Origin: Chloroflexus aurantiacus J-10-fl
GTDB taxonomy: Bacteria; Chloroflexota; Chloroflexia; Chloroflexales; Chloroflexaceae
Direction: 5' to 3'
Length of the DNA stretch: 64,000 nucleotides
Assembly: GCF_000018865.1 (NCBI RefSeq)
Contig: NC_010175.1
Location: 4,092,001 to 4,156,000, forward strand
The notes beneath the pieces are model-generated. The model worked only from the letters and a program-made list of their open reading frames with translations, was not told the DNA's origin and searched no databases. The position numbers and the translations under genes were made by a program. This document shows positions 1 to 64,000 of the stretch, in pieces; within the stretch, counting starts at the first letter, position 1; each line of letters opens with the position of its first letter.

Positions 1-907
1 CGGCAATATTCAGGAACGCATAGGTTAACAGCGCAAAGATCAGCGCCTGGATGAAGCCAACGAACACTTCAAAGCCGTAGAAGGGCAGTGGTAACAGGAG
101 TGGCACCAGGAATGCCATCACGACCAGCAACACTTCACCGGCAAAGATATTGCCGAAAAGACGGAAGGCCAACGCGAAGGGCTTGACTAGCTCTGAGATA
201 AACTCAATGATCCCGACAAACGACATGATGCCATTTGTGTTGAAGAACTTCTTCAAATACCCTGGGCCAAGCGCCCGGAAGCCCCAGTACTCGATGAAGA
301 CGAACGAGATAACAGCAATTGCGAAGGTAAAATTGAGATCGGCTGCCGGTGCCCGGAAGAGCGGAACCAGCTTCTTGCCCTGAGCAGCACAGGTATCGTG
401 AATCTCCTCACCCTCGGCGGCTGCAACACTGCTCAGCGGAGCAGCCGGTGCTGCCAGCGCCAGACGCTCATCGACAACCGCGTGCTCTTCTTTCTTCTCG
501 TGGCAAACGCCAATTGAGCCTACTCCGGGCAGCAAACCAAACCAGTTGCCGAAGAGCACGAAGAGGAAGATCGTTGCTACCAGCGGAAAAGCAGTGGCAA
601 CATATTTGGCGTTAATGTTGCGGAAGAGATTGTAGAGTGACTCGAGGATGAACTCCATGACGTTCTGCAACCCGCGTGGCACCATTTGCAAGTTGCGGGT
701 AGCAGCCACAGCCAGAGCGATCACGAAGATGTCAATAATAATCGCAACAACGAATGAATTGGTGATTGGAAAGCCGGGAATACCGTCGAAAATGACCTCA
801 GCGGCGACTTCTACGTGCGGTGGGCCGGTGTAGAGGAAGAAGCGACTGGCAATCGAAATGATGAGCGCTCCTACAATAATGAGAATGTTTCGAGTCCGCG
901 TTGACAA
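1..907 (-). CDS. atpB: F-type ATP synthase subunit a (3' end outside window)
   Basis: Membrane proton-channel subunit a of the F0 sector. About 302 codons are visible on the minus strand and the C-terminus lies beyond base 1. Hydrophobic segments alternate with loops. The motif FRLFGNIFAGE near residues 244-254 carries the essential channel arginine, and NWFGLLPG lies just before a hydrophilic insert at about residues 130-180 (rich in Glu, Lys and Ala). I chose the TTG start at 907 because AGGAGG lies 6 nt upstream and the reading frame gives a hydrophobic N-terminal helix (ILIIVGALIISIA). No ATG lies closer to the ribosome site. A strong promoter sits about 110 nt upstream. Other atp genes would be expected downstream, outside the window. 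Confidence 0.95.
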   Translation of the reverse strand, partial: MSTRTRNILIIVGALIISIASRFFLYTGPPHVEVAAEVIFDGIPGFPITNSFVVAIIIDIFVIALAVAATRNLQMVPRGLQNVMEFILESLYNLFRNINAKYVATAFPLVATIFLFVLFGNWFGLLPGVGSIGVCHEKKEEHAVVDERLALAAPAAPLSSVAAAEGEEIHDTCAAQGKKLVPLFRAPAADLNFTFAIAVISFVFIEYWGFRALGPGYLKKFFNTNGIMSFVGIIEFISELVKPFALAFRLFGNIFAGEVLLVVMAFLVPLLLPLPFYGFEVFVGFIQALIFALLTYAFLNIA

Positions 908-1018
908 CGCCTACCTCCTGCTCGACAACGTCGGAACTATGCAGCGCCCGGGTATTGCTCTCTGTGCGCTGCTGCCCGATGGACGAACAACAACTTCCTT
1001 GTTCGATCTTTCACAATC

Positions 1019-1047
1019 AGTATAACGCACCTCGCAAAATTTCGCAA
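1019..1047 (-). promoter_or_regulatory. Promoter of atpB
   Basis: Read on the minus strand: TTGCGA, a 17-bp spacer, then TATACT. This is a good housekeeping-sigma promoter. It would give a leader of roughly 105 nt before the TTG start of atpB at 907. Confidence 0.7.
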
Positions 1048-1344
1048 CTTGCCTGCCCCATTGATGGCCGGTTCACTTGCAGTTCTACGAGGCCGACGCG
1101 AGTATACCATAGCTACGCGGGATGGGCAACTGATGTTATGGCAGGGTGCAGTGGTGGAGTTCTCCCCTTCCTGTGTGTTGCGGTCTTTCACTCGTTTGGC
1201 CGGGCGGGCTGGTGTGTCGGTGGTTGTAAAATCCTTCACCTCAAGGTATTGAGGTTTCCGTGTGGCTGTTCTCAGGCTTGATCACGTTCTCAACAGTGTG
1301 GGTAAGACGACAAGGGCGTTGTATCAAATCTTGCGTGATTGTGC

Positions 1345-1490
1345 ATTACTGCCTGCCATCGGCTATGCGGTGATCGGTGATTGTCCTTATCCCTTGGATA
1401 GTCAGGTGAACGGTACAGGTACCGTCCGTAGGGGCGGGTTATCAACCCGCCCCTACCGAACCCGCCCCTATGCACCACCGGCACCAGCAC
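1345..1490. repeat. Outlying copy of the GTAGGGGC hairpin repeat unit
   Basis: Contains the same GGTGATCGGTGATT tail sequence and the same GTAGGGGCGGGTT / AACCCGCCCCTAC inverted arms as the tandem array downstream. It has two 15-bp units. Nothing resembling a gene is seen from 908 to 2967; the short open frames there are by-products of the repeats. Confidence 0.75.
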
Positions 1491-1589
1491 GCTGAGGGGC
1501 AGGCTGCCGGCCTGCGTTCAGCCATCCCCATTATCAGAGTCACGTACCGGCACGGGAGTCCGCTGCAATTCGCGTCGGATCATGAGTAC

Positions 1590-1690
1590 GGCTGGCGCGG
1601 CAGCATGGCTGCCGCACTCCAAACTGCGCGACACGCGCATAACGAGCGGGTACGGCAATCCATCCAGCACGTGCCGGCACGGCTGGAGCG
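1590..1690. repeat. Dispersed repeat family B, copy 1
   Basis: Starts with the hairpin GCGGCAGC-ATG-GCTGCCGC, followed by ACTCCAAACT and a CGCATAACGAGCGGG block. The same order recurs near 35.06 and 35.34 kb, and in diverged form near 7.2 and 23.8 kb. Confidence 0.7.
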
Positions 1691-1890
1691 GTGCCCTGTC
1701 ACCTGGTCAGTCGACCAAAACAGCATACATGGCGATCATACCGCTGATACACCCATGGTTGACACCAGTTGTGGGTAATGCATAGCGTATCGCGGGAGAG
1801 GGGAGGACTGAGGTTTGATTCAGGTCTTCCTGATGACGTAGACGCTATGTTAGTTTGTATTTTCTGTCCACCCTTAAACGCGACAATCCA

Positions 1891-2850
1891 TGGGGATCAG
1901 CGATACGATCCGACCGAACGTAGCGATGCCGTCAGCGGTGGCGCCATATGCACCTGGCGGTGGTCATCACGCGGGATATGGCGCACGAGGGGGTAGGGGC
2001 GGGTTCTAAACCCGCCCCTACCAAACCCGCCTCTACCAAACCCGCCCCTACTAAACCCGCCCCTACGGCAAACTGATGTCCGGTCAGCGCACATTGTGCG
2101 TGAGGCGTGTACATCACTGCCTGACAGCGAATATGCTGTGATCGGTGATTATCTGTTGCTGTAGTGACAGTCGGTGGGGATTACCGCCACGACTCGGATG
2201 GCCGCAAGGTGAGCGGATGAATGTGACGATGCCCTCAGCGGTGGCGTCATTCACACCTGGCGGTGTCCATCACGCGGGATGTGGCGCACGAGGGGGTAGG
2301 GGCGGGTTCCAAACCCGCCCCTACCAAACCCGCCTCTACCAAACCCGCCCTACCAAACCCGCCCCTACGGCAAACTGATGTCCGGTCAGCGCACATTGTG
2401 CGTGAGGCGTGTACATCACTGCCTGACAGCAAATATGCTGTGATCGGTGATTATCTGTCCCCATGGTGACAGTCTGTGGGGATTACCGCCACGACTCGGA
2501 ATGGCCGCAGGGTGAGCGGATGAATGTGGCGATGCCGTCAGCGGTGGCGTCATTCACACCTGGCGGTGGTCATCACGCGGGATATGGCGAACAAGGAAGT
2601 AGGGGCGGGTTCTAAACCCGCCCCTACCGAACCCGCCCCTACGGCAAACCGATGTCTGGTCAGCGCACATTGTGCGCGAATCCTGTATACACTGCCTGAC
2701 CACGAATATGCCGTGATCGGTGATTATCTGTTGCTGTAGTGACAGTCGGTGGGGATTACCGCCACGACTCGGATGGCCGCAGAGTGAGCGGATGAATGTG
2801 GCGATGCCGTCAATAGTGATGCCATCTACACCTGGCGGTGGTCATCACGC
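1891..2850. repeat. Tandem array of ~270-300-bp units with internal 15-bp units
   Basis: Three full units and one partial unit follow each other. Units begin (from GTGACAGTC) at about 2164, 2466 and 2739, with a preceding diverged copy from about 1891. Each full unit holds GGTGTCCATCACGCGGGAT-like sequence, then a GTAGGGGCGGGTT arm. Next come 2-4 copies of the 15-mer CCCGCCCCTACCAAA, then GGCAAACTGATGTCCGGTCA and a GTGATCGGTGATTATCTGT tail. The 15-mer number differs between units (4, 4 and 2), like a minisatellite. One frame reads as repeats of KPAPT, but starts, stops and ribosome sites are not conserved, so I treat it as non-coding. Confidence 0.9.
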
Positions 2851-2967
2851 CGATAGAGCGTGCTGTGTCAGGTTGTGGGGGGGGTGACTCGAGTGATGCA
2901 GGTGATGACAGATATGCGGATTACCCTGACACCCTGCACAAAGCAGGGGTCAGGGAAGGAACGTGTT

Positions 2968-4158
2968 TTAGCGGGCGAGTACGTCGCGCAATTCCCGGAT
3001 GGCACGTTTGGCGTTGACCCACACGGCACCGATTTTCGAGCTGGCGACACGCTTGTTGAAAACCAACACGAGCAGAAATCGCTGAGCTACGTCGAAGCAG
3101 TAGAGATCGATATTTACCCCTTCGTGGATGTAGACGCTTGTTGCATCTTCTTCACGGAGCTGGCGGGCCACTTCACCGGTGGTTGAAAAGCCGGTTGAGA
3201 GGAGTGGTAAGACGATCATCAACGGCAGGTTGCCCTTGTCGCCGGTTTCGACCAGGATCATGCCTGCACGATCAGTTAACATAATACTTTGAGTGCCCAG
3301 GTCTTGCCCCAACTGGCTCATAACACTGCGGATAGCTGCGATATTCTGCTCGGTAACGATCAGGTTATGACCATCGCTGCGCCAGGTTGATGGCGGTGCA
3401 GGTGGTGGGGTTGAGGTTGATCCTGGAGCAGATGAAGGGGCCGGCGATTGTGTGCGGCGTTCAGCAGCTGCACGTGAGCGAGCTGCCAACCCACCACGTG
3501 TCGATGCCGTTTCACGGGCCGCACGTTCGGCGGCTTCTCGTTCAGCAGCTTCGCGCTCGGCAGCTTCACGAGCAGCTCTTTCAGCGGCTTCTCGTTCAGC
3601 TCGGGAAGGTAAGACGACTCGTGCCGGTGTAAATTGCCGCCGTGGTGATGAATCGGTAGGTGTTTCACCTGATGTTGAACGTACTGGTTCACTCTTTGCA
3701 GGTGGTGTCGGTGTGCTCTCTACCGGTTTGGCTACTTCGCGTACCGCTTCGGTAGGTGCCGGGGCAGGTGCTGGAGTTGCCGGCAGCGGCTCAGTTCGTG
3801 GTGTGTTAAGGGCTGTATGGATTGCGTGACGTACCATGTCCAGACTCAACTCACCGGTGAGTACACTGCTAACGCCAGCCGTTTGCGCACGTTCGCGGTC
3901 GGTGCTGCTCAGGTTGTTTCCCCAAAGAAGGACACGGGTGTTCGGGTCAAAATTTGGCACAATTTCAGCCAAATCAAGACCGCTCATCTCGTCAAGATCA
4001 ATCTCGCTCAGTACCAGATCAGGTGGTTCGGTACTGATCGACCACAAGGCATCGTTTGCCGATGTAAACATTTGTACTTCAGCGTCGCCGGCCAGCGCCT
4101 CTGGTAGGCTACGGAGCGTTGGGTTAGCGCGGGCGACTACGACGATACGATACGTCAT
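2968..4158 (-). CDS. Pseudo-receiver / Roadblock-LC7 domain protein
   Basis: 396 residues. Residues 1-120 have the fold pattern of a response-regulator receiver, but the acidic pair is VARA rather than VDD. The phospho-acceptor position reads LVLSEID (Glu in place of Asp), and the usual Lys is lost (LTGELS). Residues 120-180 are Pro/Thr rich. Residues 185-225 form a strongly charged Glu-Arg-Ala helix of AAERE-type repeats. The last 120 residues (from about 270) match a Roadblock/LC7 domain, a fold that regulates small Ras-like GTPases such as MglA in gliding bacteria. The ATG at 4158 has GAGAG about 6 nt upstream. A link to gliding motility is inference only; no GTPase gene lies next to it. 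Confidence 0.75.
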   Translation of the reverse strand: MTYRIVVVARANPTLRSLPEALAGDAEVQMFTSANDALWSISTEPPDLVLSEIDLDEMSGLDLAEIVPNFDPNTRVLLWGNNLSSTDRERAQTAGVSSVLTGELSLDMVRHAIHTALNTPRTEPLPATPAPAPAPTEAVREVAKPVESTPTPPAKSEPVRSTSGETPTDSSPRRQFTPARVVLPSRAEREAAERAAREAAEREAAEREAAERAARETASTRGGLAARSRAAAERRTQSPAPSSAPGSTSTPPPAPPSTWRSDGHNLIVTEQNIAAIRSVMSQLGQDLGTQSIMLTDRAGMILVETGDKGNLPLMIVLPLLSTGFSTTGEVARQLREEDATSVYIHEGVNIDLYCFDVAQRFLLVLVFNKRVASSKIGAVWVNAKRAIRELRDVLAR

Positions 4159-4267
4159 TGAATTCTCTCACACTATCGCTCAAAGTAGAAACCATCTACT
4201 ACTGTTCACTAGTATACTCGAAATAGCTACAACTTGAAGCAAATTTTAGAGGCAAGATTACCACTGT

Positions 4268-5401
4268 TTACGCGATCACCTCGACACAACTTCTGGGTAG
4301 CCAGATAGCTTCACCGCTGTCCAGCAACACTTCAACGGCGGCGGTGCGTATACCGGCAGGGATGCGTTGTGGGAGAGCAGGCAGGCTACGCACACGCCCG
4401 ATCCGCCCAAGGTGATCGTGGTCGAGCAGTCGCACCGTGGCCCCGATCCGTAATGGTGGCCGCGGTGGTTCAAGTGATGCGTTGCTGCTTCGGGACAGGG
4501 GGATGATGACTCGTGGTCGACGGTGTGGATGGCGAAGACTGGTACTACTCTCGATGTAGACTTCGCGCCGATCATTGCCGGCAAGTAATTCAAACAACGG
4601 TTTTGCCATCGGTGCACTGCCTATCCCTTCGGTCAACACAATTGTCAGTGGCGAGTCAGTCTGGGAAACCCATTGCCAGTTACGCAGACCGGGAAGAAAA
4701 GGCAGACGCTTTGTCCATTGGAAAAACTCACGCAGGACACTTTCGCTGATACTACCGATAATGATGCCACGAACCTGATTTTCAACCGCTTTGCGGAGTG
4801 CAGCAGCACTGATCCCGCTCCCCCCGATGAGCACAGCATACATGCTTTGCGCATCAATCATCGCCTCGGTGATTGGCTCGCCCGGATCAAGGGTGAGCAG
4901 GCGGGTGACACCGTAACAATCATTTCCCAGGCTGGCGATCCCGAAGATTTGGGCTGCCGGGGTTTCGATGACTACCCGTTGTTGATCGATGATTTCCATC
5001 ACAATACCGCGAATGCCGGCTGTTACGGTGATTTGCTGTGGTTCTGGCTGAAGAATTGCATAACCGGTTGCAGGATCGACGGCGTAGAGGATGCCATTAA
5101 CCGGGCTAAGGACACGGCGACTCAGCAGGCCGCGCCGGCGCGCCAGGACGGCACCGGCATTTACCGGCTGACCTATCGGTGCGACGACGGCACGAGCGGC
5201 CTGATCGGGTGGTAACGCCAGTGCCTGCGCAAGGTTAATCATGTATGGAGGATTGTGCTTCTGACCACGAGCCACAATATCGTCAGGCTCGACGCGACCA
5301 CCCTGTCTAACCAGAATTTCCCCCGGTTGGGGAAGTGTGCGATCAAGGCGAGCTACCGTGCTCTTGATAACCGGCGGTACACCATCGGGTACGTACAGCA
5401 T
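4268..5401 (-). CDS. Unrecognised protein with barrel-sandwich-like N-terminus and KOW-like C-terminus
   Basis: 377 residues with no signal peptide or membrane segment. I do not recognise the family. The first 150 residues contain repeated beta motifs (PGEILVRQGGRVEPDDIVARG and VNAGAVLARR...VLSPVNGILY), typical of barrel-sandwich hybrid folds as in lipoyl, RnfC or efflux-adaptor domains. They lack a biotin/lipoyl lysine motif. The middle part has an alpha/beta look (VLIGGSGISAAALRKAV, GIIIGSISESVLREF). The last 60 residues (GATVRLLDHDHLGRIGRVRS) resemble a KOW/SH3 barrel. ATG at 5401, weak GGAA upstream. The 277-base gap upstream (5402-5678) holds no evident gene. Confidence 0.7.
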   Translation of the reverse strand: MLYVPDGVPPVIKSTVARLDRTLPQPGEILVRQGGRVEPDDIVARGQKHNPPYMINLAQALALPPDQAARAVVAPIGQPVNAGAVLARRRGLLSRRVLSPVNGILYAVDPATGYAILQPEPQQITVTAGIRGIVMEIIDQQRVVIETPAAQIFGIASLGNDCYGVTRLLTLDPGEPITEAMIDAQSMYAVLIGGSGISAAALRKAVENQVRGIIIGSISESVLREFFQWTKRLPFLPGLRNWQWVSQTDSPLTIVLTEGIGSAPMAKPLFELLAGNDRREVYIESSTSLRHPHRRPRVIIPLSRSSNASLEPPRPPLRIGATVRLLDHDHLGRIGRVRSLPALPQRIPAGIRTAAVEVLLDSGEAIWLPRSCVEVIA

Positions 5402-5678
5402 AGTGTTTCCGTGTGTGGTGCAGGGGTGTTAACTCTGCGCAATTATACCATGTTCGCAGTGCAGACACGCAAGGTACAGTTTACTATCAGCGTTCATCTC
5501 GTGCGTTCACGAGTAGTGATCTGTCAGATGACGAGCCTTTTGCGCCTGGTGATGCATGACTCGTTTCATTTGCAATGTTTGGGCAACGATTGCCTACAGG
5601 CTAATATCTGGACTACGTTACTGCAATTATCGATCACGGTTTTCACAGCATTGGTGAGATAACCTGATGTATGTCTCG

Positions 5679-6797
5679 TCAGTATATCTTGACCGGTACG
5701 CCGAGATCGGCCCATTCGTAAAGCCACTGGGCATCATCGATCCGTAAATTAATACAACCGTGTGACATCCGCACGCCACTGCCGTGGGCGTTATGCCAGT
5801 AGGTTCCGTGGAGAGCAACTCCACCGACGACATACTGAACCCACGGCACATTGGGTACATACCAGCATTCACCACCGAGGCAGCCACTCATTGTTTGTTG
5901 GGGTAAGCGGTAGTAGATGGTGAAATCGCCGCGTGGTGTATTGAAACCGTCGCGTCCGGTGGCAACCGGTGCTGAAAAGACTAACAGGTTGTCCTCGTAG
6001 GCGAAGAGGTATTGGCGCGCCAGATCGACTTCAATGCGGCGTGACCATAAACCGGGACTCCAATCAACGGCACCAGGGAGACGGGCAACCGGTGTTGTGT
6101 TGATGCCGTGCAATGTGGCGATTTGAAGACCGAGATCATCAATTTGAACTTCAAAGAGGCTATCAAGATCGAGGCCGTAGATGGCTTGCTGTTGACGGAA
6201 GAAAGGCGCGAGTGATTCCGGTCGGTAGAGAAAACGGGCGCGCTCGAAGTATTGGACAAGCGTGCCGTTCTCGTCACGTTCTTCGCTGAGGGGAAAGCCG
6301 AAGACCGGCAAGCCGCCATGGCGCTCCCAGAATTCAAAGAATTCACCACGCAGAGTGTAGCCGGTTTCCGGGAAGAAGGCACCGATTGCGGTGTCGGTCG
6401 CGGGCGGAGGGATTGTGGGCTGGTGTGCCAGCCATTCGCGTCCGATCAGACCAAGCTGCACCTGCTGAGGTGTGCCGGCGTATTCGGGGTGGTACTCAAA
6501 ACGGGCACGTTCAAAGTATTGGACAATCCGGCCATCAATGACCAGTTCTTCACTGATCGGCATGCCGAAGGTGTGAAGCTGACCATTAGCCCGCCAGAAA
6601 TCGAGAAAGCCGACCCGGTTTGAGAGATGATGGCCGGTAGCTGGAAAGTAGACGGTGCGAACGACCGGTAATTGTTTTGACCAGGTCGCTGATCCTGCCG
6701 TAGCCGGGTTGATCCAGTACAACCAGAGTAGCAGGCTACATCCGATCAAACCGGCCAGGATAAATTGAGTGGGTGATGCGTGGCGACCAATCCGCAT
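5679..6797 (-). CDS. L,D-transpeptidase (YkuD) with N-terminal LGFP-like repeats
   Basis: Cell-wall enzyme that would cross-link peptidoglycan stem peptides outside the membrane. One N-terminal membrane helix or signal anchor (FILAGLIGCSLLLWLYWI) is followed by two repeats built on FLDFWRANGQLHTFGMPISE / FFEFWERHGGLPVFGFPLSE and VQYFERARFEY. Both repeat types are common in extracytoplasmic Chloroflexota proteins. The C-terminal catalytic domain holds HGTYWHN and SHGCINL with the nucleophilic Cys. About 372 residues with the ATG at 6797; a TTG two codons earlier is possible. No strong ribosome site is seen. Confidence 0.88.
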   Translation of the reverse strand: MRIGRHASPTQFILAGLIGCSLLLWLYWINPATAGSATWSKQLPVVRTVYFPATGHHLSNRVGFLDFWRANGQLHTFGMPISEELVIDGRIVQYFERARFEYHPEYAGTPQQVQLGLIGREWLAHQPTIPPPATDTAIGAFFPETGYTLRGEFFEFWERHGGLPVFGFPLSEERDENGTLVQYFERARFLYRPESLAPFFRQQQAIYGLDLDSLFEVQIDDLGLQIATLHGINTTPVARLPGAVDWSPGLWSRRIEVDLARQYLFAYEDNLLVFSAPVATGRDGFNTPRGDFTIYYRLPQQTMSGCLGGECWYVPNVPWVQYVVGGVALHGTYWHNAHGSGVRMSHGCINLRIDDAQWLYEWADLGVPVKIY

Positions 6798-7568
6798 AGG
6801 CAACTCTGAACAATGGCGCTCGTTGGTGGAAAAACTGTCGTCTTTGAGTTTGTCATCCGTTCGAGAAATGGTGTAATTCGGGCGAGATTGTGACTCGTCT
6901 CAATGTGCGGCTTTTCTCTGTGTTGGCTTGTGTACTTATTCACTTCGGGCGATCACGCAGGTATTATATCAGGTTAAGATGGGTTATTTTCTTCAAAATC
7001 GCTTAAAACTTTTTTCAATATGGTTTTCGTTTGTGATCAGCCGGGATGTGACGGTGTGGGGACATAAATTAGCGCCAACTAGAAGTTGTCTCAAATTACT
7101 GACGGATCACATGATCGTGAGGAGCACACACAGTATCCCCGTGACCGGCAGGGTTAACGGCAAGCCACGCGCCGGATCGTGAGCACGGCTGTCGACTCCA
7201 CACGCTGCGACACGCGCATGACAAGCGGGCAAGGTACCCCATCCGACGCCTGATGACACGACCGGAGCTGCGCTCTGCCAATGGGTCAGGAGCAGGGTAG
7301 GCTGTCGTTAGTGATTGGTAAGCGTTCATGCGCTTGTGCGACAGGCTGGGAGCACGATAGTACAGCTTTTGTGAAATTAAGTTCTACCTCCAATTTTATC
7401 TCCCCAACGCTACGTGCCTGACAATGTTCACATTCGATATTCTCAACTCACGTTATACTACACGCAATGCGAACGATTACGATGGTAGTGCACCGGTCAT
7501 TCGGGGCTGGTGGCAAACGCATGGCGTCATCTTCAGGCACCCATACATGTAAGCAGTGAGCGTCATAT
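6798..7568. other. Gene-free region with repeat-family B remnant and a promoter
   Basis: About 770 bp between divergent genes. The left part is AT-rich. Bases 7187-7275 hold a diverged family B repeat (CACGCTGCGACACGCGCATGACAAGCGGGC-like; compare 1.6 and 35 kb). TATACT at 7454-7459 is a candidate -10 for the gene at 7569, with no good -35. No tRNA or reading frame with protein-like composition was found. Confidence 0.6.
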
Positions 7569-8474
7569 ATGGCCGATCTCTTCACACCGCTACAGGTTGC
7601 CGGTCGGCAGTTGCGCAATCGGATTGTGATGGCGCCGGCACCGAGTGGGCTGGCCGGTTCTGATGGCTTTTGCCATAGCGCTCTGATCAGTTATTACGAG
7701 CGACGAGCAAAGGCCGGGGTAGGTCTGATTGTTACTGAACCGATGCTTATTTGTGCGCCATCAACACCGACGAGTCATCTCGGTATCTGGCACGATTGTT
7801 TTGTTCCTGCACTCCGGCGGCTTTCAGCCGCAGCCCATGCGTTTGGGAGCCGGATTGTCTTTTTGCTGGAAGTTCCGCTTGCTGATATAGCAATGCCCAT
7901 GCTCGTTGAGAGCTACGTACAGGGTGCCTGGCGTGCATTAGCCGCCAGTGCAGATGGCGTATTCATCTCGGTTGCCGATGGTGGATTGTTAGCGACGATC
8001 ATTGCGGCAAATCGGCAGTCGGGTAACGGCAGGCAAATACCGATCACTGAACGTATTCTGCCGTTACTGACTATCATTGAACAGATTCGCCGAAACTATG
8101 GTCGTCACATATGGGTTGGGTTGCGTATGCCGGCAGCGGAACTGGTGGCGGATGGCCTGACCCACCAGGATGCCCGGCTGATTGCCCGACGGGCCGTGGC
8201 TGCCGGTGCGCAATTTCTGGATGTGACGATTAATCGTTATTCGCCTGATGTAGCACGCTTTCCGGGCTGGACGCTCCCCCTGGTTGCGAGTATCCATCGT
8301 ATCGCCAGTGAAGCAGTTGTGATTGGCTCCGGGCAATTGAGTGATCCGTGGCTGGCCGATGCGGCCATTCAGGACGGAAGTGTTGATTTGGTCATGCTGT
8401 GTACCGCTCTGCGGCTCTTGCCTGAATGGCCGCAACTGGCACGCCGGGTGCTGGGAATGGTCAGCGTAAAATGA
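7569..8474 (+). CDS. Degenerate Old Yellow Enzyme / NADH:flavin oxidoreductase homologue
   Basis: 301 residues, shorter than the usual 340-370. The N-terminus LFTPLQVAGRQLRNRIVMAP and YYERRAKAGVGLIVTEP are typical of the flavin-binding TIM barrel. The usual active-site segments are changed. The HxxN/HxxH region (normally EIHGAHGYLL) reads VFISVADGGLL, the QLxHAGR region reads FLLEVPLADI, and the FMN-phosphate segment normally containing GRP reads LVMLCTALRL. Flavin binding and ene-reductase activity are therefore doubtful. The last 14 bases overlap the convergent oadB-like gene. ATG at 7569 with a weak GTGAG upstream. Confidence 0.75.
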   Translation: MADLFTPLQVAGRQLRNRIVMAPAPSGLAGSDGFCHSALISYYERRAKAGVGLIVTEPMLICAPSTPTSHLGIWHDCFVPALRRLSAAAHAFGSRIVFLLEVPLADIAMPMLVESYVQGAWRALAASADGVFISVADGGLLATIIAANRQSGNGRQIPITERILPLLTIIEQIRRNYGRHIWVGLRMPAAELVADGLTHQDARLIARRAVAAGAQFLDVTINRYSPDVARFPGWTLPLVASIHRIASEAVVIGSGQLSDPWLADAAIQDGSVDLVMLCTALRLLPEWPQLARRVLGMVSVK

Positions 8475-9630
8475 CCAGCATGACTCCTGCCGCCACTGCC
8501 GATCCGATCACGCCGGCAACGTTTGGACACATTGCCTGCCAGATTAAGAAGTTGTGCCGATCCTCTGCCTGCGCAACGGTATGCGCAACTCGTGCCGACA
8601 TTGGGACGGCTGACACGCCAGCCGCGCCGATCAGCGGATTGATTTTGTTACGGGTAAAGAGATTGTAAAATTTGGCGAACAAGACACCGCCTGCGGTCGA
8701 GATGGCAAATGCGCAGGCACCAAGGGCAAAGATGGCGATAGATCGCGGGGTGAGAAAGTTGCTGGCCTGCGTACTGGCACCGACGGTCAGACCGAGCATA
8801 ATGGTCACGCTATCGATCAGGGCGCTGCGTGCTGTTTTGGCCAGTCGTTCGGTGACACCGCTCTCTTTGAGGAGATTGCCGAAGAAGAGCATGCCAAGCA
8901 GCGGTAATGTATCCGGGACGATGAGCACACAGACGATCAGGCCAATGATCGGGAACAGGATACGTTGTGTGCGGCTGACCTCGGCGGGTGGTGGCATGCG
9001 GATCAGGCGCTCTTCGCGGGTGGTGAGCAGGCGCATGATCGGTGGTTGAATGACCGGCACCAGGGCCATGTACGAGTAGGCAGAGACGGCAATCGCGCCG
9101 AGGAGATCAGGTGCGAGCCGTGAGGCAATGAAAATGGCCGTTGGCCCATCAGCCCCGCCGATGATCCCAATTGCCGCCGCAGCCCGCAGCAAACGAAGAG
9201 GATCGTTAGCGTCGGCCAGATCGAGGAACGGGAGATACTGTCCCAGAAAGACAGCCATTAAGAGCGTGAAGAAGATACCGAGCTGAGCAGCAGCACCGAG
9301 CAAGATCAGGCGCGGCTGGGCAATCAGGGCCGAGAAGTCGGTCATTGCCCCGATGCCGAGAAAGATGAGGGGCGGGAAGACGCCGGCGATGACTCCGAAG
9401 TAGATGTAGTTCAAGACGCTGCCCTGGTCGTAGACACCCTGCCCCATGCCTGGTTCAAATGGCATATTGCCGAGAATGATGCCGAATCCAATCGGTACCA
9501 GGAGGAGTGGCTCGAAGTTGCGGGCAATTGCCAGATAGACGAACACACAGCCGACGACGATCATCAACAGATTGCCCCATGCCAGATGGGCAATCCCGCT
9601 TGCTTCAAAAAAACCAATCAGCCATTCCAT
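8461..9630 (-). CDS. Sodium-pumping acyl-CoA/oxaloacetate decarboxylase beta subunit
   Basis: 389 residues, strongly hydrophobic, with about 10 membrane segments. It is the OadB/MmdB/GcdB family subunit that decarboxylates carboxybiotin and moves Na+ out of the cell. GGADGPTAIF contains the conserved Asp of the sodium path, and YSYMALVPVIQPPIMRLL matches the conserved Tyr/Ser helix. NFLTPRSIAIF also fits the family. The ATG at 9630 overlaps the stop of the biotin carrier gene by one base (TGATG) and has GGAG upstream, so the two are translationally coupled. Substrate specificity comes from the alpha subunit, not from this protein. Confidence 0.93.
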   Translation of the reverse strand: MEWLIGFFEASGIAHLAWGNLLMIVVGCVFVYLAIARNFEPLLLVPIGFGIILGNMPFEPGMGQGVYDQGSVLNYIYFGVIAGVFPPLIFLGIGAMTDFSALIAQPRLILLGAAAQLGIFFTLLMAVFLGQYLPFLDLADANDPLRLLRAAAAIGIIGGADGPTAIFIASRLAPDLLGAIAVSAYSYMALVPVIQPPIMRLLTTREERLIRMPPPAEVSRTQRILFPIIGLIVCVLIVPDTLPLLGMLFFGNLLKESGVTERLAKTARSALIDSVTIMLGLTVGASTQASNFLTPRSIAIFALGACAFAISTAGGVLFAKFYNLFTRNKINPLIGAAGVSAVPMSARVAHTVAQAEDRHNFLIWQAMCPNVAGVIGSAVAAGVMLVILR

Positions 9631-10019
9631 CAGGCAAACTCCAGGAGTGGTTGACCTTGACGCACCGAGTCGCCGACTTTCACATTGATGGCACGGATGG
9701 TGCCGGCAATCGGTGAGCTAACGTTAGAATTCATCTTCATTGCCTCAATCACGACCAGCGGATCATTTTCCTTTACCTGATCGCCGACATTTACCTTGAT
9801 TTCGGCCACGATGCCGGCAATGGGTGATACCAGCACGCCTGGGCCGGTTGGATTTGGTGAGGTCGGCCTTGGTGCAGAGTCGGTGCGTGTCGGCGATTGT
9901 GGCGGTGGTACGGCATTCACACTGGTTGGAGCATGCAACGCTGGCTCGTCATCGTCGGCTAATACCTCGACTTCGACCTCGTAGGTGATACCGTTGACAG
10001 TGATGCGTAAGCGCTTCAT
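9630..10019 (-). CDS. Biotin carrier protein of the decarboxylase complex
   Basis: 129 residues. The N-terminal strand pair MKRLRITVNGITYEVEVEV is followed by a Pro/Thr-rich flexible linker (about residues 30-60). A C-terminal biotinyl domain carries the canonical EAMKMN with Lys95 as the biotin site. This is the gamma/MmdC-type subunit that shuttles the carboxyl group from the carboxyltransferase to the membrane beta subunit. GGAGAG lies just upstream of the ATG. It sits between the OadG-like and beta genes in one minus-strand operon. Confidence 0.93.
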   Translation of the reverse strand: MKRLRITVNGITYEVEVEVLADDDEPALHAPTSVNAVPPPQSPTRTDSAPRPTSPNPTGPGVLVSPIAGIVAEIKVNVGDQVKENDPLVVIEAMKMNSNVSSPIAGTIRAINVKVGDSVRQGQPLLEFA

Positions 10020-10096
10020 ATGCTCTCCGTCATGCAGGGTCGTCCTTTTGATCTACACGCCCGTTTAGCGAATATCCTGCAACGACTGATGCAATC

Positions 10097-10456
10097 TTAT
10101 CGGCGTAACTGGCGATTAGCCATTACGCTGATGCGGCCCAGTCGTGCCCAGTTCACCGATAGTTGTCGGTAGTAGCGCACACGCAAGATACGTACCGGCT
10201 GGTCGAGTGCCGTCACTGCCGCTGCGGTCAGGATGGCAATGAGTTGGGGATCGAGTTGATCGGCAGCGACAGGATTCCTCTCTGGTTTGGATGGCGGTGT
10301 GATAGTATCTGGCGTGGTTGAGCGGAAGAGTCGTTGCGTGGCATTGAGTGCGCCTAAGACCAGAGCCACAATTATTAACACGATGAAGACGATGCTTATA
10401 CCGGTAATCGCGATCTGCAAGCCGGTCAGGAGCGGATTAGCGCCAGGATCGACCAT
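10097..10456 (-). CDS. OadG-like small membrane subunit
   Basis: 119 residues. One membrane helix at residues 10-38 (LQIAITGISIVFIVLIIVALVLGAL) is followed by a cytoplasmic tail. The tail contains DPQLIAILTAAAVTAL, the OadG_gamma/MmdD-type pattern needed for assembly of Na+-translocating decarboxylases. AAAGGAGAG lies just before the ATG. It follows the carboxyltransferase gene by 17 bp. Confidence 0.85.
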   Translation of the reverse strand: MVDPGANPLLTGLQIAITGISIVFIVLIIVALVLGALNATQRLFRSTTPDTITPPSKPERNPVAADQLDPQLIAILTAAAVTALDQPVRILRVRYYRQLSVNWARLGRISVMANRQLRR

Positions 10457-10473
10457 AGACTCTCCTTTGAGAT

Positions 10474-12051
10474 TTAGAGCGGAACCAGGCCGTGCTTCTT
10501 TTGCGGACGGAACTCACGTTTGGTGCGCAGCGAGGCCAGGGCCAGGCTGAGGTAGCGGCGGGTTTCGCTGGGGGCAATGATGCTATCGATAAGGTTGCGA
10601 CCGGCACCGACGTAGGGTGAGGCAAACTCAGCCCGGTACTGGCGTACAAATTCGGCACGCGCCGCAGCCGGGTCGTCCGCCTGCTTGATCTGGTCGCGGT
10701 AGATGATGTTAACCGCGCCCTCTGGCCCCATGACCGCGATTTCGGCGCCTGGCCAGGCGGCTACCCGATCCGCCCCCAGGTCTTTGCCGCACATGGCCAG
10801 GTAGGCGCCGCCGTAGGCTTTGCGCAGGATGATTGATATTTTCGGTGTGGTTGCGGCGGAGTAGGCGAAGAGCATCTTCGCGCCGTGCCGAATGATGCCG
10901 CCGCGTTCCTGGGCAACGCCGGGCAGGAAGCCTGGGACGTCAATAAATGTGATGAGTGGAATGTTGAAGGCGTTGCAAAAACGGACAAAACGCGCTATCT
11001 TATCCGAAGCGTCAATATCGAGTACTCCTGCCATCACCATCGGCTGATTGGCAACAATTCCAACGGTACTGCCGTCGATGCGGGCAAACCCGATTACGGC
11101 GTTGTCGGCGAAGCCACGCTGGACTTCGAGAAAGTCCCCATCATCAACGATCCGCTTGATGATGGGTATGACATCGTATGGTTCACGTGGATCAGCGGGG
11201 ATGATGGTGTCGAGCACCGGATCGTTGAACAGGCGCAGTTCGCCGTCACCGCGATCAGGTGGGTCTTCGAGGTTGTTCGCCGGTAGGAAACTCAGCAGTC
11301 GCTTGCAGATTGCAATTGCTTCCACATCGTTCTCAGCAATGAAATGGGCAACGCCGCTACGTACTTGAGCTTCAGGGCCGCCGAGTTCGTCACCGGTGAC
11401 GTGTTCGCCGGTCACTTGTTTGAGTACTTCCGGGCCGGTGATGAACATCTCGCTGCCCCGCACCATGATGATGAAGTCCATCAAAGCCGGCGAATAGGCG
11501 GCACCGCCCGCGCATGGCCCGGCGATAATGGCGATTTGGGGTACTACTCCGGAGAGCAGGACGTTGCGGTAGAAGATGCGACCATAGCCACTGAGGGCAT
11601 CAATGCCCTCCTGGATGCGAGCACCGCCGCTATCGTTGATGGTGATAAACGGCGAACCGCATTTGAACGCGAGATCCATCGTCTGACAGATCTTATCGGC
11701 GTGCATCTCGCCGACCGAGCCGCCGGCAACGGTAAAGTCCTGAGCGGCAACAAAGACCTGGCGGCCATCAACACTGCCACAACCGGTGATGACGCCTTCA
11801 GCCGGTATCTCCTTGTCGGCCATGCCAAAGGCGGTACAGCGGTGACGGGCAAAGAGGAAGAGTTCCTGAAACGTTTCCGGTTCAATCAGCAGGTGAATAC
11901 GTTCGCGGGCAGTCAGTTTACCGGCTTGATGCTGGCGTGCGATACGGTCTGGGCCACCGCCCTGTTCCAGGCGCTGCCGGTACTGGCGCAGGGATTCAAT
12001 GCGAGCACGCATCGTTGGCGGTGCTTGTCGGGCCAGCTCTTGTTGAGTCAT
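10474..12051 (-). CDS. Acyl-CoA carboxyltransferase, decarboxylase alpha subunit (methylmalonyl-CoA decarboxylase type)
   Basis: 525 residues, two crotonase-type halves as in MmdA/PccB. The N-half has HADKICQTMDLAFKCGSPFITINDSGGARIQEG-like sequence (GGARIQEG near residue 145) forming the first oxyanion pocket. The C-half has GVAQERGGIIRHGAKMLFAY and KAYGGAYLAM. It is 50-60% of the way to propionyl-CoA carboxylase beta by eye, so sequence alone cannot separate the two. The neighbouring OadG, biotin carrier and OadB genes, and the absence of a biotin carboxylase gene, point to a sodium-pumping methylmalonyl-CoA (or related) decarboxylase. GGGAGG precedes the ATG. It is the first gene of the operon. 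Confidence 0.88.
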   Translation of the reverse strand: MTQQELARQAPPTMRARIESLRQYRQRLEQGGGPDRIARQHQAGKLTARERIHLLIEPETFQELFLFARHRCTAFGMADKEIPAEGVITGCGSVDGRQVFVAAQDFTVAGGSVGEMHADKICQTMDLAFKCGSPFITINDSGGARIQEGIDALSGYGRIFYRNVLLSGVVPQIAIIAGPCAGGAAYSPALMDFIIMVRGSEMFITGPEVLKQVTGEHVTGDELGGPEAQVRSGVAHFIAENDVEAIAICKRLLSFLPANNLEDPPDRGDGELRLFNDPVLDTIIPADPREPYDVIPIIKRIVDDGDFLEVQRGFADNAVIGFARIDGSTVGIVANQPMVMAGVLDIDASDKIARFVRFCNAFNIPLITFIDVPGFLPGVAQERGGIIRHGAKMLFAYSAATTPKISIILRKAYGGAYLAMCGKDLGADRVAAWPGAEIAVMGPEGAVNIIYRDQIKQADDPAAARAEFVRQYRAEFASPYVGAGRNLIDSIIAPSETRRYLSLALASLRTKREFRPQKKHGLVPL

Positions 12052-12154
12052 CGCAACCCTCCCTTGGATTCATTGCTTCACTCGCCTGGCGCTGTCTATG
12101 CAGGGAGTGAACATCGGTGTCAGGGTTGAGCGCTGTGGGGGATGTACAGAAGTC

Positions 12155-12180
12155 AGTATAGCACTCGCAATTGTTGCGAG
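12155..12180 (-). promoter_or_regulatory. Extended -10 promoter and palindrome upstream of decarboxylase operon
   Basis: On the minus strand TGC-TATACT (12155-12163) forms an extended -10. Directly upstream lies a perfect 7-bp inverted repeat, CTCGCAA-TTG-TTGCGAG (12164-12180), placed where a repressor or activator would touch polymerase. It lies in the 190-bp divergent gap shared with the MFS gene. Confidence 0.5.
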
Positions 12181-12241
12181 CGGTAAGATCGGGTCATTCT
12201 TTGCTAACTGTGCATTGTCGTTGTATTCACGGAGTGAACAG

Positions 12242-13459
12242 ATGACAACCATTCCATTTCGTCAAGCAGGGTTTGTGGTAACGGTGCTGGCAGTGTCAGT
12301 GCTGCTGGCGAAAGGGACGTGGTTTTCCGCTTCAGCCGTCATTCCGGCATTGACTGCCGAATGGGCCTTGAACGACACAGTTCGGGCATGGCTCACGATG
12401 TCGGTGCAGTTGGGTTTTGCCTGTGGCGCGTTTATCTCGGCAGTGCTGGGATTGGCGGATCGCTGGCCGACCCACTGGTTTTTTGCCGGTTCAGCCTTGC
12501 TGGCGGCGTTGTGTACGGCGTTGATTGCGTGGTGGGCCAATGGCCCTCTACTGGCGTTACCACTGCGTTTTTTGACGGGCATGGCACTGGCTGGAGTGTA
12601 TCCGGTTGGGATGAAAATCATGGCGACATGGACGCAACGGGGGCGTGGGCTGGCAATCGGGGTGTTGGTCGGAGCACTGACTGTCGGTTCGGCCTCGCCG
12701 CATCTGCTGAATGTTATGGGTGGGATTGATGACTGGCGGCGGACGTTGTTGATGGCTGCCGGTCTGGCAGTTGTGGGTGGGCTGATCGTTGCGCTTATGG
12801 TACGCGAAGGGCCACTACGCACAGCGGCACCGCGTTTCAGTTGGTCGCAGGTGGTGGACGTGGCACGTGAACGACCGGTGTTGCTGGCGAATCTGGGGTA
12901 TCTGGGCCATATGTGGGAGCTGTACGCGGCGTGGGCATGGTTGCCGCTTTTCCTGCTGGCCAGCTTCGAGGAGCGCGGTATCGCGGCGTCGTGGGCGGGC
13001 CTGGTGGCTTTTGCCGCGATTGCAATGGGTGGGCTGGGGAGTGTGCTGGCCGGGCTGCTTGCCGACCGGATCGGGCGAACGACCATCACGATAGCAGCAA
13101 TGGCGGTGAGTGGCAGTTGCGCACTCGCGATAGGCTTTACCTTTGGCGGAGAACCATGGGTGGTTGCTGTACTGGCGATGGTATGGGGATTAACGATTGT
13201 TGCCGACTCGGCCCAATTCTCGGCAGCGGTAAGCGAACTCTCACCGCCGGGCCGTACCGGTACGGCGCTGACGTTGCAGACCAGTCTGGGGTTTCTGCTC
13301 ACCCTGATCACCATCTGGCTCATCCCACCACTGGTCAATCTGGTTGGCTGGCGGTGGGCCTTTGCCGGGCTGGCAGTTGGCCCGGCAATCGGGATTTGGG
13401 CGATGGCGACGCTGCGGCGTTCGCCGGCAGCGGCACGGCTGGCGGGTGGACGTGGATAA
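12242..13459 (+). CDS. Major facilitator superfamily transporter
   Basis: 405 residues with about 12 hydrophobic helices. The family loop motif between helices 2-3 is weak. The central loop and second half show GLLADRIGRTTITI, the typical MFS loop 8-9 signature. LTGMALAGVYPVGMKI resembles transporters of the cyanate/nitrate (NNP/CynX) or sugar-phosphate branches; the substrate is not clear. I chose the ATG at 12242 rather than an upstream in-frame start at 12098. The upstream extension would run through the divergent promoter, and CGGAGTGA lies before 12242. Confidence 0.85.
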   Translation: MTTIPFRQAGFVVTVLAVSVLLAKGTWFSASAVIPALTAEWALNDTVRAWLTMSVQLGFACGAFISAVLGLADRWPTHWFFAGSALLAALCTALIAWWANGPLLALPLRFLTGMALAGVYPVGMKIMATWTQRGRGLAIGVLVGALTVGSASPHLLNVMGGIDDWRRTLLMAAGLAVVGGLIVALMVREGPLRTAAPRFSWSQVVDVARERPVLLANLGYLGHMWELYAAWAWLPLFLLASFEERGIAASWAGLVAFAAIAMGGLGSVLAGLLADRIGRTTITIAAMAVSGSCALAIGFTFGGEPWVVAVLAMVWGLTIVADSAQFSAAVSELSPPGRTGTALTLQTSLGFLLTLITIWLIPPLVNLVGWRWAFAGLAVGPAIGIWAMATLRRSPAAARLAGGRG

Positions 13460-13546
13460 GAGCGGAAAGGGCATGCAGCCGATTGGATTCTGTCATACAA
13501 TGACATAATGCAATAATAACTCTTAGCCAATCGGGTGGAGTGGCGC

Positions 13547-16405
13547 ATGTCCGTTGACCTCCTTACCTTATCCATTGCGCTTAATCTTGCTAACCTTCTG
13601 CAAAGTGCCGCGCTTACCGGGCTGGCGCTGGCAAACCGAGACAGGGTTGGGCCAGTCTGGTGGGCTGCCGGTATGGGAGTGCTGGCAGCAGGTCTGATCC
13701 TGACCACGTTACGTGATGTAGCCCTACTAGCGCTGGAACTACACGCGATCAGCAATGCGTTGGTGGGGATCGGCATGCTCTTGCTTCACTACGGCGTGTG
13801 CCGCTTCTTCGGTGATAGTGGCGGTCGGCGATGGTTCTGGCTGGCCGGTGGCCTGATCGTTGCCGCCAATCTGATGCTGGTGTTCACCGGTGATGCACCA
13901 CCGCTCCGTCGCATCCTGTTTTCAGTTGTGGTTGCTCTGGTCTCCATGCTGATTGCCCAGCGTTTACTACGCGAGTTACGAACTGATACAAGGCCGGTCG
14001 TGCTGTTTCTGGCGATAGTCTTTCTCGTTAACAGCACCTTTTTCGCATTGCGTGCAGTTGCCTCGGTAGCAGAATCAGACTGGTTAACAGTTTCACCGCC
14101 ATGGCAAACTGCCACCTATCTGGTTGCGATAGCAACGACCACATTATGGACATTCGGTCTGATTTTGCTGGTCAATCAGGAACTGGTCAACAGGCAGCAT
14201 GAAGCTGTCCAGCAACTTGAGCAGATTTTTGCCGCGCAACCCGATGCCGTGCTCTTGTCGCGGTTGACAGATGGTGTGTTCGTGAAGGTCAATCACGGCT
14301 TCACGACGATTAGTGGCTACAGCGCGGACGAGGCAATCGGCAAAGATGCGCTCACGCTCAACCTCTGGCGTTCACCAGAGGATCGTCGGCGATGGGCTGA
14401 GATCATGCGTCGTGAGGGTGCCTGTAGCGGCATGGAATTTGATTTTCGTCGTCGTGACGGTACCTTTCGCACCTGCATCCTTTCATCGCAAGTGGTAATG
14501 ATCAGAGGTGTACCACACGCGATTAGCATTGTCCATGACATCAGCGAACGAAAGCGGATGGAAGAGGCATTGCGGCGTAGTGATGCCCGGTACCGTCTGA
14601 TTGCCGAGAACACAACCGATGTGATCTGGCTGTACGATCCATTCAAATCGCAGTTCACCTTTTTCAGCCCATCGATAGAAAAACTGATCGGCTATTCGGC
14701 AGCCGAAGCGCTTGATCTGCCATTGTCAGCTTTTCTGAAGCCAGATTCGATACAGCATGTCAAGACAGCGCTCGATTACATGCTTCACGAGTGGGAAGGA
14801 GAACTAACGAACGCGCCACCATGGACAGCCGAGATCGATCTAATTCATCGTGATGGACAGATCGTACAGGCCGAAATCGTCACCTCGTTTGTGCGCGATG
14901 AAGAAGGTCAATTGATGGTACTGGGTGTAGCGCGCGATATTACTGCACGCAAGCAGACCGAGATAGAGTTGCGCCTGGCTCGCCAGCAGGCCGAGGCGGC
15001 CAATCGAGCTAAGAGTGCGTTTCTGGCGAATGTCAGTCATGAGTTACGGACTCCGCTCCACGCCGTGCTTGGTTTTGCCCAGTTGATGAGCCGTGATGAT
15101 AATTTAACGGCGACTCAGCATGAGTATCTGGCAATTATCAATCGGAACAGCGAGCACCTCTTACATCTGATCAATGAAGTGCTTGATCTGGCGAAGATTG
15201 AATCCGGGCGCTACACCTACACACCAAATCCGCTCGACGTTCGACGATTACTGGCCGATCTGCAAGCGTTGTTTGGGCCACAAGCAGAAGCGAAACAATT
15301 ACAACTTATCGTCACCTGTGAAGAACAAGTTCCGCCGATGATTGTGAGCGACGAAGCCAAGATTCGCCATATTTTGATCAATTTACTGGGAAATGCGATC
15401 AAGTTTACTCATGGTGGCAGTGTTCGTCTGCGAGCTGATACCGATAAACAACAGATGTACTTTATTGTAGAAGATACCGGTGTTGGCATTTCGCCCCTTG
15501 AGCAACCGTACCTCTTTCGGCCATTCTTTCAAGGAAAACAGACTGCCAATGCGTCTTCAGATACTGGGGTTGGTTTGGGGTTGAGTATCAGTTATGAGTT
15601 TGCCCGTTTGATCGGCGGTGATCTCTCGGTGTACAGTGCGGGCGAGGGGCAGGGTGCTCGATTTACGCTCACATTGCCATTGCGTACCCCCGTCACCTCA
15701 TCATTTGTATTGCCGGCAGAGCCGGTCAAGCGCGCTATTCAGGTACGTGCCGATCAGCCGGTCTACCGCATGCTGGTGGCCGATGATCAACCAACCCATG
15801 CCTTACTGCTGATTTCGTTGTTGCGACGATTGGGCTTTGCGGTTCAATCGGTCACTGATGGTGAGCAGGCGCTGGCCGTCTGGCGTGAGTGGCAACCACA
15901 TATGATCTGGCTTGACCTGCGGATGCCGCAGATGGATGGATTGACGGTGGCGCGGCAGATTCGCGCAATCTGTGCGACTGAACCAGGATTATTGCAGCCG
16001 GTGATTATTGCGCTGTCAGCCCATGTGCTGGGTGACACGGCAGCGAGTGTACTGGCTGCCGGTTGCGATGAATTTCTGGCGAAACCGTTTCCTGAGCACG
16101 AGGTGGTTCGACTGATCGAACAACATCTGAATGTGCAATTTGAGTATGCCAGTGTAGTGATACGTGAGGTGCCGGAAACAGCAATTCACGATCAGGGGTA
16201 TCACCCGGCGTGGTGTCAGGCGTTGCGTCAGGCTGTCCAGGTTGCGCATTTTCAGCGGTTGCAGGAATTAGTGGGAATGATTGAGGATCAACGTCCTGAT
16301 GATGCGCGGCAGCTCCGCAACTGGATCGAGACGTTCGATTACGAGGCAGTGCGACAGTGGCTTGACCGGTTGGTTTCTTCTCAAACGGTGGATCGTGTTG
16401 TATAG
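13547..16405 (+). CDS. Hybrid sensor histidine kinase (7-TM-like, 2 PAS, HisKA, HATPase, REC)
   Basis: 952 residues. Residues 1-210 hold about seven hydrophobic helices. PAS 1 (about 225-335) and PAS/PAC 2 (about 350-470, ending LGVARDITARKQTE) follow. HisKA has ANVSHELRTPLHAVLGF with His near residue 498. The ATPase has HILINLLGNAIKFT, DTGVGIS and VGLGLSISY. The receiver contains MIWLDLRMP with Asp near residue 790 and ends at FLAKPF. A helical tail of about 70 residues closes the protein. The ATG at 13547 is preferred over the GTG four codons upstream because GGTGGAG sits 6 nt before it. The next gene encodes a REC-GGDEF protein, a likely partner, but a hairpin separates them. Confidence 0.92.
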   Translation: MSVDLLTLSIALNLANLLQSAALTGLALANRDRVGPVWWAAGMGVLAAGLILTTLRDVALLALELHAISNALVGIGMLLLHYGVCRFFGDSGGRRWFWLAGGLIVAANLMLVFTGDAPPLRRILFSVVVALVSMLIAQRLLRELRTDTRPVVLFLAIVFLVNSTFFALRAVASVAESDWLTVSPPWQTATYLVAIATTTLWTFGLILLVNQELVNRQHEAVQQLEQIFAAQPDAVLLSRLTDGVFVKVNHGFTTISGYSADEAIGKDALTLNLWRSPEDRRRWAEIMRREGACSGMEFDFRRRDGTFRTCILSSQVVMIRGVPHAISIVHDISERKRMEEALRRSDARYRLIAENTTDVIWLYDPFKSQFTFFSPSIEKLIGYSAAEALDLPLSAFLKPDSIQHVKTALDYMLHEWEGELTNAPPWTAEIDLIHRDGQIVQAEIVTSFVRDEEGQLMVLGVARDITARKQTEIELRLARQQAEAANRAKSAFLANVSHELRTPLHAVLGFAQLMSRDDNLTATQHEYLAIINRNSEHLLHLINEVLDLAKIESGRYTYTPNPLDVRRLLADLQALFGPQAEAKQLQLIVTCEEQVPPMIVSDEAKIRHILINLLGNAIKFTHGGSVRLRADTDKQQMYFIVEDTGVGISPLEQPYLFRPFFQGKQTANASSDTGVGLGLSISYEFARLIGGDLSVYSAGEGQGARFTLTLPLRTPVTSSFVLPAEPVKRAIQVRADQPVYRMLVADDQPTHALLLISLLRRLGFAVQSVTDGEQALAVWREWQPHMIWLDLRMPQMDGLTVARQIRAICATEPGLLQPVIIALSAHVLGDTAASVLAAGCDEFLAKPFPEHEVVRLIEQHLNVQFEYASVVIREVPETAIHDQGYHPAWCQALRQAVQVAHFQRLQELVGMIEDQRPDDARQLRNWIETFDYEAVRQWLDRLVSSQTVDRVV

Positions 16406-16440
16406 TATATGCAGGTTAAAAATGCATATACTATTTTTTT
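16402..16440 (+). terminator. Intrinsic terminator after the hybrid kinase gene
   Basis: TAGTATATGCA (16403-16413), a 9-base loop, then the exact complement TGCATATACTA (16423-16433) and seven T residues. The stop codon TAG of the kinase is the first part of the stem. The stem is AT-rich, so strength is uncertain. Confidence 0.65.
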
Positions 16441-16444
16441 ATCC

Positions 16445-17383
16445 ATGACCACAAATCGTTCACCTGTCATTCTCGTCGTTGATGACACTCCGGCGAATCT
16501 GCTGTTGCTCACCCAGCTTCTGAGTGCGCAGTCTTACGATGTGCGCCCGGTCACTCAGGGGACAGCGGCCTTAACGGCAATCCGCACCATTCGCCCCGAT
16601 CTCGTCTTGCTTGATATTCGGATGCCGGATATGGATGGTTACGAGGTTTGCCAGCAACTGAAAGCGGATGAGGAAACAGCGCAGATACCGGTGATCTTCA
16701 TTAGCGCACTGGATGACGTTGAAGATAAAGTACGGGCATTTGAGTGTGGCGGGGTGGATTATATTGCAAAGCCGTTTCAACCTCTCGAAGTACTGGCACG
16801 GGTGCGCACCCACCTGGCGCTGGCCCAGGCGCGCAAAGCTCTCGAAGCTGCCAATCGCGAACTCCAACGAGCATTGGCCCGTGAAGCTGAGCTGGCCCGG
16901 ATGGATTGGCTGACCGGCGTGTATAATCGGAGCCATTTCTACGAGCTGGCCCGCCACGAGTTTGCGATTGCTACCCGTTATGAACGACCACTGACGATGT
17001 GTATGCTCGATGTTGATCACTTTAAGCAGATTAATGATCGCTATGGTCATCTGGTTGGTGATCAGGTCTTACGGGCGGTTGCTCAAACTGTCGCGCACCA
17101 GATACGCACTGCCGATAGCATCGGTCGTTTTGGGGGAGAGGAATTCATTCTGTTGTTGCCGAACACGAATCTCCCTTCTGCACTTACGCTGGCCGAACGC
17201 TTGCGGGTAACGATTGCCGATTTACAGGTTCACACCGATAGGGGCATTGTCACAGCAACGATCAGTGTCGGCGTGGCTGAACGCCAGTCAACTGATACCA
17301 CGATTGAGCGTTTAATTGATCGCGCCGATCGGGCATTGTACGCTGCGAAACGGCAAGGGCGTAACTGTGTGGTCGGGGTGTAA
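16445..17383 (+). CDS. Response regulator with GGDEF domain (diguanylate cyclase)
   Basis: 312 residues. The receiver (about 8-125) has VILVVDDTPAN, LVLLDIRMPDMDG (phospho-acceptor Asp) and IAKPF. A coiled linker (QARKALEAANRELQRALARE) leads to a GGDEF domain with LTGVYNRSHF, MLDVDHFKQINDRYG and an intact active-site loop FGGEEF. It should make cyclic di-GMP when phosphorylated. An ATG at 16409 is also in frame but lies inside the terminator stem, so I take 16445. Neither start has a strong ribosome site. The upstream hybrid kinase is the obvious candidate sensor. Confidence 0.9.
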   Translation: MTTNRSPVILVVDDTPANLLLLTQLLSAQSYDVRPVTQGTAALTAIRTIRPDLVLLDIRMPDMDGYEVCQQLKADEETAQIPVIFISALDDVEDKVRAFECGGVDYIAKPFQPLEVLARVRTHLALAQARKALEAANRELQRALAREAELARMDWLTGVYNRSHFYELARHEFAIATRYERPLTMCMLDVDHFKQINDRYGHLVGDQVLRAVAQTVAHQIRTADSIGRFGGEEFILLLPNTNLPSALTLAERLRVTIADLQVHTDRGIVTATISVGVAERQSTDTTIERLIDRADRALYAAKRQGRNCVVGV

Positions 17384-17444
17384 GAGTCTGCTCCCACTCC
17401 TCTTATCCTTCCTCACCGAGGTGCTGAAAACAAGGAGAACGCGC

Positions 17445-18368
17445 ATGACAATGCCGGTCATTGAACTCCACGACCTTACGGTCTACTATGGGCGGCGGCG
17501 TGGTATTGAAGGGCTTGATCTGGCAGTTGAGGCGGGTGAGGTGTTCGGCTTTCTTGGCCCGAATGGGGCCGGCAAGACGACCACCCTGCGGGTGCTCCTC
17601 GATCTGATCAGGCCGGTACGCGGTCGGGCGCTTATCTTTGGTCAGGATTGCCGGCGGCACGGGCCGGCCATTCGCCGGCAGGTGGGGTATCTCCCTGGCG
17701 AGCTGAATCTGCCACCCCAGCAGACTGCTCGTCAGTATCTGGCAATGCTCGATGCAGTGCGTGGCCGGGTCGTTGAGCCGGCCTATCTGAAACAACTGTG
17801 TGATCAACTCGAATTAGATCTGGATCGTCCGCTGCGTACCTATTCGCGTGGAAATAAACAGAAAGTGGGCCTGATTGCCGCTTTTATGTTCCGTCCACGC
17901 TTGCTGATCCTCGATGAACCAACTGGTGGGCTTGATCCGCTGGCGCAGCAGGCAGTGATCGAGCTGGTACGGGCCGCACGGAGTGAGGGACGCACCGTCT
18001 TCTTTTCTTCGCATGTGTTACCTGAAGTCCAGGCAGTGTGTGACCGGGTAGGGATTATTCGTGAGGGTCGACTGGTGACGGTAGAGCGCATCGACACGCT
18101 GCTGCAACGGCAACAGGTGCATCGCATGCGGCTGCGCTTTGCCCATCAATTGCCACCTACCGTGTTTTCCTTGCCCGGTGTCACGATACTGGCGCACAGC
18201 GGCAACGACATCATGCTTGAAGTACGATCAGGGTTGGCGGATGTGCTACGGATCGCCGCCGAGCAAGCAGTGATCGAACTGGAGACGATCCCGCTTACGC
18301 TGGAAGAGGTCTTTCTGGCCTACTACGGTGGACAAGGAGAAAACCATGCTCAGCCTGTTTTGGCATGA
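17445..18368 (+). CDS. ABC transporter ATP-binding protein
   Basis: 307 residues. Walker A GPNGAGKTTT near residue 38, a variant signature YSRGNKQKVGL in place of LSGGQ, Walker B LLILDEPTGGLDP, and the H-loop FFSSHVLPEV. The C-terminal 80 residues resemble the regulatory tail of DrrA/CcmA-like exporters. AAGGAG precedes the ATG at 17445. The longer frame from 17316 overlaps the previous gene and is not used. It overlaps the permease gene start by 23 bp, so the two form an export pair of unknown cargo. Confidence 0.92.
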   Translation: MTMPVIELHDLTVYYGRRRGIEGLDLAVEAGEVFGFLGPNGAGKTTTLRVLLDLIRPVRGRALIFGQDCRRHGPAIRRQVGYLPGELNLPPQQTARQYLAMLDAVRGRVVEPAYLKQLCDQLELDLDRPLRTYSRGNKQKVGLIAAFMFRPRLLILDEPTGGLDPLAQQAVIELVRAARSEGRTVFFSSHVLPEVQAVCDRVGIIREGRLVTVERIDTLLQRQQVHRMRLRFAHQLPPTVFSLPGVTILAHSGNDIMLEVRSGLADVLRIAAEQAVIELETIPLTLEEVFLAYYGGQGENHAQPVLA

Positions 18369-19182
18369 ATTGCGTATGCGGCGTATGCTGTTGATCGGCT
18401 GGGGCAGTGGCCTGCTGGTCTTTTTCAGTGTCTACCTGGCGTTTTATCCAGCTTTGCCCGCTGAAATGCGTAACCTCGATTTGCAGGCGATTGAACTGTA
18501 CCGGGCATTTGGTAATCTCAGCATGGCTACCTTTGAGGGGTATATTGGCTCGACCATCTTCCACTTTTTTAGTGTCCTGATCGGAGTGTTAGCCATTGTC
18601 ACCGGCACCGGTGTGCTGGCAGGTGAAGAAGATGCCGGTACGCTCGAATTGCAAATGGCGCTGCCGCTGACACGCTGGCAACTGGTGACGGCGAAGGTGT
18701 TGGAACTGGCAGCCATTGCGCTGGTTGTGTTGACGATGGCTGGCATCGCTGCCGCGCTGGTCTTTCTGGCGATTCGCTCTCAGCTCACCACTAATCTCGA
18801 TGCCGGCGACCTCTTTCGTGCGGTCATCGCGCACTGGCCATTGGTTTTTCTCTTCCAAATGATTAGTTTGTGGTTGGGCACGGTGACCCCCTCGCGACGG
18901 GTGGCGCTGGCGCTGGCAGCGGTTGTGCTGGTGGTGAGTTTTCTTGGCTACAACCTGGTCGGTATGTCGCCTGATCTGGAGTGGTTGCAGCCATTGTCGC
19001 CATTTCACTATCGCCCTTCAACGCCTGACGCCCTAGACGGTGGGCCGGCAGCGAGTGATCTGCTGGTATTGAGTGGTGCAGCGCTGGTGTTCTATTTGCT
19101 GGCAATCGTGAGCTTTGAGCAGCGTGATGTTACGGTTGGAGCCTGGCTTTGGACGAGGCTGGTGAGACGGCGGGTGGTATGA
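18346..19182 (+). CDS. ABC-2 type permease
   Basis: 278 residues with six hydrophobic segments. TGTGVLAGEEDAGTLELQMALPLTRWQ is the typical ABC-2 cytoplasmic loop (coupling helix, GTLELLLALPLSR-like). The ATG at 18346 has AAGGAG 8 nt upstream and begins inside the end of the ATPase gene. It forms the membrane half of the exporter with the preceding protein. Confidence 0.9.
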   Translation: MLSLFWHELRMRRMLLIGWGSGLLVFFSVYLAFYPALPAEMRNLDLQAIELYRAFGNLSMATFEGYIGSTIFHFFSVLIGVLAIVTGTGVLAGEEDAGTLELQMALPLTRWQLVTAKVLELAAIALVVLTMAGIAAALVFLAIRSQLTTNLDAGDLFRAVIAHWPLVFLFQMISLWLGTVTPSRRVALALAAVVLVVSFLGYNLVGMSPDLEWLQPLSPFHYRPSTPDALDGGPAASDLLVLSGAALVFYLLAIVSFEQRDVTVGAWLWTRLVRRRVV

Positions 19183-19311
19183 GGTTGCATTGATCGGCAG
19201 GACGGCGTCGCTATGCCGGGCTAGAGAGGATCAAGATTGTCGGCTCAATCCTTGTCGCTCACCTTGAGAAAGTTAGGTGTGTCGCCATACCCAACAGCGA
19301 GGCCGTGTCTA

Positions 19312-19320
19312 TGGTATACT
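19312..19320 (+). promoter_or_regulatory. Extended -10 promoter of lepA
   Basis: TGG-TATACT, with no convincing -35 hexamer at 17 bp. It lies about 50 nt before the ATG at 19373. Confidence 0.5.
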
Positions 19321-19372
19321 GCATAGCAGAAACGAAGGGATATTTGCGGTATTGCCGCCGATTGAAGTACAC

Positions 19373-21196
19373 ATGTCAGATCAACTGCACATCCGTAATT
19401 TCAGCATCATCGCTCACGTCGATCACGGCAAAACAACGCTGAGTGATCGCTTACTTGAAGCAACGCGCACGATCAGCGAGCGTGAACAGCGCGAGCAACT
19501 GCTCGACTCGCTCGATCTGGAACGCGAAAAAGGGATCACGATCAAGTTAAAGCCGGTGCGCATGGAGTATCGCGCAGCCGATGGTCAGCTTTACCAGCTT
19601 AACCTGATCGATACGCCCGGTCACGTGGATTTTAGCTACGAAGTCAACCGCTCGCTGGCAGCGTGCGAAGGGGCGTTGCTGGTTGTTGATGCCTCGCAGG
19701 GGATTGAGGCGCAGACCCTCGCCAATACCTATCTGGCGCTGGAAAATGATCTGGTGATTATTCCGGTCGTCAACAAGATCGACCTGCCCGGTGCGCATCC
19801 CGAAGAGGTGGCGCAGGAGATTGAGACGGTGATTGGTATTCCCGCCGAGGATGCGATCATGGCTTCGGCGAAGGAAGGAATCGGGATTGCCGAGATTCTG
19901 GAGGCGATTGTCCGCCGTATTCCACCGCCACGTGGTCAACGCCAGCAGCCGGCACGGGCGCTCATCTTTGACTCGCACTACGATCCGTACAAAGGTGTCA
20001 TTGCCTATGTTCGGGTTGTTGATGGTGCCTTCACCAGTCGTGATCGGGTGCGCTTTATGGGCACCGGTGCCCAGGCCGAAACCCTCGAACTCGGCATCTT
20101 CCGCCCGGCCATGACTCCGCTGAATGAACTGGTTGCCGGTGAAGTGGGCTATATTGCCACCGGCTTGAAGAGCGTGGCCGACTGTCAGGTGGGTGATACG
20201 ATCACTCTGGCCGACGCCCCGGCTGCCGAGCCGCTACCCGGTTATCGCCCGGCCAAACCGATGGTCTTCGCCGGTCTCTATCCCATCGACTCGAATGCCT
20301 ATCCTGAGTTGCGTGAAGCGCTCGAACGTCTGAAACTGAACGATGCGGCGCTCTCGTTTCAGCCGGAAAGCTCGGCGGCGCTGGGATTTGGGTTCCGCTG
20401 CGGATTTCTCGGCCTTTTGCACATGGAGATTGTGCGTGAACGGCTTGAACGCGAGTATAAGCTCGATCTGCTGATCACCGCACCCTCGGTCGAATACCAG
20501 GTTTTGCTCTCTGATGGCGAGATTGTGACCGTCGCCAATCCATCGGAGATGCCCGATCAGTCGCGGGTTGAAGCGATTGAGGAGCCGGTGGTCGAGATTA
20601 GTGTGATCGCACCGGTGCGCTATATCGGGACGATTATGGAGCTGGTGACGACCCGACGCGGGACGTTCATCAGTATGGATTATCTTGACCCGACACGGGT
20701 GCTCTTGAAATATCGGATGCCTCTGGCCGAGATCGTGATCGATTTCTACGATCAACTGAAGAGCCGCACGCAAGGTTACGCCTCACTCGATTATCATCTG
20801 GCCGGCTATCAGGAAGCTGACCTGGTGAAGCTGGATATTCTGGTCAACGGGCAACCGGTTGATGCCCTCTCGCTGATTGTGCATCGCGATTTTGCCTACC
20901 AGCGTGGTCGTGATCTGGTGGAACGGCTACGGCAGTTGATCCCGCGCCAGATGTTCGAGGTGCCGATCCAGGCCGCGATTGGCTCGAAGGTGATTGCCCG
21001 CGAGACGATCCGCGCCTTGCGCAAGGATGTGCTGGCGAAGTGTTACGGTGGTGACGTCACGCGCAAACGGAAGCTGCTCGAAAAGCAGAAAGAGGGCAAG
21101 AAGCGCATGAAGATGGTGGGGAGTGTGGAGATTCCCCAGGAAGCCTTCATGGCGATCCTGTCACTCAATGAAACGGGTAGCGAGCGTGAGCGGTAG
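19373..21196 (+). CDS. lepA: Elongation factor 4 (back-translocating GTPase)
   Basis: 607 residues, the family's normal length. G1 [10 protein letters not shown]3 [13 protein letters not shown]4 NKIDLPGA, and the typical LepA segments [15 protein letters not shown] and [21 protein letters not shown]. The C-terminus with [25 protein letters not shown] is the LepA-specific domain. It binds stalled ribosomes and promotes back-translocation. I start at the ATG at 19373, which fits the usual N-terminus; the frame extends to 19277 but that part overlaps the promoter. A strong terminator follows. Confidence 0.97.
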
Positions 21197-21210
21197 GGTT
21201 GTGAGGATGA

Positions 21211-21242
21211 ACGAGGCGAATGTCTATTCGCCTCGTATTTTT
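21211..21242 (+). terminator. Intrinsic terminator of lepA
   Basis: Perfect 10-bp stem ACGAGGCGAA / TTCGCCTCGT with a 6-base loop, followed by ATTTTT. Confidence 0.85.
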
Positions 21243-21311
21243 GCGAAGGAAGCTGCCTGAGCGGTTCTCTAGCTGGTAAGCATGTGTGCTGTGTAAGGGG
21301 AGAAGCCGTCG

Positions 21312-22220
21312 ATGCGTCGTCTGCTATGGTTGTTTGCGCTTCTGGTGCTGGCCGGGTGTCAGAGTGCCGTTCAGGGTCAGCAGTGGGAAACGGTCGATTC
21401 ACCGGTCGCATTCCGGCTGGGTACACAAGTCTTCACCGTTGCCGATGTCAATGCTGAGATCAAGCGGGCGATTGGTGATGGGGTAGCGAATGCACTGGCC
21501 AGTGGTCAGACACGTGAGCAGGTCGAACAGATTGTGGTCGAGAATGATCTGCGTCGCCAGATTTTCGAGCAGATGATCCAGAATGAGCTGCTGTTGCAAT
21601 ATGCACGCCAGCATGGGATCGGGATTGATCCGGCAGCACTCGATGCTGAAATTGCCGCCCGCCTGCCGGCTGACGCCGACCCGGCGGAGGTGCAGGATTT
21701 GCGCAACGTGCTGGCGCGTGAGCAGATCGTCTTTGCAGTGATTGCCCGCAACACACGCGCCGATATGGCGCGGGCACGCCATATTCTGGTTGCCGATGAG
21801 GCTACAGCGCAGGCAACGCTGGCCGAATTGCAGGCCGGTGCCGATTTTGCAACGCTGGCTGCCCAACGTTCGCAGGATACCGGGTCGGCGGCCAATGGCG
21901 GTGATCTGGGATGGACGCCACGTGGTGAGTTTGTGCCCCAGTTTGAAGAGGCGATCTTCTCACTACCGCTCAATACACCGCAAATTGTGCAAACCGATTT
22001 TGGTTTTCATATTGTTGAGGTGTTGGAGCGTGAGAGTCAGCGTCCATTTTCATCTTTCGACGATCTGCGCACACGGCGCAACGCCAGCCAGTTTTATCAA
22101 GAGACATTTGTGCCCTGGTACGAGGAGCTACGCCGGCAAGCCGAACTGAGTGGTGAGTTGCAGATTGCTGCCGGTTTTGATCCCAATACGTTGCCGATAC
22201 CCTTCCCGGAAACACCATGA
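21312..22220 (+). CDS. Parvulin-type peptidyl-prolyl isomerase lipoprotein (PrsA/SurA-like)
   Basis: 302 residues. Lipoprotein signal with lipobox LVLAGC (Cys at about residue 16), a SurA-like helical region (about 40-150), then a parvulin domain from ARARHILV to FGFHIVEVLERE with GGDLGWTPRGEFVPQFEEAIF. It is expected to help fold exported proteins at the outer face of the membrane. Its TGA overlaps the ATG of mazG (ATGA), so the two are coupled. Confidence 0.9.
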   Translation: MRRLLWLFALLVLAGCQSAVQGQQWETVDSPVAFRLGTQVFTVADVNAEIKRAIGDGVANALASGQTREQVEQIVVENDLRRQIFEQMIQNELLLQYARQHGIGIDPAALDAEIAARLPADADPAEVQDLRNVLAREQIVFAVIARNTRADMARARHILVADEATAQATLAELQAGADFATLAAQRSQDTGSAANGGDLGWTPRGEFVPQFEEAIFSLPLNTPQIVQTDFGFHIVEVLERESQRPFSSFDDLRTRRNASQFYQETFVPWYEELRRQAELSGELQIAAGFDPNTLPIPFPETP

Positions 22221-23413
22221 ATAATGCCTTCTCTACCCTACTGGACGTGGCGATAGCACGTGGGTTGATCGATCCGGTATCAATGCAGGTTTTCGCTATC
22301 GATTCGGTGTTACAATCGCCACCGTTGCCTGCTGCGCAGAAGGTATTGCCCTGGGTAGAAGAACAGAAATTGGGCAGGTATCAACCGCCGCGCCTGCCCT
22401 ATCCGCTGGCGCGCCATACCCCGGCATTGATCTGGGGATCGGCTGCGTCCTTTAACGTTGGTCTGTTAGCAGCAGTGCTTGGTGAGCGTTATCCCGATCA
22501 CCATCCGTTGACGATCATTACCTTACCGGGTGATACTGTGCATTCCTGCCAGTTGCGTGATCTGCCAACGGTGAGCCTGTCCGATGCGCAAATGGTTGCA
22601 CTCGTGGTTCCGGCTCTACCGCTGGCCGATGATCGACGTGGTTTTGAGCGTCTGCAATGGGTCGTCAGTCGTTTGCTCGGCCCTGATGGCTGTCCGTGGG
22701 ATGTGCGTCAGACCCATCAAAGCCTGCGGCAACACCTCATCGCCGAGGTCTACGAAGCGGTTGAGGCGCTGGATACCGGTAATATGACGGAACTCTGTGA
22801 AGAGTTGGGGGATGTGCTCTTGCAGGTCTTTGTGCATAGCGAGATGGCACGGCAGGTGGGCACGTTCACCATTGAAGATGTCATTCAGACGGTGGCCGAT
22901 AAGCTGGTATTCCGTCATCCGCACGTCTTTGCTACAACTGAGGTTGATGGTCCTGAACAGGTATTGCGCAACTGGTATCAGCTCAAAGCGCAAGAGCAGG
23001 CGGCGAAGGGCAAGGTGCGCAACAGTGCGCTTGATGGTGTGCCGGCGGCGCTGCCGGCGCTGATGATGGCGCAGGAATTTTCCCGCAAAGCCATCCGTGT
23101 AGGGTTCACGTGGCACGATCTCGATCAGGTGTGGGCCAAAGTCACCGAAGAGTTGCATGAATTGCGCACTGCCGCTGATCCGGCGGCGCAACAGGCCGAA
23201 TTAGGCGATCTGCTCTTTGCGCTGGCAACGCTGGCGCACTGGTTAAAGCTGGATGCCGAGATAGCTTTGCGCGATGCAGCTATGCGCTACAAACAACGCT
23301 TTCAGTTCGTTGAGCAGATGGCTGCGCAAAGCGGGCGTGCATTGCAGGATTGTTCACTGGCTGAAATGATGGCCTGGTGGGCAGAAGCCAAAACCCTGGG
23401 CAACGGATGGTGA
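22217..23413 (+). CDS. mazG: MazG nucleotide pyrophosphohydrolase with truncated methylase-like N-terminus
   Basis: 398 residues. From about residue 137 there are two MazG modules: [29 protein letters not shown] and [13 protein letters not shown] supply the Glu/Asp metal ligands. The first 130 residues look like the C-terminal half of a tetrapyrrole-methylase domain ([20 protein letters not shown] then LVVPALP). That domain precedes MazG in full-length YabN-type proteins; the SAM-binding first half is missing. It removes pyrophosphate from non-canonical NTPs. ATGA overlap with the PPIase gene; DUF951 follows at 1 bp. Confidence 0.9.
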
Positions 23414-23414
23414 G

Positions 23415-23627
23415 ATGAAACCCATGCCGCTTGCGCTTAACGATGTCGTGCAGTTACGGAAGCCACACGCCTGTGGTGGTGATACCTGGCGGATCGTGCG
23501 GCTGGGTGCCGACATCGGTCTGCGCTGTGAAACGTGTGGTCGGCGCGTGTTGTTGCCACGCTCAGAGGTCGAACGTCGGATCAAGCGGTTTGTGGTGCGG
23601 AGCGAAGATGCGCAGGGTGCTGAGTAG
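23415..23627 (+). CDS. DUF951 family small protein
   Basis: 70 residues. The family pattern [29 protein letters not shown] with [18 protein letters not shown] is clear. Two Cys pairs suggest a small zinc ribbon/OB-like fold. Function is unknown. It begins directly after the mazG stop and is the last gene of the PPIase-mazG unit. Confidence 0.9.
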
Positions 23628-23984
23628 GTGACGGATTGTCGCCGTGTGTGGGCATATTTCGCCTGTACTTCGCGTGGTATCATTTCAAATCTGCCGTCAT
23701 ATAAGGTCATAGCGTGCTCGATAGTGGGGTAGGCTGACAGCCTGCCCCACCAGGGTCACGTACCGGCTCAGGTACGTGTTGGGACTCGCACCTGCCATAC
23801 GTGCGGTAGATGCGGAAGCGTGGCTGCCGCACTCCAAAGATGCGTCACGGGCAATCCAGCCTGAAAGCGGAAACGCTGTCCTATCTGCGGTCTCTGACAA
23901 CGTCCATACCAGCCCTTAGTACTATCCTTGCTTGCCGGTTAGCGATAGTCACGGTATGATGGCAGTATCGCGTTTAGATCAGGT
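23628..23984. other. Gene-free region with hairpin repeats
   Basis: Contains the inverted repeat GTGGGGTAGGCTG-ACAGCCTGCCCCAC-like hairpin (about 23724-23751) and a partial family B sequence (GGCTGCCGCACTCCAAA, 23822-23838). TGGTATCAT near 23675 and TATGAT at 23955-23960 look like -10 elements; the latter may serve the nfeD gene. No reading frame of note. Confidence 0.6.
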
Positions 23985-24059
23985 TTGTACGTCTATATGA
24001 GATACTGTTTCAGACAAGGCCGTTTACACCTTGATGGCAACACCACTGATCGAGGATTG

Positions 24060-25391
24060 GTGACCTGGATATACCGGTTAATGCTCGTTGGGCTGCTATG
24101 GATGCTGTTGGCAACCGGTGTGGCAGCTCAATCGGTACAACCGATTTATTTCGTCGAGTACGATGGCGTGCTGAGTAGCTATGCTGCCGGGTATCTTCGC
24201 CGTGCGCTGCGTGAGGCGGAGGCGGCGAATGCCCAGGCGCTGATTGTCCAGCTTACGCCACGTGGTGCGGTTATGCAAGAGGCACGCACGCTGGCGGGAG
24301 AGATTGCCGAAGCGAAGGTGCCGGTTGTTGTGTTTATCAGTCCAGCCGGTCACGATGCCGGTGCTGCCGGAACGTGGTTACTGGCGGCGGCGCATGTTGC
24401 GGCAATGGCTCCAGAGAGCCAGTTTGGGATTGCGGCACCGTTGTTCGTCCCTGCAATGGGGGTGAGCGAAACGACCCAGGAACTTTTGCTTAACGAGCAA
24501 TTACAGCAGTTTGAAGAATGGGGTGCAGCCCGTCAACGGGATGTGAGTTGGGCTGATGTTGCCTTACGCAGTGGATTTATTGCAACCGCAGCGCAGGCTA
24601 TCGAGGGTTCACCGCCGATCATCGACATTGTTGCGCGTGATGTAGACGAGCTTCTGCTGCGGCTGGAAGGACGTGTCATTACCCTCGCTGATGGCTCTCA
24701 GGTCACACTGGCAACGCTTGGGGGACGGCCACGGGTCGTTGAAGTGAATCTTATCGAGGCAGTTTTGCTGGTTCTGGCCAACCCGACCGTTGTCTTTATC
24801 CTGTTGATTATGGCCGGGCTGGCTTTTTATGCAGAGTTTCTCAGTCCAACTGTTGGTATTCTGGCCGGTTTAGGTGTGATCTTGCTGGCCGGCGCGATTG
24901 TGGGCATGATTGCCTTGCCGGTGCAGTGGCTCAGTGTGTTGGGTATTCTTATCGCCTTTGGTCTGGTAGCGGCGGATCTCTTTGTGCCATCGCATGGTAC
25001 GTTGACAGTCATTGGGGTGGGCATTATGATCGCCAGCTCATTAACGCTCTTCGATCAAGTACAGGCACCTGGGGTTACGGTAGCCTTGTGGGCGGTCATT
25101 CTGGTGGCAGTGTTGATTGCAATCTTTGCGATTAGTGGGGTCTGGCTGGCGTTACGTTCCCGGAACCGTCCGGTCACGACCGGTCAAGAGGGTCTGATCG
25201 GTCGGTTAGCTGAGGTGCGCAAACGGCTCGATCCAGAGGGTATGGTCTTCGTGGAAGGTGCGCTCTGGCGGGCGGTATGCGAAAATGGAACTGCTGAGGA
25301 AGGTGAATTTGTGCGCGTCACCGGTATCTATGCTCTGCGGTTGACGGTGCGGCGGATTGATACCGGCGAATCTTCGCCGCCACAATTGTGA
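24060..25391 (+). CDS. NfeD-family membrane protein, protease site lost
   Basis: About 443 residues from the GTG at 24060 (GAGG just upstream; clear signal peptide ending TGVAAQS). An earlier TTG/ATG at 23985/23997 is possible. Residues 30-200 have the ClpP/crotonase-like 1510-N fold ([39 protein letters not shown]). The catalytic Ser (normally ASAGTY) is Ala here (GAAGTW), and the segment that should carry the catalytic Lys has none. Four to five membrane helices follow (about 230-375), then an NfeD OB domain ([29 protein letters not shown]). It pairs with the slipin gene 53 bp downstream, as in many NfeD-slipin operons. Confidence 0.88.
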
Positions 25392-25444
25392 GTGTGGCGT
25401 GTCATGACTCTTATCACAAGCTTGGGATAGAAAGGAGCAGGACT

Positions 25445-26257
25445 ATGGGAAGTGCAACGTTCTTTGTACTGGCCTGTCTGGCGGTACTTGCCTTTATTGC
25501 CCTGATGATTCTGTTGTCGGCAATCAAAATTGTGCCTGAATATGAGCGTGGGGTGATCTTCCGTCTGGGTCGGTTGATGGGGCCGCGAGGGCCGGGTATC
25601 TTCTTTGTGATTCCGGTGTTCGAGCGGATGGTACGGGTAGATATGCGGGTGATCACGATGGACGTGCCGGTTCAGGAGGTGATTACACTTGACAACGTCA
25701 CGATTAAGGTGAATGCGGTGCTCTATTTCCAGGTGATCAATCCGAACTGGGCAGTGACAAAGGTGATGGACTATATCCGGGCGACAATGCAAATCGCGCA
25801 GACGACGCTCCGCAGTGTTGTTGGTCAGGTCGAGCTTGACGAATTGCTGGCGCAACGCGAGAAGATTAATCAGAAGTTGCAGCAGATTATTGACGAGCAG
25901 ACCGAGCCGTGGGGGATTAAGGTGACGATTGTGGAGGTGAAGGACGTGGAGCTGCCGCAGAACATGCAGCGGGCGATGGCGCGTCAGGCCGAAGCCGAGC
26001 GTGAGAAGCGGGCCAAGCTGATCCACGCCGATGGTGAGTTGCAGGCGTCGCGTACACTTGCGGAGGCAGCGCGAGTGCTGGCCAGTGAACCGACGACGTT
26101 GCAGTTGCGCTATTTGCAGACGTTGACCGAGATCGCTACCGAGAAGAACAGTACGATTATCTTCCCGCTGCCGATTGATATGCTCAAGACCTTCCTGGCG
26201 TCAAACAACGGGGCTACCAGTGATGAGCGGCGGATTGTCCGGAGTGAAGAGGCATAA
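25445..26257 (+). CDS. Slipin (SPFH/stomatin-like membrane scaffold)
   Basis: 270 residues. An N-terminal membrane helix is followed by the SPFH domain ([44 protein letters not shown]). Then comes a coiled segment ([22 protein letters not shown]) and PLPIDMLK near the end. It organises membrane microdomains and normally partners with NfeD. AAAGGAG precedes the ATG at 25445. Confidence 0.93.
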
Positions 26258-26268
26258 CCGTACAGGGG

Positions 26269-26296
26269 ATAGGGGCGAAGCGTACTTCGCCCCTAT
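26269..26296. terminator. Bidirectional hairpin between convergent slipin and EamA genes
   Basis: Perfect 12-bp stem ATAGGGGCGAAG / CTTCGCCCCTAT with the 4-base loop CGTA. It overlaps the TAG stop of the minus-strand gene. T-runs are short, so it may be a member of the GTAGGGGC hairpin family reused as terminator. Confidence 0.55.
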
Positions 26297-27195
26297 TTGC
26301 GCGCAATGATGGCGATGCTGGCAATGAGAAGGATGGCTCCGACAATGCCGGTAGCGGTAAAGCGTTCGCCGAGGAGGAGAATCGCCAGCAGCGCCGAGCC
26401 AAGTGGTTCGAGGAGCGTAATGGTGGCCGCAGTGGTCGCGCGCACACTGCGCATGCCGCGCACGTACAGTGCATACGCGATGGCCGTAGGTACGATGCTG
26501 AGGTAGATCAGCACCAGCCAGCCCTGCACGGGATAATCAACCACCAGGCCGGTGGAGAGTGCTGCCGGCAGCAGCAGGATGGCACCCAGCGTGAAGGATA
26601 GGGCAACCGGCACAACTGGATGGTAATCGGCGGCAATCAGGCGTGCGCCAAGCACGACTAGACTGTACGAGAAGCCGGCAGTGAGGGCCAGCGCCGTCCC
26701 GATCAGCAGATCGACAGTGGATTCCACCTGGGGCGCACCACCAACCAGGAGACCGGCACCGACTACGGCACCGCCAATTGCCAGCCAGGTCGCAGGTCGT
26801 AGTCGCTCGCCGAGGAACGCACGCGCCAGGAGCGCGGTAAAGATCGGCGCGCTACAGATGTTAATCAGCACAGCCGCTGCCACGCCGAGGTAGGGAATGG
26901 CGGCAAAATAGGCGACCTGATAGCCGGCAAAGGCACCACCGATCAACCCCAGTGTCCAGCGATGGCGCGGTTGAATGCGGAATGCCTGTTGTCCGGCCAG
27001 GAGGCGGGCGGTTATCAGGAGCACTGGTGCCGAGAGGAGCAATCGTAAAAAGCCAATTGAGAGGGAATTGGTTTCCGTTAAGCGGTAGAGCCAGCCAACC
27101 GCGACCCCAATAGTTCCCCAGCTAAGTGCAGCGATCACGACCATTGCTACATCGAGCGGACGTTGTGCTTCATCGAGGCGTTGCATAACAGTCAC
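26293..27195 (-). CDS. EamA/DMT-family permease
   Basis: 300 residues, ten hydrophobic helices in two EamA halves (ALSWGTIGVAVGWLYRLTET and ALTAGFSYSLVVLGARLIAADYHPV). LSIVPTAIAYALYVRGMRSVRATTAATITLLEPLGSALLA is the typical second-half end. Probably exports metabolites or amino acids; substrate unknown. The start is GTG 27195 or ATG 27186; no ribosome site decides it. Confidence 0.9.
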   Translation of the reverse strand: MTVMQRLDEAQRPLDVAMVVIAALSWGTIGVAVGWLYRLTETNSLSIGFLRLLLSAPVLLITARLLAGQQAFRIQPRHRWTLGLIGGAFAGYQVAYFAAIPYLGVAAAVLINICSAPIFTALLARAFLGERLRPATWLAIGGAVVGAGLLVGGAPQVESTVDLLIGTALALTAGFSYSLVVLGARLIAADYHPVVPVALSFTLGAILLLPAALSTGLVVDYPVQGWLVLIYLSIVPTAIAYALYVRGMRSVRATTAATITLLEPLGSALLAILLLGERFTATGIVGAILLIASIAIIARK

Positions 27196-27206
27196 AGGTA
27201 CATACT

Positions 27207-27233
27207 AGCCCCCGTGCAATCGTCACGGGGGCT
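27207..27233 (-). terminator. Hairpin downstream of the sigma factor gene
   Basis: Perfect 10-bp stem AGCCCCCGTG / CACGGGGGCT with a 7-base loop, 31 bp after the sigma factor stop. The following sequence is not T-rich. Confidence 0.5.
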
Positions 27234-27263
27234 ATTAAGGCTTACACACAAGCGATAAAGAGC

Positions 27264-28442
27264 TTAATCCAGATAGCCGCGGAGCTTCTTACCGAGATGG
27301 GGATGGCGGAGCTTGCGAAGGGCAACTGCTTCAATCTGGCGAATGCGCTCGCGGGTAATCCCAAACTCGATACCGACCTCTTCGAGCGTGCGGTAACGAC
27401 CGTCTTTGAGACCGTAGCGCAATTGAATGATCTTCCGCTCGCGTTCGGGCAGCTTCATCAAAACCTCTTCGAGCTGCTCGCGCAGCAACGAGGCAGCAGC
27501 CGCTTCGGCGGGAGTGGAAATACGATCATCCTCAATAAAATCGCCCATCCGTCCTTCACCCTCTTGCCCGACCGGCATCTCCAGGGAAAGGGGATGCATG
27601 CTCGCCTCAAGCGTGCGCCGTACTTTACCAGCAGAGATACCCATTGCATCGGCGATCTCTTCCGGCGTTGGCTCACGCTGCATCGTCTGCTGGAGGCGAT
27701 GAGACGTGCGCTTCACCTGACTAATTGCCTCACCCATATGGACGGGGAGACGGATCGTGCGGCTCTGATCGGCAATCGCACGAGTAATCGCCTGACGGAT
27801 CCACCACGTTGCGTAAGTGCTAAACTTATGCCCCTTTTTGTAATCAAATTTCTCAACTGCCCGCATCAGGCCAATATTTCCCTCTTGGACGAGATCCATC
27901 ATCGTCAGGCCGTAGGACGTGTACTTCTTGGCAATACTGACGACCAGGCGCAGATTAGCCTGAATGAGATGATGGCGGGCATCCTGTCCCTGCTGGACTG
28001 CCCGTTCAAGCTCGAACCGCTCGCGGGCCGAGGTGTATTCTTCGCGATCAAGGCGCTGGCGAGCAGCAGCACCTGCTTCCATTGCTTTTGCCAGTTCAAC
28101 CTCTTGTTCGGCAGTCAGCAACGGTACCTGCCCGATCTCTTGCAAGTACATGCGAACCGGGTCATCAAATGCAATATCGCCCAAATCAGGCAAATCAGCA
28201 ATGAGATCAGCATCTGGATCAGGTTCAAAATCGGTCGGGCCATCGAGTTCATCACTTGACTCGATTACTTTGATCCCTTCAGCTTGCAGCATCGCATAAA
28301 GCTGATCGATCTCAGCAATGTCGTGCTCTGGGTTTGGAAAAGTAGCAAGAATGTCGGCGTGGGTGATGTAGCCACGCACACGAGCTGCGGCGAGCAATTG
28401 CTCGATCATTGCCTCTGACTCCGGTGTAGCTTTGCTCAACAT
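27264..28442 (-). CDS. sigA: Primary RNA polymerase sigma factor (SigA/RpoD)
   Basis: 392 residues. An N-terminal region 1.1-like segment and acidic stretch come first, then region 1.2 ([29 protein letters not shown]). Region 2 has [27 protein letters not shown] and [21 protein letters not shown]. Region 3 has [18 protein letters not shown] and region 4 has [15 protein letters not shown] and [30 protein letters not shown]. All features of a group 1 or closely related group 2 sigma are present. Promoters in this window often show extended -10 elements, fitting region 3.0 use. Transcribed alone. Confidence 0.93.
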
Positions 28443-28805
28443 CGTTCAACCAGTACTCTGTTGATGGCGTCAGGCTGGCGTGACGACCATCACTAGGCCG
28501 TTGATGAGACGGCGGGCTGCTGCAATCGGTTTTTTCGTCTTCAGGAATATTGAAAGGCCACAGCGACACTACTGAAACGCCGGGCCTTACACGTCGCGTA
28601 CTCCCTGTTGCTTCGGCAAAGGAATGGGGTTGAGAGAAGGCCCTCAAACCCCAAGCTGTCACCGCGATAGAGGGACGCAAACGTGGCACCCCATTAGACG
28701 TAACTAACGCTACTATAGCACTGTTGGAGTATCAGAGTCAACCCCCTCTTTGGACTGATTCTGAAAAAACATGTGATAAATGATCTTATTGTTCGTTTGA
28801 GCTGG
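28443..28805. other. Leader and promoter region of sigA
   Basis: 363 bp with no gene. It contains the roughly 265-nt leader of sigA. Several short frames here lack ribosome sites and protein-like composition. Confidence 0.5.
28712..28741 (-). promoter_or_regulatory. Promoter of sigA
   Basis: Minus strand: TTGACT, an 18-bp spacer, TATAGT. About 265 nt before the ATG at 28442. Confidence 0.65.
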
Positions 28806-29642
28806 TCACTCTGGCTGCGTGTCGGGCAAATACGCGCTAATGCGTGAGAGGAGAAAATTGCGAATATCGTTACGCAGGTAGCAGAAGGCGCGCACACTGA
28901 TACCGTTAGGCTCGACAACCAGCTCAATCGGACGAATGCGGCGTTCGAGGGGGTGGGGATTGCTATTAGAAGTATACATAATACGCAGGGTAGAACCGGT
29001 AGCCAGTGCAGCAGCCAGTGGCGGCGGGGCTTCCGGTTCAGGGTCATTGGGGCGCAGACCACGCGCAAAACGGAGAACATCACCCAGGGTTATGATACCG
29101 AAGCTAATCATTTCATTGACGAAATGATCAAAGAGTGCGCGTAGGGTCAACACGTCATCCATTGCCCGATGGGTGGGTGCCGGCAGGCCGAACGTCGTGG
29201 CCAGTGCCGCCAGGCTCAGTGAACCGCGACGGATACCGAGGCGTCGGGCCAGTTCGAGGGTGTCGAGCGCCGGGCCGGTAAAGGGTGGATAACCGGCCCG
29301 ACACAGTTCCATATTCAAAAAGGACTCGTCGAAGGGAAGGTTGTGGGCGATACGCACCGCATTCTGACTGAGTTGAACAACCTGTGGCGCAATGTCGGTA
29401 AATAAAGGCGCATTGTTCAGTTCTGCCGGCTGAAGACCGTTAATTTGGGCTGCCTGCGGATCGAGTTCGCGTTCGGGATTAATTAACGTATTAATCCTGC
29501 CCACCTCCTGGCCATGCTCCCAGCGGAGCATGGCCACTTCGCAGATGCGATGACCGGCCTGAATCTCAAGCCCGGTCGTCTCAACATCGAAGAAGATGAG
29601 CGGCACGTCGGTAATGGGTTGTTGTAGTTCAATGCCTGTCAT
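28806..29642 (-). CDS. DnaQ-like 3'-5' exonuclease fused to a WYL domain
   Basis: 278 residues. The exonuclease part (about 10-185) has all DEDDh residues: FFDVETTGLE, HNLPFDESFLN and the THRAMDDVLTL His/Asp. The C-terminal 70 residues (LRIMYTSN...RRIRPIELVVEPNGISVRAFCYLRNDIRNFLLSRI) match a WYL ligand-binding domain. WYL is usually found in transcription regulators of defence and DNA-damage systems. The ATG at 29642 overlaps the TGA of the preceding SH3 gene (ATGA), so the two genes are coupled. The longer frame up to 29705 lies inside that gene and is not used. Confidence 0.88.
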   Translation of the reverse strand: MTGIELQQPITDVPLIFFDVETTGLEIQAGHRICEVAMLRWEHGQEVGRINTLINPERELDPQAAQINGLQPAELNNAPLFTDIAPQVVQLSQNAVRIAHNLPFDESFLNMELCRAGYPPFTGPALDTLELARRLGIRRGSLSLAALATTFGLPAPTHRAMDDVLTLRALFDHFVNEMISFGIITLGDVLRFARGLRPNDPEPEAPPPLAAALATGSTLRIMYTSNSNPHPLERRIRPIELVVEPNGISVRAFCYLRNDIRNFLLSRISAYLPDTQPE

Positions 29643-30889
29643 TGTGTCACCGGCACCTGCGCTGCAACATCGTCGGGAATGCCTAGCAGGCTTGCCTGTA
29701 CCCAACCCTCACGGTCACGAACATTGCGTACTCGATACCAGGTGCCGTCGGCGGTGCGCTCAAACAACTCGACCACCTCATTGACCTCAACCCGATCAAT
29801 TTGCGCACTGGCCGGATCGGCAGCCAGGTAGAGCGGACCGCTGACAAAGACCGTCACGACATTGGCTACCGGTGTTTCGGCAGCGATCAGGTCGGTGACG
29901 GCAATGAGGGTTACGCTGACCCAACCTATTTCATCGCGAACAGTGCGTACATAATACCATTGGGCATTGGGAGTACGGGCCAGGATTTGGACCTGTTCAC
30001 CGGCGTTGATCCCGCCGATCACGTTGTCAATACCCGTGTACGGCAAACTGCGCACATTCCCACCATTGGTGACGGCGACCGGTTGACCGGTAGGCAACGT
30101 TGGGGTTGGGGTTGCCGTTGGCGACGGCGGTGGAGTTGGGGTTGTCTGCGCTGCCGGAGGCTGAGTGGCCGTTGGTGATACGGTAGGTGAAGGTGCCTCT
30201 GCCACGCCACCTGTTTCCCCATAGAAGGCGGACTCGAAGTTTGCCAGCACCTCCAGCTCGGCTTCAGCGCTTACGCTACCGTCTGGTGTGCTGACGACGA
30301 CGGTATAGCGTCGTCCACGCGGTGTTGGATCGCCATCAGGGAGTTTTTCGGTGCGCAAATCACCCCGGTCGCGGCGAATACGAATGGTCTGAGCAGGATC
30401 GATCCAGCTCAGTGGTTGTCCGTCGGCGCGTAGTTCAACTTGCAACTCACTGTCATCAGGCAGACCGGTACTACGCACTCGCACCCCGATGGTCAGCGGA
30501 TCGGCACGGACAATGGCTGCATCTTCTATCGTAATGGTGACCGGTACCGGTGAAGGTGTGGGTGTTGGTGGTGGGCCGGCAGTCTGATCGTTATTTAAGC
30601 TCAATACCAGTATCCCAATTCCCAGACACAGCAATACCGGGATCAGCACAAAGAGGATTTTGGCTGCCAGGGAGAGATTACGCAGTCGATCTTGCCAGCT
30701 TTGTGGTTCTTCCAGCGGTACCGCCGTGTAATCAATCGGCGTTGCCGGAGGAAGTTCCAGTTCAGGTGCCGATTGCTGAGCAGAACGACGGCGACGAATC
30801 AGGATGACGACCAGCAGAATAACGATAAGTCCAAGAATGATAAGCCCGATGGCTAGTGGTGTTGGCATCTGATTGAGCGTTGTTTGCAT
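29639..30889 (-). CDS. Membrane-anchored protein with two SH3 (SH3b) domains
   Basis: 416 residues. A membrane helix near residue 10-30 (LAIGLIILGLIVILLVVILI) and a second at about 80-100 (ILFVLIPVLLCLGIGILVL) come first. An Ig-like part follows, then a Pro/Thr-rich linker (TPTPPPSPTATPTPT). Two bacterial SH3 domains follow (NVRSLPYTGIDNVIGGINAGEQVQILART... and YLAADPASAQIDRVEVNEVVELFERT...). SH3b domains bind cell-wall or protein ligands outside the membrane. The ATG at 30889 has GAGG 6 nt upstream. Function unknown. Confidence 0.85.
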   Translation of the reverse strand: MQTTLNQMPTPLAIGLIILGLIVILLVVILIRRRRSAQQSAPELELPPATPIDYTAVPLEEPQSWQDRLRNLSLAAKILFVLIPVLLCLGIGILVLSLNNDQTAGPPPTPTPSPVPVTITIEDAAIVRADPLTIGVRVRSTGLPDDSELQVELRADGQPLSWIDPAQTIRIRRDRGDLRTEKLPDGDPTPRGRRYTVVVSTPDGSVSAEAELEVLANFESAFYGETGGVAEAPSPTVSPTATQPPAAQTTPTPPPSPTATPTPTLPTGQPVAVTNGGNVRSLPYTGIDNVIGGINAGEQVQILARTPNAQWYYVRTVRDEIGWVSVTLIAVTDLIAAETPVANVVTVFVSGPLYLAADPASAQIDRVEVNEVVELFERTADGTWYRVRNVRDREGWVQASLLGIPDDVAAQVPVTQ

Positions 30890-31231
30890 GCGTAACCTCG
30901 AATACAATCGCTTCGAATGCCTATAATATGCGAATCCGGCAGTATCTGCAACTCGTACTAGCAGAAATAGTAGAATTTATCACAAGATCAGCACTTTCCG
31001 GCATTGGGGCAGCGTTTTATTTCGCCGGCTCGCCAAATCGTCGGTCTGTCAGACGTATCTTGCCCAAAACGATACCGGGGATCGCTCCCAGGGCAGGGCG
31101 ACGCTGTGCACGCGAGAAGGTACAGTCATTCATTGTATTGTTGCTGCGTGAGCGATAGCACGCCGTCGTGGATGATGTACAGGCAAAAATGGCTATAATA
31201 TTGATAGCCGAATAGTAGCACGAGGTTATCC
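30890..31231. other. Intergenic region between divergent genes
   Basis: 342 bp with no gene. TATAAT at 31194-31199 is a candidate -10 for the regulator at 31232, which also has ACGAGG as ribosome site. No other structure seen. Confidence 0.5.
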
Positions 31232-33109
31232 ATGGCGACACCATCCATCCCACCGATTCAGCGTTCGTGGGCACGTTGTCAGGCACGTGGGCTAGACCCG
31301 ACGTGTGCACCGCAAACCGGGATGATTAATCTGAGTGGGTGGAGCCATCTGCAAGCCCTGGTTCGTTCGTCAATAGAAGATTTGTATCAACTTAGTGACC
31401 ATCCCGGTTTTGTGGTGGTCATTTGTGATGATCAGGGAACGATCATCGATATGGCCGGGGATAGCGCCATTATGGCGCAGGCGCAGCAGTATGGGATTGG
31501 ATATGGGATCACGCTGGCCGAGGAGTATGCCGGTACTAATGCAGTTGATCTGGCTTTGCGCGAAGCTCTGCCCTGTCAGACCGCCGGTGATGACCACTAC
31601 TGTCAGTGGTTACAATCGTTTGCGCTGGCTGCGGCACCGATTTTTAGCCCTGATGGTCGGGCATTAGGTGCGCTAGCCATCCTCAGCCTGGCCGAAGAGC
31701 GGCATCCGTATGCGCTTGGAATGGTTATCGCGGCAGCGCAGGCATTTCATAGTCAATTACGTGCTGAACGGTTACTGAACGAAGCGAACGATCAGCTTAC
31801 CGAACTCTACGCGACGCTTGATACGATCAACGAAGGGTTGATCTTTGTTGGCCCTAACGGGGAAATCCGGCGCTTGAGTCGGCGTGTCGCCAGCATTCTG
31901 GGTATCAATGTCCGCTCGGCTGCCGGGCGCCCGCTGACCAGTGTGATTTCACCGCCACCTGCAATTGCCGCTGCGCTCCAGCAACTCAGTACGCTCGAAG
32001 AGCAAGAGGTGATCTGGCAAACACCGACCGGAGCACAGGCGGTTATCTGTGGGGTGCGCCCGGTGTGGGATCGCAGCCGTCGCTACCTGGGCAGTGTGAT
32101 CACGCTGCGACCAACTGAAAGTGTGCGTCAACTCGTCCAACAAGTGGTCGGGGCACGGGCGGCATTTACGTTTCGTGATATTGTTGGTCAGAGTGAGAGT
32201 ATGCGGCAGGCAATGCGCCAGGCGCGGCTGGCGGCTGCCGGTCGGGGGGCAATTTTGTTGCGAGGTGAAGCCGGTGTCGGCAAGGAGATTTTTGCCCAGG
32301 CGATCCACAATGCCAGTAGTCGCGCCGGCGGCCCGTTCATTCGCGTCTCGTGTGCGGCAATTCCTCGCCAGTTGATTGATAGCGAGTTATTTGGGGTGGA
32401 GGGGACGGATCGTCAGCCTGGACGCCCTGGGAAGCTGGAGCTGGCCCATGGAGGCGTATTGTATCTCGAAGCTATCGATGCCCTCTCGTTCGATCAACAG
32501 ACCAGTCTGCTGCGGGTGATAGAGATGGGACGGGTGATCCGTACCGGTGGAGCGCGCCCGATACCGGTTGATGTGCGGGTGATTACCACCGGTCATGGTC
32601 TTGAGCAACTGGTGGAAGAGGGTCGTTTTCGCGCCGATCTGTACGCCCGCCTGAGTGCGTTTGTGGTTGATATTCCACCGCTGCGGCAGCGTGGCGACGA
32701 TATTATCCTGCTGGCTAATCATATGATCCGGCGGTTGAGTGAACAGTTCGGGCGACAAGTGGCGCTCGATCCAGATGCGTTAGCTGCGTTGCGGACGTAT
32801 CCGTGGCCGGGGAATGTCCGTGAACTGGAAGTGGTGCTGGAGCAGATGGTACAGACGAACGCCAAGAGTGTGCTCACGGTGTCGGATTTGCCCCCGGCCA
32901 TTGCTCGCCACACCACACCGTTACTCATCTCTGACAGCCCACGTCTGGCCGAAACCCAGGAGTTGAGTGAACGAGACGCCATCTTACGGGCCGGGCGGGC
33001 AGCGGGCGGGCGGTTAGGCCGGGCAGCCGCGTTGTTGGGGATCAGTCGGGCCACCCTCTGGCGTAAGATGACCCGTTATCGAATTTCGCGTGAGGATATG
33101 GTACCGTAG
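31232..33109 (+). CDS. AcoR-like GAF/PAS-AAA+-Fis regulator with degenerate ATPase motifs
   Basis: 625 residues. N-terminus IQRSWARCQARGLDPTC is typical of AcoR/acetoin-type activators. A GAF domain (about 45-175), a PAS domain (about 190-290), a sigma-54-activator-like AAA+ domain (about 310-545) and a Fis-type helix-turn-helix (GRAAALLGISRATLWRKM) follow. Walker A GEAGVGKE is acceptable. The GAFTGA loop is absent (ELFGVEGTDRQPGRP instead). Walker B reads YLEAIDAL rather than FLDEI, and the sensor I Asn is lost (VITTGHGL). It probably does not remodel sigma-54 holoenzyme and may act as a conventional or ligand-gated regulator. Confidence 0.88.
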   Translation: MATPSIPPIQRSWARCQARGLDPTCAPQTGMINLSGWSHLQALVRSSIEDLYQLSDHPGFVVVICDDQGTIIDMAGDSAIMAQAQQYGIGYGITLAEEYAGTNAVDLALREALPCQTAGDDHYCQWLQSFALAAAPIFSPDGRALGALAILSLAEERHPYALGMVIAAAQAFHSQLRAERLLNEANDQLTELYATLDTINEGLIFVGPNGEIRRLSRRVASILGINVRSAAGRPLTSVISPPPAIAAALQQLSTLEEQEVIWQTPTGAQAVICGVRPVWDRSRRYLGSVITLRPTESVRQLVQQVVGARAAFTFRDIVGQSESMRQAMRQARLAAAGRGAILLRGEAGVGKEIFAQAIHNASSRAGGPFIRVSCAAIPRQLIDSELFGVEGTDRQPGRPGKLELAHGGVLYLEAIDALSFDQQTSLLRVIEMGRVIRTGGARPIPVDVRVITTGHGLEQLVEEGRFRADLYARLSAFVVDIPPLRQRGDDIILLANHMIRRLSEQFGRQVALDPDALAALRTYPWPGNVRELEVVLEQMVQTNAKSVLTVSDLPPAIARHTTPLLISDSPRLAETQELSERDAILRAGRAAGGRLGRAAALLGISRATLWRKMTRYRISREDMVP

Positions 33110-33143
33110 TCCGACGGGTGGTTGTGTTCGAGTTGTGCGCAAC

Positions 33144-33152
33144 TGGTATGAT
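33144..33152 (+). promoter_or_regulatory. Extended -10 promoter of the glycoside hydrolase gene
   Basis: TGG-TATGAT about 53 nt before the ATG at 33205; no clear -35. Confidence 0.4.
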
Positions 33153-33204
33153 GTAACAGGACTACCGTCTGGCAGCATCCCAAACGTTATTGTTGAGACC
33201 CTTT

Positions 33205-34887
33205 ATGCGACAATTGACCGGCCCCTGTCGTCTGGTATTGCTGTGCCTGGTTGCCGGGTTGTTGTGTGCTGACGCGCTCATCCCGCATGATCGGGTTACA
33301 CAACCATTTGCAATCCGCGCCCTGGCGGAGTCGCGTGCAGTTGGGATCAACAGCCATCTCACTACCCGTTACCCCGATTCGGCTACAATGCCAATTCCGG
33401 CGGCGATCCTGGCTGATCTCGGTGTGCAATGGGTGCGCGAAGATTTACACTGGCACCGGATTCAGCCCGATCCCGCCACCTGGGATTGGACATTCAGCGA
33501 TGCCGCACTCTCGGCATTGCACCGGCAGCGCTTGCAGGTACTGGCTGTGTTGGGGCCGGCAGTCGGATGGGCCACGCCCGATCCTACCGATCATCCCAAC
33601 CATATCTCGTTTGCTGCCCCAGACGAGGCCGCATTTGTGGCGTATGTGGCAGCGGTTGTGCAACGTTACCGGCACGTCGTGAAACACTGGCAGGTCTGGA
33701 ATGAGCCGGATCAGGCGTTATTTTGGCGACCGGCTCCCGATCCTGAGCAGTATACGCGCCTGTTGACCGCAACAGCACGGACGATCCGGGCAATTGATCC
33801 AACGGCGACGATTGTGCTGGGAGGGATTAATCCGTTTGAGACCAGTTTTCTGCGGGCGATTGCAGCCTATGGGGGCTGGCATGCCTTTGATGTCATTGCC
33901 ATCCATCCCTATGTCGATCCGCTGAACCCGGTAGAAGGCAACCTGATCGCTGCGGCTGATGGGGTGAGAGCTATTGCCGCGCGCTATGGCTGGAAACCGG
34001 TATGGGCAACTGAAGTTGGCTGGGCAAGTGGGGCGAGCGACCGCGATCCGCTGGCGCTGATTGATGCTGCGCAACAGGCGGCCTATTTGCCGCAGGCGTA
34101 CTATGCCCTCTGGCAGGGCGGAGTCAGCCATGTTTTCTGGTACGCGCTGAAAGATGATCCGCACAACACGTATGGCTTGTTCGCGTATGGCAGCGGACGG
34201 GCCGATTTCAGTCGCGCCAAGCCGGTAGCGGCTGCCCTGCGCGATCTGGCAGCATCTATGCCCACGGTGGACGCAGCTATGCCAGTGACGACCATTCACC
34301 TGCTTGATCGGCAGGTGGCATGGCAACGTCCCGCCCAACCAAATGGATCGATCCGGCAAGCACAGGACGGCTTGCATATTGCGTATCGGTTCACCACCCG
34401 CGCCAATGATTACGTCGCCTTTGAGCTGCGGGAACCAATCGCACTGCCTGCCCATACCAGAGCATTGATGGTGCGTCTGTCTGGCGATGGCAGTGCGCAT
34501 CATCTGCGTCTTTGGGTACGCGACGCCGAGGGTGAACGTTTCGCGCTGACCGTTGGGATGATTGGCCCGGAAGCGGATCAGGTTTTATCGGCGCCAATCG
34601 GGTATCGGGCGCTCCAGTATGGGTATGTTTCTGGTGAGGGCAATCGGCGTCCCGATGCACCACTGGCATTGCAGGCGATTGTGGTTGACGATCAGTATGA
34701 TGGGTGGAGTGGTGTGGGAGAGTTGATCATTGGCGAGATTGCTGCATTGGTCGGTGAAGCCGGTGATGGTAGTTATTACACATTACCGGTCGGCGACACA
34801 CGACCGGGCACTGCATCAGAGATGACAGTCAAGATCACGGCGGGTGCGGCAGTGTGGCTGCGGCACACCATACCGGCGACACGATGA
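33205..34887 (+). CDS. Secreted glycoside hydrolase, clan A TIM barrel (GH39/GH5-like)
   Basis: 560 residues. Signal peptide (LVLLCLVAGLLCADA) from the ATG at 33205. The TIM-barrel region (about 45-345) has GVQWVREDLHWHRIQPDP, acid/base Glu in HWQVWNEPDQ, AIHPYVDP, and nucleophile Glu in VWATEVGWASG. These are the paired glutamates of clan GH-A. The last 200 residues look like a beta-sandwich accessory domain. It acts outside the cell on an unidentified glycan. An upstream TTG (33190) is possible. Confidence 0.85.
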   Translation: MRQLTGPCRLVLLCLVAGLLCADALIPHDRVTQPFAIRALAESRAVGINSHLTTRYPDSATMPIPAAILADLGVQWVREDLHWHRIQPDPATWDWTFSDAALSALHRQRLQVLAVLGPAVGWATPDPTDHPNHISFAAPDEAAFVAYVAAVVQRYRHVVKHWQVWNEPDQALFWRPAPDPEQYTRLLTATARTIRAIDPTATIVLGGINPFETSFLRAIAAYGGWHAFDVIAIHPYVDPLNPVEGNLIAAADGVRAIAARYGWKPVWATEVGWASGASDRDPLALIDAAQQAAYLPQAYYALWQGGVSHVFWYALKDDPHNTYGLFAYGSGRADFSRAKPVAAALRDLAASMPTVDAAMPVTTIHLLDRQVAWQRPAQPNGSIRQAQDGLHIAYRFTTRANDYVAFELREPIALPAHTRALMVRLSGDGSAHHLRLWVRDAEGERFALTVGMIGPEADQVLSAPIGYRALQYGYVSGEGNRRPDAPLALQAIVVDDQYDGWSGVGELIIGEIAALVGEAGDGSYYTLPVGDTRPGTASEMTVKITAGAAVWLRHTIPATR

Positions 34888-35049
34888 ACCGGTCAGGATA
34901 TAGATGACCGAACGCTAACCAGAGATGACAGTCAAGAGCACAGTTGGTGCGGTAGCGTAGCTTCCACGCGCCACTGGCCGTGGAAAGAGTTCTGATGTGG
35001 CATCCACGTGACCAGCACGGTCAACAGCGTAACACGCACCTGGTACGAA

Positions 35050-35197
35050 GCACGGCTGGTGCGGCAGCCATGCTGCCGCACTCCAAACTTCGCAATACGC
35101 GCACAACGAGCGGGCAAGGTACATAATCCAGTGCGTGATGGCACCGCAGATGGTCAGCAGCCATCCCCGTTACTATACCGGCAGCCTGGGAGCAGGC
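35050..35197. repeat. Dispersed repeat family B, long copy a
   Basis: From CACGGCTGGTGCGGCAGC through GCAAGGTACATAATCCAGTG to CAGCCTGGGAGCAGG. Nearly identical to the copy 277 bp downstream; only about eight differences by eye over 148 bp. Confidence 0.85.
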
Positions 35198-35326
35198 TAG
35201 AGCCTATTTCAAAAAACATCTACGAGAAGGTATCTCATTCATTGCCTACCGGTTCCGTAATCGTGACAAGCACACACCATCCTCGTGTCCATCCGGATCA
35301 ACGACGTGACACGCGCCATATCGTGT

Positions 35327-35474
35327 GTACGGCTGGTGCGGCAGCATGGCTGCCGCACTCCAAACTTCGCAACACGCGCACAACGAGCGGGCAAGGTACA
35401 TAATCCAGTGCGTGATGGTACCGCAGATGATCAGCAGCCATCCCCGCTACTATACCGGCAGCCTGGGAGTAGGA
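35327..35474. repeat. Dispersed repeat family B, long copy b
   Basis: Same order of blocks as copy a; the flanks also show related sequence, which suggests a segmental tandem duplication of about 277 bp. Confidence 0.85.
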
Positions 35475-35548
35475 TACACACTCTTCTGCATCCTACCTCC
35501 TCTTTCCTAACTCCTATTTCCTATCTCCTATCTCCTACCCTTCCCCCT

Positions 35549-36775
35549 TCAACCCGCGAACGACTCAATCACCGCCTGATACAACTCAATCGTCTGGCGG
35601 GCAATTGCGTCCCAGCTAAATACCTGTTCGACCCGACGCCGACCAGCCTGACCGAACTGATAACGCAGGTCGGGATTGGCCAGCAGACGATTGATCGCAG
35701 CCGCCAGATCTGCCGAGAATGCGGCGGGATCGACGGGATCGAAACTGCCCGGCTTAAGATTGGGATCGACCAGCAACCCCGTCTCTTCAGGAATGACAAC
35801 CTCTTTGATACCACCGACCGCCGAAGCCACCACAGCCGTCTCACAGGCCATCGCCTCAAGATTGATAATGCCGAACGGCTCGTACACACTCGGACAACAG
35901 AAGACGGCGGCGTGCGAGTAGAATTGAATCACATCCTGGCGGGGAAGCATCTCGCGAATCCAGATCACACCGGGACGGTGGGCGCTCACGGCGGCGACCC
36001 GTTCCTCCATCTCGATCCCGATCTCTTTCGTATCAGGAGCGCCGGCGCAGAGCACGATTTGCGCTGTCGGGTCGATGTGCGGGATGGCATTCACCAGATG
36101 GATAATCCCTTTCTGGCGCGTAATCCGTCCGACGAAGAGCACGAAGGGGCGGGTTGGATCAACGCCGTACCGTTCAAGGGCATCGGTTGCGCTGGTTTTC
36201 CGGTACTCGTTGAGATCGATCCCGTTGTAGATGACGTGGACACGCTCTGGATTGATATTAAACAGGCGCAGAATATCGGCGCGGGTCTCTTTGGAAACGG
36301 CGATCACGGCATGGGCCTGCTCAATCGCCGTGCGTTCGATCCACGAGCTAAGATGGTAGGCGTTGCCCAGTTGTTCAACCTTCCAGGGGCGTAATGGTTC
36401 GAGCGAGTGGATGGTTAATACGTAGGGAATCCCCCATAGCTTGCTGGCGAACAGACCCGCCAGGTCGGTGTACCAGGTATGACAATGAACCACGCTGGCG
36501 TCGAGCGTATCTTTTGCCATCGCCAGCGAGCGGGCAACTGCGTCGACCGCACCGGCAAAGCGGGGATCGGTATTCTGGCGTGCCTCTTCCCAGCGGGGAT
36601 AGCCGCGCACCTTCAGGTTGGCTGTGTCAACGTGTTGGTCGCCAAAGCAACGAACTTCAACCGGTACCATCCGGCTAAGCGCCTGGCTCAGATACTCGAC
36701 GTGGACACCGGCTCCGCCATAAATATACGGTGGGTACTCATTCGTAAAGAGGGCCACACGGCGCAGTTCAGGCAT
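35549..36775 (-). CDS. glgA: Glycogen synthase / GT4 glycosyltransferase (actinobacterial GlgA type)
   Basis: 408 residues. The N-terminus VALFTNEYPPYIYGGAGVHVEYL has the GGAGVHV nucleotide-sugar loop. LTIHSLEPLRPWK and GRITRQKGIIHLV follow. The retaining-GT4 motif CPSVYEPFGIINLEAMA has the E-x7-E pair. It matches the shorter glycogen synthase type of actinobacteria and Chloroflexota, which uses ADP- or UDP-glucose. ATG at 36775 with AGAGG upstream. Divergent from the LysE gene. Confidence 0.88.
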   Translation of the reverse strand: MPELRRVALFTNEYPPYIYGGAGVHVEYLSQALSRMVPVEVRCFGDQHVDTANLKVRGYPRWEEARQNTDPRFAGAVDAVARSLAMAKDTLDASVVHCHTWYTDLAGLFASKLWGIPYVLTIHSLEPLRPWKVEQLGNAYHLSSWIERTAIEQAHAVIAVSKETRADILRLFNINPERVHVIYNGIDLNEYRKTSATDALERYGVDPTRPFVLFVGRITRQKGIIHLVNAIPHIDPTAQIVLCAGAPDTKEIGIEMEERVAAVSAHRPGVIWIREMLPRQDVIQFYSHAAVFCCPSVYEPFGIINLEAMACETAVVASAVGGIKEVVIPEETGLLVDPNLKPGSFDPVDPAAFSADLAAAINRLLANPDLRYQFGQAGRRRVEQVFSWDAIARQTIELYQAVIESFAG

Positions 36776-36793
36776 AGCAAGCCTCTTCTCTCA

Positions 36794-36822
36794 TGGTATG
36801 ATGAACTCGTTTCTTCAGTATA
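36794..36822. promoter_or_regulatory. Overlapping divergent promoters of lysE-like and glgA genes
   Basis: Plus strand: TGG-TATGAT (36794-36802) for the LysE gene. Minus strand: TATACT (36817-36822) for glgA. Predicted start points fall within a few bases of each other near 36810, so the two polymerases would compete. Confidence 0.4.
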
Positions 36823-36890
36823 CATGGTTTTGCGCCAACAAGAACAGCCTGGATCGCATATCATGTCATGCACCGGAGAGGATATCTGCA

Positions 36891-37508
36891 ATGCTTGAGT
36901 TATTCGTTCGCGGTCTTTTGTTTGGGCTGGCGATTGCGGCACCGGTCGGGCCGATTGGCTTGCTCTGTATCAGGCGCACGATAACCGACGGGCGATTAAC
37001 CGGTTTCATCAGCGGGTTAGGCGCTGCCACGGCGGATGCGCTCTACGGCAGTATTGCCGCGCTGGGTTTACAGGCGATGAGCCTGATCCTGCTTGGGCTA
37101 AGTTCCCTGCTTCAGCTTGCAGGTGGTATCGCCTTGATCTGGATCGGCCTGACAATCATGCTTGCCCGACCTGACCCGGTTATTGCCCAACCGACCATCA
37201 CCCGGCGAGGCTTGCTTGGCGCATATCTCTCAACCTTCTTTCTTACACTGACCAACCCGGCGACCATCTTGATCTTCACCGTTATCTTTGCCGGTTTGGG
37301 CCTGGGTACTGCCGGTAACTGGCTCAACGGGATGACGCTGGTTGCCGGGGTTGCCTTCGGCTCGGCGCTCTGGTGGACGTTGTTGAGCAGTGGGGTTGCG
37401 CTGGTACGCGGGCGGGTGACCGTGCCGGTGTTGCGGGTGATCAATCTGGTGTCAGGGTTGGTGATTATCGGGTTTGGGGTAGCCGCCTTGTTGAGTAGAG
37501 GCCTGTGA
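36891..37508 (+). CDS. LysE/RhtB-family exporter
   Basis: 205 residues with six hydrophobic helices. The signature FGLAIAAPVGPIGLLCIRRT is typical of amino-acid exporters of the LysE family, as is TNPATILIFTVIFAGLG. The ATG at 36891 is chosen (GGAGAGG upstream) over an in-frame start at 36798, which is inside the promoter. Its TGA overlaps the ATG of the next gene. Confidence 0.9.
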   Translation: MLELFVRGLLFGLAIAAPVGPIGLLCIRRTITDGRLTGFISGLGAATADALYGSIAALGLQAMSLILLGLSSLLQLAGGIALIWIGLTIMLARPDPVIAQPTITRRGLLGAYLSTFFLTLTNPATILIFTVIFAGLGLGTAGNWLNGMTLVAGVAFGSALWWTLLSSGVALVRGRVTVPVLRVINLVSGLVIIGFGVAALLSRGL

Positions 37509-38158
37509 TGACGTACACAGTGATTGTAGCAAATGCACCGGCGATTGATCTCACGCCGTACCAGCGGTTGCTGACGCTTGCCGACCGGCTGATTGCCGCA
37601 GATGGCGGCGGTACTGCCCTGTTTGCCGGCGGCTACACGCCGCACGTGATCATTGGTGATCTCGACTCAATTGCTGCGGAAGCGCTGACTGCGTATCAGG
37701 CACAAGGGGTCGCGATTGAACGGCATCGCCCCGACAAAGACGAGACCGATCTCGAACTGGCGTTGCTGGCCGCAGCCGCTATGGGTGCGACCCGGATCGA
37801 CGTGATCGGGGCACTGGGTGGACGTTGGGATCAATCGCTGGCGAACGTCATGTTGTTGGGGATGCCGGAGCTGCGTGGCCGCCGGGTTCGTCTGCTCGAC
37901 GTTCCGCAACAAATTTGGCTGGTGGATCGTGAGAGTATCATCCCCGGCCTCGTAGGTGATACCGTCTCGTTGCTGCCGTTTGGCGGCGATGCCCACGGTA
38001 TCACGACCGCAGGACTGGCCTATCCGCTTACGAATGGAACGCTTTACCATGACCGGGCACGTGGCGTGAGCAATGTTATCAATAACCTGCCGGCGCGCGT
38101 TTCGGTTGGGCAGGGCATGCTGCTAGTGGTACTGACGACGCAGGCTGAGCCAGTGTAG
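37508..38158 (+). CDS. Thiamine pyrophosphokinase
   Basis: 216 residues. It transfers pyrophosphate from ATP to thiamine to make thiamine diphosphate. Motifs: LIAADGGGTALF, IIGDLDSI, PDKDETDLELAL and GGRWDQSLANVMLL; the C-terminal beta-sandwich has GDTVSLLPFGGDAHGI and GVSNVI. Coupled to the LysE gene by TGATG. An earlier GTG (37505) is in frame but the ATG fits better. Confidence 0.93.
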   Translation: MTYTVIVANAPAIDLTPYQRLLTLADRLIAADGGGTALFAGGYTPHVIIGDLDSIAAEALTAYQAQGVAIERHRPDKDETDLELALLAAAAMGATRIDVIGALGGRWDQSLANVMLLGMPELRGRRVRLLDVPQQIWLVDRESIIPGLVGDTVSLLPFGGDAHGITTAGLAYPLTNGTLYHDRARGVSNVINNLPARVSVGQGMLLVVLTTQAEPV

Positions 38159-38224
38159 GGAGTTGGTCTGCGCCGGTGTGCCACAGGCGACGAATAGCCT
38201 TGCGTTTTCGAGAGGAATATCGCA

Positions 38225-38662
38225 ATGCTTCTCGACCTATCCTCACTGGTTCGCGTGATTCAAGCCCTCGATGCTGCGCTGCGTATCGTGAATGATCGGT
38301 CGTGGTTCGATGCGCAGAGCGCGGAGGTTCAGCAGACCATCATGGCCGGTGTCGTGCAAAACTTCGAGTTCGTGTACGAATTGTGTATCAAGATGATACG
38401 GCGGCGGCTTGAACTGGATGCTGCTTTTCCAGAAGAGGTTGATGTCAGTAATTTTCGTAACTTCATCCGTACAGCGGCCGAAAAGGGTCTCATCACCGAT
38501 GTCGAAGCCTGGTTTCGCTATCGCTTGTTGCGTAATATGACTTCTCACACATACGACAGTGCGAAAGCGTTGATGGTATGTCAACATGCAGGTGAACTAC
38601 TTGCCGAAGCGCAAGTAGTATTGAAAGCTCTGGATAGACGGAATGAACAGACAAACGATTGA
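38225..38662 (+). CDS. HEPN-domain toxin (HepT type)
   Basis: 145 residues, all-alpha. RNMTSHTY (about residues 104-111) matches the RX4HXY ribonuclease motif, including the Tyr that the partner nucleotidyltransferase AMPylates in HepT-MntA (type VII) systems. The upstream helix bundle (NFEFVYELCIKMIRRRLEL) fits the HI0074 family. The gene ends 20 bp inside the start of the nucleotidyltransferase gene. GAGAGG lies before the ATG. Confidence 0.88.
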   Translation: MLLDLSSLVRVIQALDAALRIVNDRSWFDAQSAEVQQTIMAGVVQNFEFVYELCIKMIRRRLELDAAFPEEVDVSNFRNFIRTAAEKGLITDVEAWFRYRLLRNMTSHTYDSAKALMVCQHAGELLAEAQVVLKALDRRNEQTND

Positions 38663-38987
38663 GGTTCAACCGGAGCATCTGGCTATCGTATGCGCGATTC
38701 TGCGTAAACACGTTCCCCACTACGATGTCCGGGCCTTCGGTTCACGGGTGCAAGGTCGGGCCAGACGGTACTCCGATCTTGATCTGGTCATTATGACCGA
38801 TGAACCGCTTGCGCTTGACGTGCTGGCGGGCCTGGCCGAAGATTTCACCGATTCCGATTTACCCTGGAAGGTTGATATTGTAGATTGGGCCACAACTGAT
38901 GCGGGGTTTCGGGCTATCATCGCACGCGACAGCGTGCTGATACAGCGTGGCATACAGCAATGCCAGGAAGCAAAAGGGGCAGGATAA
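38643..38987 (+). CDS. MNT-domain nucleotidyltransferase antitoxin (MntA type)
   Basis: 114 residues. GSRVQGRARRYSDLDL has the full GSX10DXD active site, so AMPylation of the HEPN partner is plausible. A third acidic residue occurs in VDIVDW. It overlaps the HEPN gene by 20 bp in another frame. Its stop lies within a hairpin shared with tyrS. Confidence 0.9.
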   Translation: MNRQTIEVQPEHLAIVCAILRKHVPHYDVRAFGSRVQGRARRYSDLDLVIMTDEPLALDVLAGLAEDFTDSDLPWKVDIVDWATTDAGFRAIIARDSVLIQRGIQQCQEAKGAG

Positions 38988-39000
38988 ACAACCTGCCCCT
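38975..39000. terminator. Bidirectional hairpin between mntA and tyrS
   Basis: 9-bp stem AGGGGCAGG / CCTGCCCCT with an 8-base loop. On the minus strand it is followed by TTTTG, making it a good terminator for tyrS. The outer arm matches the GTAGGGGC repeat family. Confidence 0.65.
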
Positions 39001-40171
39001 ACACAACGCGCACAAACTTACGGCGACCAACCTGTACCACGACATTAGCACCGGGCGACAGGGTTAGGGCGTAGTCCTCAACCCGTTCACCGTCAACCCG
39101 CACGCCACCACCGTCAATCAGGCGGCGCGCCTCACTCTTGCTAGGGGCGAGACCGCTGGCGACCAACACCTCAACTATCCCGCTCGGTGCTGTGAGGGTA
39201 AACGTTGGAATATCCTCTGGAATCTCGCGCTCAACGAATTGACGAACGAAGGCAGCTTCGGCGGCAGCGGCAGCAGCCGGGTCGTGGAACTGCGCCACAA
39301 TCTCACGCGCCAGCCGCATTTTCAGATCGCGTGGATTGACCTGCCCGGCGGCCATTGCCAGCTTCATCTCGTCTATCTCTGCCAGCGGCACATCGGTCAG
39401 CACTTCAAAATAGAGAGGTAATACCTCGTCGCTCATTGACATAATGCGACCATACATTTCCGATGGCGGCATCCGAATATCAACCGTGTTATTAAACGTC
39501 TTCGACATCTTACGGCCATCGGTGCCGGGAATGAGCGGCACGAGGAACACCTGTTGCGGGGTCATACCCAGTTGCGCCATCAATTCACGACCGGCGAGGA
39601 TATTGAATTTCTGGTCGGTACCACCGAATTCTACATCGGCCTTGATCGCCACCGAGTCATACGCCTGAAGCATTGGATACATCAATTCGAGGATGGTCAG
39701 TGGCGCACCGGTTTCATACCGCTTACGGAACGTTTCGTGGGCCAGCATTTGGGCCAGGGTGAAGCGACCGGCCAGATCGAGGGCATGCTCCAGCGTGAAT
39801 TGCCCAAACCATTCACTCTGCCAGCGCACCTCGGTGCGTTGGCGATCAACCACGCGGAAAAACTGCTCCATGTAGGTCTCGGCGTTGGCCCGTACTTCAG
39901 CAGCCGACAGGCGGGTACGGGTTTCGTCGCGACCGCTCGGATCGCCGATTTGTGCCGTCCAATCACCAACAATCAACACCACCTGGTGCCCCAATTCCTG
40001 GAAAGCACGCAATTTGCGCAGACCAACGGCATGGCCGATGTGCATATCGGGCTTGGTGGGATCAAAGCCCTGTTTTAGCCTCAGCGGCGTTCCACTTTGC
40101 AAGCGAGCGCGTAGTTCGCTCTCGACGATCACTTCGGCAACGCCGCGCCGTAGTAGTTCGGACAGATCCAT
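38999..40171 (-). CDS. tyrS: Tyrosyl-tRNA synthetase
   Basis: 390 residues. KQGFDPTKPDMHIGHAVG carries the HIGH motif and GTDGRKMSKTF the KMSKS motif. LIVGDWTAQIGDPSGR and YDSVAIKADVEFGGTDQKFN are the tyrosine-binding parts; the C-terminal S4 domain (SKSEARRLIDGGGVRVDG) binds tRNA. It is of the TyrZ-like branch. The ATG at 40171 (MDLSELLRRG) is preferred; the frame opens further upstream to 40243 across the promoter. Confidence 0.95.
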   Translation of the reverse strand: MDLSELLRRGVAEVIVESELRARLQSGTPLRLKQGFDPTKPDMHIGHAVGLRKLRAFQELGHQVVLIVGDWTAQIGDPSGRDETRTRLSAAEVRANAETYMEQFFRVVDRQRTEVRWQSEWFGQFTLEHALDLAGRFTLAQMLAHETFRKRYETGAPLTILELMYPMLQAYDSVAIKADVEFGGTDQKFNILAGRELMAQLGMTPQQVFLVPLIPGTDGRKMSKTFNNTVDIRMPPSEMYGRIMSMSDEVLPLYFEVLTDVPLAEIDEMKLAMAAGQVNPRDLKMRLAREIVAQFHDPAAAAAAEAAFVRQFVEREIPEDIPTFTLTAPSGIVEVLVASGLAPSKSEARRLIDGGGVRVDGERVEDYALTLSPGANVVVQVGRRKFVRVV

Positions 40172-40214
40172 CCCAGACGCTCCCAGCGCTTTATGAAGAC
40201 TGCAAACGTAGTTT

Positions 40215-40243
40215 ATGCTAACAGGGAGCGGGGTGTGTGTCAA
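40215..40243 (-). promoter_or_regulatory. Promoter of tyrS
   Basis: Minus strand: consensus TTGACA, 17-bp spacer, TAGCAT. It lies 44-72 nt before the ATG and supports the shorter start. Confidence 0.65.
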
Positions 40244-40453
40244 GCGGAAAACGCGAGCGGATGTTGGGAGTATTCGGACACCTCACAGGAAGGTGTAGCC
40301 ATGCAGTCATGGTTGTCAATTTATTGTCATACTGCCGATAGACTACATCGCTATAATGATAGTATCGATTTGTTATATCAGCGCTTGCAAGTGAAAACGT
40401 ATTTCGCATGACTGGGCGTCCGGATCAGTTCCAGAAATACGTACCAGACATCT

Positions 40454-43400
40454 ATGAATGCAGCACCGATCATTGAATTTCGCTTATTCGGCGTTCCACG
40501 TCTACGTTTCAATCAACGCGACATTCACTTCCGGCGCCGTCAACCGCTGGCAATTATGGCAATGCTGGCCTTGAGCGAGCGCTCGGTTACCCGTGATGAG
40601 CTGATCTATGTTCTCTGGCCGGATGTGCCCCAACCGGTTGGCCGGCAACGTCTGCGTCGCTCGCTCTGGCACCTGCGTCAGGCGATTGGTCCCCTCGCCG
40701 ATAACGTGTTGCGTGATGAACCCGGGGGAAAAGCCGAGATCCTTTCCCTCGATACCAGCCAGTGTTACATCGATGCCTGTGTCTTCGTCCAGTTGGCCGG
40801 TCAGGTTGCAGAACTACCTGATCGCGAGAGTATTCGAGTTGCCGAGCAAGCAACGCAGCTTTACACCGGGCCATTGCTGAGTGGGTTAGAACGCATCGAG
40901 TCGACAGAGTTTGAACACTGGGTATTGCAGCAGCGCGAACGCTTTGCGCGTCTTCACCTCGATGTATGGCGGCGTCTGGTTGATGGTTACACCGCGATTG
41001 CTCATTTTGAACGGGCGATCACAGCAGCCGAGCATGCGTTGGCACTTGATCCGCTCTCCGAAGCGCTACACCGCAAATTGATGTGGCTCTGCGCCCGCAC
41101 CGGACGACGTGCCGATGCGATTCATCAATTTGCATACTGCACAGCGTTGCTCCGCGAGGAATTGGGGCTTGATCCGGAAGCCATGACCTCGGCGTTGTAT
41201 CAGGCGATTTTGAATGATCAGATTGAGGATGTTTATCATCTTGCGTTCCGTGACCATAAATACCAAACCAGCAGGAGAGATGTGAGTCGGCGTCAATGGC
41301 CACCGGGTTTAGGCATAACTCATCTTCCGGCGCTGACGGAACTCCTGACACCGTTGCGTGAGGGATTGACCGGCACGCCGCAGGTTGTTTGCATACAAGG
41401 GGCAGCCGGCAGTGGGAAGAGTTATCTGGTACGGCAGGTACTGGAGACGATCCGGGGCGCGATGCCAGAGGTACAGATATGGACGGCCAGTGCGCAGCAG
41501 CTCGATACGTACATCCCCTTCGGAATGGTCAGCGATGTGTTTAATGTGGCCTTGCGTCACCGGCTCAATCAGCCATTCACCACAATGCAGGCTGCGGCAC
41601 CACCCGATCCCTGGATGAACGAGGTTGTGCGTTTGTTACCCGAACTACGGGCGATCTTTTCGCGCTTACTCCCATTTCGTGCTCCTTCGGAAACGGTGCC
41701 GCATCTGGCATATCGCCGGCTGTTGCAGGCAATACCGCGTGCATTTCAGGCGCTCATTGGTACCGATCCTGTTCTTATCGTTCTGGAAGACGTTGATCAG
41801 ACCGATCCGCTTTCTACAGAAGCGTTTGCCTGGTTTATCCGCTCCCTATCCGCTATCAAAGTGTCACTGCTCGTCACCTGTCGTGATGATAGTACGATCA
41901 AGAAGATCATCGCCGACTCAGGCATGCCTGATCGCCTGCGTTCATTTACCATTCCGCCCATCGATCAACAGGCGGTGCTCCGTCTGGCGCAGGATGCAGG
42001 ACTGAGTGTTTCTGCCGGTAAGCAACTCTGGCAGCAAACGCATGGCGAACCGTTGGCGATTCGTGAAATCTTACGCGCCATCACAATGGCTCCCGCTTCG
42101 GTTACACCACCTTCATCGCTTGCGGAGGCAGTCCATCTCCAGTTGCAGATGTGTGATGCTGCCCTACGGCGTATTGTTGAGGTGCTGGCTGTGATCTGCT
42201 GTGGAAGTGGCCTGCTTATTCAACAGGTGAGTGGCTGTACCGGCGATGAGGTTGAGGAAGCCTGTACATATTTTCAGCAACTCAATTGGATTGGTACAAC
42301 CGAGACCCACTACTTTATCGCCCATCCAGAAATTCGCGCGGCCATCCTTGCGCAGCTCAATCCGGTGCGCCGTCAGCAACTGCATCGGCAAACCGCATTA
42401 TGGCTGCGTCAGGTGAATGTAGAACCGGCACGTATTGCCTACCATTTGGAAGCGGCTGCTCAACCGGAAGAAGCTGCCCGGATGTGGCTTCAGGCTGCTC
42501 GCCGTGCCCACGCGATCTGTGTGCGCGACGCAGCGTTGTATGCGGTTCAGCGTGGTCTGGGCCTGGCCCAAGAGCGGCCGACACTGTTTGATCTGTTGTG
42601 TGAGCAAGAAACCATAACGCACGACTATGGGTTACGTTCAGAACAACAGATGGCCCTTGACGCGCTTGAACAACTTGTCAGCCAGACTCCCGATCATCCC
42701 GAATGGTGGATTGAGGTTTACCAGCGCCGTGGTCGCTATGCCCTGGTGTGTAATCGCTGGCAGGAAGCAGTTGATGCGTTGCAACGGGCTGCGGCTCACA
42801 CCTTGCATCGTGATAGCGCTATTCTGTGCTCACTTGCTCGTGCCCTCGCTCATCAGCAGAAATGGAGCGAAGCCGAGGACGTTCTCCGTCAGACGGAACA
42901 GATCGTGCAGCACCAGGATCGCGATGCTCAGATTCGCTACTGGTGTACGTATGCCGATGTTGAACAGATGCGCGAGCGCACTGCGGCGGTAGAGGGTGCG
43001 CTCAAACGGGCAGTACAGTTGTCTGAGCCGACATCACCTTTACTGCCACAGGTCATGCTTCAACTGGGGACAATTGCTGCGCTCCGTAACAACTTCACGC
43101 AAGCGTTGCTCTACGCCCAGGAAGCACAGCGCCTCTTTGCTCAACGTGGTATGCCTGATCGAGAAGCTGCCGCCGCTGTCCTGGTTGCCCGGATGCTGGC
43201 GCGGCAACATCAATATGACGAGGCATTGGCAGCCTATCAACGGGCCTATGCCGGTTATGCCGCCATCGATCTGCGCCAGGGTATGGCTGCCAGTCGCGTA
43301 AATATGGCGACGCTGCTGCTACGGTTGGGCGCATTTGCTGAAGGTGAAGCGATGGCCCGTGAGGCGTACAACCTCTTCGCAAGTGTCCAGGATGGCCGGG

Positions 43401-43981
43401 GGATGTGTGTTGCCGCCAGTAACATCGGGGCAGCACTGGTATGGGGTGGTCGTGGTGCCGATGCTGAAGTATGGCTGCGTGAATCGTATGAACGGGCCGT
43501 TGCCGTTCCGCTGCCTGCTCAACAGGCGGCAGCGCTGGCAAACCTCGGCGCAGCGCTGCTCCAGCAGGGGCGGCTGGTGGAAGCTCGCCAGATGATGGAG
43601 CAGGGCCTGGCGCTGCGGGCAGAACAGGGGCATCTCGATGTCAGTATTGATCGGGCATTTCTGGCAATGGCCTGTCTGCGTCTCGGCGATATCGACGCTG
43701 CTGACAGGCATAGCCTGGATGCTGTCGAAGACCTGATTCGGGTGCCGCAGATTGAGAACCCGCAGCAAGTCTGGTTTGCACGGGCCCAGATTCTGCGTGC
43801 TCAGGGCCGCATGACGGAAGCTGTCGCAGCTTTGAAGTCAGCGGTGGAGTGTCTCCAGCGCAGTACACATCAACTGCCGGCACAATACCAGGAACAGTAC
43901 TGTACCGTGTTTACCTTCAATCGCGCCATCCTGTGCGCCTACGACAATGATGTCTGGCCTGATCCGCCGCTGTTAGTATGA
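40454..43981 (+). CDS. Large BTAD/SARP-type transcriptional regulator with AAA ATPase and TPR repeats
   Basis: 1175 residues. An OmpR-like winged helix (about 8-95: RDELIYVLWPDVPQPVGRQRLRRSLWHLRQAI) is followed by a BTAD domain (about 100-260, LYTGPLLSGLE, LREELGLDPEAMTSALYQAI). An AAA/NACHT-like ATPase follows (about 300-580, Walker A GAAGSGKS near residue 316, Walker B-like VLIVLEDVDQTD). The C-terminal half consists of TPR-like repeats (ALANLGAALLQQGRLVEARQMMEQGLALRAE). This is the AfsR/MalT-like plan of signal-integrating activators. CTATAAT at 40351-40357 may be its -10. The next gene downstream, a secreted metzincin, is a likely target. Confidence 0.92.
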   Translation: MNAAPIIEFRLFGVPRLRFNQRDIHFRRRQPLAIMAMLALSERSVTRDELIYVLWPDVPQPVGRQRLRRSLWHLRQAIGPLADNVLRDEPGGKAEILSLDTSQCYIDACVFVQLAGQVAELPDRESIRVAEQATQLYTGPLLSGLERIESTEFEHWVLQQRERFARLHLDVWRRLVDGYTAIAHFERAITAAEHALALDPLSEALHRKLMWLCARTGRRADAIHQFAYCTALLREELGLDPEAMTSALYQAILNDQIEDVYHLAFRDHKYQTSRRDVSRRQWPPGLGITHLPALTELLTPLREGLTGTPQVVCIQGAAGSGKSYLVRQVLETIRGAMPEVQIWTASAQQLDTYIPFGMVSDVFNVALRHRLNQPFTTMQAAAPPDPWMNEVVRLLPELRAIFSRLLPFRAPSETVPHLAYRRLLQAIPRAFQALIGTDPVLIVLEDVDQTDPLSTEAFAWFIRSLSAIKVSLLVTCRDDSTIKKIIADSGMPDRLRSFTIPPIDQQAVLRLAQDAGLSVSAGKQLWQQTHGEPLAIREILRAITMAPASVTPPSSLAEAVHLQLQMCDAALRRIVEVLAVICCGSGLLIQQVSGCTGDEVEEACTYFQQLNWIGTTETHYFIAHPEIRAAILAQLNPVRRQQLHRQTALWLRQVNVEPARIAYHLEAAAQPEEAARMWLQAARRAHAICVRDAALYAVQRGLGLAQERPTLFDLLCEQETITHDYGLRSEQQMALDALEQLVSQTPDHPEWWIEVYQRRGRYALVCNRWQEAVDALQRAAAHTLHRDSAILCSLARALAHQQKWSEAEDVLRQTEQIVQHQDRDAQIRYWCTYADVEQMRERTAAVEGALKRAVQLSEPTSPLLPQVMLQLGTIAALRNNFTQALLYAQEAQRLFAQRGMPDREAAAAVLVARMLARQHQYDEALAAYQRAYAGYAAIDLRQGMAASRVNMATLLLRLGAFAEGEAMAREAYNLFASVQDGRGMCVAASNIGAALVWGGRGADAEVWLRESYERAVAVPLPAQQAAALANLGAALLQQGRLVEARQMMEQGLALRAEQGHLDVSIDRAFLAMACLRLGDIDAADRHSLDAVEDLIRVPQIENPQQVWFARAQILRAQGRMTEAVAALKSAVECLQRSTHQLPAQYQEQYCTVFTFNRAILCAYDNDVWPDPPLLV

Positions 43982-44354
43982 GATGATCACTCCACAAGAG
44001 CACCAGCTTCAGTCTACGAGTCTGAAGCTCTCCCTGACGATGCCCCCGCGAGGATTGCATAAGAGCAAGGGCAGACCTCACACCCCACCACCAGGCCGGC
44101 CATCCCGGCCTTCCACGTTCTGAGTCAGGGTTTTCATTTACCGCCTCTCCGCCCCACTGCCCTTACGGCTTTCCATGGAGTGAGGCAGATTTTGAATCTG
44201 CCGGTGATGTCAGCGATCTACATCAGGGTGTTGAAGCGATAGTGGATGGCCGAAATGAAATGCACGGCCATGTAGACGCTTTGTAGACGCTACCCTCGGT
44301 ATGCTTGAGTAACCACGATGTAGACGGCAATTGCTTTACCCAGGAGAATCTGCT
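43982..44354. other. Intergenic region between regulator and metzincin genes
   Basis: 373 bp. It holds three short inverted repeats: AGCTTCAG/CTGAAGCT at 44005-44029 (possible weak terminator), AGGCCGG/CCGGCCT near 44092, and GGCAGATT/AATCTGCC near 44184. The direct repeats listed separately follow them. Confidence 0.6.
44271..44305 (+). promoter_or_regulatory. Candidate SARP operator and promoter
   Basis: TGTAGACGC occurs at 44271-44279 and again at 44282-44290, an exact 11-bp period. A -10-like TATGCT follows at 44300-44305, 9 bp after the second repeat. A third TGTAGACG lies at 44319-44326. The geometry matches known SARP binding sites (11-bp direct repeats just upstream of -10). It lies about 65-85 bp before the metzincin ATG and downstream of the BTAD regulator. 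Confidence 0.5.
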
Positions 44355-47300
44355 ATGAAACAGCTCATCTATCTTATCCTTGCGATAAGCCTGATCAGTA
44401 GCTCGGCGTCATTGACTTTTGCTCAGCATACGCTGCCGGCATCGCACGGGGTACAAGGGGAAACCGGTTCGGTGAATGGCACGCTTGCCACCATTCCAGA
44501 CGCCTGGGCAGATGACGTATACTATTTCCCGTTAACGTTACACAACAGCGTTGTCTTCTGGCCTGGATCGCCACCATCCTGCTCACCCACGTTAGAGTTC
44601 CCTGATCCTTGTCAAATCTCCAGTCGTACTGCGAATGGCGCACCTTCAACAAGCACTGCCCGTCTCTTGCACAATGCCGGCAATACCGGACCATTCATCA
44701 AATCGAACCTCGCCGTTGACGACACACATGTATACTGGATCGGTAGCGACTTCCAGATCAAACGCTTACCGCGTAGCGCTACAACCACGACGACGCCAGA
44801 GGTGATCGGAAGCACAACGTATACCACCTCAACCCTGCGCTTCGAGATTGATGTAGACGCCAACTACATCTTCTGGATAGAGAGCAATACTGCGTCGCCG
44901 ATTTCGGGTCGGTTGTTTCGCATGCCAAAATCGGGTGGTGCAGTACAACTGATGGCGGAACGTACTATCAGTGGCTTCGGTGCAGGGTATTTTGAGAAAT
45001 TGCGCGCCGATGGTTCTGGCGGTGCGTATTATGTGTCTACCTTCTTCAGCAGCCTGTTTCGTACTGTTCCAGACGGTGCCGGCTTCACCTCTACCTTTCT
45101 TGGAATTGCCGGTGTTGCTTCCTATGCCCTTAGCAGTTCTCATATCTACTGGGCAGAGAGGCTCGCTAACCTCGTCATCAAACGTGCACCGCGCAGCAAT
45201 CCCAGCGCTGTTGAGACTCTGGCGAATCGGGGCAACACCGGTACCCCCACAGCACCGGTCATTGCCGTCGACAACCTGAATGTCTACTGGCAAGAGGTGC
45301 GTGGGTCTACTGGCCCTATCTTTCGGCTGGCGTTAAGTGGTGGTACACCAGAGCAAATTACCGATAACCAGGGTGCTGCTCTGGCTCTGGCGAGTAATGG
45401 CCGCTACCTCTTCTGGAATAACGGCACAATGTACCGTTTGCCGGTCAATGCTTCGACCTGGACGCTTGATCTGGATGTGACGGGCCTGGAAGTGGTGCAG
45501 ATAGTTCAAAACCCGAATAACGATGTGCCCCTGGTAAGTGGCAAGGAGACGTTTGTGCGCGTCTTCCCACGTATTCTCAGTAGTTCACCGTCCAGGGCTA
45601 CGGTCGATCTATGGCCGAATGTCCTGCTGTACGGGACACGCGGTGGTACACCGCTGCCCGACTCGCCGCTTGAACCGGTGTATTACGTCGGCAATGCGCG
45701 TAGTGTGGGATCGACCATTGATCGGCGCGACATCAATAGTGGGGTCTGGTTCCGCCTGCCGGCTTCCTGGGCAGATGGGACAGTACAGTTGCGTGCTGTC
45801 GTCAATCCCCGCCGTGTGCAAACTGAGACCAACTATACTAATAACGAAGTGTCACGGACGGTCTCGTTTGTGCGGAAAGCCCCGATCTGTCTGGACATCA
45901 AACCGGTCAGCACCGAGCGTGGGGTAACCATTTCGGCATGGCCCCGCGATGAAGGGGCACGGCGCTTCATCCAGTCTTTCTTCGTTCGTGCAGAGCAGTT
46001 GTTACCTACGCATGAACTGCGGGTCTTTATGCGTGGCGGTGATCCATTGCGCAAACCGCGCTGGTATCTCTTTGAGAGCGATCCGTTTGGTCTGTCGCGC
46101 ACCAACGCCGATAGCGGATGGATGCTCTTCCTGCTCAAACTCAACACTCTCTTCGATAGCAATCTGTGTAGCGATGGCGGCAGGACGCTGCGTACCGTGA
46201 TGGCGCAGGATTTTCCCGACCGTGAAGTCAATGGGATGAATCTTGAAGACACGGTGCTGTTTTTCACCTTCTGGAACCCTAATGGTAATTTTGCCCAGAA
46301 TGTGCCGGGTGGTGGCGTGACCCTGGCGCATGAGATTGCTCATGCGTATGGTCGCGGTCATATTAACTGTCCGGTGGGAACCCCTGATGGTGTTGATGGG
46401 AGCTATCCGCATCCGACCTGCCAGATCGGTACTCCTGGCCCGAATGAGTTTCTCGGTTTCGACTCCGGTCTGAGTCGCAGGTTTGGTCAACCGCCGAGTC
46501 TCCTCTTGCCAGAGACAACCGGCGATCTGATGTCATACGCGCATCATATTCCGCGACCACGCTGGACATCGAATTATACCTGGCAAGGCATCTTCAACCA
46601 GATCAGTAATCGTAGCCTGGCGGTCGCAGATACCGGAGAAGATGTTTCGATTGCTCAGTCCACCGTCTCATTCATTGTCACCGGCTTCATTTCAGGGACG
46701 GTTGCTGAAATGCGCGAGTCGTTCCAGTTGCCTGAACCACTGCTTAGCCAGGTCACTGCTCAGATCAACGCCAGTACAGTAGAAAGCTCTGAGTATCGTA
46801 TTCGGGCATTCAACGGCACAACACTGCTCGCCGACCGACCGTTGCGTGTTGCCGAGGCTGACGGTGATCTGGCGCCCGGTACATCGGAACCGGATCTGAT
46901 TGGCTTTTTCCAGCGTCTCGATCTGACGCAGCGTCCTACCCGGATCGAGATTGTTCAGGTGGGAGGTAGTAGTATCGGTGGGCTGAATGTCAGCCCCAAT
47001 CCGCCTACAGTGTCGATTACTGCGCCCACCGCAGGCAGTACTGTGAATCGCACGCTGACCGTAAGCTGGAATGCCAGCGATCCGGATGGTGGCGTTCTGC
47101 ATCATATGGTGCGCTACAGTGCCGATAATGGTACCACCTGGACGGTCATTGCTCAGGGTCTGACGGCCAATACGCTCAACGTAGATATTGCCAGCTTACC
47201 GGGTGGCACGGCACGTGTGCAGGTTATTACCACCGACGGCTTGAATACCGCGATTGCCACATCTGCGGCGTTCTCGGTGGCACGTCGCACACCGGAGGTG

Positions 47301-48134
47301 TCGATCTTACTGGAAGGCGGACCTGTATTTGCGCCGGGCGACTCGATCACCCTGCGGAGCCGGGCCTACGATCCAGAAGACGGTTTTCTGAGTGGCTCAC
47401 GATTGCAGTGGCAAATTACCGGCCCGCTCAGTATTACCGGTGATGGCGGGCAGTTAACCCTGCTCAACCTGCCGCCCGGCCTCTACACGGCTCGCCTCCA
47501 GGCAACTGATAGCGATAGCGGTAGTGGTGAGGATACTATTCAATTCTCTGTTTCACCCAAACGGATCAGCGATGATAGTACTGCACCGGTTGTCGATGGT
47601 TTCTGTGAAGATGCTGCCTACAACGCCGATCCACACCCTGTATCACTCCGCTACAATGAAGGCACTCCCTCGGCAACAGCGGCGCAGGTGCGGTTTGTGC
47701 GCGTAGGAGCGTACCTGTATGCCTGCTTCAGCGGCCTACCGCTCAGCACAAGTGCCACGGAAGCAGCCATCTTGAAATTCGATCTCAACAACAGTGCCGA
47801 TGCACTGCAACAGGCGGACGACCTGATTATGCTGATCCAACGCGATGGCGTTGTCCGCAGTGGGCGTGGTAATGGCAGTGTGAACGATGTCTTCGACCCG
47901 ATCCCGCAGAGCGTGACCGGAGCGGTAAGTGCCGGTACCACCAGTTGGAGTGCGGAAATGCAGATAGCGGTTGACCGCTTTGGGGGTTGGGATCGATTTG
48001 TGCGCATGCTGGTTGCCCATGATACCCGATCAGCCTGGCCGCGGGGAAGCGTTGCCTACGAACCGCAGCGCTGGGGAGTGACAATGCTGGGAGAGGTGAA
48101 CTATCGGGTGAACCTGCCGTTGGTCGTCAAGTAA
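44355..48134 (+). CDS. Large secreted metzincin-type metalloprotease with beta-propeller and Ig-like domains
   Basis: 1259 residues. Signal peptide (LIYLILAISLISSSASLTFA). Residues about 110-370 hold at least five repeats of the VDDTHVYWI / SSHIYWAE / DNLNVYWQE type, suggesting a beta-propeller. A CARDB-like part (about 375-505, NYTNNEVSRTV) follows. The catalytic domain holds HEIAHAYGRGH at residues 659-669 (HEXXHXXGXXH zinc site) and the Met-turn LMSYA near residue 726. Ig/PKD-like domains (about 890-1080) come next, then a CBM9/DOMON-like end (VDGFCEDAAY). The last residues are VNLPLVVK, like other Chloroflexota secreted proteins. GGAGAA precedes the ATG. Confidence 0.88.
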   Translation: MKQLIYLILAISLISSSASLTFAQHTLPASHGVQGETGSVNGTLATIPDAWADDVYYFPLTLHNSVVFWPGSPPSCSPTLEFPDPCQISSRTANGAPSTSTARLLHNAGNTGPFIKSNLAVDDTHVYWIGSDFQIKRLPRSATTTTTPEVIGSTTYTTSTLRFEIDVDANYIFWIESNTASPISGRLFRMPKSGGAVQLMAERTISGFGAGYFEKLRADGSGGAYYVSTFFSSLFRTVPDGAGFTSTFLGIAGVASYALSSSHIYWAERLANLVIKRAPRSNPSAVETLANRGNTGTPTAPVIAVDNLNVYWQEVRGSTGPIFRLALSGGTPEQITDNQGAALALASNGRYLFWNNGTMYRLPVNASTWTLDLDVTGLEVVQIVQNPNNDVPLVSGKETFVRVFPRILSSSPSRATVDLWPNVLLYGTRGGTPLPDSPLEPVYYVGNARSVGSTIDRRDINSGVWFRLPASWADGTVQLRAVVNPRRVQTETNYTNNEVSRTVSFVRKAPICLDIKPVSTERGVTISAWPRDEGARRFIQSFFVRAEQLLPTHELRVFMRGGDPLRKPRWYLFESDPFGLSRTNADSGWMLFLLKLNTLFDSNLCSDGGRTLRTVMAQDFPDREVNGMNLEDTVLFFTFWNPNGNFAQNVPGGGVTLAHEIAHAYGRGHINCPVGTPDGVDGSYPHPTCQIGTPGPNEFLGFDSGLSRRFGQPPSLLLPETTGDLMSYAHHIPRPRWTSNYTWQGIFNQISNRSLAVADTGEDVSIAQSTVSFIVTGFISGTVAEMRESFQLPEPLLSQVTAQINASTVESSEYRIRAFNGTTLLADRPLRVAEADGDLAPGTSEPDLIGFFQRLDLTQRPTRIEIVQVGGSSIGGLNVSPNPPTVSITAPTAGSTVNRTLTVSWNASDPDGGVLHHMVRYSADNGTTWTVIAQGLTANTLNVDIASLPGGTARVQVITTDGLNTAIATSAAFSVARRTPEVSILLEGGPVFAPGDSITLRSRAYDPEDGFLSGSRLQWQITGPLSITGDGGQLTLLNLPPGLYTARLQATDSDSGSGEDTIQFSVSPKRISDDSTAPVVDGFCEDAAYNADPHPVSLRYNEGTPSATAAQVRFVRVGAYLYACFSGLPLSTSATEAAILKFDLNNSADALQQADDLIMLIQRDGVVRSGRGNGSVNDVFDPIPQSVTGAVSAGTTSWSAEMQIAVDRFGGWDRFVRMLVAHDTRSAWPRGSVAYEPQRWGVTMLGEVNYRVNLPLVVK

Positions 48135-48144
48135 AGGTATGCTC

Positions 48145-48176
48145 CAGGGGAGAGGTTCCGTCGTTCCTCTCCCCTG
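48145..48176 (+). terminator. Terminator-like hairpin after the metzincin gene
   Basis: Perfect 11-bp stem CAGGGGAGAGG / CCTCTCCCCTG with a 10-base loop; the T-run after it is poor. Confidence 0.5.
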
Positions 48177-48271
48177 CTGATGTCTTAGGGACGGACGGCA
48201 TGTCCGGGCTAACACAACCTCTGCCGCATTGGGACACTCCAGCGCGGGCAAGAGTGCGCCCGGAACCATCC

Positions 48272-48333
48272 CACCGGGTTGTGCGGGCTGAAGCCATCCC
48301 TCACGACGTAAAAGCCCCGGTGGGGCTGGATAA
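48272..48333. repeat. Dispersed repeat family C, copy 1
   Basis: CCACCGGGTTGTGCGGGCTG then AAGCCATCCCTCACGACGTA and GCCCCGGTGGGGCTGG. The second copy at 49140-49198 has the same order. It lies in a 583-bp gap (48135-48717) that otherwise shows no gene. Confidence 0.75.
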
Positions 48334-48717
48334 GAGTGCGTTCAGGTTCGTTCCATGGCTGGAGTTTAACAATCGTTGGCCTCTTCTTAGTGGATTTGTC
48401 TTACCTCATCCTGGTCTGGTTGGCTTGAGTCTATTGATTGCCTTCACCGCAATCGTATGGTATCAAGAACAAGAGCTTTTGGAAGAAGCGGAATGCACGA
48501 TTCACAGCCCGTGATGTGACCAGGCACTGCGGAATCTGAGCCGCACACATCGTCATAGGCGATCACGGAGCCTGACATCACCTGTAGCTGACTGGCGGTA
48601 ATCGGGGTGTTTTTGATAAGTTGTCTCACTCGCTGGCTATACCGGTCTATGACACCTGTACCATTTATCCGCCAGCAGCTAATGCCTGGCGTTAGGCCCA
48701 TGAAAGAGAGTATGCCT

Positions 48718-49047
48718 ATGAATAGTGAATATGTCGAGCGTTTCGAGTCACCTGACGGCAGCTTCGCGATTGAAGTAATGTCGGAAGAGGTGCGCATGTC
48801 GCACTGGATTAACTCTTTTCGTATTGTCAAGAACGGCAGCGGAGTCGTTGTCTGGGAGCCGGCCAGGAGCTGGTCTTTAGAATCTCACACGTGGCTCAAT
48901 GGAAATGAGGTGGAGTTGGTGTTGCGCAAATACCCAGACAGTCCGTACTTAACGGTTCGTATAGATTGCATCGGGCGTACTGCTCAGTTTAATAATGCCG
49001 TCTTCCCGTTGGCTACTTTAGAGACTGTTATGAACCTTGAAACCTGA
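48718..49047 (+). CDS. Small hypothetical protein
   Basis: 109 residues from the ATG at 48718 (GAGAG 7 nt upstream); ATGs at 48700 and 48712 are also in frame. Soluble, beta-rich composition with several Trp (MSHWINSFRIVKNGSGVVVWEP, HTWLNGNEVELVLRKY). I do not recognise the family. Its small size and acidic character resemble immunity-type proteins, but nothing nearby supports that. It lies between two copies of repeat C. Confidence 0.6.
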   Translation: MNSEYVERFESPDGSFAIEVMSEEVRMSHWINSFRIVKNGSGVVVWEPARSWSLESHTWLNGNEVELVLRKYPDSPYLTVRIDCIGRTAQFNNAVFPLATLETVMNLET

Positions 49048-49139
49048 AAGGGACAAGTCAACAAGATGGCAAAGGCAACGACGTGCAACCTGACCAGCGT
49101 CGCCGCCAGGCGTTCGTTATCGCCGTCGGCTTTGGCAAC

Positions 49140-49198
49140 CCACCGGCTGGTGTGGGCTGAAGCCCTCCCTCACGACGTGGCAGCCCCGCCAGGGCTAG
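49140..49198. repeat. Dispersed repeat family C, copy 2
   Basis: CCACCGGCTGGTGTGGGCTG, AAGCCCTCCCTCACGACGTG, GCCCCGCCAGGGCTAG; about 80% identical by eye to the copy at 48272, with paired changes in the CCGG/GGGC arms. Confidence 0.75.
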
Positions 49199-49297
49199 AG
49201 GCCCCCACACTCCGCCGGCAGGCCAGCCCACCGGGGCTGGTGTGGCTTGAGGCAGGGTTTTAACCCGCCGGAGCAGCACCGGCCAGGAACGACTGCC

Positions 49298-50611
49298 TCA
49301 TCGTGCCAGTGTCGCCAGCGCCGCCTGCAACTGATCAGAGAGATTGAGGGGACTGCCGTCCAGGCGAATGATAACCTGCGCCCCAGCCTGCTGGGCGATG
49401 GTGGCATCCTCGTCATCGTTGATCAACGCAATCAGCGTGGAATTGTGATTCACTTGTTGCCAGATCTGAATTGGTGTGGATCGCTGAAACTCAGCAACAA
49501 TAAGCGCCGGATGGGGATTGTGAGCGAGTAATCCCTGGGCTGCGATCTCGTTATCGGCAATGAGCAGGCGATAGCCACGTACATTGAGCGTAGCAATAAT
49601 TGCTGCGCGCACAATGTCATTATGACAGACGATAAGCGCTTCGGGTGATGAACCACTGCGGCGGTCGTTGAGAGAGGGGGGGATTGCATCATCACTGCGC
49701 CGATCTATCTTATACGCACTGCCGGCAATCTGCTTGGCCGCCTGCTTCAATTCCGCCGCAACCCGCCCTATTTCGTCATAATTGCGAAAGCTGCGTGTGT
49801 AGGTCGTTACCACTGCGATAGAAAGGCTAATAATTCCAAACTGACGCACAATACCGTAGCGATCTGTGGCAACCAGATAGCCCCGTTGGAGATCTGCCTC
49901 GTCGTACAGGGTACGAACACGCTGGTCAAAGACCTGGATAATACGCTTGCACAACGTCTCAGGGTCAGCACCGAAGTGAATCACCACAAAATCGTCGCCA
50001 CCGATATGACCGATAAAGTCTCCCGAAGGGCACTGTTCCTGTAAGACACTGGCCACGAGGTGTAGCGCCTTGTCGCCACGTGCAAACCCATAAACATCAT
50101 TGAACGCTTTGAAATTATCGAGATCGATATACAGCAGGGCAAATTTAGCCCCTTGCTGGAGTTGACGATTGATCTCGGCCTGAATGGAGACATTGCCGGG
50201 TAAGCCGGTGAGCGGATTCCGGGCCGGTAATTGCGATGCTCGTCGCAATTGTGAGCGTACACGGGCCAGCAATACTTCGCGTTCATAAGGTTTGACAATA
50301 TAGTCATCGGCACCGGTCTCCAATCCTTCAACAATGCGCGACGACTCGCCAAGTGCGGTGAGGATGAGCATCGGCAGGTGTGACGTGCGGGTGTCGTTAC
50401 GCAGTTGGCGGATTGCCTCCAGGCCATCCATCAACGGCATGAGCAGATCAACCAGGATCAAATCCGGTGGCTGTTCCTGGGCGCGTTCCACCAGGAGGTG
50501 GCCATTAGGTACCAGTTCTACCTCGTACCCTTCGCTTACTAGAATTTCCCGCAGGAGCATGCCCACATCTGGTTCATCTTCGGCAACGAGAATGCGAGCC
50601 GGTGCTGTCAT
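49298..50611 (-). CDS. REC-GGDEF protein with a second degenerate receiver
   Basis: 437 residues. The first receiver (about 5-125) is intact: ILVAEDEPDVG, LILVDLLMPLMDG, IVKPY. The GGDEF domain (about 130-300) has NPLTGLPGN, LYIDLDNFKAFNDVYGF and active-site loop IGGDDF, so diguanylate cyclase activity is plausible. The last 120 residues (ALIVCHNDIVRAAIIATLNVRGYRL) look like another receiver lacking the acceptor Asp. ATG at 50611 with GGAG upstream. Confidence 0.9.
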   Translation of the reverse strand: MTAPARILVAEDEPDVGMLLREILVSEGYEVELVPNGHLLVERAQEQPPDLILVDLLMPLMDGLEAIRQLRNDTRTSHLPMLILTALGESSRIVEGLETGADDYIVKPYEREVLLARVRSQLRRASQLPARNPLTGLPGNVSIQAEINRQLQQGAKFALLYIDLDNFKAFNDVYGFARGDKALHLVASVLQEQCPSGDFIGHIGGDDFVVIHFGADPETLCKRIIQVFDQRVRTLYDEADLQRGYLVATDRYGIVRQFGIISLSIAVVTTYTRSFRNYDEIGRVAAELKQAAKQIAGSAYKIDRRSDDAIPPSLNDRRSGSSPEALIVCHNDIVRAAIIATLNVRGYRLLIADNEIAAQGLLAHNPHPALIVAEFQRSTPIQIWQQVNHNSTLIALINDDEDATIAQQAGAQVIIRLDGSPLNLSDQLQAALATLAR

Positions 50612-50781
50612 GTCACGCTCCTACCGCATTATATGAATCATATGAGCAGATGCCCAATGAAAGCGAAATCTTTCTGATGACTATAGGATACCACACACAC
50701 TGGTGATCCGTGAAGGTGACGTTGATCCTAAAATTGTATACCGTCTTGACTTAAAAAGGGTCTTTCAAAATCAGAAATGTA

Positions 50782-50823
50782 TGCTATAATTACTATCTTG
50801 CGTGGCATATCTTTGCCACGAAG
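50782..50823 (+). promoter_or_regulatory. Extended -10 promoter and 5' stem-loop of the DEAD-box helicase gene
   Basis: TGC-TATAAT (50782-50790). About 7 bases downstream the transcript would start with CTT-G-CGTGGC (50797-50806), complementary to GCCACG-AAG (50815-50823). The mRNA would therefore begin with a hairpin at its very 5' end, followed by about 28 nt to the ATG at 50851. Confidence 0.6.
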
Positions 50824-50850
50824 TAATCTGGATATGTGAAACGGAATACC

Positions 50851-52509
50851 ATGACGACTTTTGCTGAGTTGGGCCTGAGTGATGCGCTGGTGAGCACATT
50901 GAGCGGGCTTGGCTACGACGAACCAACACCCATTCAGGCCCAGGCTATTCCATTGTTACTTGCCGGTCGCGACGTGATCGCTCAGGCCCAGACCGGCACC
51001 GGGAAGACGGCAGCATTTGCGTTGCCGATGATTGAACGTGTCACCGACGCGCTGGTGGTGCAGGCGCTTGTCCTGGCCCCTACCCGCGAGCTGGCCGTCC
51101 AGGTGGCAGAGGCGATCCATCGCTATGGTCGCCACCGTTCGTTGCGCGTGTTACCGATTTATGGCGGCCAGCCTATCGAGCGCCAGTTGCGCGGGCTGGC
51201 TCAGGGGACGCAGGTCGTGGTCGGGACTCCAGGTCGGGTGCTCGATCATCTGAAGCGTGGCAGTCTGCGCTTTGATCACCTGCGCATGGTGGTGCTTGAC
51301 GAAGCCGATGAGATGCTCGATATGGGCTTCGCCGAGGAGTTGGAGGCGATTTTGCAGTTGACGCCAACGGAACGGCAGACCGCTCTCTTCTCGGCGACGT
51401 TGCCGCCGGCAGTGCAAAACCTGACCCTGCGTTATACCCGCCAGCCGGTGCGGGTGAGCATTGCTGCCGAGCAATTAACGACCCCGCGTATCCGGCAAAC
51501 CTACTACGAAGTGCTGGCCCGCGACAAGCTCGATGCTCTCTGCCGGGTGCTCGACGCCGAGATGCCTCAGTTGGCGATTGTGTTCTGCCGAACACGCCAG
51601 GAGGCCGATGATATTGGTGAACGGCTGCAAGGCCGGGGCTACGCTGCCGAGTCGCTGCACGGCGACTTAAGCCAGGCCGCCCGTGATCGGGTGATGCGGC
51701 GTTTCCGCGAAGGGCAACTTGACGTGTTGGTGGCAACCGATGTTGCGGCCCGCGGCCTTGACATCGCCGAGGTGAGTCACGTTATCAACTACGATGTGCC
51801 TACCGACCCCGAAAGCTACGTACACCGGATTGGTCGTACCGGACGGGCCGGGCGTGAAGGGGTGGCGATCACCTTTATCACCCCACGCGAACGCCGCATG
51901 TTGCAGATCATCGAGCGGGTGACACGCACCCGGATCGAGCGCTGCCAGATGCCGACGCTGGCCGATGTAGCGGCCCGCCGTCGTTCGGCGCTGGTCGATC
52001 AATTGCGGACGGCGATGGCCGATCCTGCGCTTGCCGGCTACACCACCCTGGTCGACGAACTGGCTGGCACAGGTGATCTGCGCACGGTAGCTGCCGCTGC
52101 GTTGAAATTGCTCTTGAACGAAGATCAGACCGATCAGGTGGATACGATTACCCGGCTCGACCCACCGCCTGCTGAGCGTCCGCAGCGCGAACGCTCGGAA
52201 CGATCTGCGCGTTCGCCACGCACCAAAGCCGACACACGCAGCGAGCGTGTTGAGCGGACGATGGTGCGCTTGCAGATCAACCTTGGTCGCAACGATCAGA
52301 TTCGCCCTGCTGACATCGTCGGCGCCATTGCAAACGAGTCCGGTTTGCCCGGACGCAGCATCGGCGAGATCGAAATTCGGGCACGGACAAGCGTCGTCGA
52401 AGTACCGCGTCGGGCAGCCCAACAGGTGCTCCAGGCGCTTAATCGGACAACGTTGCGCGGTCAGCGTGTCCGGGCTGTGCTCCTGGCAGAGGCGGCAGTG
52501 GCAGCCTGA
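50851..52509 (+). CDS. DEAD-box RNA helicase with DbpA-type RNA-binding domain
   Basis: 552 residues. Q motif (FAELGLSDALV...YDEPTPIQ), AQTGTGKT, PTRELA, VLDEADEMLDMGF, SAT, and HRIGRTGRAGREG are all present. The C-terminal part (about 465-545) holds MVRLQINLGRNDQIRPADIV...IGEIEIRARTSVVEV, the DbpA/RRM-like domain used by CsdA/DeaD helicases. Roles in ribosome assembly or RNA turnover are expected. The ATG at 50851 is chosen over a GTG at 50836. Confidence 0.93.
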   Translation: MTTFAELGLSDALVSTLSGLGYDEPTPIQAQAIPLLLAGRDVIAQAQTGTGKTAAFALPMIERVTDALVVQALVLAPTRELAVQVAEAIHRYGRHRSLRVLPIYGGQPIERQLRGLAQGTQVVVGTPGRVLDHLKRGSLRFDHLRMVVLDEADEMLDMGFAEELEAILQLTPTERQTALFSATLPPAVQNLTLRYTRQPVRVSIAAEQLTTPRIRQTYYEVLARDKLDALCRVLDAEMPQLAIVFCRTRQEADDIGERLQGRGYAAESLHGDLSQAARDRVMRRFREGQLDVLVATDVAARGLDIAEVSHVINYDVPTDPESYVHRIGRTGRAGREGVAITFITPRERRMLQIIERVTRTRIERCQMPTLADVAARRRSALVDQLRTAMADPALAGYTTLVDELAGTGDLRTVAAAALKLLLNEDQTDQVDTITRLDPPPAERPQRERSERSARSPRTKADTRSERVERTMVRLQINLGRNDQIRPADIVGAIANESGLPGRSIGEIEIRARTSVVEVPRRAAQQVLQALNRTTLRGQRVRAVLLAEAAVAA

Positions 52510-52614
52510 ACGGCTGGCTATGATGGGGGGGATTGACCAGCTTCAATCCACGTCCATCATCCAAACGCTCTAGCATTGCCATCGCCTCTACCACGGCTCT
52601 GCCAAATTGCAGAG

Positions 52615-52640
52615 AGAAGCGGGCGCTTGCCCGCTTCTTT
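52615..52640 (+). terminator. Intrinsic terminator between helicase gene and ruvB
   Basis: Perfect 10-bp stem AGAAGCGGGC / GCCCGCTTCT with tetraloop GCTT, then TTCCTTTC. Confidence 0.75.
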
Positions 52641-52661
52641 CCTTTCAGCCTCGCCGGGCTA

Positions 52662-52670
52662 TGCTATAAT
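52662..52670 (+). promoter_or_regulatory. Extended -10 promoter of ruvB
   Basis: TGC-TATAAT. The predicted start near 52677 leaves only about 4 nt before the ATG at 52681, which argues for the later start at 52720. Confidence 0.55.
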
Positions 52671-52719
52671 CAGTGGCGAGATGCGTACACCTGTGCGAAC
52701 AATGATGGAAAGGATGGGC

Positions 52720-53772
52720 ATGAGCGCCGAGCGGCTGGTCAATCCACATTCAGATAGCGACGACCAACAGGTTGAAAAGAGCCTTCGTCCCCGCACCCTC
52801 AGCGAGTTTATCGGCCAGGAGAAGGTTGTCGAGCAACTGCGGATTGCCATCGCCGCGGCTCGTGGGCGGAATGAGTCGCTCGATCACACCCTCTTTTATG
52901 GCCCACCGGGGTTGGGCAAAACATCGCTGGCGAACGTGGTGGCCAACGAAATGGGTGCCAAAATCAAGATTACCAGTGGGCCGGCAATTGAACGGGCCGG
53001 CGATCTGGCTGCTATCCTGACCAATCTCCAGGCCAATGATGTATTGTTTATCGATGAGGTGCATCGCCTGAATCGGGCCGTTGAAGAGGTGCTGTACCCG
53101 GCGATGGAAGATTTTGCGCTCGATCTGGTGGTTGGCAAAGGTCCCGGTGCCCGTAGCTTGCGCCTTAACCTGCCCCGCTTTACCGTGATCGGGGCCACCA
53201 CTCGTTTGGCGTTACTCACCTCACCCCTGCGCGACCGTTTCGTCGCCGTGCATCGGCTGGTCTTCTATTCTGATGACGCGATGACCGAAATTGTCAGCCG
53301 TTCAGCGCGCATTCTTGGCGTTCCTATCAGCCCCGAAGGTGCCCGCGAAATTGGTCGTCGCGCCAGAGGGACACCACGGATTGCGAACCGGATTTTGCGC
53401 CGGGTGCGCGATTATGCTCAGGTTGTGGCCGACGGCGCGATCACGCTTCAGGTGGCGCGGGATGCGCTGGCCCAGCTTGAGATCGACGAATTGGGCCTTG
53501 ATGAGAATGACCGTCGTCTGCTCCGGGCAATCATTGAACTGTTCAACGGTGGCCCGGTCGGTCTCAGTACCCTCGCCGCAGCCCTGGCCGAAGAGGTTGA
53601 TGCTATCGAAGACGTGTACGAACCATTTTTGCTGCAACTCGGTTTCTTGCAGCGCACCCCACGAGGGCGGATTGCAACCCGGCGGGCTTACGAACATCTT
53701 GGCCTGCCCTACCCCGAACGCACCCTACCGGCTGATGACGAGAGTGGACCGCAACAGGCAACACTATTTTAA
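52720..53772 (+). CDS. ruvB: Holliday junction branch-migration helicase RuvB
   Basis: 350 residues, normal for the family. [19 protein letters not shown], Walker [20 protein letters not shown], Walker [16 protein letters not shown], sensor GATTRLALL, and the C-terminal winged helix ([31 protein letters not shown]-like). The ATG at 52720 follows GAAAGG by 6 nt. Several upstream in-frame ATGs exist but fall at or before the promoter. ruvA and ruvC are not in the window. Confidence 0.95.
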
Positions 53773-53774
53773 CT

Positions 53775-54554
53775 ATGCCGCACCATCCCTTGCTTTCGAT
53801 TGCCATCATTGCCCGTGATGAAGAGCGTCATCTTGCCGGTTGTCTGCGCAGCATCGCCGGCCTGAGCGATGATGTGGTCGTTATCGTGGATGCCCAGACT
53901 CGTGACGCTACCGCAGCGATTGCTACAGATCACGGTTGCCGGGTGTTGATTGAGCCGTGGCGTGGCTTTAGTGCCCAACGAAACCTCGCGCTGCGCCGGT
54001 GTCGAGGCGATTGGGTACTCTTCATTGATGCAGATGAGCGCCTGACGCCGGAACTATTCATCGAACTTGCCACATGGAAGCAGACAACCCCTCCGCCCGA
54101 CCTTGCCGGCTACCGGATTCCCCGCTACAACCTGTTTTTTGGTCGGCGTCTGCGTGGTGGTGGCTGGTACCCGGATTTTCAGCTTCGCCTGCTGCGGCGC
54201 AATGCGGCTCATTACGATGAGCAGGTCGCAGTACACGAAGTGGCAACGCTGAATGGCACCGTCGGGACACTGCGCGGGCATCTGCTCCATCTCAACATCG
54301 AACGGCTTGATGAATTGTGGCAAAAACAGGCCCGCTACGCGCTCGCCGAGGCAATGACGCTGTATCGGCATGGTAGACGGATGCGGCTGCGTAATCTGAT
54401 CGGTGCGCCGGCGCGTGAGTTTTGGCGCCGCTACGTTCAGCTCGGCGGTTGGCGGGATGCCTGGCTGGGGCTGTTTCTCTGCGCCACTCTGGCCTGGCAC
54501 GAAGTGGTGAAGTTTTGTATGCTGTACGGATTACGGCATATGTCACGACCGTGA
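53775..54554 (+). CDS. Family 2 glycosyltransferase (WaaE/KdtX-like)
   Basis: 259 residues. LSIAIIARDEERHLAGCLRSI at the N-terminus is the GT2 nucleotide-sugar site, FIDADERLTPEL carries the DxD-type metal motif, and FQLRLLRRNAAHYDEQVAVHE matches LPS core-type transferases. The C-terminus has two hydrophobic stretches. It begins 2 bp after ruvB. Target glycan unknown. Confidence 0.9.
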   Translation: MPHHPLLSIAIIARDEERHLAGCLRSIAGLSDDVVVIVDAQTRDATAAIATDHGCRVLIEPWRGFSAQRNLALRRCRGDWVLFIDADERLTPELFIELATWKQTTPPPDLAGYRIPRYNLFFGRRLRGGGWYPDFQLRLLRRNAAHYDEQVAVHEVATLNGTVGTLRGHLLHLNIERLDELWQKQARYALAEAMTLYRHGRRMRLRNLIGAPAREFWRRYVQLGGWRDAWLGLFLCATLAWHEVVKFCMLYGLRHMSRP

Positions 54555-54645
54555 CCTTGGACTCACTGCCTAACAATTCCAGCACACCACCTGTCGCCAT
54601 TTCTCGCTCTTCTTAAAACAACTTTTACCCCGTGAAGGTGACTTG

Positions 54646-54654
54646 TGGTATGAT
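54646..54654 (+). promoter_or_regulatory. Extended -10 promoter of the small ORF
   Basis: TGG-TATGAT; the transcript would start around 54661, directly at the AGGAG ribosome site. Confidence 0.45.
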
Positions 54655-54675
54655 TAGTTAAGGAGTCAAACCCCG

Positions 54676-54813
54676 GTGGCGCCCGGACGTTATCCCGTTG
54701 TTGTCGAACAGTTACCCTGGAATGATGAACGTCAAACTTGTAGAGGTCATGATCCGCTAGCCGACTATCATCTCGATGCTACGCCTGAACGATGTACTGC
54801 TGGACGCCCGTAG
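54676..54813 (+). CDS. Candidate 45-residue small protein
   Basis: GTG start with AAGGAG 9 nt upstream and a promoter just before it. The product begins MAPGRYPVVVEQLPWNDERQ and has a protein-like composition (Trp, Cys, mixed charge). The last codons (CGC CCG TAG) fall inside a GTAGGGGC hairpin repeat, so the original gene may have been longer and cut by the repeat. Function unknown. Confidence 0.35.
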   Translation: MAPGRYPVVVEQLPWNDERQTCRGHDPLADYHLDATPERCTAGRP

Positions 54814-54841
54814 GGGCAACGCATGCGTCGCCCCTACGGCC
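54808..54841. repeat. GTAGGGGC hairpin repeat
   Basis: CGTAGGGGCAACGCATGCGT followed by CGCCCCTACG; outer arms GTAGGGGC/GCCCCTAC with an inner palindrome centred on GCATGC. Confidence 0.75.
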
Positions 54842-55155
54842 ACTAGCGACTTGCCGGTGGTAGACCTGGTAGCGCTTCAGCACAAGGATCACATCTGAAC
54901 AGTGCATGTTGTTGAGCAAGAGTTGGTATGACACAGGTAAGATAAGAGGACACTCACCATTCGCTGTTCGGTTGTGCAGGAACTGTAATCCGAACTGACG
55001 TCTGAACCAGGTGCTTGCTATCGGCACGGGGCCGGTCTGACTGACCAGGCAGAACATCTGGCTCAGGTTGGAGCCGGTACCACTCCTGCGACGAAGCCAC
55101 GGAGGAGTTAGCGATTCGCAAAGCCTATTTCTCGCCGAAAAGAGAGATGCTCAAG

Positions 55156-56115
55156 ATGAGTTCGCCAAATCCGATAACTGCTGCACTTGCCCAACGCCCA
55201 CTTCTAATCCTCGACGGGGCATTGGCTACGGAGCTGGAGCGGCGTGGTTGCGATCTCGCCGATCCGCTCTGGTCGGCGAAGGTGTTGATCGAAAATCCAT
55301 CGTTGATCCAGGCTGTGCACGCCGACTATTTTGCGGCTGGTGCTGATGTTGCCATTACTGCGAGTTATCAGGCAACGATTCCCGGTTTTATGGCGCGTGG
55401 AATCGCTCCTGATCAGGCAATTCTGCTCTTACAGCGCTCGGTCGCATTGGCGCAGGCTGCGCGTGATCAATTTTGGGCTGACCCGGCGAATCGCGAAGGG
55501 CGTCTACGACCACTGGTTGCAGCCTCGGTAGGCCCGTATGGTGCATTTTTGCACGACGGCTCGGAATATCGCGGCAACTACGGCTTATCCGTGGCTGAAT
55601 TGATTGAGTTCCATCGACCTCGCATGGCTGCTCTGGCGGCTGCCCGGCCTGATCTCTTTGCCTGTGAAACGATCCCCTGTCTCGACGAAGCACGGGCATT
55701 AGTTGCGCTCCTGCCCGAATTTCCGCACCTGACCGCATGGATTAGTTTCAGTGCTCGCGATGGTGCTCACACCGCTCAGGGTGAACCAATTGCCGAATGT
55801 GCTGCTGAGATTGCTGCTCATCCCCAGGTGGCCGCAATTGGAGTTAACTGTACAGCTCCTCGCTTCCTTCCCGATCTCATTCGCGCTGTACAGGCTGTTA
55901 CCGACAAGCCGATTGTGGTCTACCCTAATTCGGGAGAAGTCTATGACCCGGTTGGGCAATGTTGGATTGGTACGACTGAGATTGACGATTTTGTAGCCCA
56001 GGCCAGGCAATGGTACGCTATGGGGGCACGGCTGATCGGTGGTTGCTGCCGGACTACTCCTGACCACATTCGAGCGTTGGCTGCCTGGGCCGCTGCCGGG
56101 GTGAATCATGATTGA
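55156..56115 (+). CDS. mmuM: Homocysteine S-methyltransferase
   Basis: 319 residues. LILDGALATELERRGCDL at the N-terminus, Zn-binding Cys in GVNCTAP and the CC pair in GGCCRTTPDHIRAL. It methylates homocysteine to methionine with S-methylmethionine or SAM as donor. The ATG at 55156 is preferred because GAGAG then lies 9 nt upstream; 55147 is the alternative. It overlaps the following gene by 8 bp. Confidence 0.92.
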   Translation: MSSPNPITAALAQRPLLILDGALATELERRGCDLADPLWSAKVLIENPSLIQAVHADYFAAGADVAITASYQATIPGFMARGIAPDQAILLLQRSVALAQAARDQFWADPANREGRLRPLVAASVGPYGAFLHDGSEYRGNYGLSVAELIEFHRPRMAALAAARPDLFACETIPCLDEARALVALLPEFPHLTAWISFSARDGAHTAQGEPIAECAAEIAAHPQVAAIGVNCTAPRFLPDLIRAVQAVTDKPIVVYPNSGEVYDPVGQCWIGTTEIDDFVAQARQWYAMGARLIGGCCRTTPDHIRALAAWAAAGVNHD

Positions 56116-57046
56116 GGCATGGCCGTTCGATCCTTTCGTTATTCCCTCGCCGCAGGTATTACGAGTCGGTGCATACCCACTGCACGGCGCGCCGGTTTTT
56201 CACGTCGATCCTGATCACTATTACGCCGAATTGATGCTGAAACGGGCATTGTTGGCTGCCGACCACTCGTACTATGTGCAGGCATACCCTGAGAGTCTGC
56301 CGGCACAGTGGGAACTGCTGGAATGGGGATTGGCTGAGCTACACCGTTCCTACCCTGATTGGTTCGTGCTGCGACAGCGTGGGGCAGAACTGGAGTGGGA
56401 AAATCGGCTGACCAACCAGGTGTCAACAATTCGGATTGGTGATGATCTCGGTCTGTTGCCAATCGACTGGCTCGGTCGCCAGGTGCAGGAAGATTTGCTG
56501 CTGATGGCGGTTGATGAAGCGTCCGGGCATCCGCTCATTGCCGGTCAGCTCTGCTTTCCCAACCGCTGGTGCCTCTCCGATAAGATGGGGTTACCGCTGG
56601 CCGCTATCCACGGGCCGGTGCCCGGTTTCATCGCGCAACTGGCCCGATCAACTGATCAATTGATAAGTCGATTGCAGCCGCAGCGTCCCGTCTGGCGGCG
56701 TAACTGGTCACTGGTTGTGTTACCCGATCTTGATCTCTCTCCGCGCCTCGGTCCCCTCGATCAGCAAAAGAGCACAGTAACCGCAGACAATGCCGGTGAA
56801 CGTGTCTTCTACCGTGTGGAGCGACAGACACTTGTGCGTATGGCCCGCCATCCGGTCGTCTTGTTTACGGTGCGCACCTACGTGGCCCCGCTGGCACAAC
56901 TGACCAGCAATCCGCAGTGGACGGCTGCCATGGCTCAGCTTCTCCGCCAGCTCGATCCGGCAATTCTCGACTATAAAGGAATTACCCCCTACTTGCGTCC
57001 GCTTCTAGAGCATCTGGATCGTCGACTGTACGATCTGGTGTCATAG
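56108..57046 (+). CDS. Heme-dependent oxidative N-demethylase-like protein (DUF3445)
   Basis: 312 residues. QEDLLLM, FPNRWCLSDKMG, IHGPVPGF and the C-terminal VERQTLVRMARHPVVLFTVRTY match DUF3445 proteins such as the dimethylamine monooxygenase subunit. These use heme to release methyl groups as formaldehyde. It overlaps mmuM by 8 bp, so both are co-translated. The partner subunits known for dimethylamine monooxygenase are not nearby. Confidence 0.85.
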   Translation: MIEAWPFDPFVIPSPQVLRVGAYPLHGAPVFHVDPDHYYAELMLKRALLAADHSYYVQAYPESLPAQWELLEWGLAELHRSYPDWFVLRQRGAELEWENRLTNQVSTIRIGDDLGLLPIDWLGRQVQEDLLLMAVDEASGHPLIAGQLCFPNRWCLSDKMGLPLAAIHGPVPGFIAQLARSTDQLISRLQPQRPVWRRNWSLVVLPDLDLSPRLGPLDQQKSTVTADNAGERVFYRVERQTLVRMARHPVVLFTVRTYVAPLAQLTSNPQWTAAMAQLLRQLDPAILDYKGITPYLRPLLEHLDRRLYDLVS

Positions 57047-57137
57047 TCTGCCGCACATCGCTTAGCCATACAGGCTGAGTTGCCAGACAAAGATGTGCTA
57101 TCATATGTCGGCGATGAGGCGAATGGAGGAGACGTTC

Positions 57138-57749
57138 ATGAGAGAGAATCCAGAACGGCAGACTAGAGGTACCGATCCCCGACCAGGTGATGCGGCTCAG
57201 CGACGTGACACAGCACGTACTGAACGTCTTGACGCCACAGCGTCTGCGCCGCACTGGCGACCGACATCTGCTGTCAGTGGTACTACATACAGCGGCAATT
57301 TTTCCCAGATTTTGATTCGGTGGTTACAACAACGGGGTTGGATGTACCTGATTGGTGGCCTTGTGCTCATCGTCCTGATTTTTATTCTGTCGCTGTCTCT
57401 CCTACGGGGTGATCGTCGAGAAGCACCATTAGGTGTTCCTACTGCCCCCATGCTTGAACAACCCACAACTGCTACTGATATCCAAAGTGGTACCGGCACC
57501 TTAGCTCCCACCGCAGCCCCAACACCCGCTCCGCGCTTCTTTGTGGTCATCAATACTGGCGGTCAGGGTCTCTTCCTCCGCCCTCAACCCAATCGCAACA
57601 ACCAGCCAATTGCTACGCTTCCTGATGGCACCCGCGTTGAGCAGATCGGCGATGATGTTGTCGGTGCTGATTTTGTCTGGCGACCGGTACGCACCCCCGA
57701 TGGCCTGGAAGGGTACGTCGCTGTCGATTTTCTTGCCCCGGCTCAGTAA
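57138..57749 (+). CDS. Membrane-anchored SH3-domain protein
   Basis: 203 residues. A charged N-terminal 60 residues, one membrane helix (MYLIGGLVLIVLIFILSLSLL at about 83-103), a Pro/Thr/Ala linker and a C-terminal SH3b domain (GLFLRPQPNRNNQPIATLPDGTRVE...YVAVDFLAPAQ). AGGAG lies before the ATG at 57138. Similar in plan to the SH3 protein at 29639-30889. Confidence 0.82.
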   Translation: MRENPERQTRGTDPRPGDAAQRRDTARTERLDATASAPHWRPTSAVSGTTYSGNFSQILIRWLQQRGWMYLIGGLVLIVLIFILSLSLLRGDRREAPLGVPTAPMLEQPTTATDIQSGTGTLAPTAAPTPAPRFFVVINTGGQGLFLRPQPNRNNQPIATLPDGTRVEQIGDDVVGADFVWRPVRTPDGLEGYVAVDFLAPAQ

Positions 57750-57763
57750 AACAATGTCAGTTC

Positions 57764-57791
57764 GTAAGGGCACGGTACGCCGTGCCCTTAC
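57764..57791 (+). terminator. Hairpin after the SH3 gene, repeat-family type
   Basis: Perfect 12-bp stem GTAAGGGCACGG / CCGTGCCCTTAC with loop TACG and no T-run. It fits the dispersed hairpin family with a slightly changed arm. Confidence 0.5.
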
Positions 57792-58073
57792 CGGCAACTA
57801 TCAACCCTGGTGGTGTCCCTGTGAGGTGCCGGTAGACACCCCGAAAGTGCACGCCGCCGGCTTGTCCACCACCTGAAACCGCACGCCTTTCCTGCTTCCG
57901 GTAGAGCAGTGCAACCCTGAACAAACTCGTACATACGCGAGAGTCCCCACACCGGTAATTCCCGCCCCCGGCAGGGCGGGAAGGGTGGGGGGTATTTCAC
58001 ATCATATCTGGAAGTAGAGAAGACGTGACCCGCTATCAGTGGTGTGATCTGTCCTGAAAACAAGAGCTAACCG
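57792..58073. other. Intergenic region with GC-rich hairpin
   Basis: Holds TTCCCGCCC / GGGCGGGAA with a 6-base loop (57959-57982). It could end transcription of the minus-strand regulator, but no T-run follows. No gene. Confidence 0.5.
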
Positions 58074-59147
58074 CTAATCTTCTTTCCCTCCAGAAACCTG
58101 GCGTTCCATCACCTTCGTCAGGTCAGGTGCAGCAATGGAGAGAAAAAGATCAACCAGTTGCGGATCAAAATGTTTACCCTTTTGATCGTGAATGTATTGC
58201 CAGGCTTGCTCACGACTCCAAGCCTTGCGGTAGGGTCGATCATTGGTCAGCGCATCCCAAACATCAACCAGGGCAAAGATACGGGCCGCGAGTGGAATCT
58301 GTTCACCGCGCAAGCCTCGTGGGTAGCCGGTACCATCCCATTTTTCATGATGGCAATATGGAATGTCCAGGGCGGGGCGCAGGTAAGCGATTGGGTAGAG
58401 TAACTCGTAGGCATAGGTTGTGTGGCGACGCATAATCTCCCATTCTTCTTCGGTTAGTGGTCCTGGTTTGTGCAAAATGGCGTCTGGTACGCCAATTTTG
58501 CCAATATCATGGAGCATCGCCCCGCGCCACATATTGATCTGCTCTTCTGGAGGAATATTGAGTGCCTGCGCCACAGCCAGCGTAAGTTGAGCGACTCGTT
58601 GTGAATGTCCCTCTGTCTCTTTGTCCCGGAGATCGAGGGCACGTGACCAGCCGATCAGCGTTTGATCATACGCTTCGGCAATCGCCTGGGCTGCCTGCCG
58701 GGCTTGCTCGGTCAGGAGACGCTCCTGAGCTGCTGCGCGCTCGCGCTCTTCAATTAATCGGCGGTAGCGGTTGATCCGCTGCATCGTGCGCACCCGCAGG
58801 CGCAACTCGCTCAATTCGACCGGCTTGGATAAAAACTCATCAGCCCCGGCTTTTACCCCTTCCAGCCGCGAAGCCCGATCATCAAGCGCAGTAATCATAA
58901 TAATGGGAACTTCAGCCGTCAGCGGATCTTCACGCAACATGCGGCAGACACTGAACCCATCGAGATCGGGCATCATGACATCAAGCAGGATGAGATCGGG
59001 TAACTCGGACCTGGCAGCCGCAATGCCGATTTGCCCTGATGCTGCGGTGCGGACGACACAGCGTTCACGTTTGAGCAGGCTACTTAGAATATCACGCACG
59101 TTAGGGTCATCGTCGATGACCAACACATTATAGGGTTGATTTTGCAT
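58074..59147 (-). CDS. Response regulator with HD-GYP domain (c-di-GMP phosphodiesterase)
   Basis: 357 residues. The receiver (about 7-125) has VLVIDDDPNVRD, LILLDVMMPDLDG and FLSKPV. A coiled linker (RLIEERERAAAQERLL) follows. The HD-GYP domain has GHSQRVAQLTLAVA, MLHDIGKIGVPDAIL, HHEKWDGTGYPRGLRGEQIPL and IFALVDVWDALTNDRPYRKAW. All metal and GYP residues are present. It should degrade c-di-GMP, opposing the GGDEF proteins of the window. Confidence 0.94.
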   Translation of the reverse strand: MQNQPYNVLVIDDDPNVRDILSSLLKRERCVVRTAASGQIGIAAARSELPDLILLDVMMPDLDGFSVCRMLREDPLTAEVPIIMITALDDRASRLEGVKAGADEFLSKPVELSELRLRVRTMQRINRYRRLIEERERAAAQERLLTEQARQAAQAIAEAYDQTLIGWSRALDLRDKETEGHSQRVAQLTLAVAQALNIPPEEQINMWRGAMLHDIGKIGVPDAILHKPGPLTEEEWEIMRRHTTYAYELLYPIAYLRPALDIPYCHHEKWDGTGYPRGLRGEQIPLAARIFALVDVWDALTNDRPYRKAWSREQAWQYIHDQKGKHFDPQLVDLFLSIAAPDLTKVMERQVSGGKED

Positions 59148-59968
59148 AGGCTATGATGCTTTCCGGCTTAACGGATGTCGCTGCGATGTTTATTGTAGCA
59201 TGGCGTGACGTGGTATATCGGGTTCAAATCGTACTGATAAAATTTCGGCACAACCACATCTGTAAATATATATAGCCTGGCTGTGTTCAGTGACGACATC
59301 GTAAAGCGATTGCTCGATCATCACACATTTTGAACTTCACGGTAAAAATCCTTTACTCATTTTAGACCAGTACAATTACTATCATATTACCAAAGCCATC
59401 ACGCTTTTTGTTGATAGTTCCATATCAAACAGTTTGCAAGCGGAGTGTAAGGGGGAAGACTGCGATATTAGACACCATCGCATCAACAGGCAGACAACAG
59501 CGTAACTCCCGCTTCAGGCTGTGTACCGAAAACGGGTGGCCTACGCTCATCCATACACCACTGCCGCTCTGTGTAATATCAAATCTGGTTTGCTAAAAGC
59601 CATCGCTTGTGAGTGCCCCATCACGCTGGCAGTGATCGCGACGACGGAGAACAGCATCGCCCCTATACACACCGTGGTATCACGTGCCGGCGTGGATACG
59701 GTGTTCAGGTCGGATTGCCCGTGACGCATCGTTTGGCGTGGGGAAGCCACGCTTCCCCATCCGCCGCACGCACTGGCAGGCGTGGGTCGCAGGGTGTACC
59801 GTTGCCCCAATTGTTGAAACGTCGTTGAATCGCCTGATCGTCGGGCGTCTGGGCTAAGGTGAACAACATTCGTATGAGTGAAGGCAATCCTTCACCCACC
59901 CGTTATTCTGTGCGCTATTGCCGCGATCTGGTAATCTGCGCAATATCGTGCGGTCTAATGCGATCCCA
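59148..59968. other. Gene-free region with hairpin and dispersed repeats
   Basis: About 820 bp. TGC-TACAAT on the minus strand (59192-59200) is a candidate promoter of the HD-GYP gene. A perfect hairpin TGGGGAAGC-CAC-GCTTCCCCA lies at 59739-59759. The left part is AT-rich. No tRNA or gene found. Confidence 0.6.
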
Positions 59969-60832
59969 TCAGGCTGCTACCTTCTCGCGCACCAGTTGTT
60001 CGCTAAACTCCCATAACCTCTTCGCCAGGGCTGCACCTTGCGCTGCGGCTGATGGTTTGACAGGCTTCTTGCGCACAAAATACTGCCCACTGATCTCAGC
60101 AACTTCTGGTGATGAAGCCAGGTAAATCGAGGTCGCTGCTCCATGTTCCGGCGAGAGCATGAAGGGGCGAGCAAGGCGGAAGAAGAAGGCAAACAGGCCA
60201 CGGGAGTCGGCGGCAAAATTGGTAGCGACTGCGCCGGGGTGCAGGCTGTTTGCAGTCACCCCACTGCCCTGCAAGCGACGGGCCAGTTCGTTTGTGAACA
60301 GAATGTTGCACAGCTTGGAGTCACTGTAAGCCTGGGCAATGTTGGGGCGCTGGGGAGAAGCGATCTGTGGGATTGCGATTCTGCCGGCGACATGCGCGAA
60401 AGAAGAAACGTTGATAATACGGGCCGGCGCACTGGCGATAATCCGTTCGAGCAACAGGTTGGTGAGCAGGAAGGGTGCCAGATGATTAACGGCAAAGGTC
60501 ATTTCGTAACCGTCGGCGCTGGCCAGGGGTTCTGATACAAACAGACCGGCATTGTTAACCAGGACATCGATCCGTGGGCAGCGCTCCAGAATGTCACCGG
60601 CAGCACGGCGTACTGATGCCAGTGAGGCAAAATCGGCCAGTACTAGCTCTGGTTCTGGTGCTCCTTTAGCTTCTTGCATGATCCGTTGCCGGGCCGCTTC
60701 ACCCTTGCTCTGCGAACGGCAAACCATGATCACGCGCGCTCCCATCGCGGCAAGCTCGCGTGCCGTAACGTAACCAATACCCGAATTAGCACCGGTGACA
60801 ATCACCGTCTTGCCTTGCATTATCTGCTCCAT
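59969..60832 (-). CDS. Short-chain dehydrogenase/reductase (retinol dehydrogenase-like)
   Basis: 287 residues. NAD(P)-binding TGANSGIG, VLVNNAG, catalytic Ser in IINVSSFAHVAG and YSDSK (Tyr and Lys). VCRSQSKGEAA suggests NADP preference. HPGAVATNFA fits the RDH/WWOX-like group. Substrate unknown. The ATG at 60832 has GAGG 9 nt upstream; one more ATG lies at 60847. Confidence 0.9.
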   Translation of the reverse strand: MEQIMQGKTVIVTGANSGIGYVTARELAAMGARVIMVCRSQSKGEAARQRIMQEAKGAPEPELVLADFASLASVRRAAGDILERCPRIDVLVNNAGLFVSEPLASADGYEMTFAVNHLAPFLLTNLLLERIIASAPARIINVSSFAHVAGRIAIPQIASPQRPNIAQAYSDSKLCNILFTNELARRLQGSGVTANSLHPGAVATNFAADSRGLFAFFFRLARPFMLSPEHGAATSIYLASSPEVAEISGQYFVRKKPVKPSAAAQGAALAKRLWEFSEQLVREKVAA

Positions 60833-60852
60833 CGTTACTTGCCTCATTCATA

Positions 60853-60879
60853 CAAAAACCCCGGTACATCAACCGGGGT
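60853..60879 (-). terminator. Intrinsic terminator of the rpiB operon
   Basis: Minus strand: ACCCCGGT-TGATGT-ACCGGGGT followed by TTTTT, about 100 nt after the rpiB stop and just before the SDR gene. Confidence 0.75.
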
Positions 60880-60977
60880 CTTCTCGTGTCACGTACATCC
60901 TTTTGTACTATACCACAGGTACAGGCGCTACTTGTCTGATCATGGTTCTCAGGACAAGGGTGAAGCGCAAAGTGGGT

Positions 60978-61412
60978 TTATAGCTTATCGAAGGCGCGCA
61001 ACCGGTCAATAGTGACCTGTTCCTCTGGTGGGCATTCGGTGGCGAACCAGGCGTCGAGAATTTCGCGCACCAGTTCAGGCGTTGTGGTACGCAGACTCAG
61101 TGCCAGCACATTCGCATCGTTCCATTTTCGCGCTCCTGCTGCCGTTTGTGCATCGTGACAGAGGGCTGCACGGATACCGGGCACTTTGTTGGCGGCGATA
61201 CTTACACCGGTACCGGTGTAGCAGCACACAATACCCTGATCGGCCTGCCCGGTGGCCACAGCTTCGCCAACTGCCCGTCCAACATCGGGCCATGGGTCTG
61301 ATGTACCGGCAAGTGGTCCAAACAAGATCACGTCATGACCACGCTGTTTGAGTTCGGTGATAAGCGCATCGGTCATGTAAGTCCGTTCATCACTCCCTAC
61401 AGCAATCCGCAT
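60978..61412 (-). CDS. RpiB/LacAB-family sugar-phosphate isomerase
   Basis: 144 residues. GIVCCYTGTGVSIAANKVPGIRAA keeps the active-site Cys and the anion-hole loop, and NDANVLALSLRTT follows the family. The usual GSDHAG at the N-terminus reads GSDERT, so the ring-opening His is missing at that place. Ribose-5-phosphate isomerase is likely but another sugar phosphate is possible. AAAGGA lies before the ATG. Confidence 0.88.
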   Translation of the reverse strand: MRIAVGSDERTYMTDALITELKQRGHDVILFGPLAGTSDPWPDVGRAVGEAVATGQADQGIVCCYTGTGVSIAANKVPGIRAALCHDAQTAAGARKWNDANVLALSLRTTTPELVREILDAWFATECPPEEQVTIDRLRAFDKL

Positions 61413-61439
61413 ACGACATCCTTTCCAACTGTATGGCTC

Positions 61440-61991
61440 TCACCGTCCCGGCATTGGGGAGGATGCTCCATACTGTTCAATCCTGTTTCGGAGTCGTGCA
61501 GCCAGATGTGGACTGGCCGAACCGAGGGCGGCGAGAATGAGTTCAGCTTCAGCACGATACGCAGCGATCCGTTCCGCCGACCAATGGTCAGGAGGTGGTG
61601 TTGATAGATTACTGATCCGGTCGGCCAGCTTCACCAGCCAGACTTCGTGCGGTTGTTGCTTGATACGGCGCAGGCTGTCGGCCATCCGTTCGGCCTGGGG
61701 GAGAGTCAGGTCTTTTGTAAGCGCCCGCACTCCTGCCGTGATTGCCGAACCGAAGAGCTGAGACAACTGCGCCTCGTCAGTATCAGTATCCTCAAGCACA
61801 TCGTGCAAAAGCGCACAACAAAGCGCCAGCGTTGTGTCGTGCCCTGGCTCAATCATCAGCGTTGTCGCCACTTCCAGGGCAACGTCGCATAGATGCACGA
61901 GGTACGGCCAGGTACTGCCAGGGCGCACCTGGCCATTGTGAGCCTGGGCAGCAAAGAAGAGTGCAGCCTGTACCAGATCAGGTGTTTGCAT
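61440..61991 (-). CDS. HD-domain hydrolase, small alarmone hydrolase-like
   Basis: 183 residues. ALFFAAQAHNGQVRPGSTWPYLVHL, CALLHDVLEDT (HD pair) and VKLADRISNL match the hydrolase half of RelA/SpoT, with no synthetase domain. It likely removes pyrophosphate from (p)ppGpp or a related nucleotide. It lies 27 bp from rpiB and 44 bp from def in one direction. Confidence 0.85.
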   Translation of the reverse strand: MQTPDLVQAALFFAAQAHNGQVRPGSTWPYLVHLCDVALEVATTLMIEPGHDTTLALCCALLHDVLEDTDTDEAQLSQLFGSAITAGVRALTKDLTLPQAERMADSLRRIKQQPHEVWLVKLADRISNLSTPPPDHWSAERIAAYRAEAELILAALGSASPHLAARLRNRIEQYGASSPMPGR

Positions 61992-62035
61992 ACCGGTTCA
62001 GATCAGGCCAGATGTCACGTGACGCACTACCATGG

Positions 62036-62602
62036 CTACGGAGCCTGGTCAACCGGTTGTGCGTCACGCTCCTTCGTAATATCGCGCAACGTGCTGAGAT
62101 CACGGATCCGTTCCGTGAAGAGAATCCCGTTGAGATGATCAACTTCGTGCTGAATGGCCCAGCCCAATAGATCACCGGCGCGGCGCAAGCGATGGTGTTT
62201 GCCGTTCAAATCCTGAAACTCAACTGTTACCCAGGTCTGACGCGGCACCATCCCGTACCAGCCGGGCAGACTGAGACACCCTTCGTCGCGCATGACCTCT
62301 TCCCCGCTCATCTTGACAATGCGCGGGTTAATCAACACGTATGGTTCGGCTGGTGCCACTTCAACCACACTGCCGTCGGCACGCTCCTCATATTCGGCAG
62401 GGATTTCAATAATACAAAGCTGGATGGGAATGCCAATTTGGGGCGCGGCCAGCCCGACTCCGTGAGCAGCGCGCATGGTTTCAAACATGTCGGCCACCAG
62501 TTGCTTGAGATTGCGATCTGGCAACTTGACCGGGCGACATTGCATCTTGAGGATCTTGCGATCCTCAGCATCATCAATCCGCAAAATACGTCGAATAGCC
62601 AT
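62036..62602 (-). CDS. def: Peptide deformylase
   Basis: 188 residues. All three motifs are present: GVGLAAPQIG, EGCLSLPGWYG (metal Cys) and QHEVDHLNGILF (metal His residues and Glu). It removes formyl groups from new polypeptides. An insert of about 15 residues (PAEYEERADGSVVEVAPAEP) separates motifs 1 and 2. AAGGAA lies before the ATG. Confidence 0.95.
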   Translation of the reverse strand: MAIRRILRIDDAEDRKILKMQCRPVKLPDRNLKQLVADMFETMRAAHGVGLAAPQIGIPIQLCIIEIPAEYEERADGSVVEVAPAEPYVLINPRIVKMSGEEVMRDEGCLSLPGWYGMVPRQTWVTVEFQDLNGKHHRLRRAGDLLGWAIQHEVDHLNGILFTERIRDLSTLRDITKERDAQPVDQAP

Positions 62603-62823
62603 ATGATGTGTGTTCCTTGCCCGTAGGCTTCAATCAGTTACTTCTGCCATTCTACGACAGCGTGAGGTTTGCGGCAAGGTTTCCAGATGGTGGGATGAAA
62701 GAGGGAATTACTTGCATCCTCACTCCTTTGACAAGCCAAATATCCGTCTGGAGATGCTGGTCATGACAGATATATTTGTGGTACCTTACCCACGTAAGCT
62801 GCATCTCTGGAAGCCGAGGATGT

Positions 62824-63738
62824 ATGACAACTACTACCACCCGCGTTGAACAGCCGGTTTTGTTTGCCGGTTTGACCCCAACCGATCTGACAATGTTACT
62901 TGTCGTGTTGATCTGGGGTGCTAATTTTAGCATTGTGAAGGCTGCGTTAACCGAAATCCCCCCGCTGGTGTTTGCGACGTTACGCTTTACGAGTGCGAGT
63001 GTGCTTTTAGTGGGCTTTATGTTTTGGCGTGAAGGGAAGCGAGCACTCCCTGATCGGCGCACGTTCTGGAAGTTGACCTGGATTGGTGTGGTCGGCAATA
63101 CAATCTATCAGGCGCTCTTCACGTATAGTTTGACCATGACCACGGCAGCGAACGGTTCGCTGATTATTGCTACAACGCCGGCGCTGGTTGCTTTGGCGGC
63201 AGCGTTGCTCGGTATTGAGCGGATCCGTCGCGTTATGGCAGTTGGGATTGCGCTGGCGATTAGCGGGGTGGCGTTGGTGGTGGCCGAACGTGGTCTGAGT
63301 CTCGGTGGTCAGGGATTGCTGGGTGATCTACTGATGCTCGGTGCTGCATTCTGCTGGATGATGTACACCCTCGGCGTCCGTACTCTCGGTCAGGGTCTAT
63401 CTCCACTGGCTATCACAACCTGGACGATGGTAACCGGTGTGCCGGGCATGATCTTGATTAGCCTGCCGGATTGGTCAACAGTTGTCTGGGATCAGGTGAG
63501 CCTGCAAGCGTGGCTTGCACTGGCATATTCGACGTTACTGGCACTGGTGCTGGCCTATGTCCTTTGGAATAACAGTGTGCGTGTGGCCGGCAGTGCACGC
63601 ACGGCGATCTACGGCTGCGCCATTCCGCTCGTAGCAACCCTTATTGCCTGGCCGCTCATCGGTGAACAGCCGACATGGGTGCAGGGTATTGGTGGCTTGC
63701 TGATCGTCAGCGGGGTCTTGCTGACCCGTCGTCCGTGA
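62824..63738 (+). CDS. EamA/DMT-family permease
   Basis: 304 residues, ten hydrophobic helices. LVVLIWGANFSIVKAALTEIPPLVFATLRF is the classic start of the first EamA half. The second half has LGDLLMLGAAFCWMMYTLGVRTL and AYVLWNNSVRVAGSARTAIYGCAIPLVATL. The ATG at 62824 (GAGG upstream) removes a non-family extension from 62776. Substrate unknown. Confidence 0.92.
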   Translation: MTTTTTRVEQPVLFAGLTPTDLTMLLVVLIWGANFSIVKAALTEIPPLVFATLRFTSASVLLVGFMFWREGKRALPDRRTFWKLTWIGVVGNTIYQALFTYSLTMTTAANGSLIIATTPALVALAAALLGIERIRRVMAVGIALAISGVALVVAERGLSLGGQGLLGDLLMLGAAFCWMMYTLGVRTLGQGLSPLAITTWTMVTGVPGMILISLPDWSTVVWDQVSLQAWLALAYSTLLALVLAYVLWNNSVRVAGSARTAIYGCAIPLVATLIAWPLIGEQPTWVQGIGGLLIVSGVLLTRRP

Positions 63739-63760
63739 CCGGTGTCGTTTCTCGTGGTAC

Positions 63761-63766
63761 TATACT
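63761..63766 (+). promoter_or_regulatory. Candidate -10 of the last gene
   Basis: TATACT 64 nt before the ATG at 63830; no clear -35. Confidence 0.35.
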
Positions 63767-63829
63767 AGAATGTAAATCTTTGCAACCGCCGGTACTCGGT
63801 CAGCGGTTCGTCGTGTGTTCAGGTTATCA

Positions 63830-64000
63830 ATGGTAACACCATTGCCAGCAACATTCCATCAACTCGCAAGTGTTCAGGCACTCGGCAAAGTGTTGGCTGA
63901 CCTGCCGGGCATTGCAGCGCTGGCAGCGTCGCTACGTCCTGGCTATCAAACGATTGCGCCAGTGCCGGCGGCAGCCCGTCCGGCATTGCTTGCTGCGCTG
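63830..64000 (+). CDS. N-terminus of a probable transcription-repair coupling factor (partial)
   Basis: 57 codons, open to the end of the window: MVTPLPATFHQLASVQALGK then a Leu/Ala-rich helix and YQTIAPVPAAARPALLAAL. The pattern of a short helical start followed by a strand and PAAARPALLAAL resembles the start of Mfd. The piece is too short to be sure. Confidence 0.5.
   Translation, partial: MVTPLPATFHQLASVQALGKVLADLPGIAALAASLRPGYQTIAPVPAAARPALLAAL

What the first reader, a model, noticed from the sequence alone, without database searches (positions are those of the whole stretch)
40454..48134. BTAD regulator, SARP-like operator and secreted metzincin as one regulatory unit
Seen: an exact 11-bp-period direct repeat (TGTAGACGC at 44271 and 44282), a TATGCT 9 bp further on, and a third TGTAGACG at 44319. 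These sit between a giant BTAD/AAA/TPR regulator and a 1259-residue secreted metzincin. Known: SARP regulators with BTAD domains (ActII-ORF4, DnrI) bind 11-bp direct repeats about 8 bp upstream of -10. Inferred: the regulator activates the protease gene in response to a signal sensed by the ATPase/TPR part.
Basis: partly seen in the sequence, partly recalled or inferred. Interest (0 to 1): 0.72.

Follow-up and report, generated by a model that had tools for sequence, protein, structure and literature searches.

The report
Chloroflexus surface-protein regulator and its operator
A large antibiotic-type (SARP) regulator in photosynthetic Chloroflexus bacteria very probably switches on genes for secreted and surface proteins, including a big protease, by reading a short repeated DNA word that in related genomes occurs only where the regulator occurs.

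Summary
The repeat is real: TGTAGACGC at 44271-44279 and 44282-44290 (11-bp period), TATGCT at 44300. It is a conserved operator. In 82 genomes of the order, TGTRGACGNNNTGTRGACGC occurs exactly in 12; 11 have the regulator at E<=1e-60 and the twelfth has it in fragments. None of the other 68 genomes has a site; the reversed control pattern hits 0 of 82. In 11 of 13 testable loci a site lies 14-563 bp after the regulator's stop codon. In three Chloroflexus genomes the metzincin is not beside the regulator yet carries the operator, so regulation acts in trans. In 19 of 22 sites a -10-like NANNNT begins 8 nt after the repeat (window: TATGCT at 9 nt); no site has a fair -35. This is the published SARP/AfsR promoter geometry. 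The N-terminal 264 residues model well and match AfsR and EmbR best. Targets look exported or membrane-bound: two metzincin-like proteins, DUF3592, lipoproteins, CSLREA and DUF6345 proteins. The third TGTAGACG (44319) is not conserved. Best reading: an AfsR-like large SARP, outside Actinobacteria, driving a small surface/secreted-protein regulon whose cassettes seem to have moved between Roseiflexus and Chloroflexus. Binding, activation and the signal are untested.

The parts
40454..43981 (+). BTAD/AAA/TPR regulator, 1175 aa, large-SARP architecture
   Evidence: orthologues at 49-59% identity in Chloroflexus, Roseiflexus and Roseilinea
40454..41245 (+). SARP module: OmpR-type winged helix plus BTAD (residues 1-264)
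   Evidence: AlphaFold2 pLDDT 91.1 for the best of five models; Foldseek best hits AfsR 8k60 E 9e-11 TMq 0.75 and EmbR 2ff4; Pfam BTAD 107-253, 8.4e-24
40631..40681 (+). recognition helix region, residues 60-76; R64-R69 and R75 invariant in the 11 homologues aligned
   Evidence: AfsR contact residues from PMC10936776, mapped by me through the alignment; the more distant G058 has H at 75
41333..41875 (+). AAA_16 ATPase domain (residues 294-474), Walker-A-like GAAGSGKS at 316-323
   Evidence: invariant G316, A318, G319, G321, K322 in 5 orthologues
43307..43867 (+). TPR region (MalT-like match at residues 952-1138, below Pfam's cut-off; several other TPR models above theirs)
44271..44279 (+). operator, upstream repeat TGTAGACGC
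   Evidence: conserved
44282..44290 (+). operator, downstream repeat TGTAGACGC
   Evidence: conserved
44300..44305 (+). predicted -10 element TATGCT (9 nt after the repeat; 8 nt at most other sites); no fair -35
44312..44312 (+). predicted transcription start (inference from -10 spacing)
   Evidence: position inferred and AfsR promoter geometry
44319..44326 (+). third TGTAGACG: present but not conserved, probably not part of the operator
44355..48134 (+). METZ1, 1259-aa secreted metzincin-like protein (N-terminus like a signal peptide by eye, HExxHxxGxxH, Ig domain)
46329..46361 (+). zinc-site motif HEIAHAYGRGH (residues 659-669)

Best explanation
The 1175-aa protein is a large SARP (winged helix + BTAD + STAND-type ATPase + TPR). 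Two protomers bind side by side on the two 11-bp repeats TGTRGACG-NNN. The box ends 8 nt (9 in the window) upstream of a -10 and replaces a missing -35, so the bound SARP module docks sigma region 4 and recruits RNA polymerase, as AfsR does. An unknown signal, read by the ATPase/TPR half, would release the module. The target set is a small regulon of exported or membrane proteins: the neighbouring metzincin-like protease and, at 379-382 kb in the same genome, a CSLREA/choice-of-anchor protein and a DUF3592 protein. Shown by computation: the operator, its conservation, its co-occurrence with the regulator, its promoter geometry and the genes behind it. Inferred: binding by this protein, activation, and the sensing step.
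For: Co-occurrence over 82 genomes of the order: exact sites in 12; 11 of these have the regulator at E<=1e-60 and the twelfth (G017) has it in fragments at 3e-55; 0 of the 68 others have an exact site; reversed control 0 of 82. Held-out loci: 5 of 5 new regulator loci that extend past the stop codon have an exact site 72-383 bp downstream; two more found (G071; G058, 35% identity) have it at 377 and 563 bp. Trans test: in G002, G004 and G005 the metzincin is on another contig than the regulator yet has the operator. Geometry: NANNNT 8 nt after the repeat in 19 of 22 sites, 0 of 22 at 6, 7 or 10 nt (background 0.066 on the first 20 sites); best -35 match 1 or 2 of 6 bases at every site. Published SARP rule: 11-bp repeats, 3' repeat 8 bp from the -10 (PMC10936776 passages). 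Fold: AfsR and EmbR best; a PDB sequence search with the window protein also puts AfsR first, 3.6e-8. In the 20 counted sites examined a candidate start codon with a 4-6 of 6 match to AGGAGG lies 39-172 nt on (a weak criterion; one start per site chosen by eye); most of the proteins look exported or membrane-spanning by eye.
Against: No binding or expression data. G004 has no site after its regulator, and the distant relative G029 (30%) has no exact site. The window's own spacing is 9, not 8. The only piece of the G017 regulator found lacks the DNA-binding domain. The clean control holds for exact matches only: with 1 mismatch allowed the reversed pattern gave 17 hits in 41 genomes, with 2 allowed 11 hits in 8 genomes. 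A residue-73/base-4 covariation seen failed its test in G058, which has Q73 with G/G repeats. Many of the regulator genomes are close relatives, so the counts are not independent. Whether it activates or represses is not shown by sequence.
Confidence: 0.87

Rival explanations
1. The operator is read by another OmpR-fold protein, such as a PhoB/PhoP-type response regulator, which also uses 11-bp direct repeats next to the -10; the BTAD gene is only a neighbour.
For: PhoP and AfsR share a site in Streptomyces (review PMC10972967, passage). Winged-helix response regulators bind tandem 11-bp repeats (recalled).
Against: Presence follows this regulator, including its absence from G001, G006 and G007; a site follows the regulator gene in 11 of 13 testable loci in several genomic contexts. 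No response regulator was tested for co-occurrence.
Confidence: 0.07
2. The regulator binds the box but represses, or only modulates, the genes.
For: Sequence alone does not give the sign.
Against: The box replaces the -35 at a nearly fixed distance from a weak -10 and no site has a fair -35; such promoters should be poor without an activator. In AfsR the same geometry activates.
Confidence: 0.05
3. The repeat is a copy of a dispersed or mobile DNA repeat, or chance.
For: Two of the three copies in the window genome lie in what looks by eye like a local duplication, some kilobases from a recombinase-like gene.
Against: Only 1-3 exact copies per site-bearing genome; by eye the flanks are alike only among close relatives; nearly all sites have a -10 and a gene start behind them; about 0.003 expected per genome.
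Confidence: 0.01

Closest known systems
AfsR (Streptomyces coelicolor large SARP; PDB 8hvr, 8jke, 8k60)
   Same: Winged helix + BTAD + NTPase + TPR; 11-bp repeats 8 bp from the -10 with a poor -35; DNA-backbone contacts Q48, W74, R87 and R94 correspond to Q30, W55, R68 and R75 (my mapping).
   Different: Operator TGTRGACGNNN rather than CGTT(T/C)ATCGNN; base-contact positions T88 and R92 are R69 and H73 (Q or E in relatives); NCBIfam AfsR profile matches at 77 bits against a cut-off of 1430; targets are surface/secreted proteins, not afsS.
DnrI / ActII-ORF4 small SARPs
   Same: Direct repeats overlapping the -35 region (review passages).
   Different: Small SARPs lack the ATPase and TPR half and control antibiotic clusters; their repeat words differ (recalled).
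EmbR (Mycobacterium tuberculosis; 2fez, 2ff4)
   Same: Same winged helix + BTAD fold, TMq 0.73-0.78.
   Different: EmbR carries an FHA domain instead of ATPase + TPR.
MalT-type STAND regulators
   Same: ATPase plus MalT-like TPR region (TPR_MalT 1.1e-4, below Pfam's cut-off).
   Different: DNA-binding module is N-terminal SARP, not C-terminal LuxR-type (the latter recalled).

Membership tests
SARP family (large SARP) | N-terminal OmpR-type winged helix followed by BTAD | tested here: met
   Pfam itself reported no winged-helix family for residues 1-106, so the winged helix rests on the model and the AfsR/EmbR alignments
SARP family (large SARP) | C-terminal NTPase and TPR | tested here: met
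   AAA_16 294-474 and TPR matches; Walker-A residues invariant in 5 orthologues
SARP family (large SARP) | 11-bp direct repeats, 3' copy 8 bp from the -10, poor -35 | tested here: met
   19 of 22 sites at 8 nt; the window itself 9 nt
SARP family (large SARP) | binds the repeats and activates transcription | not testable with these tools
   comparative evidence only
AfsR equivalog (NF053617) | score above the curated cut-off | tested here: not met
   77.1 bits against 1430: works like AfsR, is not AfsR
metzincin (METZ1) | HExxHxxGxxH | tested here: met
   5 of 5 METZ1 proteins
metzincin (METZ1) | Met-turn | tested here: inconclusive
   GDLMSY in the window and GDVMSY in L123; the 5-sequence consensus reads GDLLSY with S727 and Y728 invariant but not the Met
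metzincin (METZ1) | match to a curated peptidase family or metzincin fold | tested here: inconclusive
   no Pfam peptidase above cut-off; AlphaFold2 model failed, pLDDT 35.6; no peptidase in the PDB profile search apart from a weak ColH Ig-type match, E 0.68

The most novel reading that the evidence does not exclude
Chloroflexota carry a phylum-wide set of BTAD-ATPase-TPR regulators, each with its own 11-bp operator built as a variable 5' four-mer plus a constant GACG, followed 8 nt later by a -10. They control separate sets of surface proteins that are exchanged between Roseiflexus and Chloroflexus as cassettes and can swap the protease while keeping the operator (METZ1 for METZ2 in G003). 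Two paralogue-type operators, CGAGGACGTTTTGAGGACGC and TCCTGACGTTTTCCTGACGC, each followed 8 nt later by TANNNT, already fit.
Probability: 0.35. Interest if true: 0.72.

Novelty: new member of a known kind. Interest (0 to 1): 0.6.

Why it matters
SARPs are known mainly as switches of antibiotic clusters in actinomycetes. Here the same promoter logic appears in phototrophic Chloroflexota, before genes for secreted proteases and surface proteins. The regulator, operator, -10 and target list are all named, so the open question of what a large SARP's ATPase/TPR half senses could be tested in a small regulon. BTAD homologues outside actinomycetes are noted in print (Deinococcus radiodurans, PMC1262709, passages). 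Five searches of the open-access library found no description of SARP or BTAD regulation in Chloroflexota: 2 papers; passages checked: neither gives a Chloroflexus BTAD protein there; 20 of 22 listed; 10 of 230 listed; 0 papers. The papers were seen as listings only, apart from PMC10972967 (passages), so this is not proof of absence.

Tried and rejected
Autoregulation: no operator in the 400 bp upstream of 9 regulator genes examined; best 5-8 mismatches. Third repeat as part of the operator: rejected, absent at the 22 other places. Residue-73/base-4 covariation: H73 with A 6 of 6, Q73 13 A and 11 G, E73 with G 8 of 8, but G058 (Q73, G/G) broke the prediction, so it is not used as evidence. Operator remnants before five DUF3592 homologues without a known site (G007 pseudogene, G006, a second G000 copy, two G003 copies): none, best 5-8 mismatches. 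Rows dropped before counting: the 1-mismatch site in G029 overlaps the end of a gene on the other strand; two 1-mismatch hits (L130, L136) lack a -10 at 8-9 nt; L126 (1 mismatch, TACATT at 8 nt) looks real but was not counted in the 22; the 2-mismatch hits were not counted. First genome-contig scan with one sequence found nothing; the alignment query worked. Metzincin structure model failed. C-terminal-signal papers: nothing relevant by title in the listing.
Full report
OBSERVATION. The window is G000:C1:4092001-4156000 of a one-contig genome of 5,258,541 bp; that size is, from recall, that of Chloroflexus aurantiacus J-10-fl. The pair is unique in the genome. The regulator (1175 aa) and the metzincin-like protein (1259 aa) are as described.

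CONSERVATION, FIRST LOOK. Of 8 Chloroflexus genomes (the window's included), 5 have the regulator (the other four at 50-59% identity) and 3 (G001, G006, G007) have only remote paralogues. The metzincin METZ1 has full-length orthologues in G002, G004 and G005 and a C-terminal remnant in G003. In G002, G004 and G005 the metzincin and the regulator lie on different contigs of draft genomes and in different gene neighbourhoods, yet TGTAGACGTTTTGTGGACGC stands upstream of each of these metzincins. In G002 and G005 the gene next to the regulator is instead a DUF3592 protein, with TGTAGACGCCGTGTGGACGC before it; in G003 it is another, mostly unrelated, LamG/HExxH protein (METZ2), with TGTAGACGTTGTGTGGACGC before it. 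So the operator follows the regulon, not the gene order.

CO-OCCURRENCE. In the genus, exact sites occurred in the 5 regulator genomes and in none of the other 3. In 41 genomes of the family, exact sites occurred in G000, G002-G005 and G017; G017 is one of only three genomes outside the genus with a regulator match at 1e-40, the others being G029 and G031. In 82 genomes of the order, the regulator (E<=1e-60) is in 13 and an exact site in 12; 11 genomes are shared. The twelfth site genome is G017, whose regulator is split on a short contig; the two regulator genomes without an exact site are G029 (30% identity) and G073 (the match runs to the contig end). The remaining 68 genomes include G031, whose 37% match over residues 3-343 is below this threshold, and many with other BTAD paralogues; none has an exact site. 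The reversed control pattern gave 0 of 82 exact matches, but 17 hits in 41 genomes with 1 mismatch and 11 in 8 genomes with 2, so only exact matches are informative on their own. Fisher p for the 41-genome table is 6e-6, but the genomes are related, so this is descriptive only. Expected exact matches are about 0.003 per genome.

HELD-OUT LOCI. A profile search of named genomes gave 10 regulator loci, including Roseiflexus, Candidatus Roseilinea mizusawaensis, C. islandicus and a Thermoflexales bacterium. Roseilinea is placed in class Anaerolineae by a title in the listing, so the pairing is not limited to one class. Five loci were new and extended past the stop codon: 5 of 5 have an exact site 72-383 bp downstream, in the same direction. 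L119, L121 and L125 are G005, G004 and G002 again; L122 and L124 end inside the gene. Adding G071 (377 bp) and G058 (563 bp, 35% identity, another family), and counting all loci with downstream DNA, 11 of 13 have a site within 563 bp; the exceptions are G004 and G029. In the seven genomes behind the named loci, a slightly shorter pattern with 1 mismatch gave 11 hits and the control 4.

GEOMETRY. The 22-site set is the 19 exact sites plus three from Roseilinea (one of these has T as the last base). A -10-like NANNNT starts 8 nt after the repeat in 19 of 22 and TANNNT in 17 of 22; offsets 6, 7 and 10 give 0 of 22; the window has TATGCT at 9 nt; the other two at 8 nt read TATGAG and CATATC. Background NANNNT in the flanks is 0.066, measured on the first 20 sites. 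The best -35 match at 15-19 nt spacing is 1 or 2 of 6 bases at every site. With the -10 at -12 to -7, an 8-nt site places the repeats at -40 to -30 and -29 to -19, which is where the afs box lies (PMC10936776, passages read); the window is one base further upstream. Two of the three G000 sites lie in what looks like a local duplication and are not independent.

REGULATOR. AlphaFold2 on an alignment of 11 homologues gives pLDDT 91 for residues 1-264 in the best model (63-91 over the five). Foldseek ranks AfsR (TMq 0.75) and EmbR first. AfsR's backbone contacts Q48, W74, R87 and R94 map to Q30, W55, R68 and R75, all invariant in the 11-sequence alignment (G058, not in it, has H at 75); its base-contact residues T88 and R92 map to R69 and H73 (Q or E elsewhere), fitting a different DNA word (mapping mine). 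NCBIfam's AfsR model scores 77 bits, far below its cut-off. In AfsR the ATPase and TPR parts inhibit the SARP part and ATP relieves this; the same is inferred here.

TARGETS. The genes after the sites are METZ1 (G000, G002, G004, G005, L123), METZ2 (G003, G071), DUF3592 proteins (G000, G002, G004, G005; further downstream in G003, G071, L123, L116), DUF3108-like lipoproteins (L120, L123), a CSLREA/choice-of-anchor protein (G000; G058 at 69% identity; L117 has a choice-of-anchor Q match), a DUF6345/Ig protein (L116, with a similar N-terminus in L118), a peptide that looks like a Flp pilin and a 56-aa peptide (G017), and two uncharacterised proteins of Roseilinea. Most begin with what looks by eye like a signal peptide or membrane segment; no signal-peptide program was run.

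EVOLUTION. The window regulator groups with Roseiflexus, G003, L116 and L117 (support 95/99), apart from C. islandicus, G004 and G005 (100/100; the tree also holds long-branched and partial rows). METZ1 agrees: 75-76% identical to Roseiflexus 629F.7 but 56-58% to the other Chloroflexus proteins, and the two pair in a tree (84/98). G003's cassette (regulator, operator, METZ2, DUF3592) resembles that of G071, whose METZ2 is 89% identical; the 5,801,598-bp size of G071 is, from recall, that of Roseiflexus sp. RS-1. Transfer of the cassette between the two genera is the simplest reading. In G007 the regulator is missing from what looks by its neighbours like the locus where relatives have it, and the DUF3592 gene there has stop codons and no operator; G003 keeps a METZ1 tail after METZ2.

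WIDER LEAD. Around BTAD paralogues, a scan for 11-bp repeats followed by TANNNT gave 4 hits in 27 upstream regions against 0.45 in shuffles and 6 intergenic hits in 20 neighbourhoods against 1.2; several of the six look like chance and 14 of the 20 neighbourhoods gave none. Two sequences share the form NNNNGACGTTTNNNNGACGC-N8-TANNNT with another four-mer; one is present in both G002 and G007. Over all loci held, a search for that form found 18 of the known operators and 4 other entries (L015 and L168, the conserved pair; L026/L159; and L100, probably inside a regulator gene), with 1 hit in a single shuffle.

LITERATURE. PMC10936776: abstract, passages and section 7 read. PMC10972967, PMC1262709 and PMC12590107: passages read. 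The remaining papers were seen only as search listings.

Noticed in passing
L037 9374-13213; L038 5903-9667; L044 7204-10794; L057 7872-9353 and 12240-14543; L089, L091, L117, L152: Large secreted-looking proteins end in a short motif such as YLPLVVK, HLPLVLKQ or FLPVLLKQ: 11 of 321 ORFs of 200 aa or more matched at the C-terminus against 0.13 expected from internal density (several of the 11 are orthologues). The window METZ1 ends in the similar NLPLVVK but fell outside the expression used. It looks like a Chloroflexota C-terminal sorting or anchor signal.
   Followed up: partly
L168 2801 (-), L015 430 (-), L159 3141 (-): Other 11-bp repeats near BTAD paralogues, CGAGGACGTTTTGAGGACGC and TCCTGACGTTTTCCTGACGC, each with TANNNT 8 nt on: possible operators of other BTAD regulators.
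   Followed up: partly
L093 about 5096-5525 (G007): DUF3592 pseudogene with stop codons at what looks like the locus where relatives have the regulator; regulator and operator both gone.
   Followed up: partly
L037 13213-13720 (G003): A METZ1 C-terminal remnant lies between METZ2 and DUF3592, as if METZ2 replaced METZ1 under a kept operator.
   Followed up: partly
L044 7204-10794 (G000 982-986 kb): A second, 26%-identical HExxHxxGxxH paralogue of the metzincin (HEIAHMLGRHH); the genome-wide search finds no exact operator there.
   Followed up: no
L151, reverse-complement coordinates 8101-8157 (G058): Two divergent operators 17 bp apart, one exact and one on the opposite strand with 1 mismatch, between the regulator and the CSLREA protein.
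   Followed up: no
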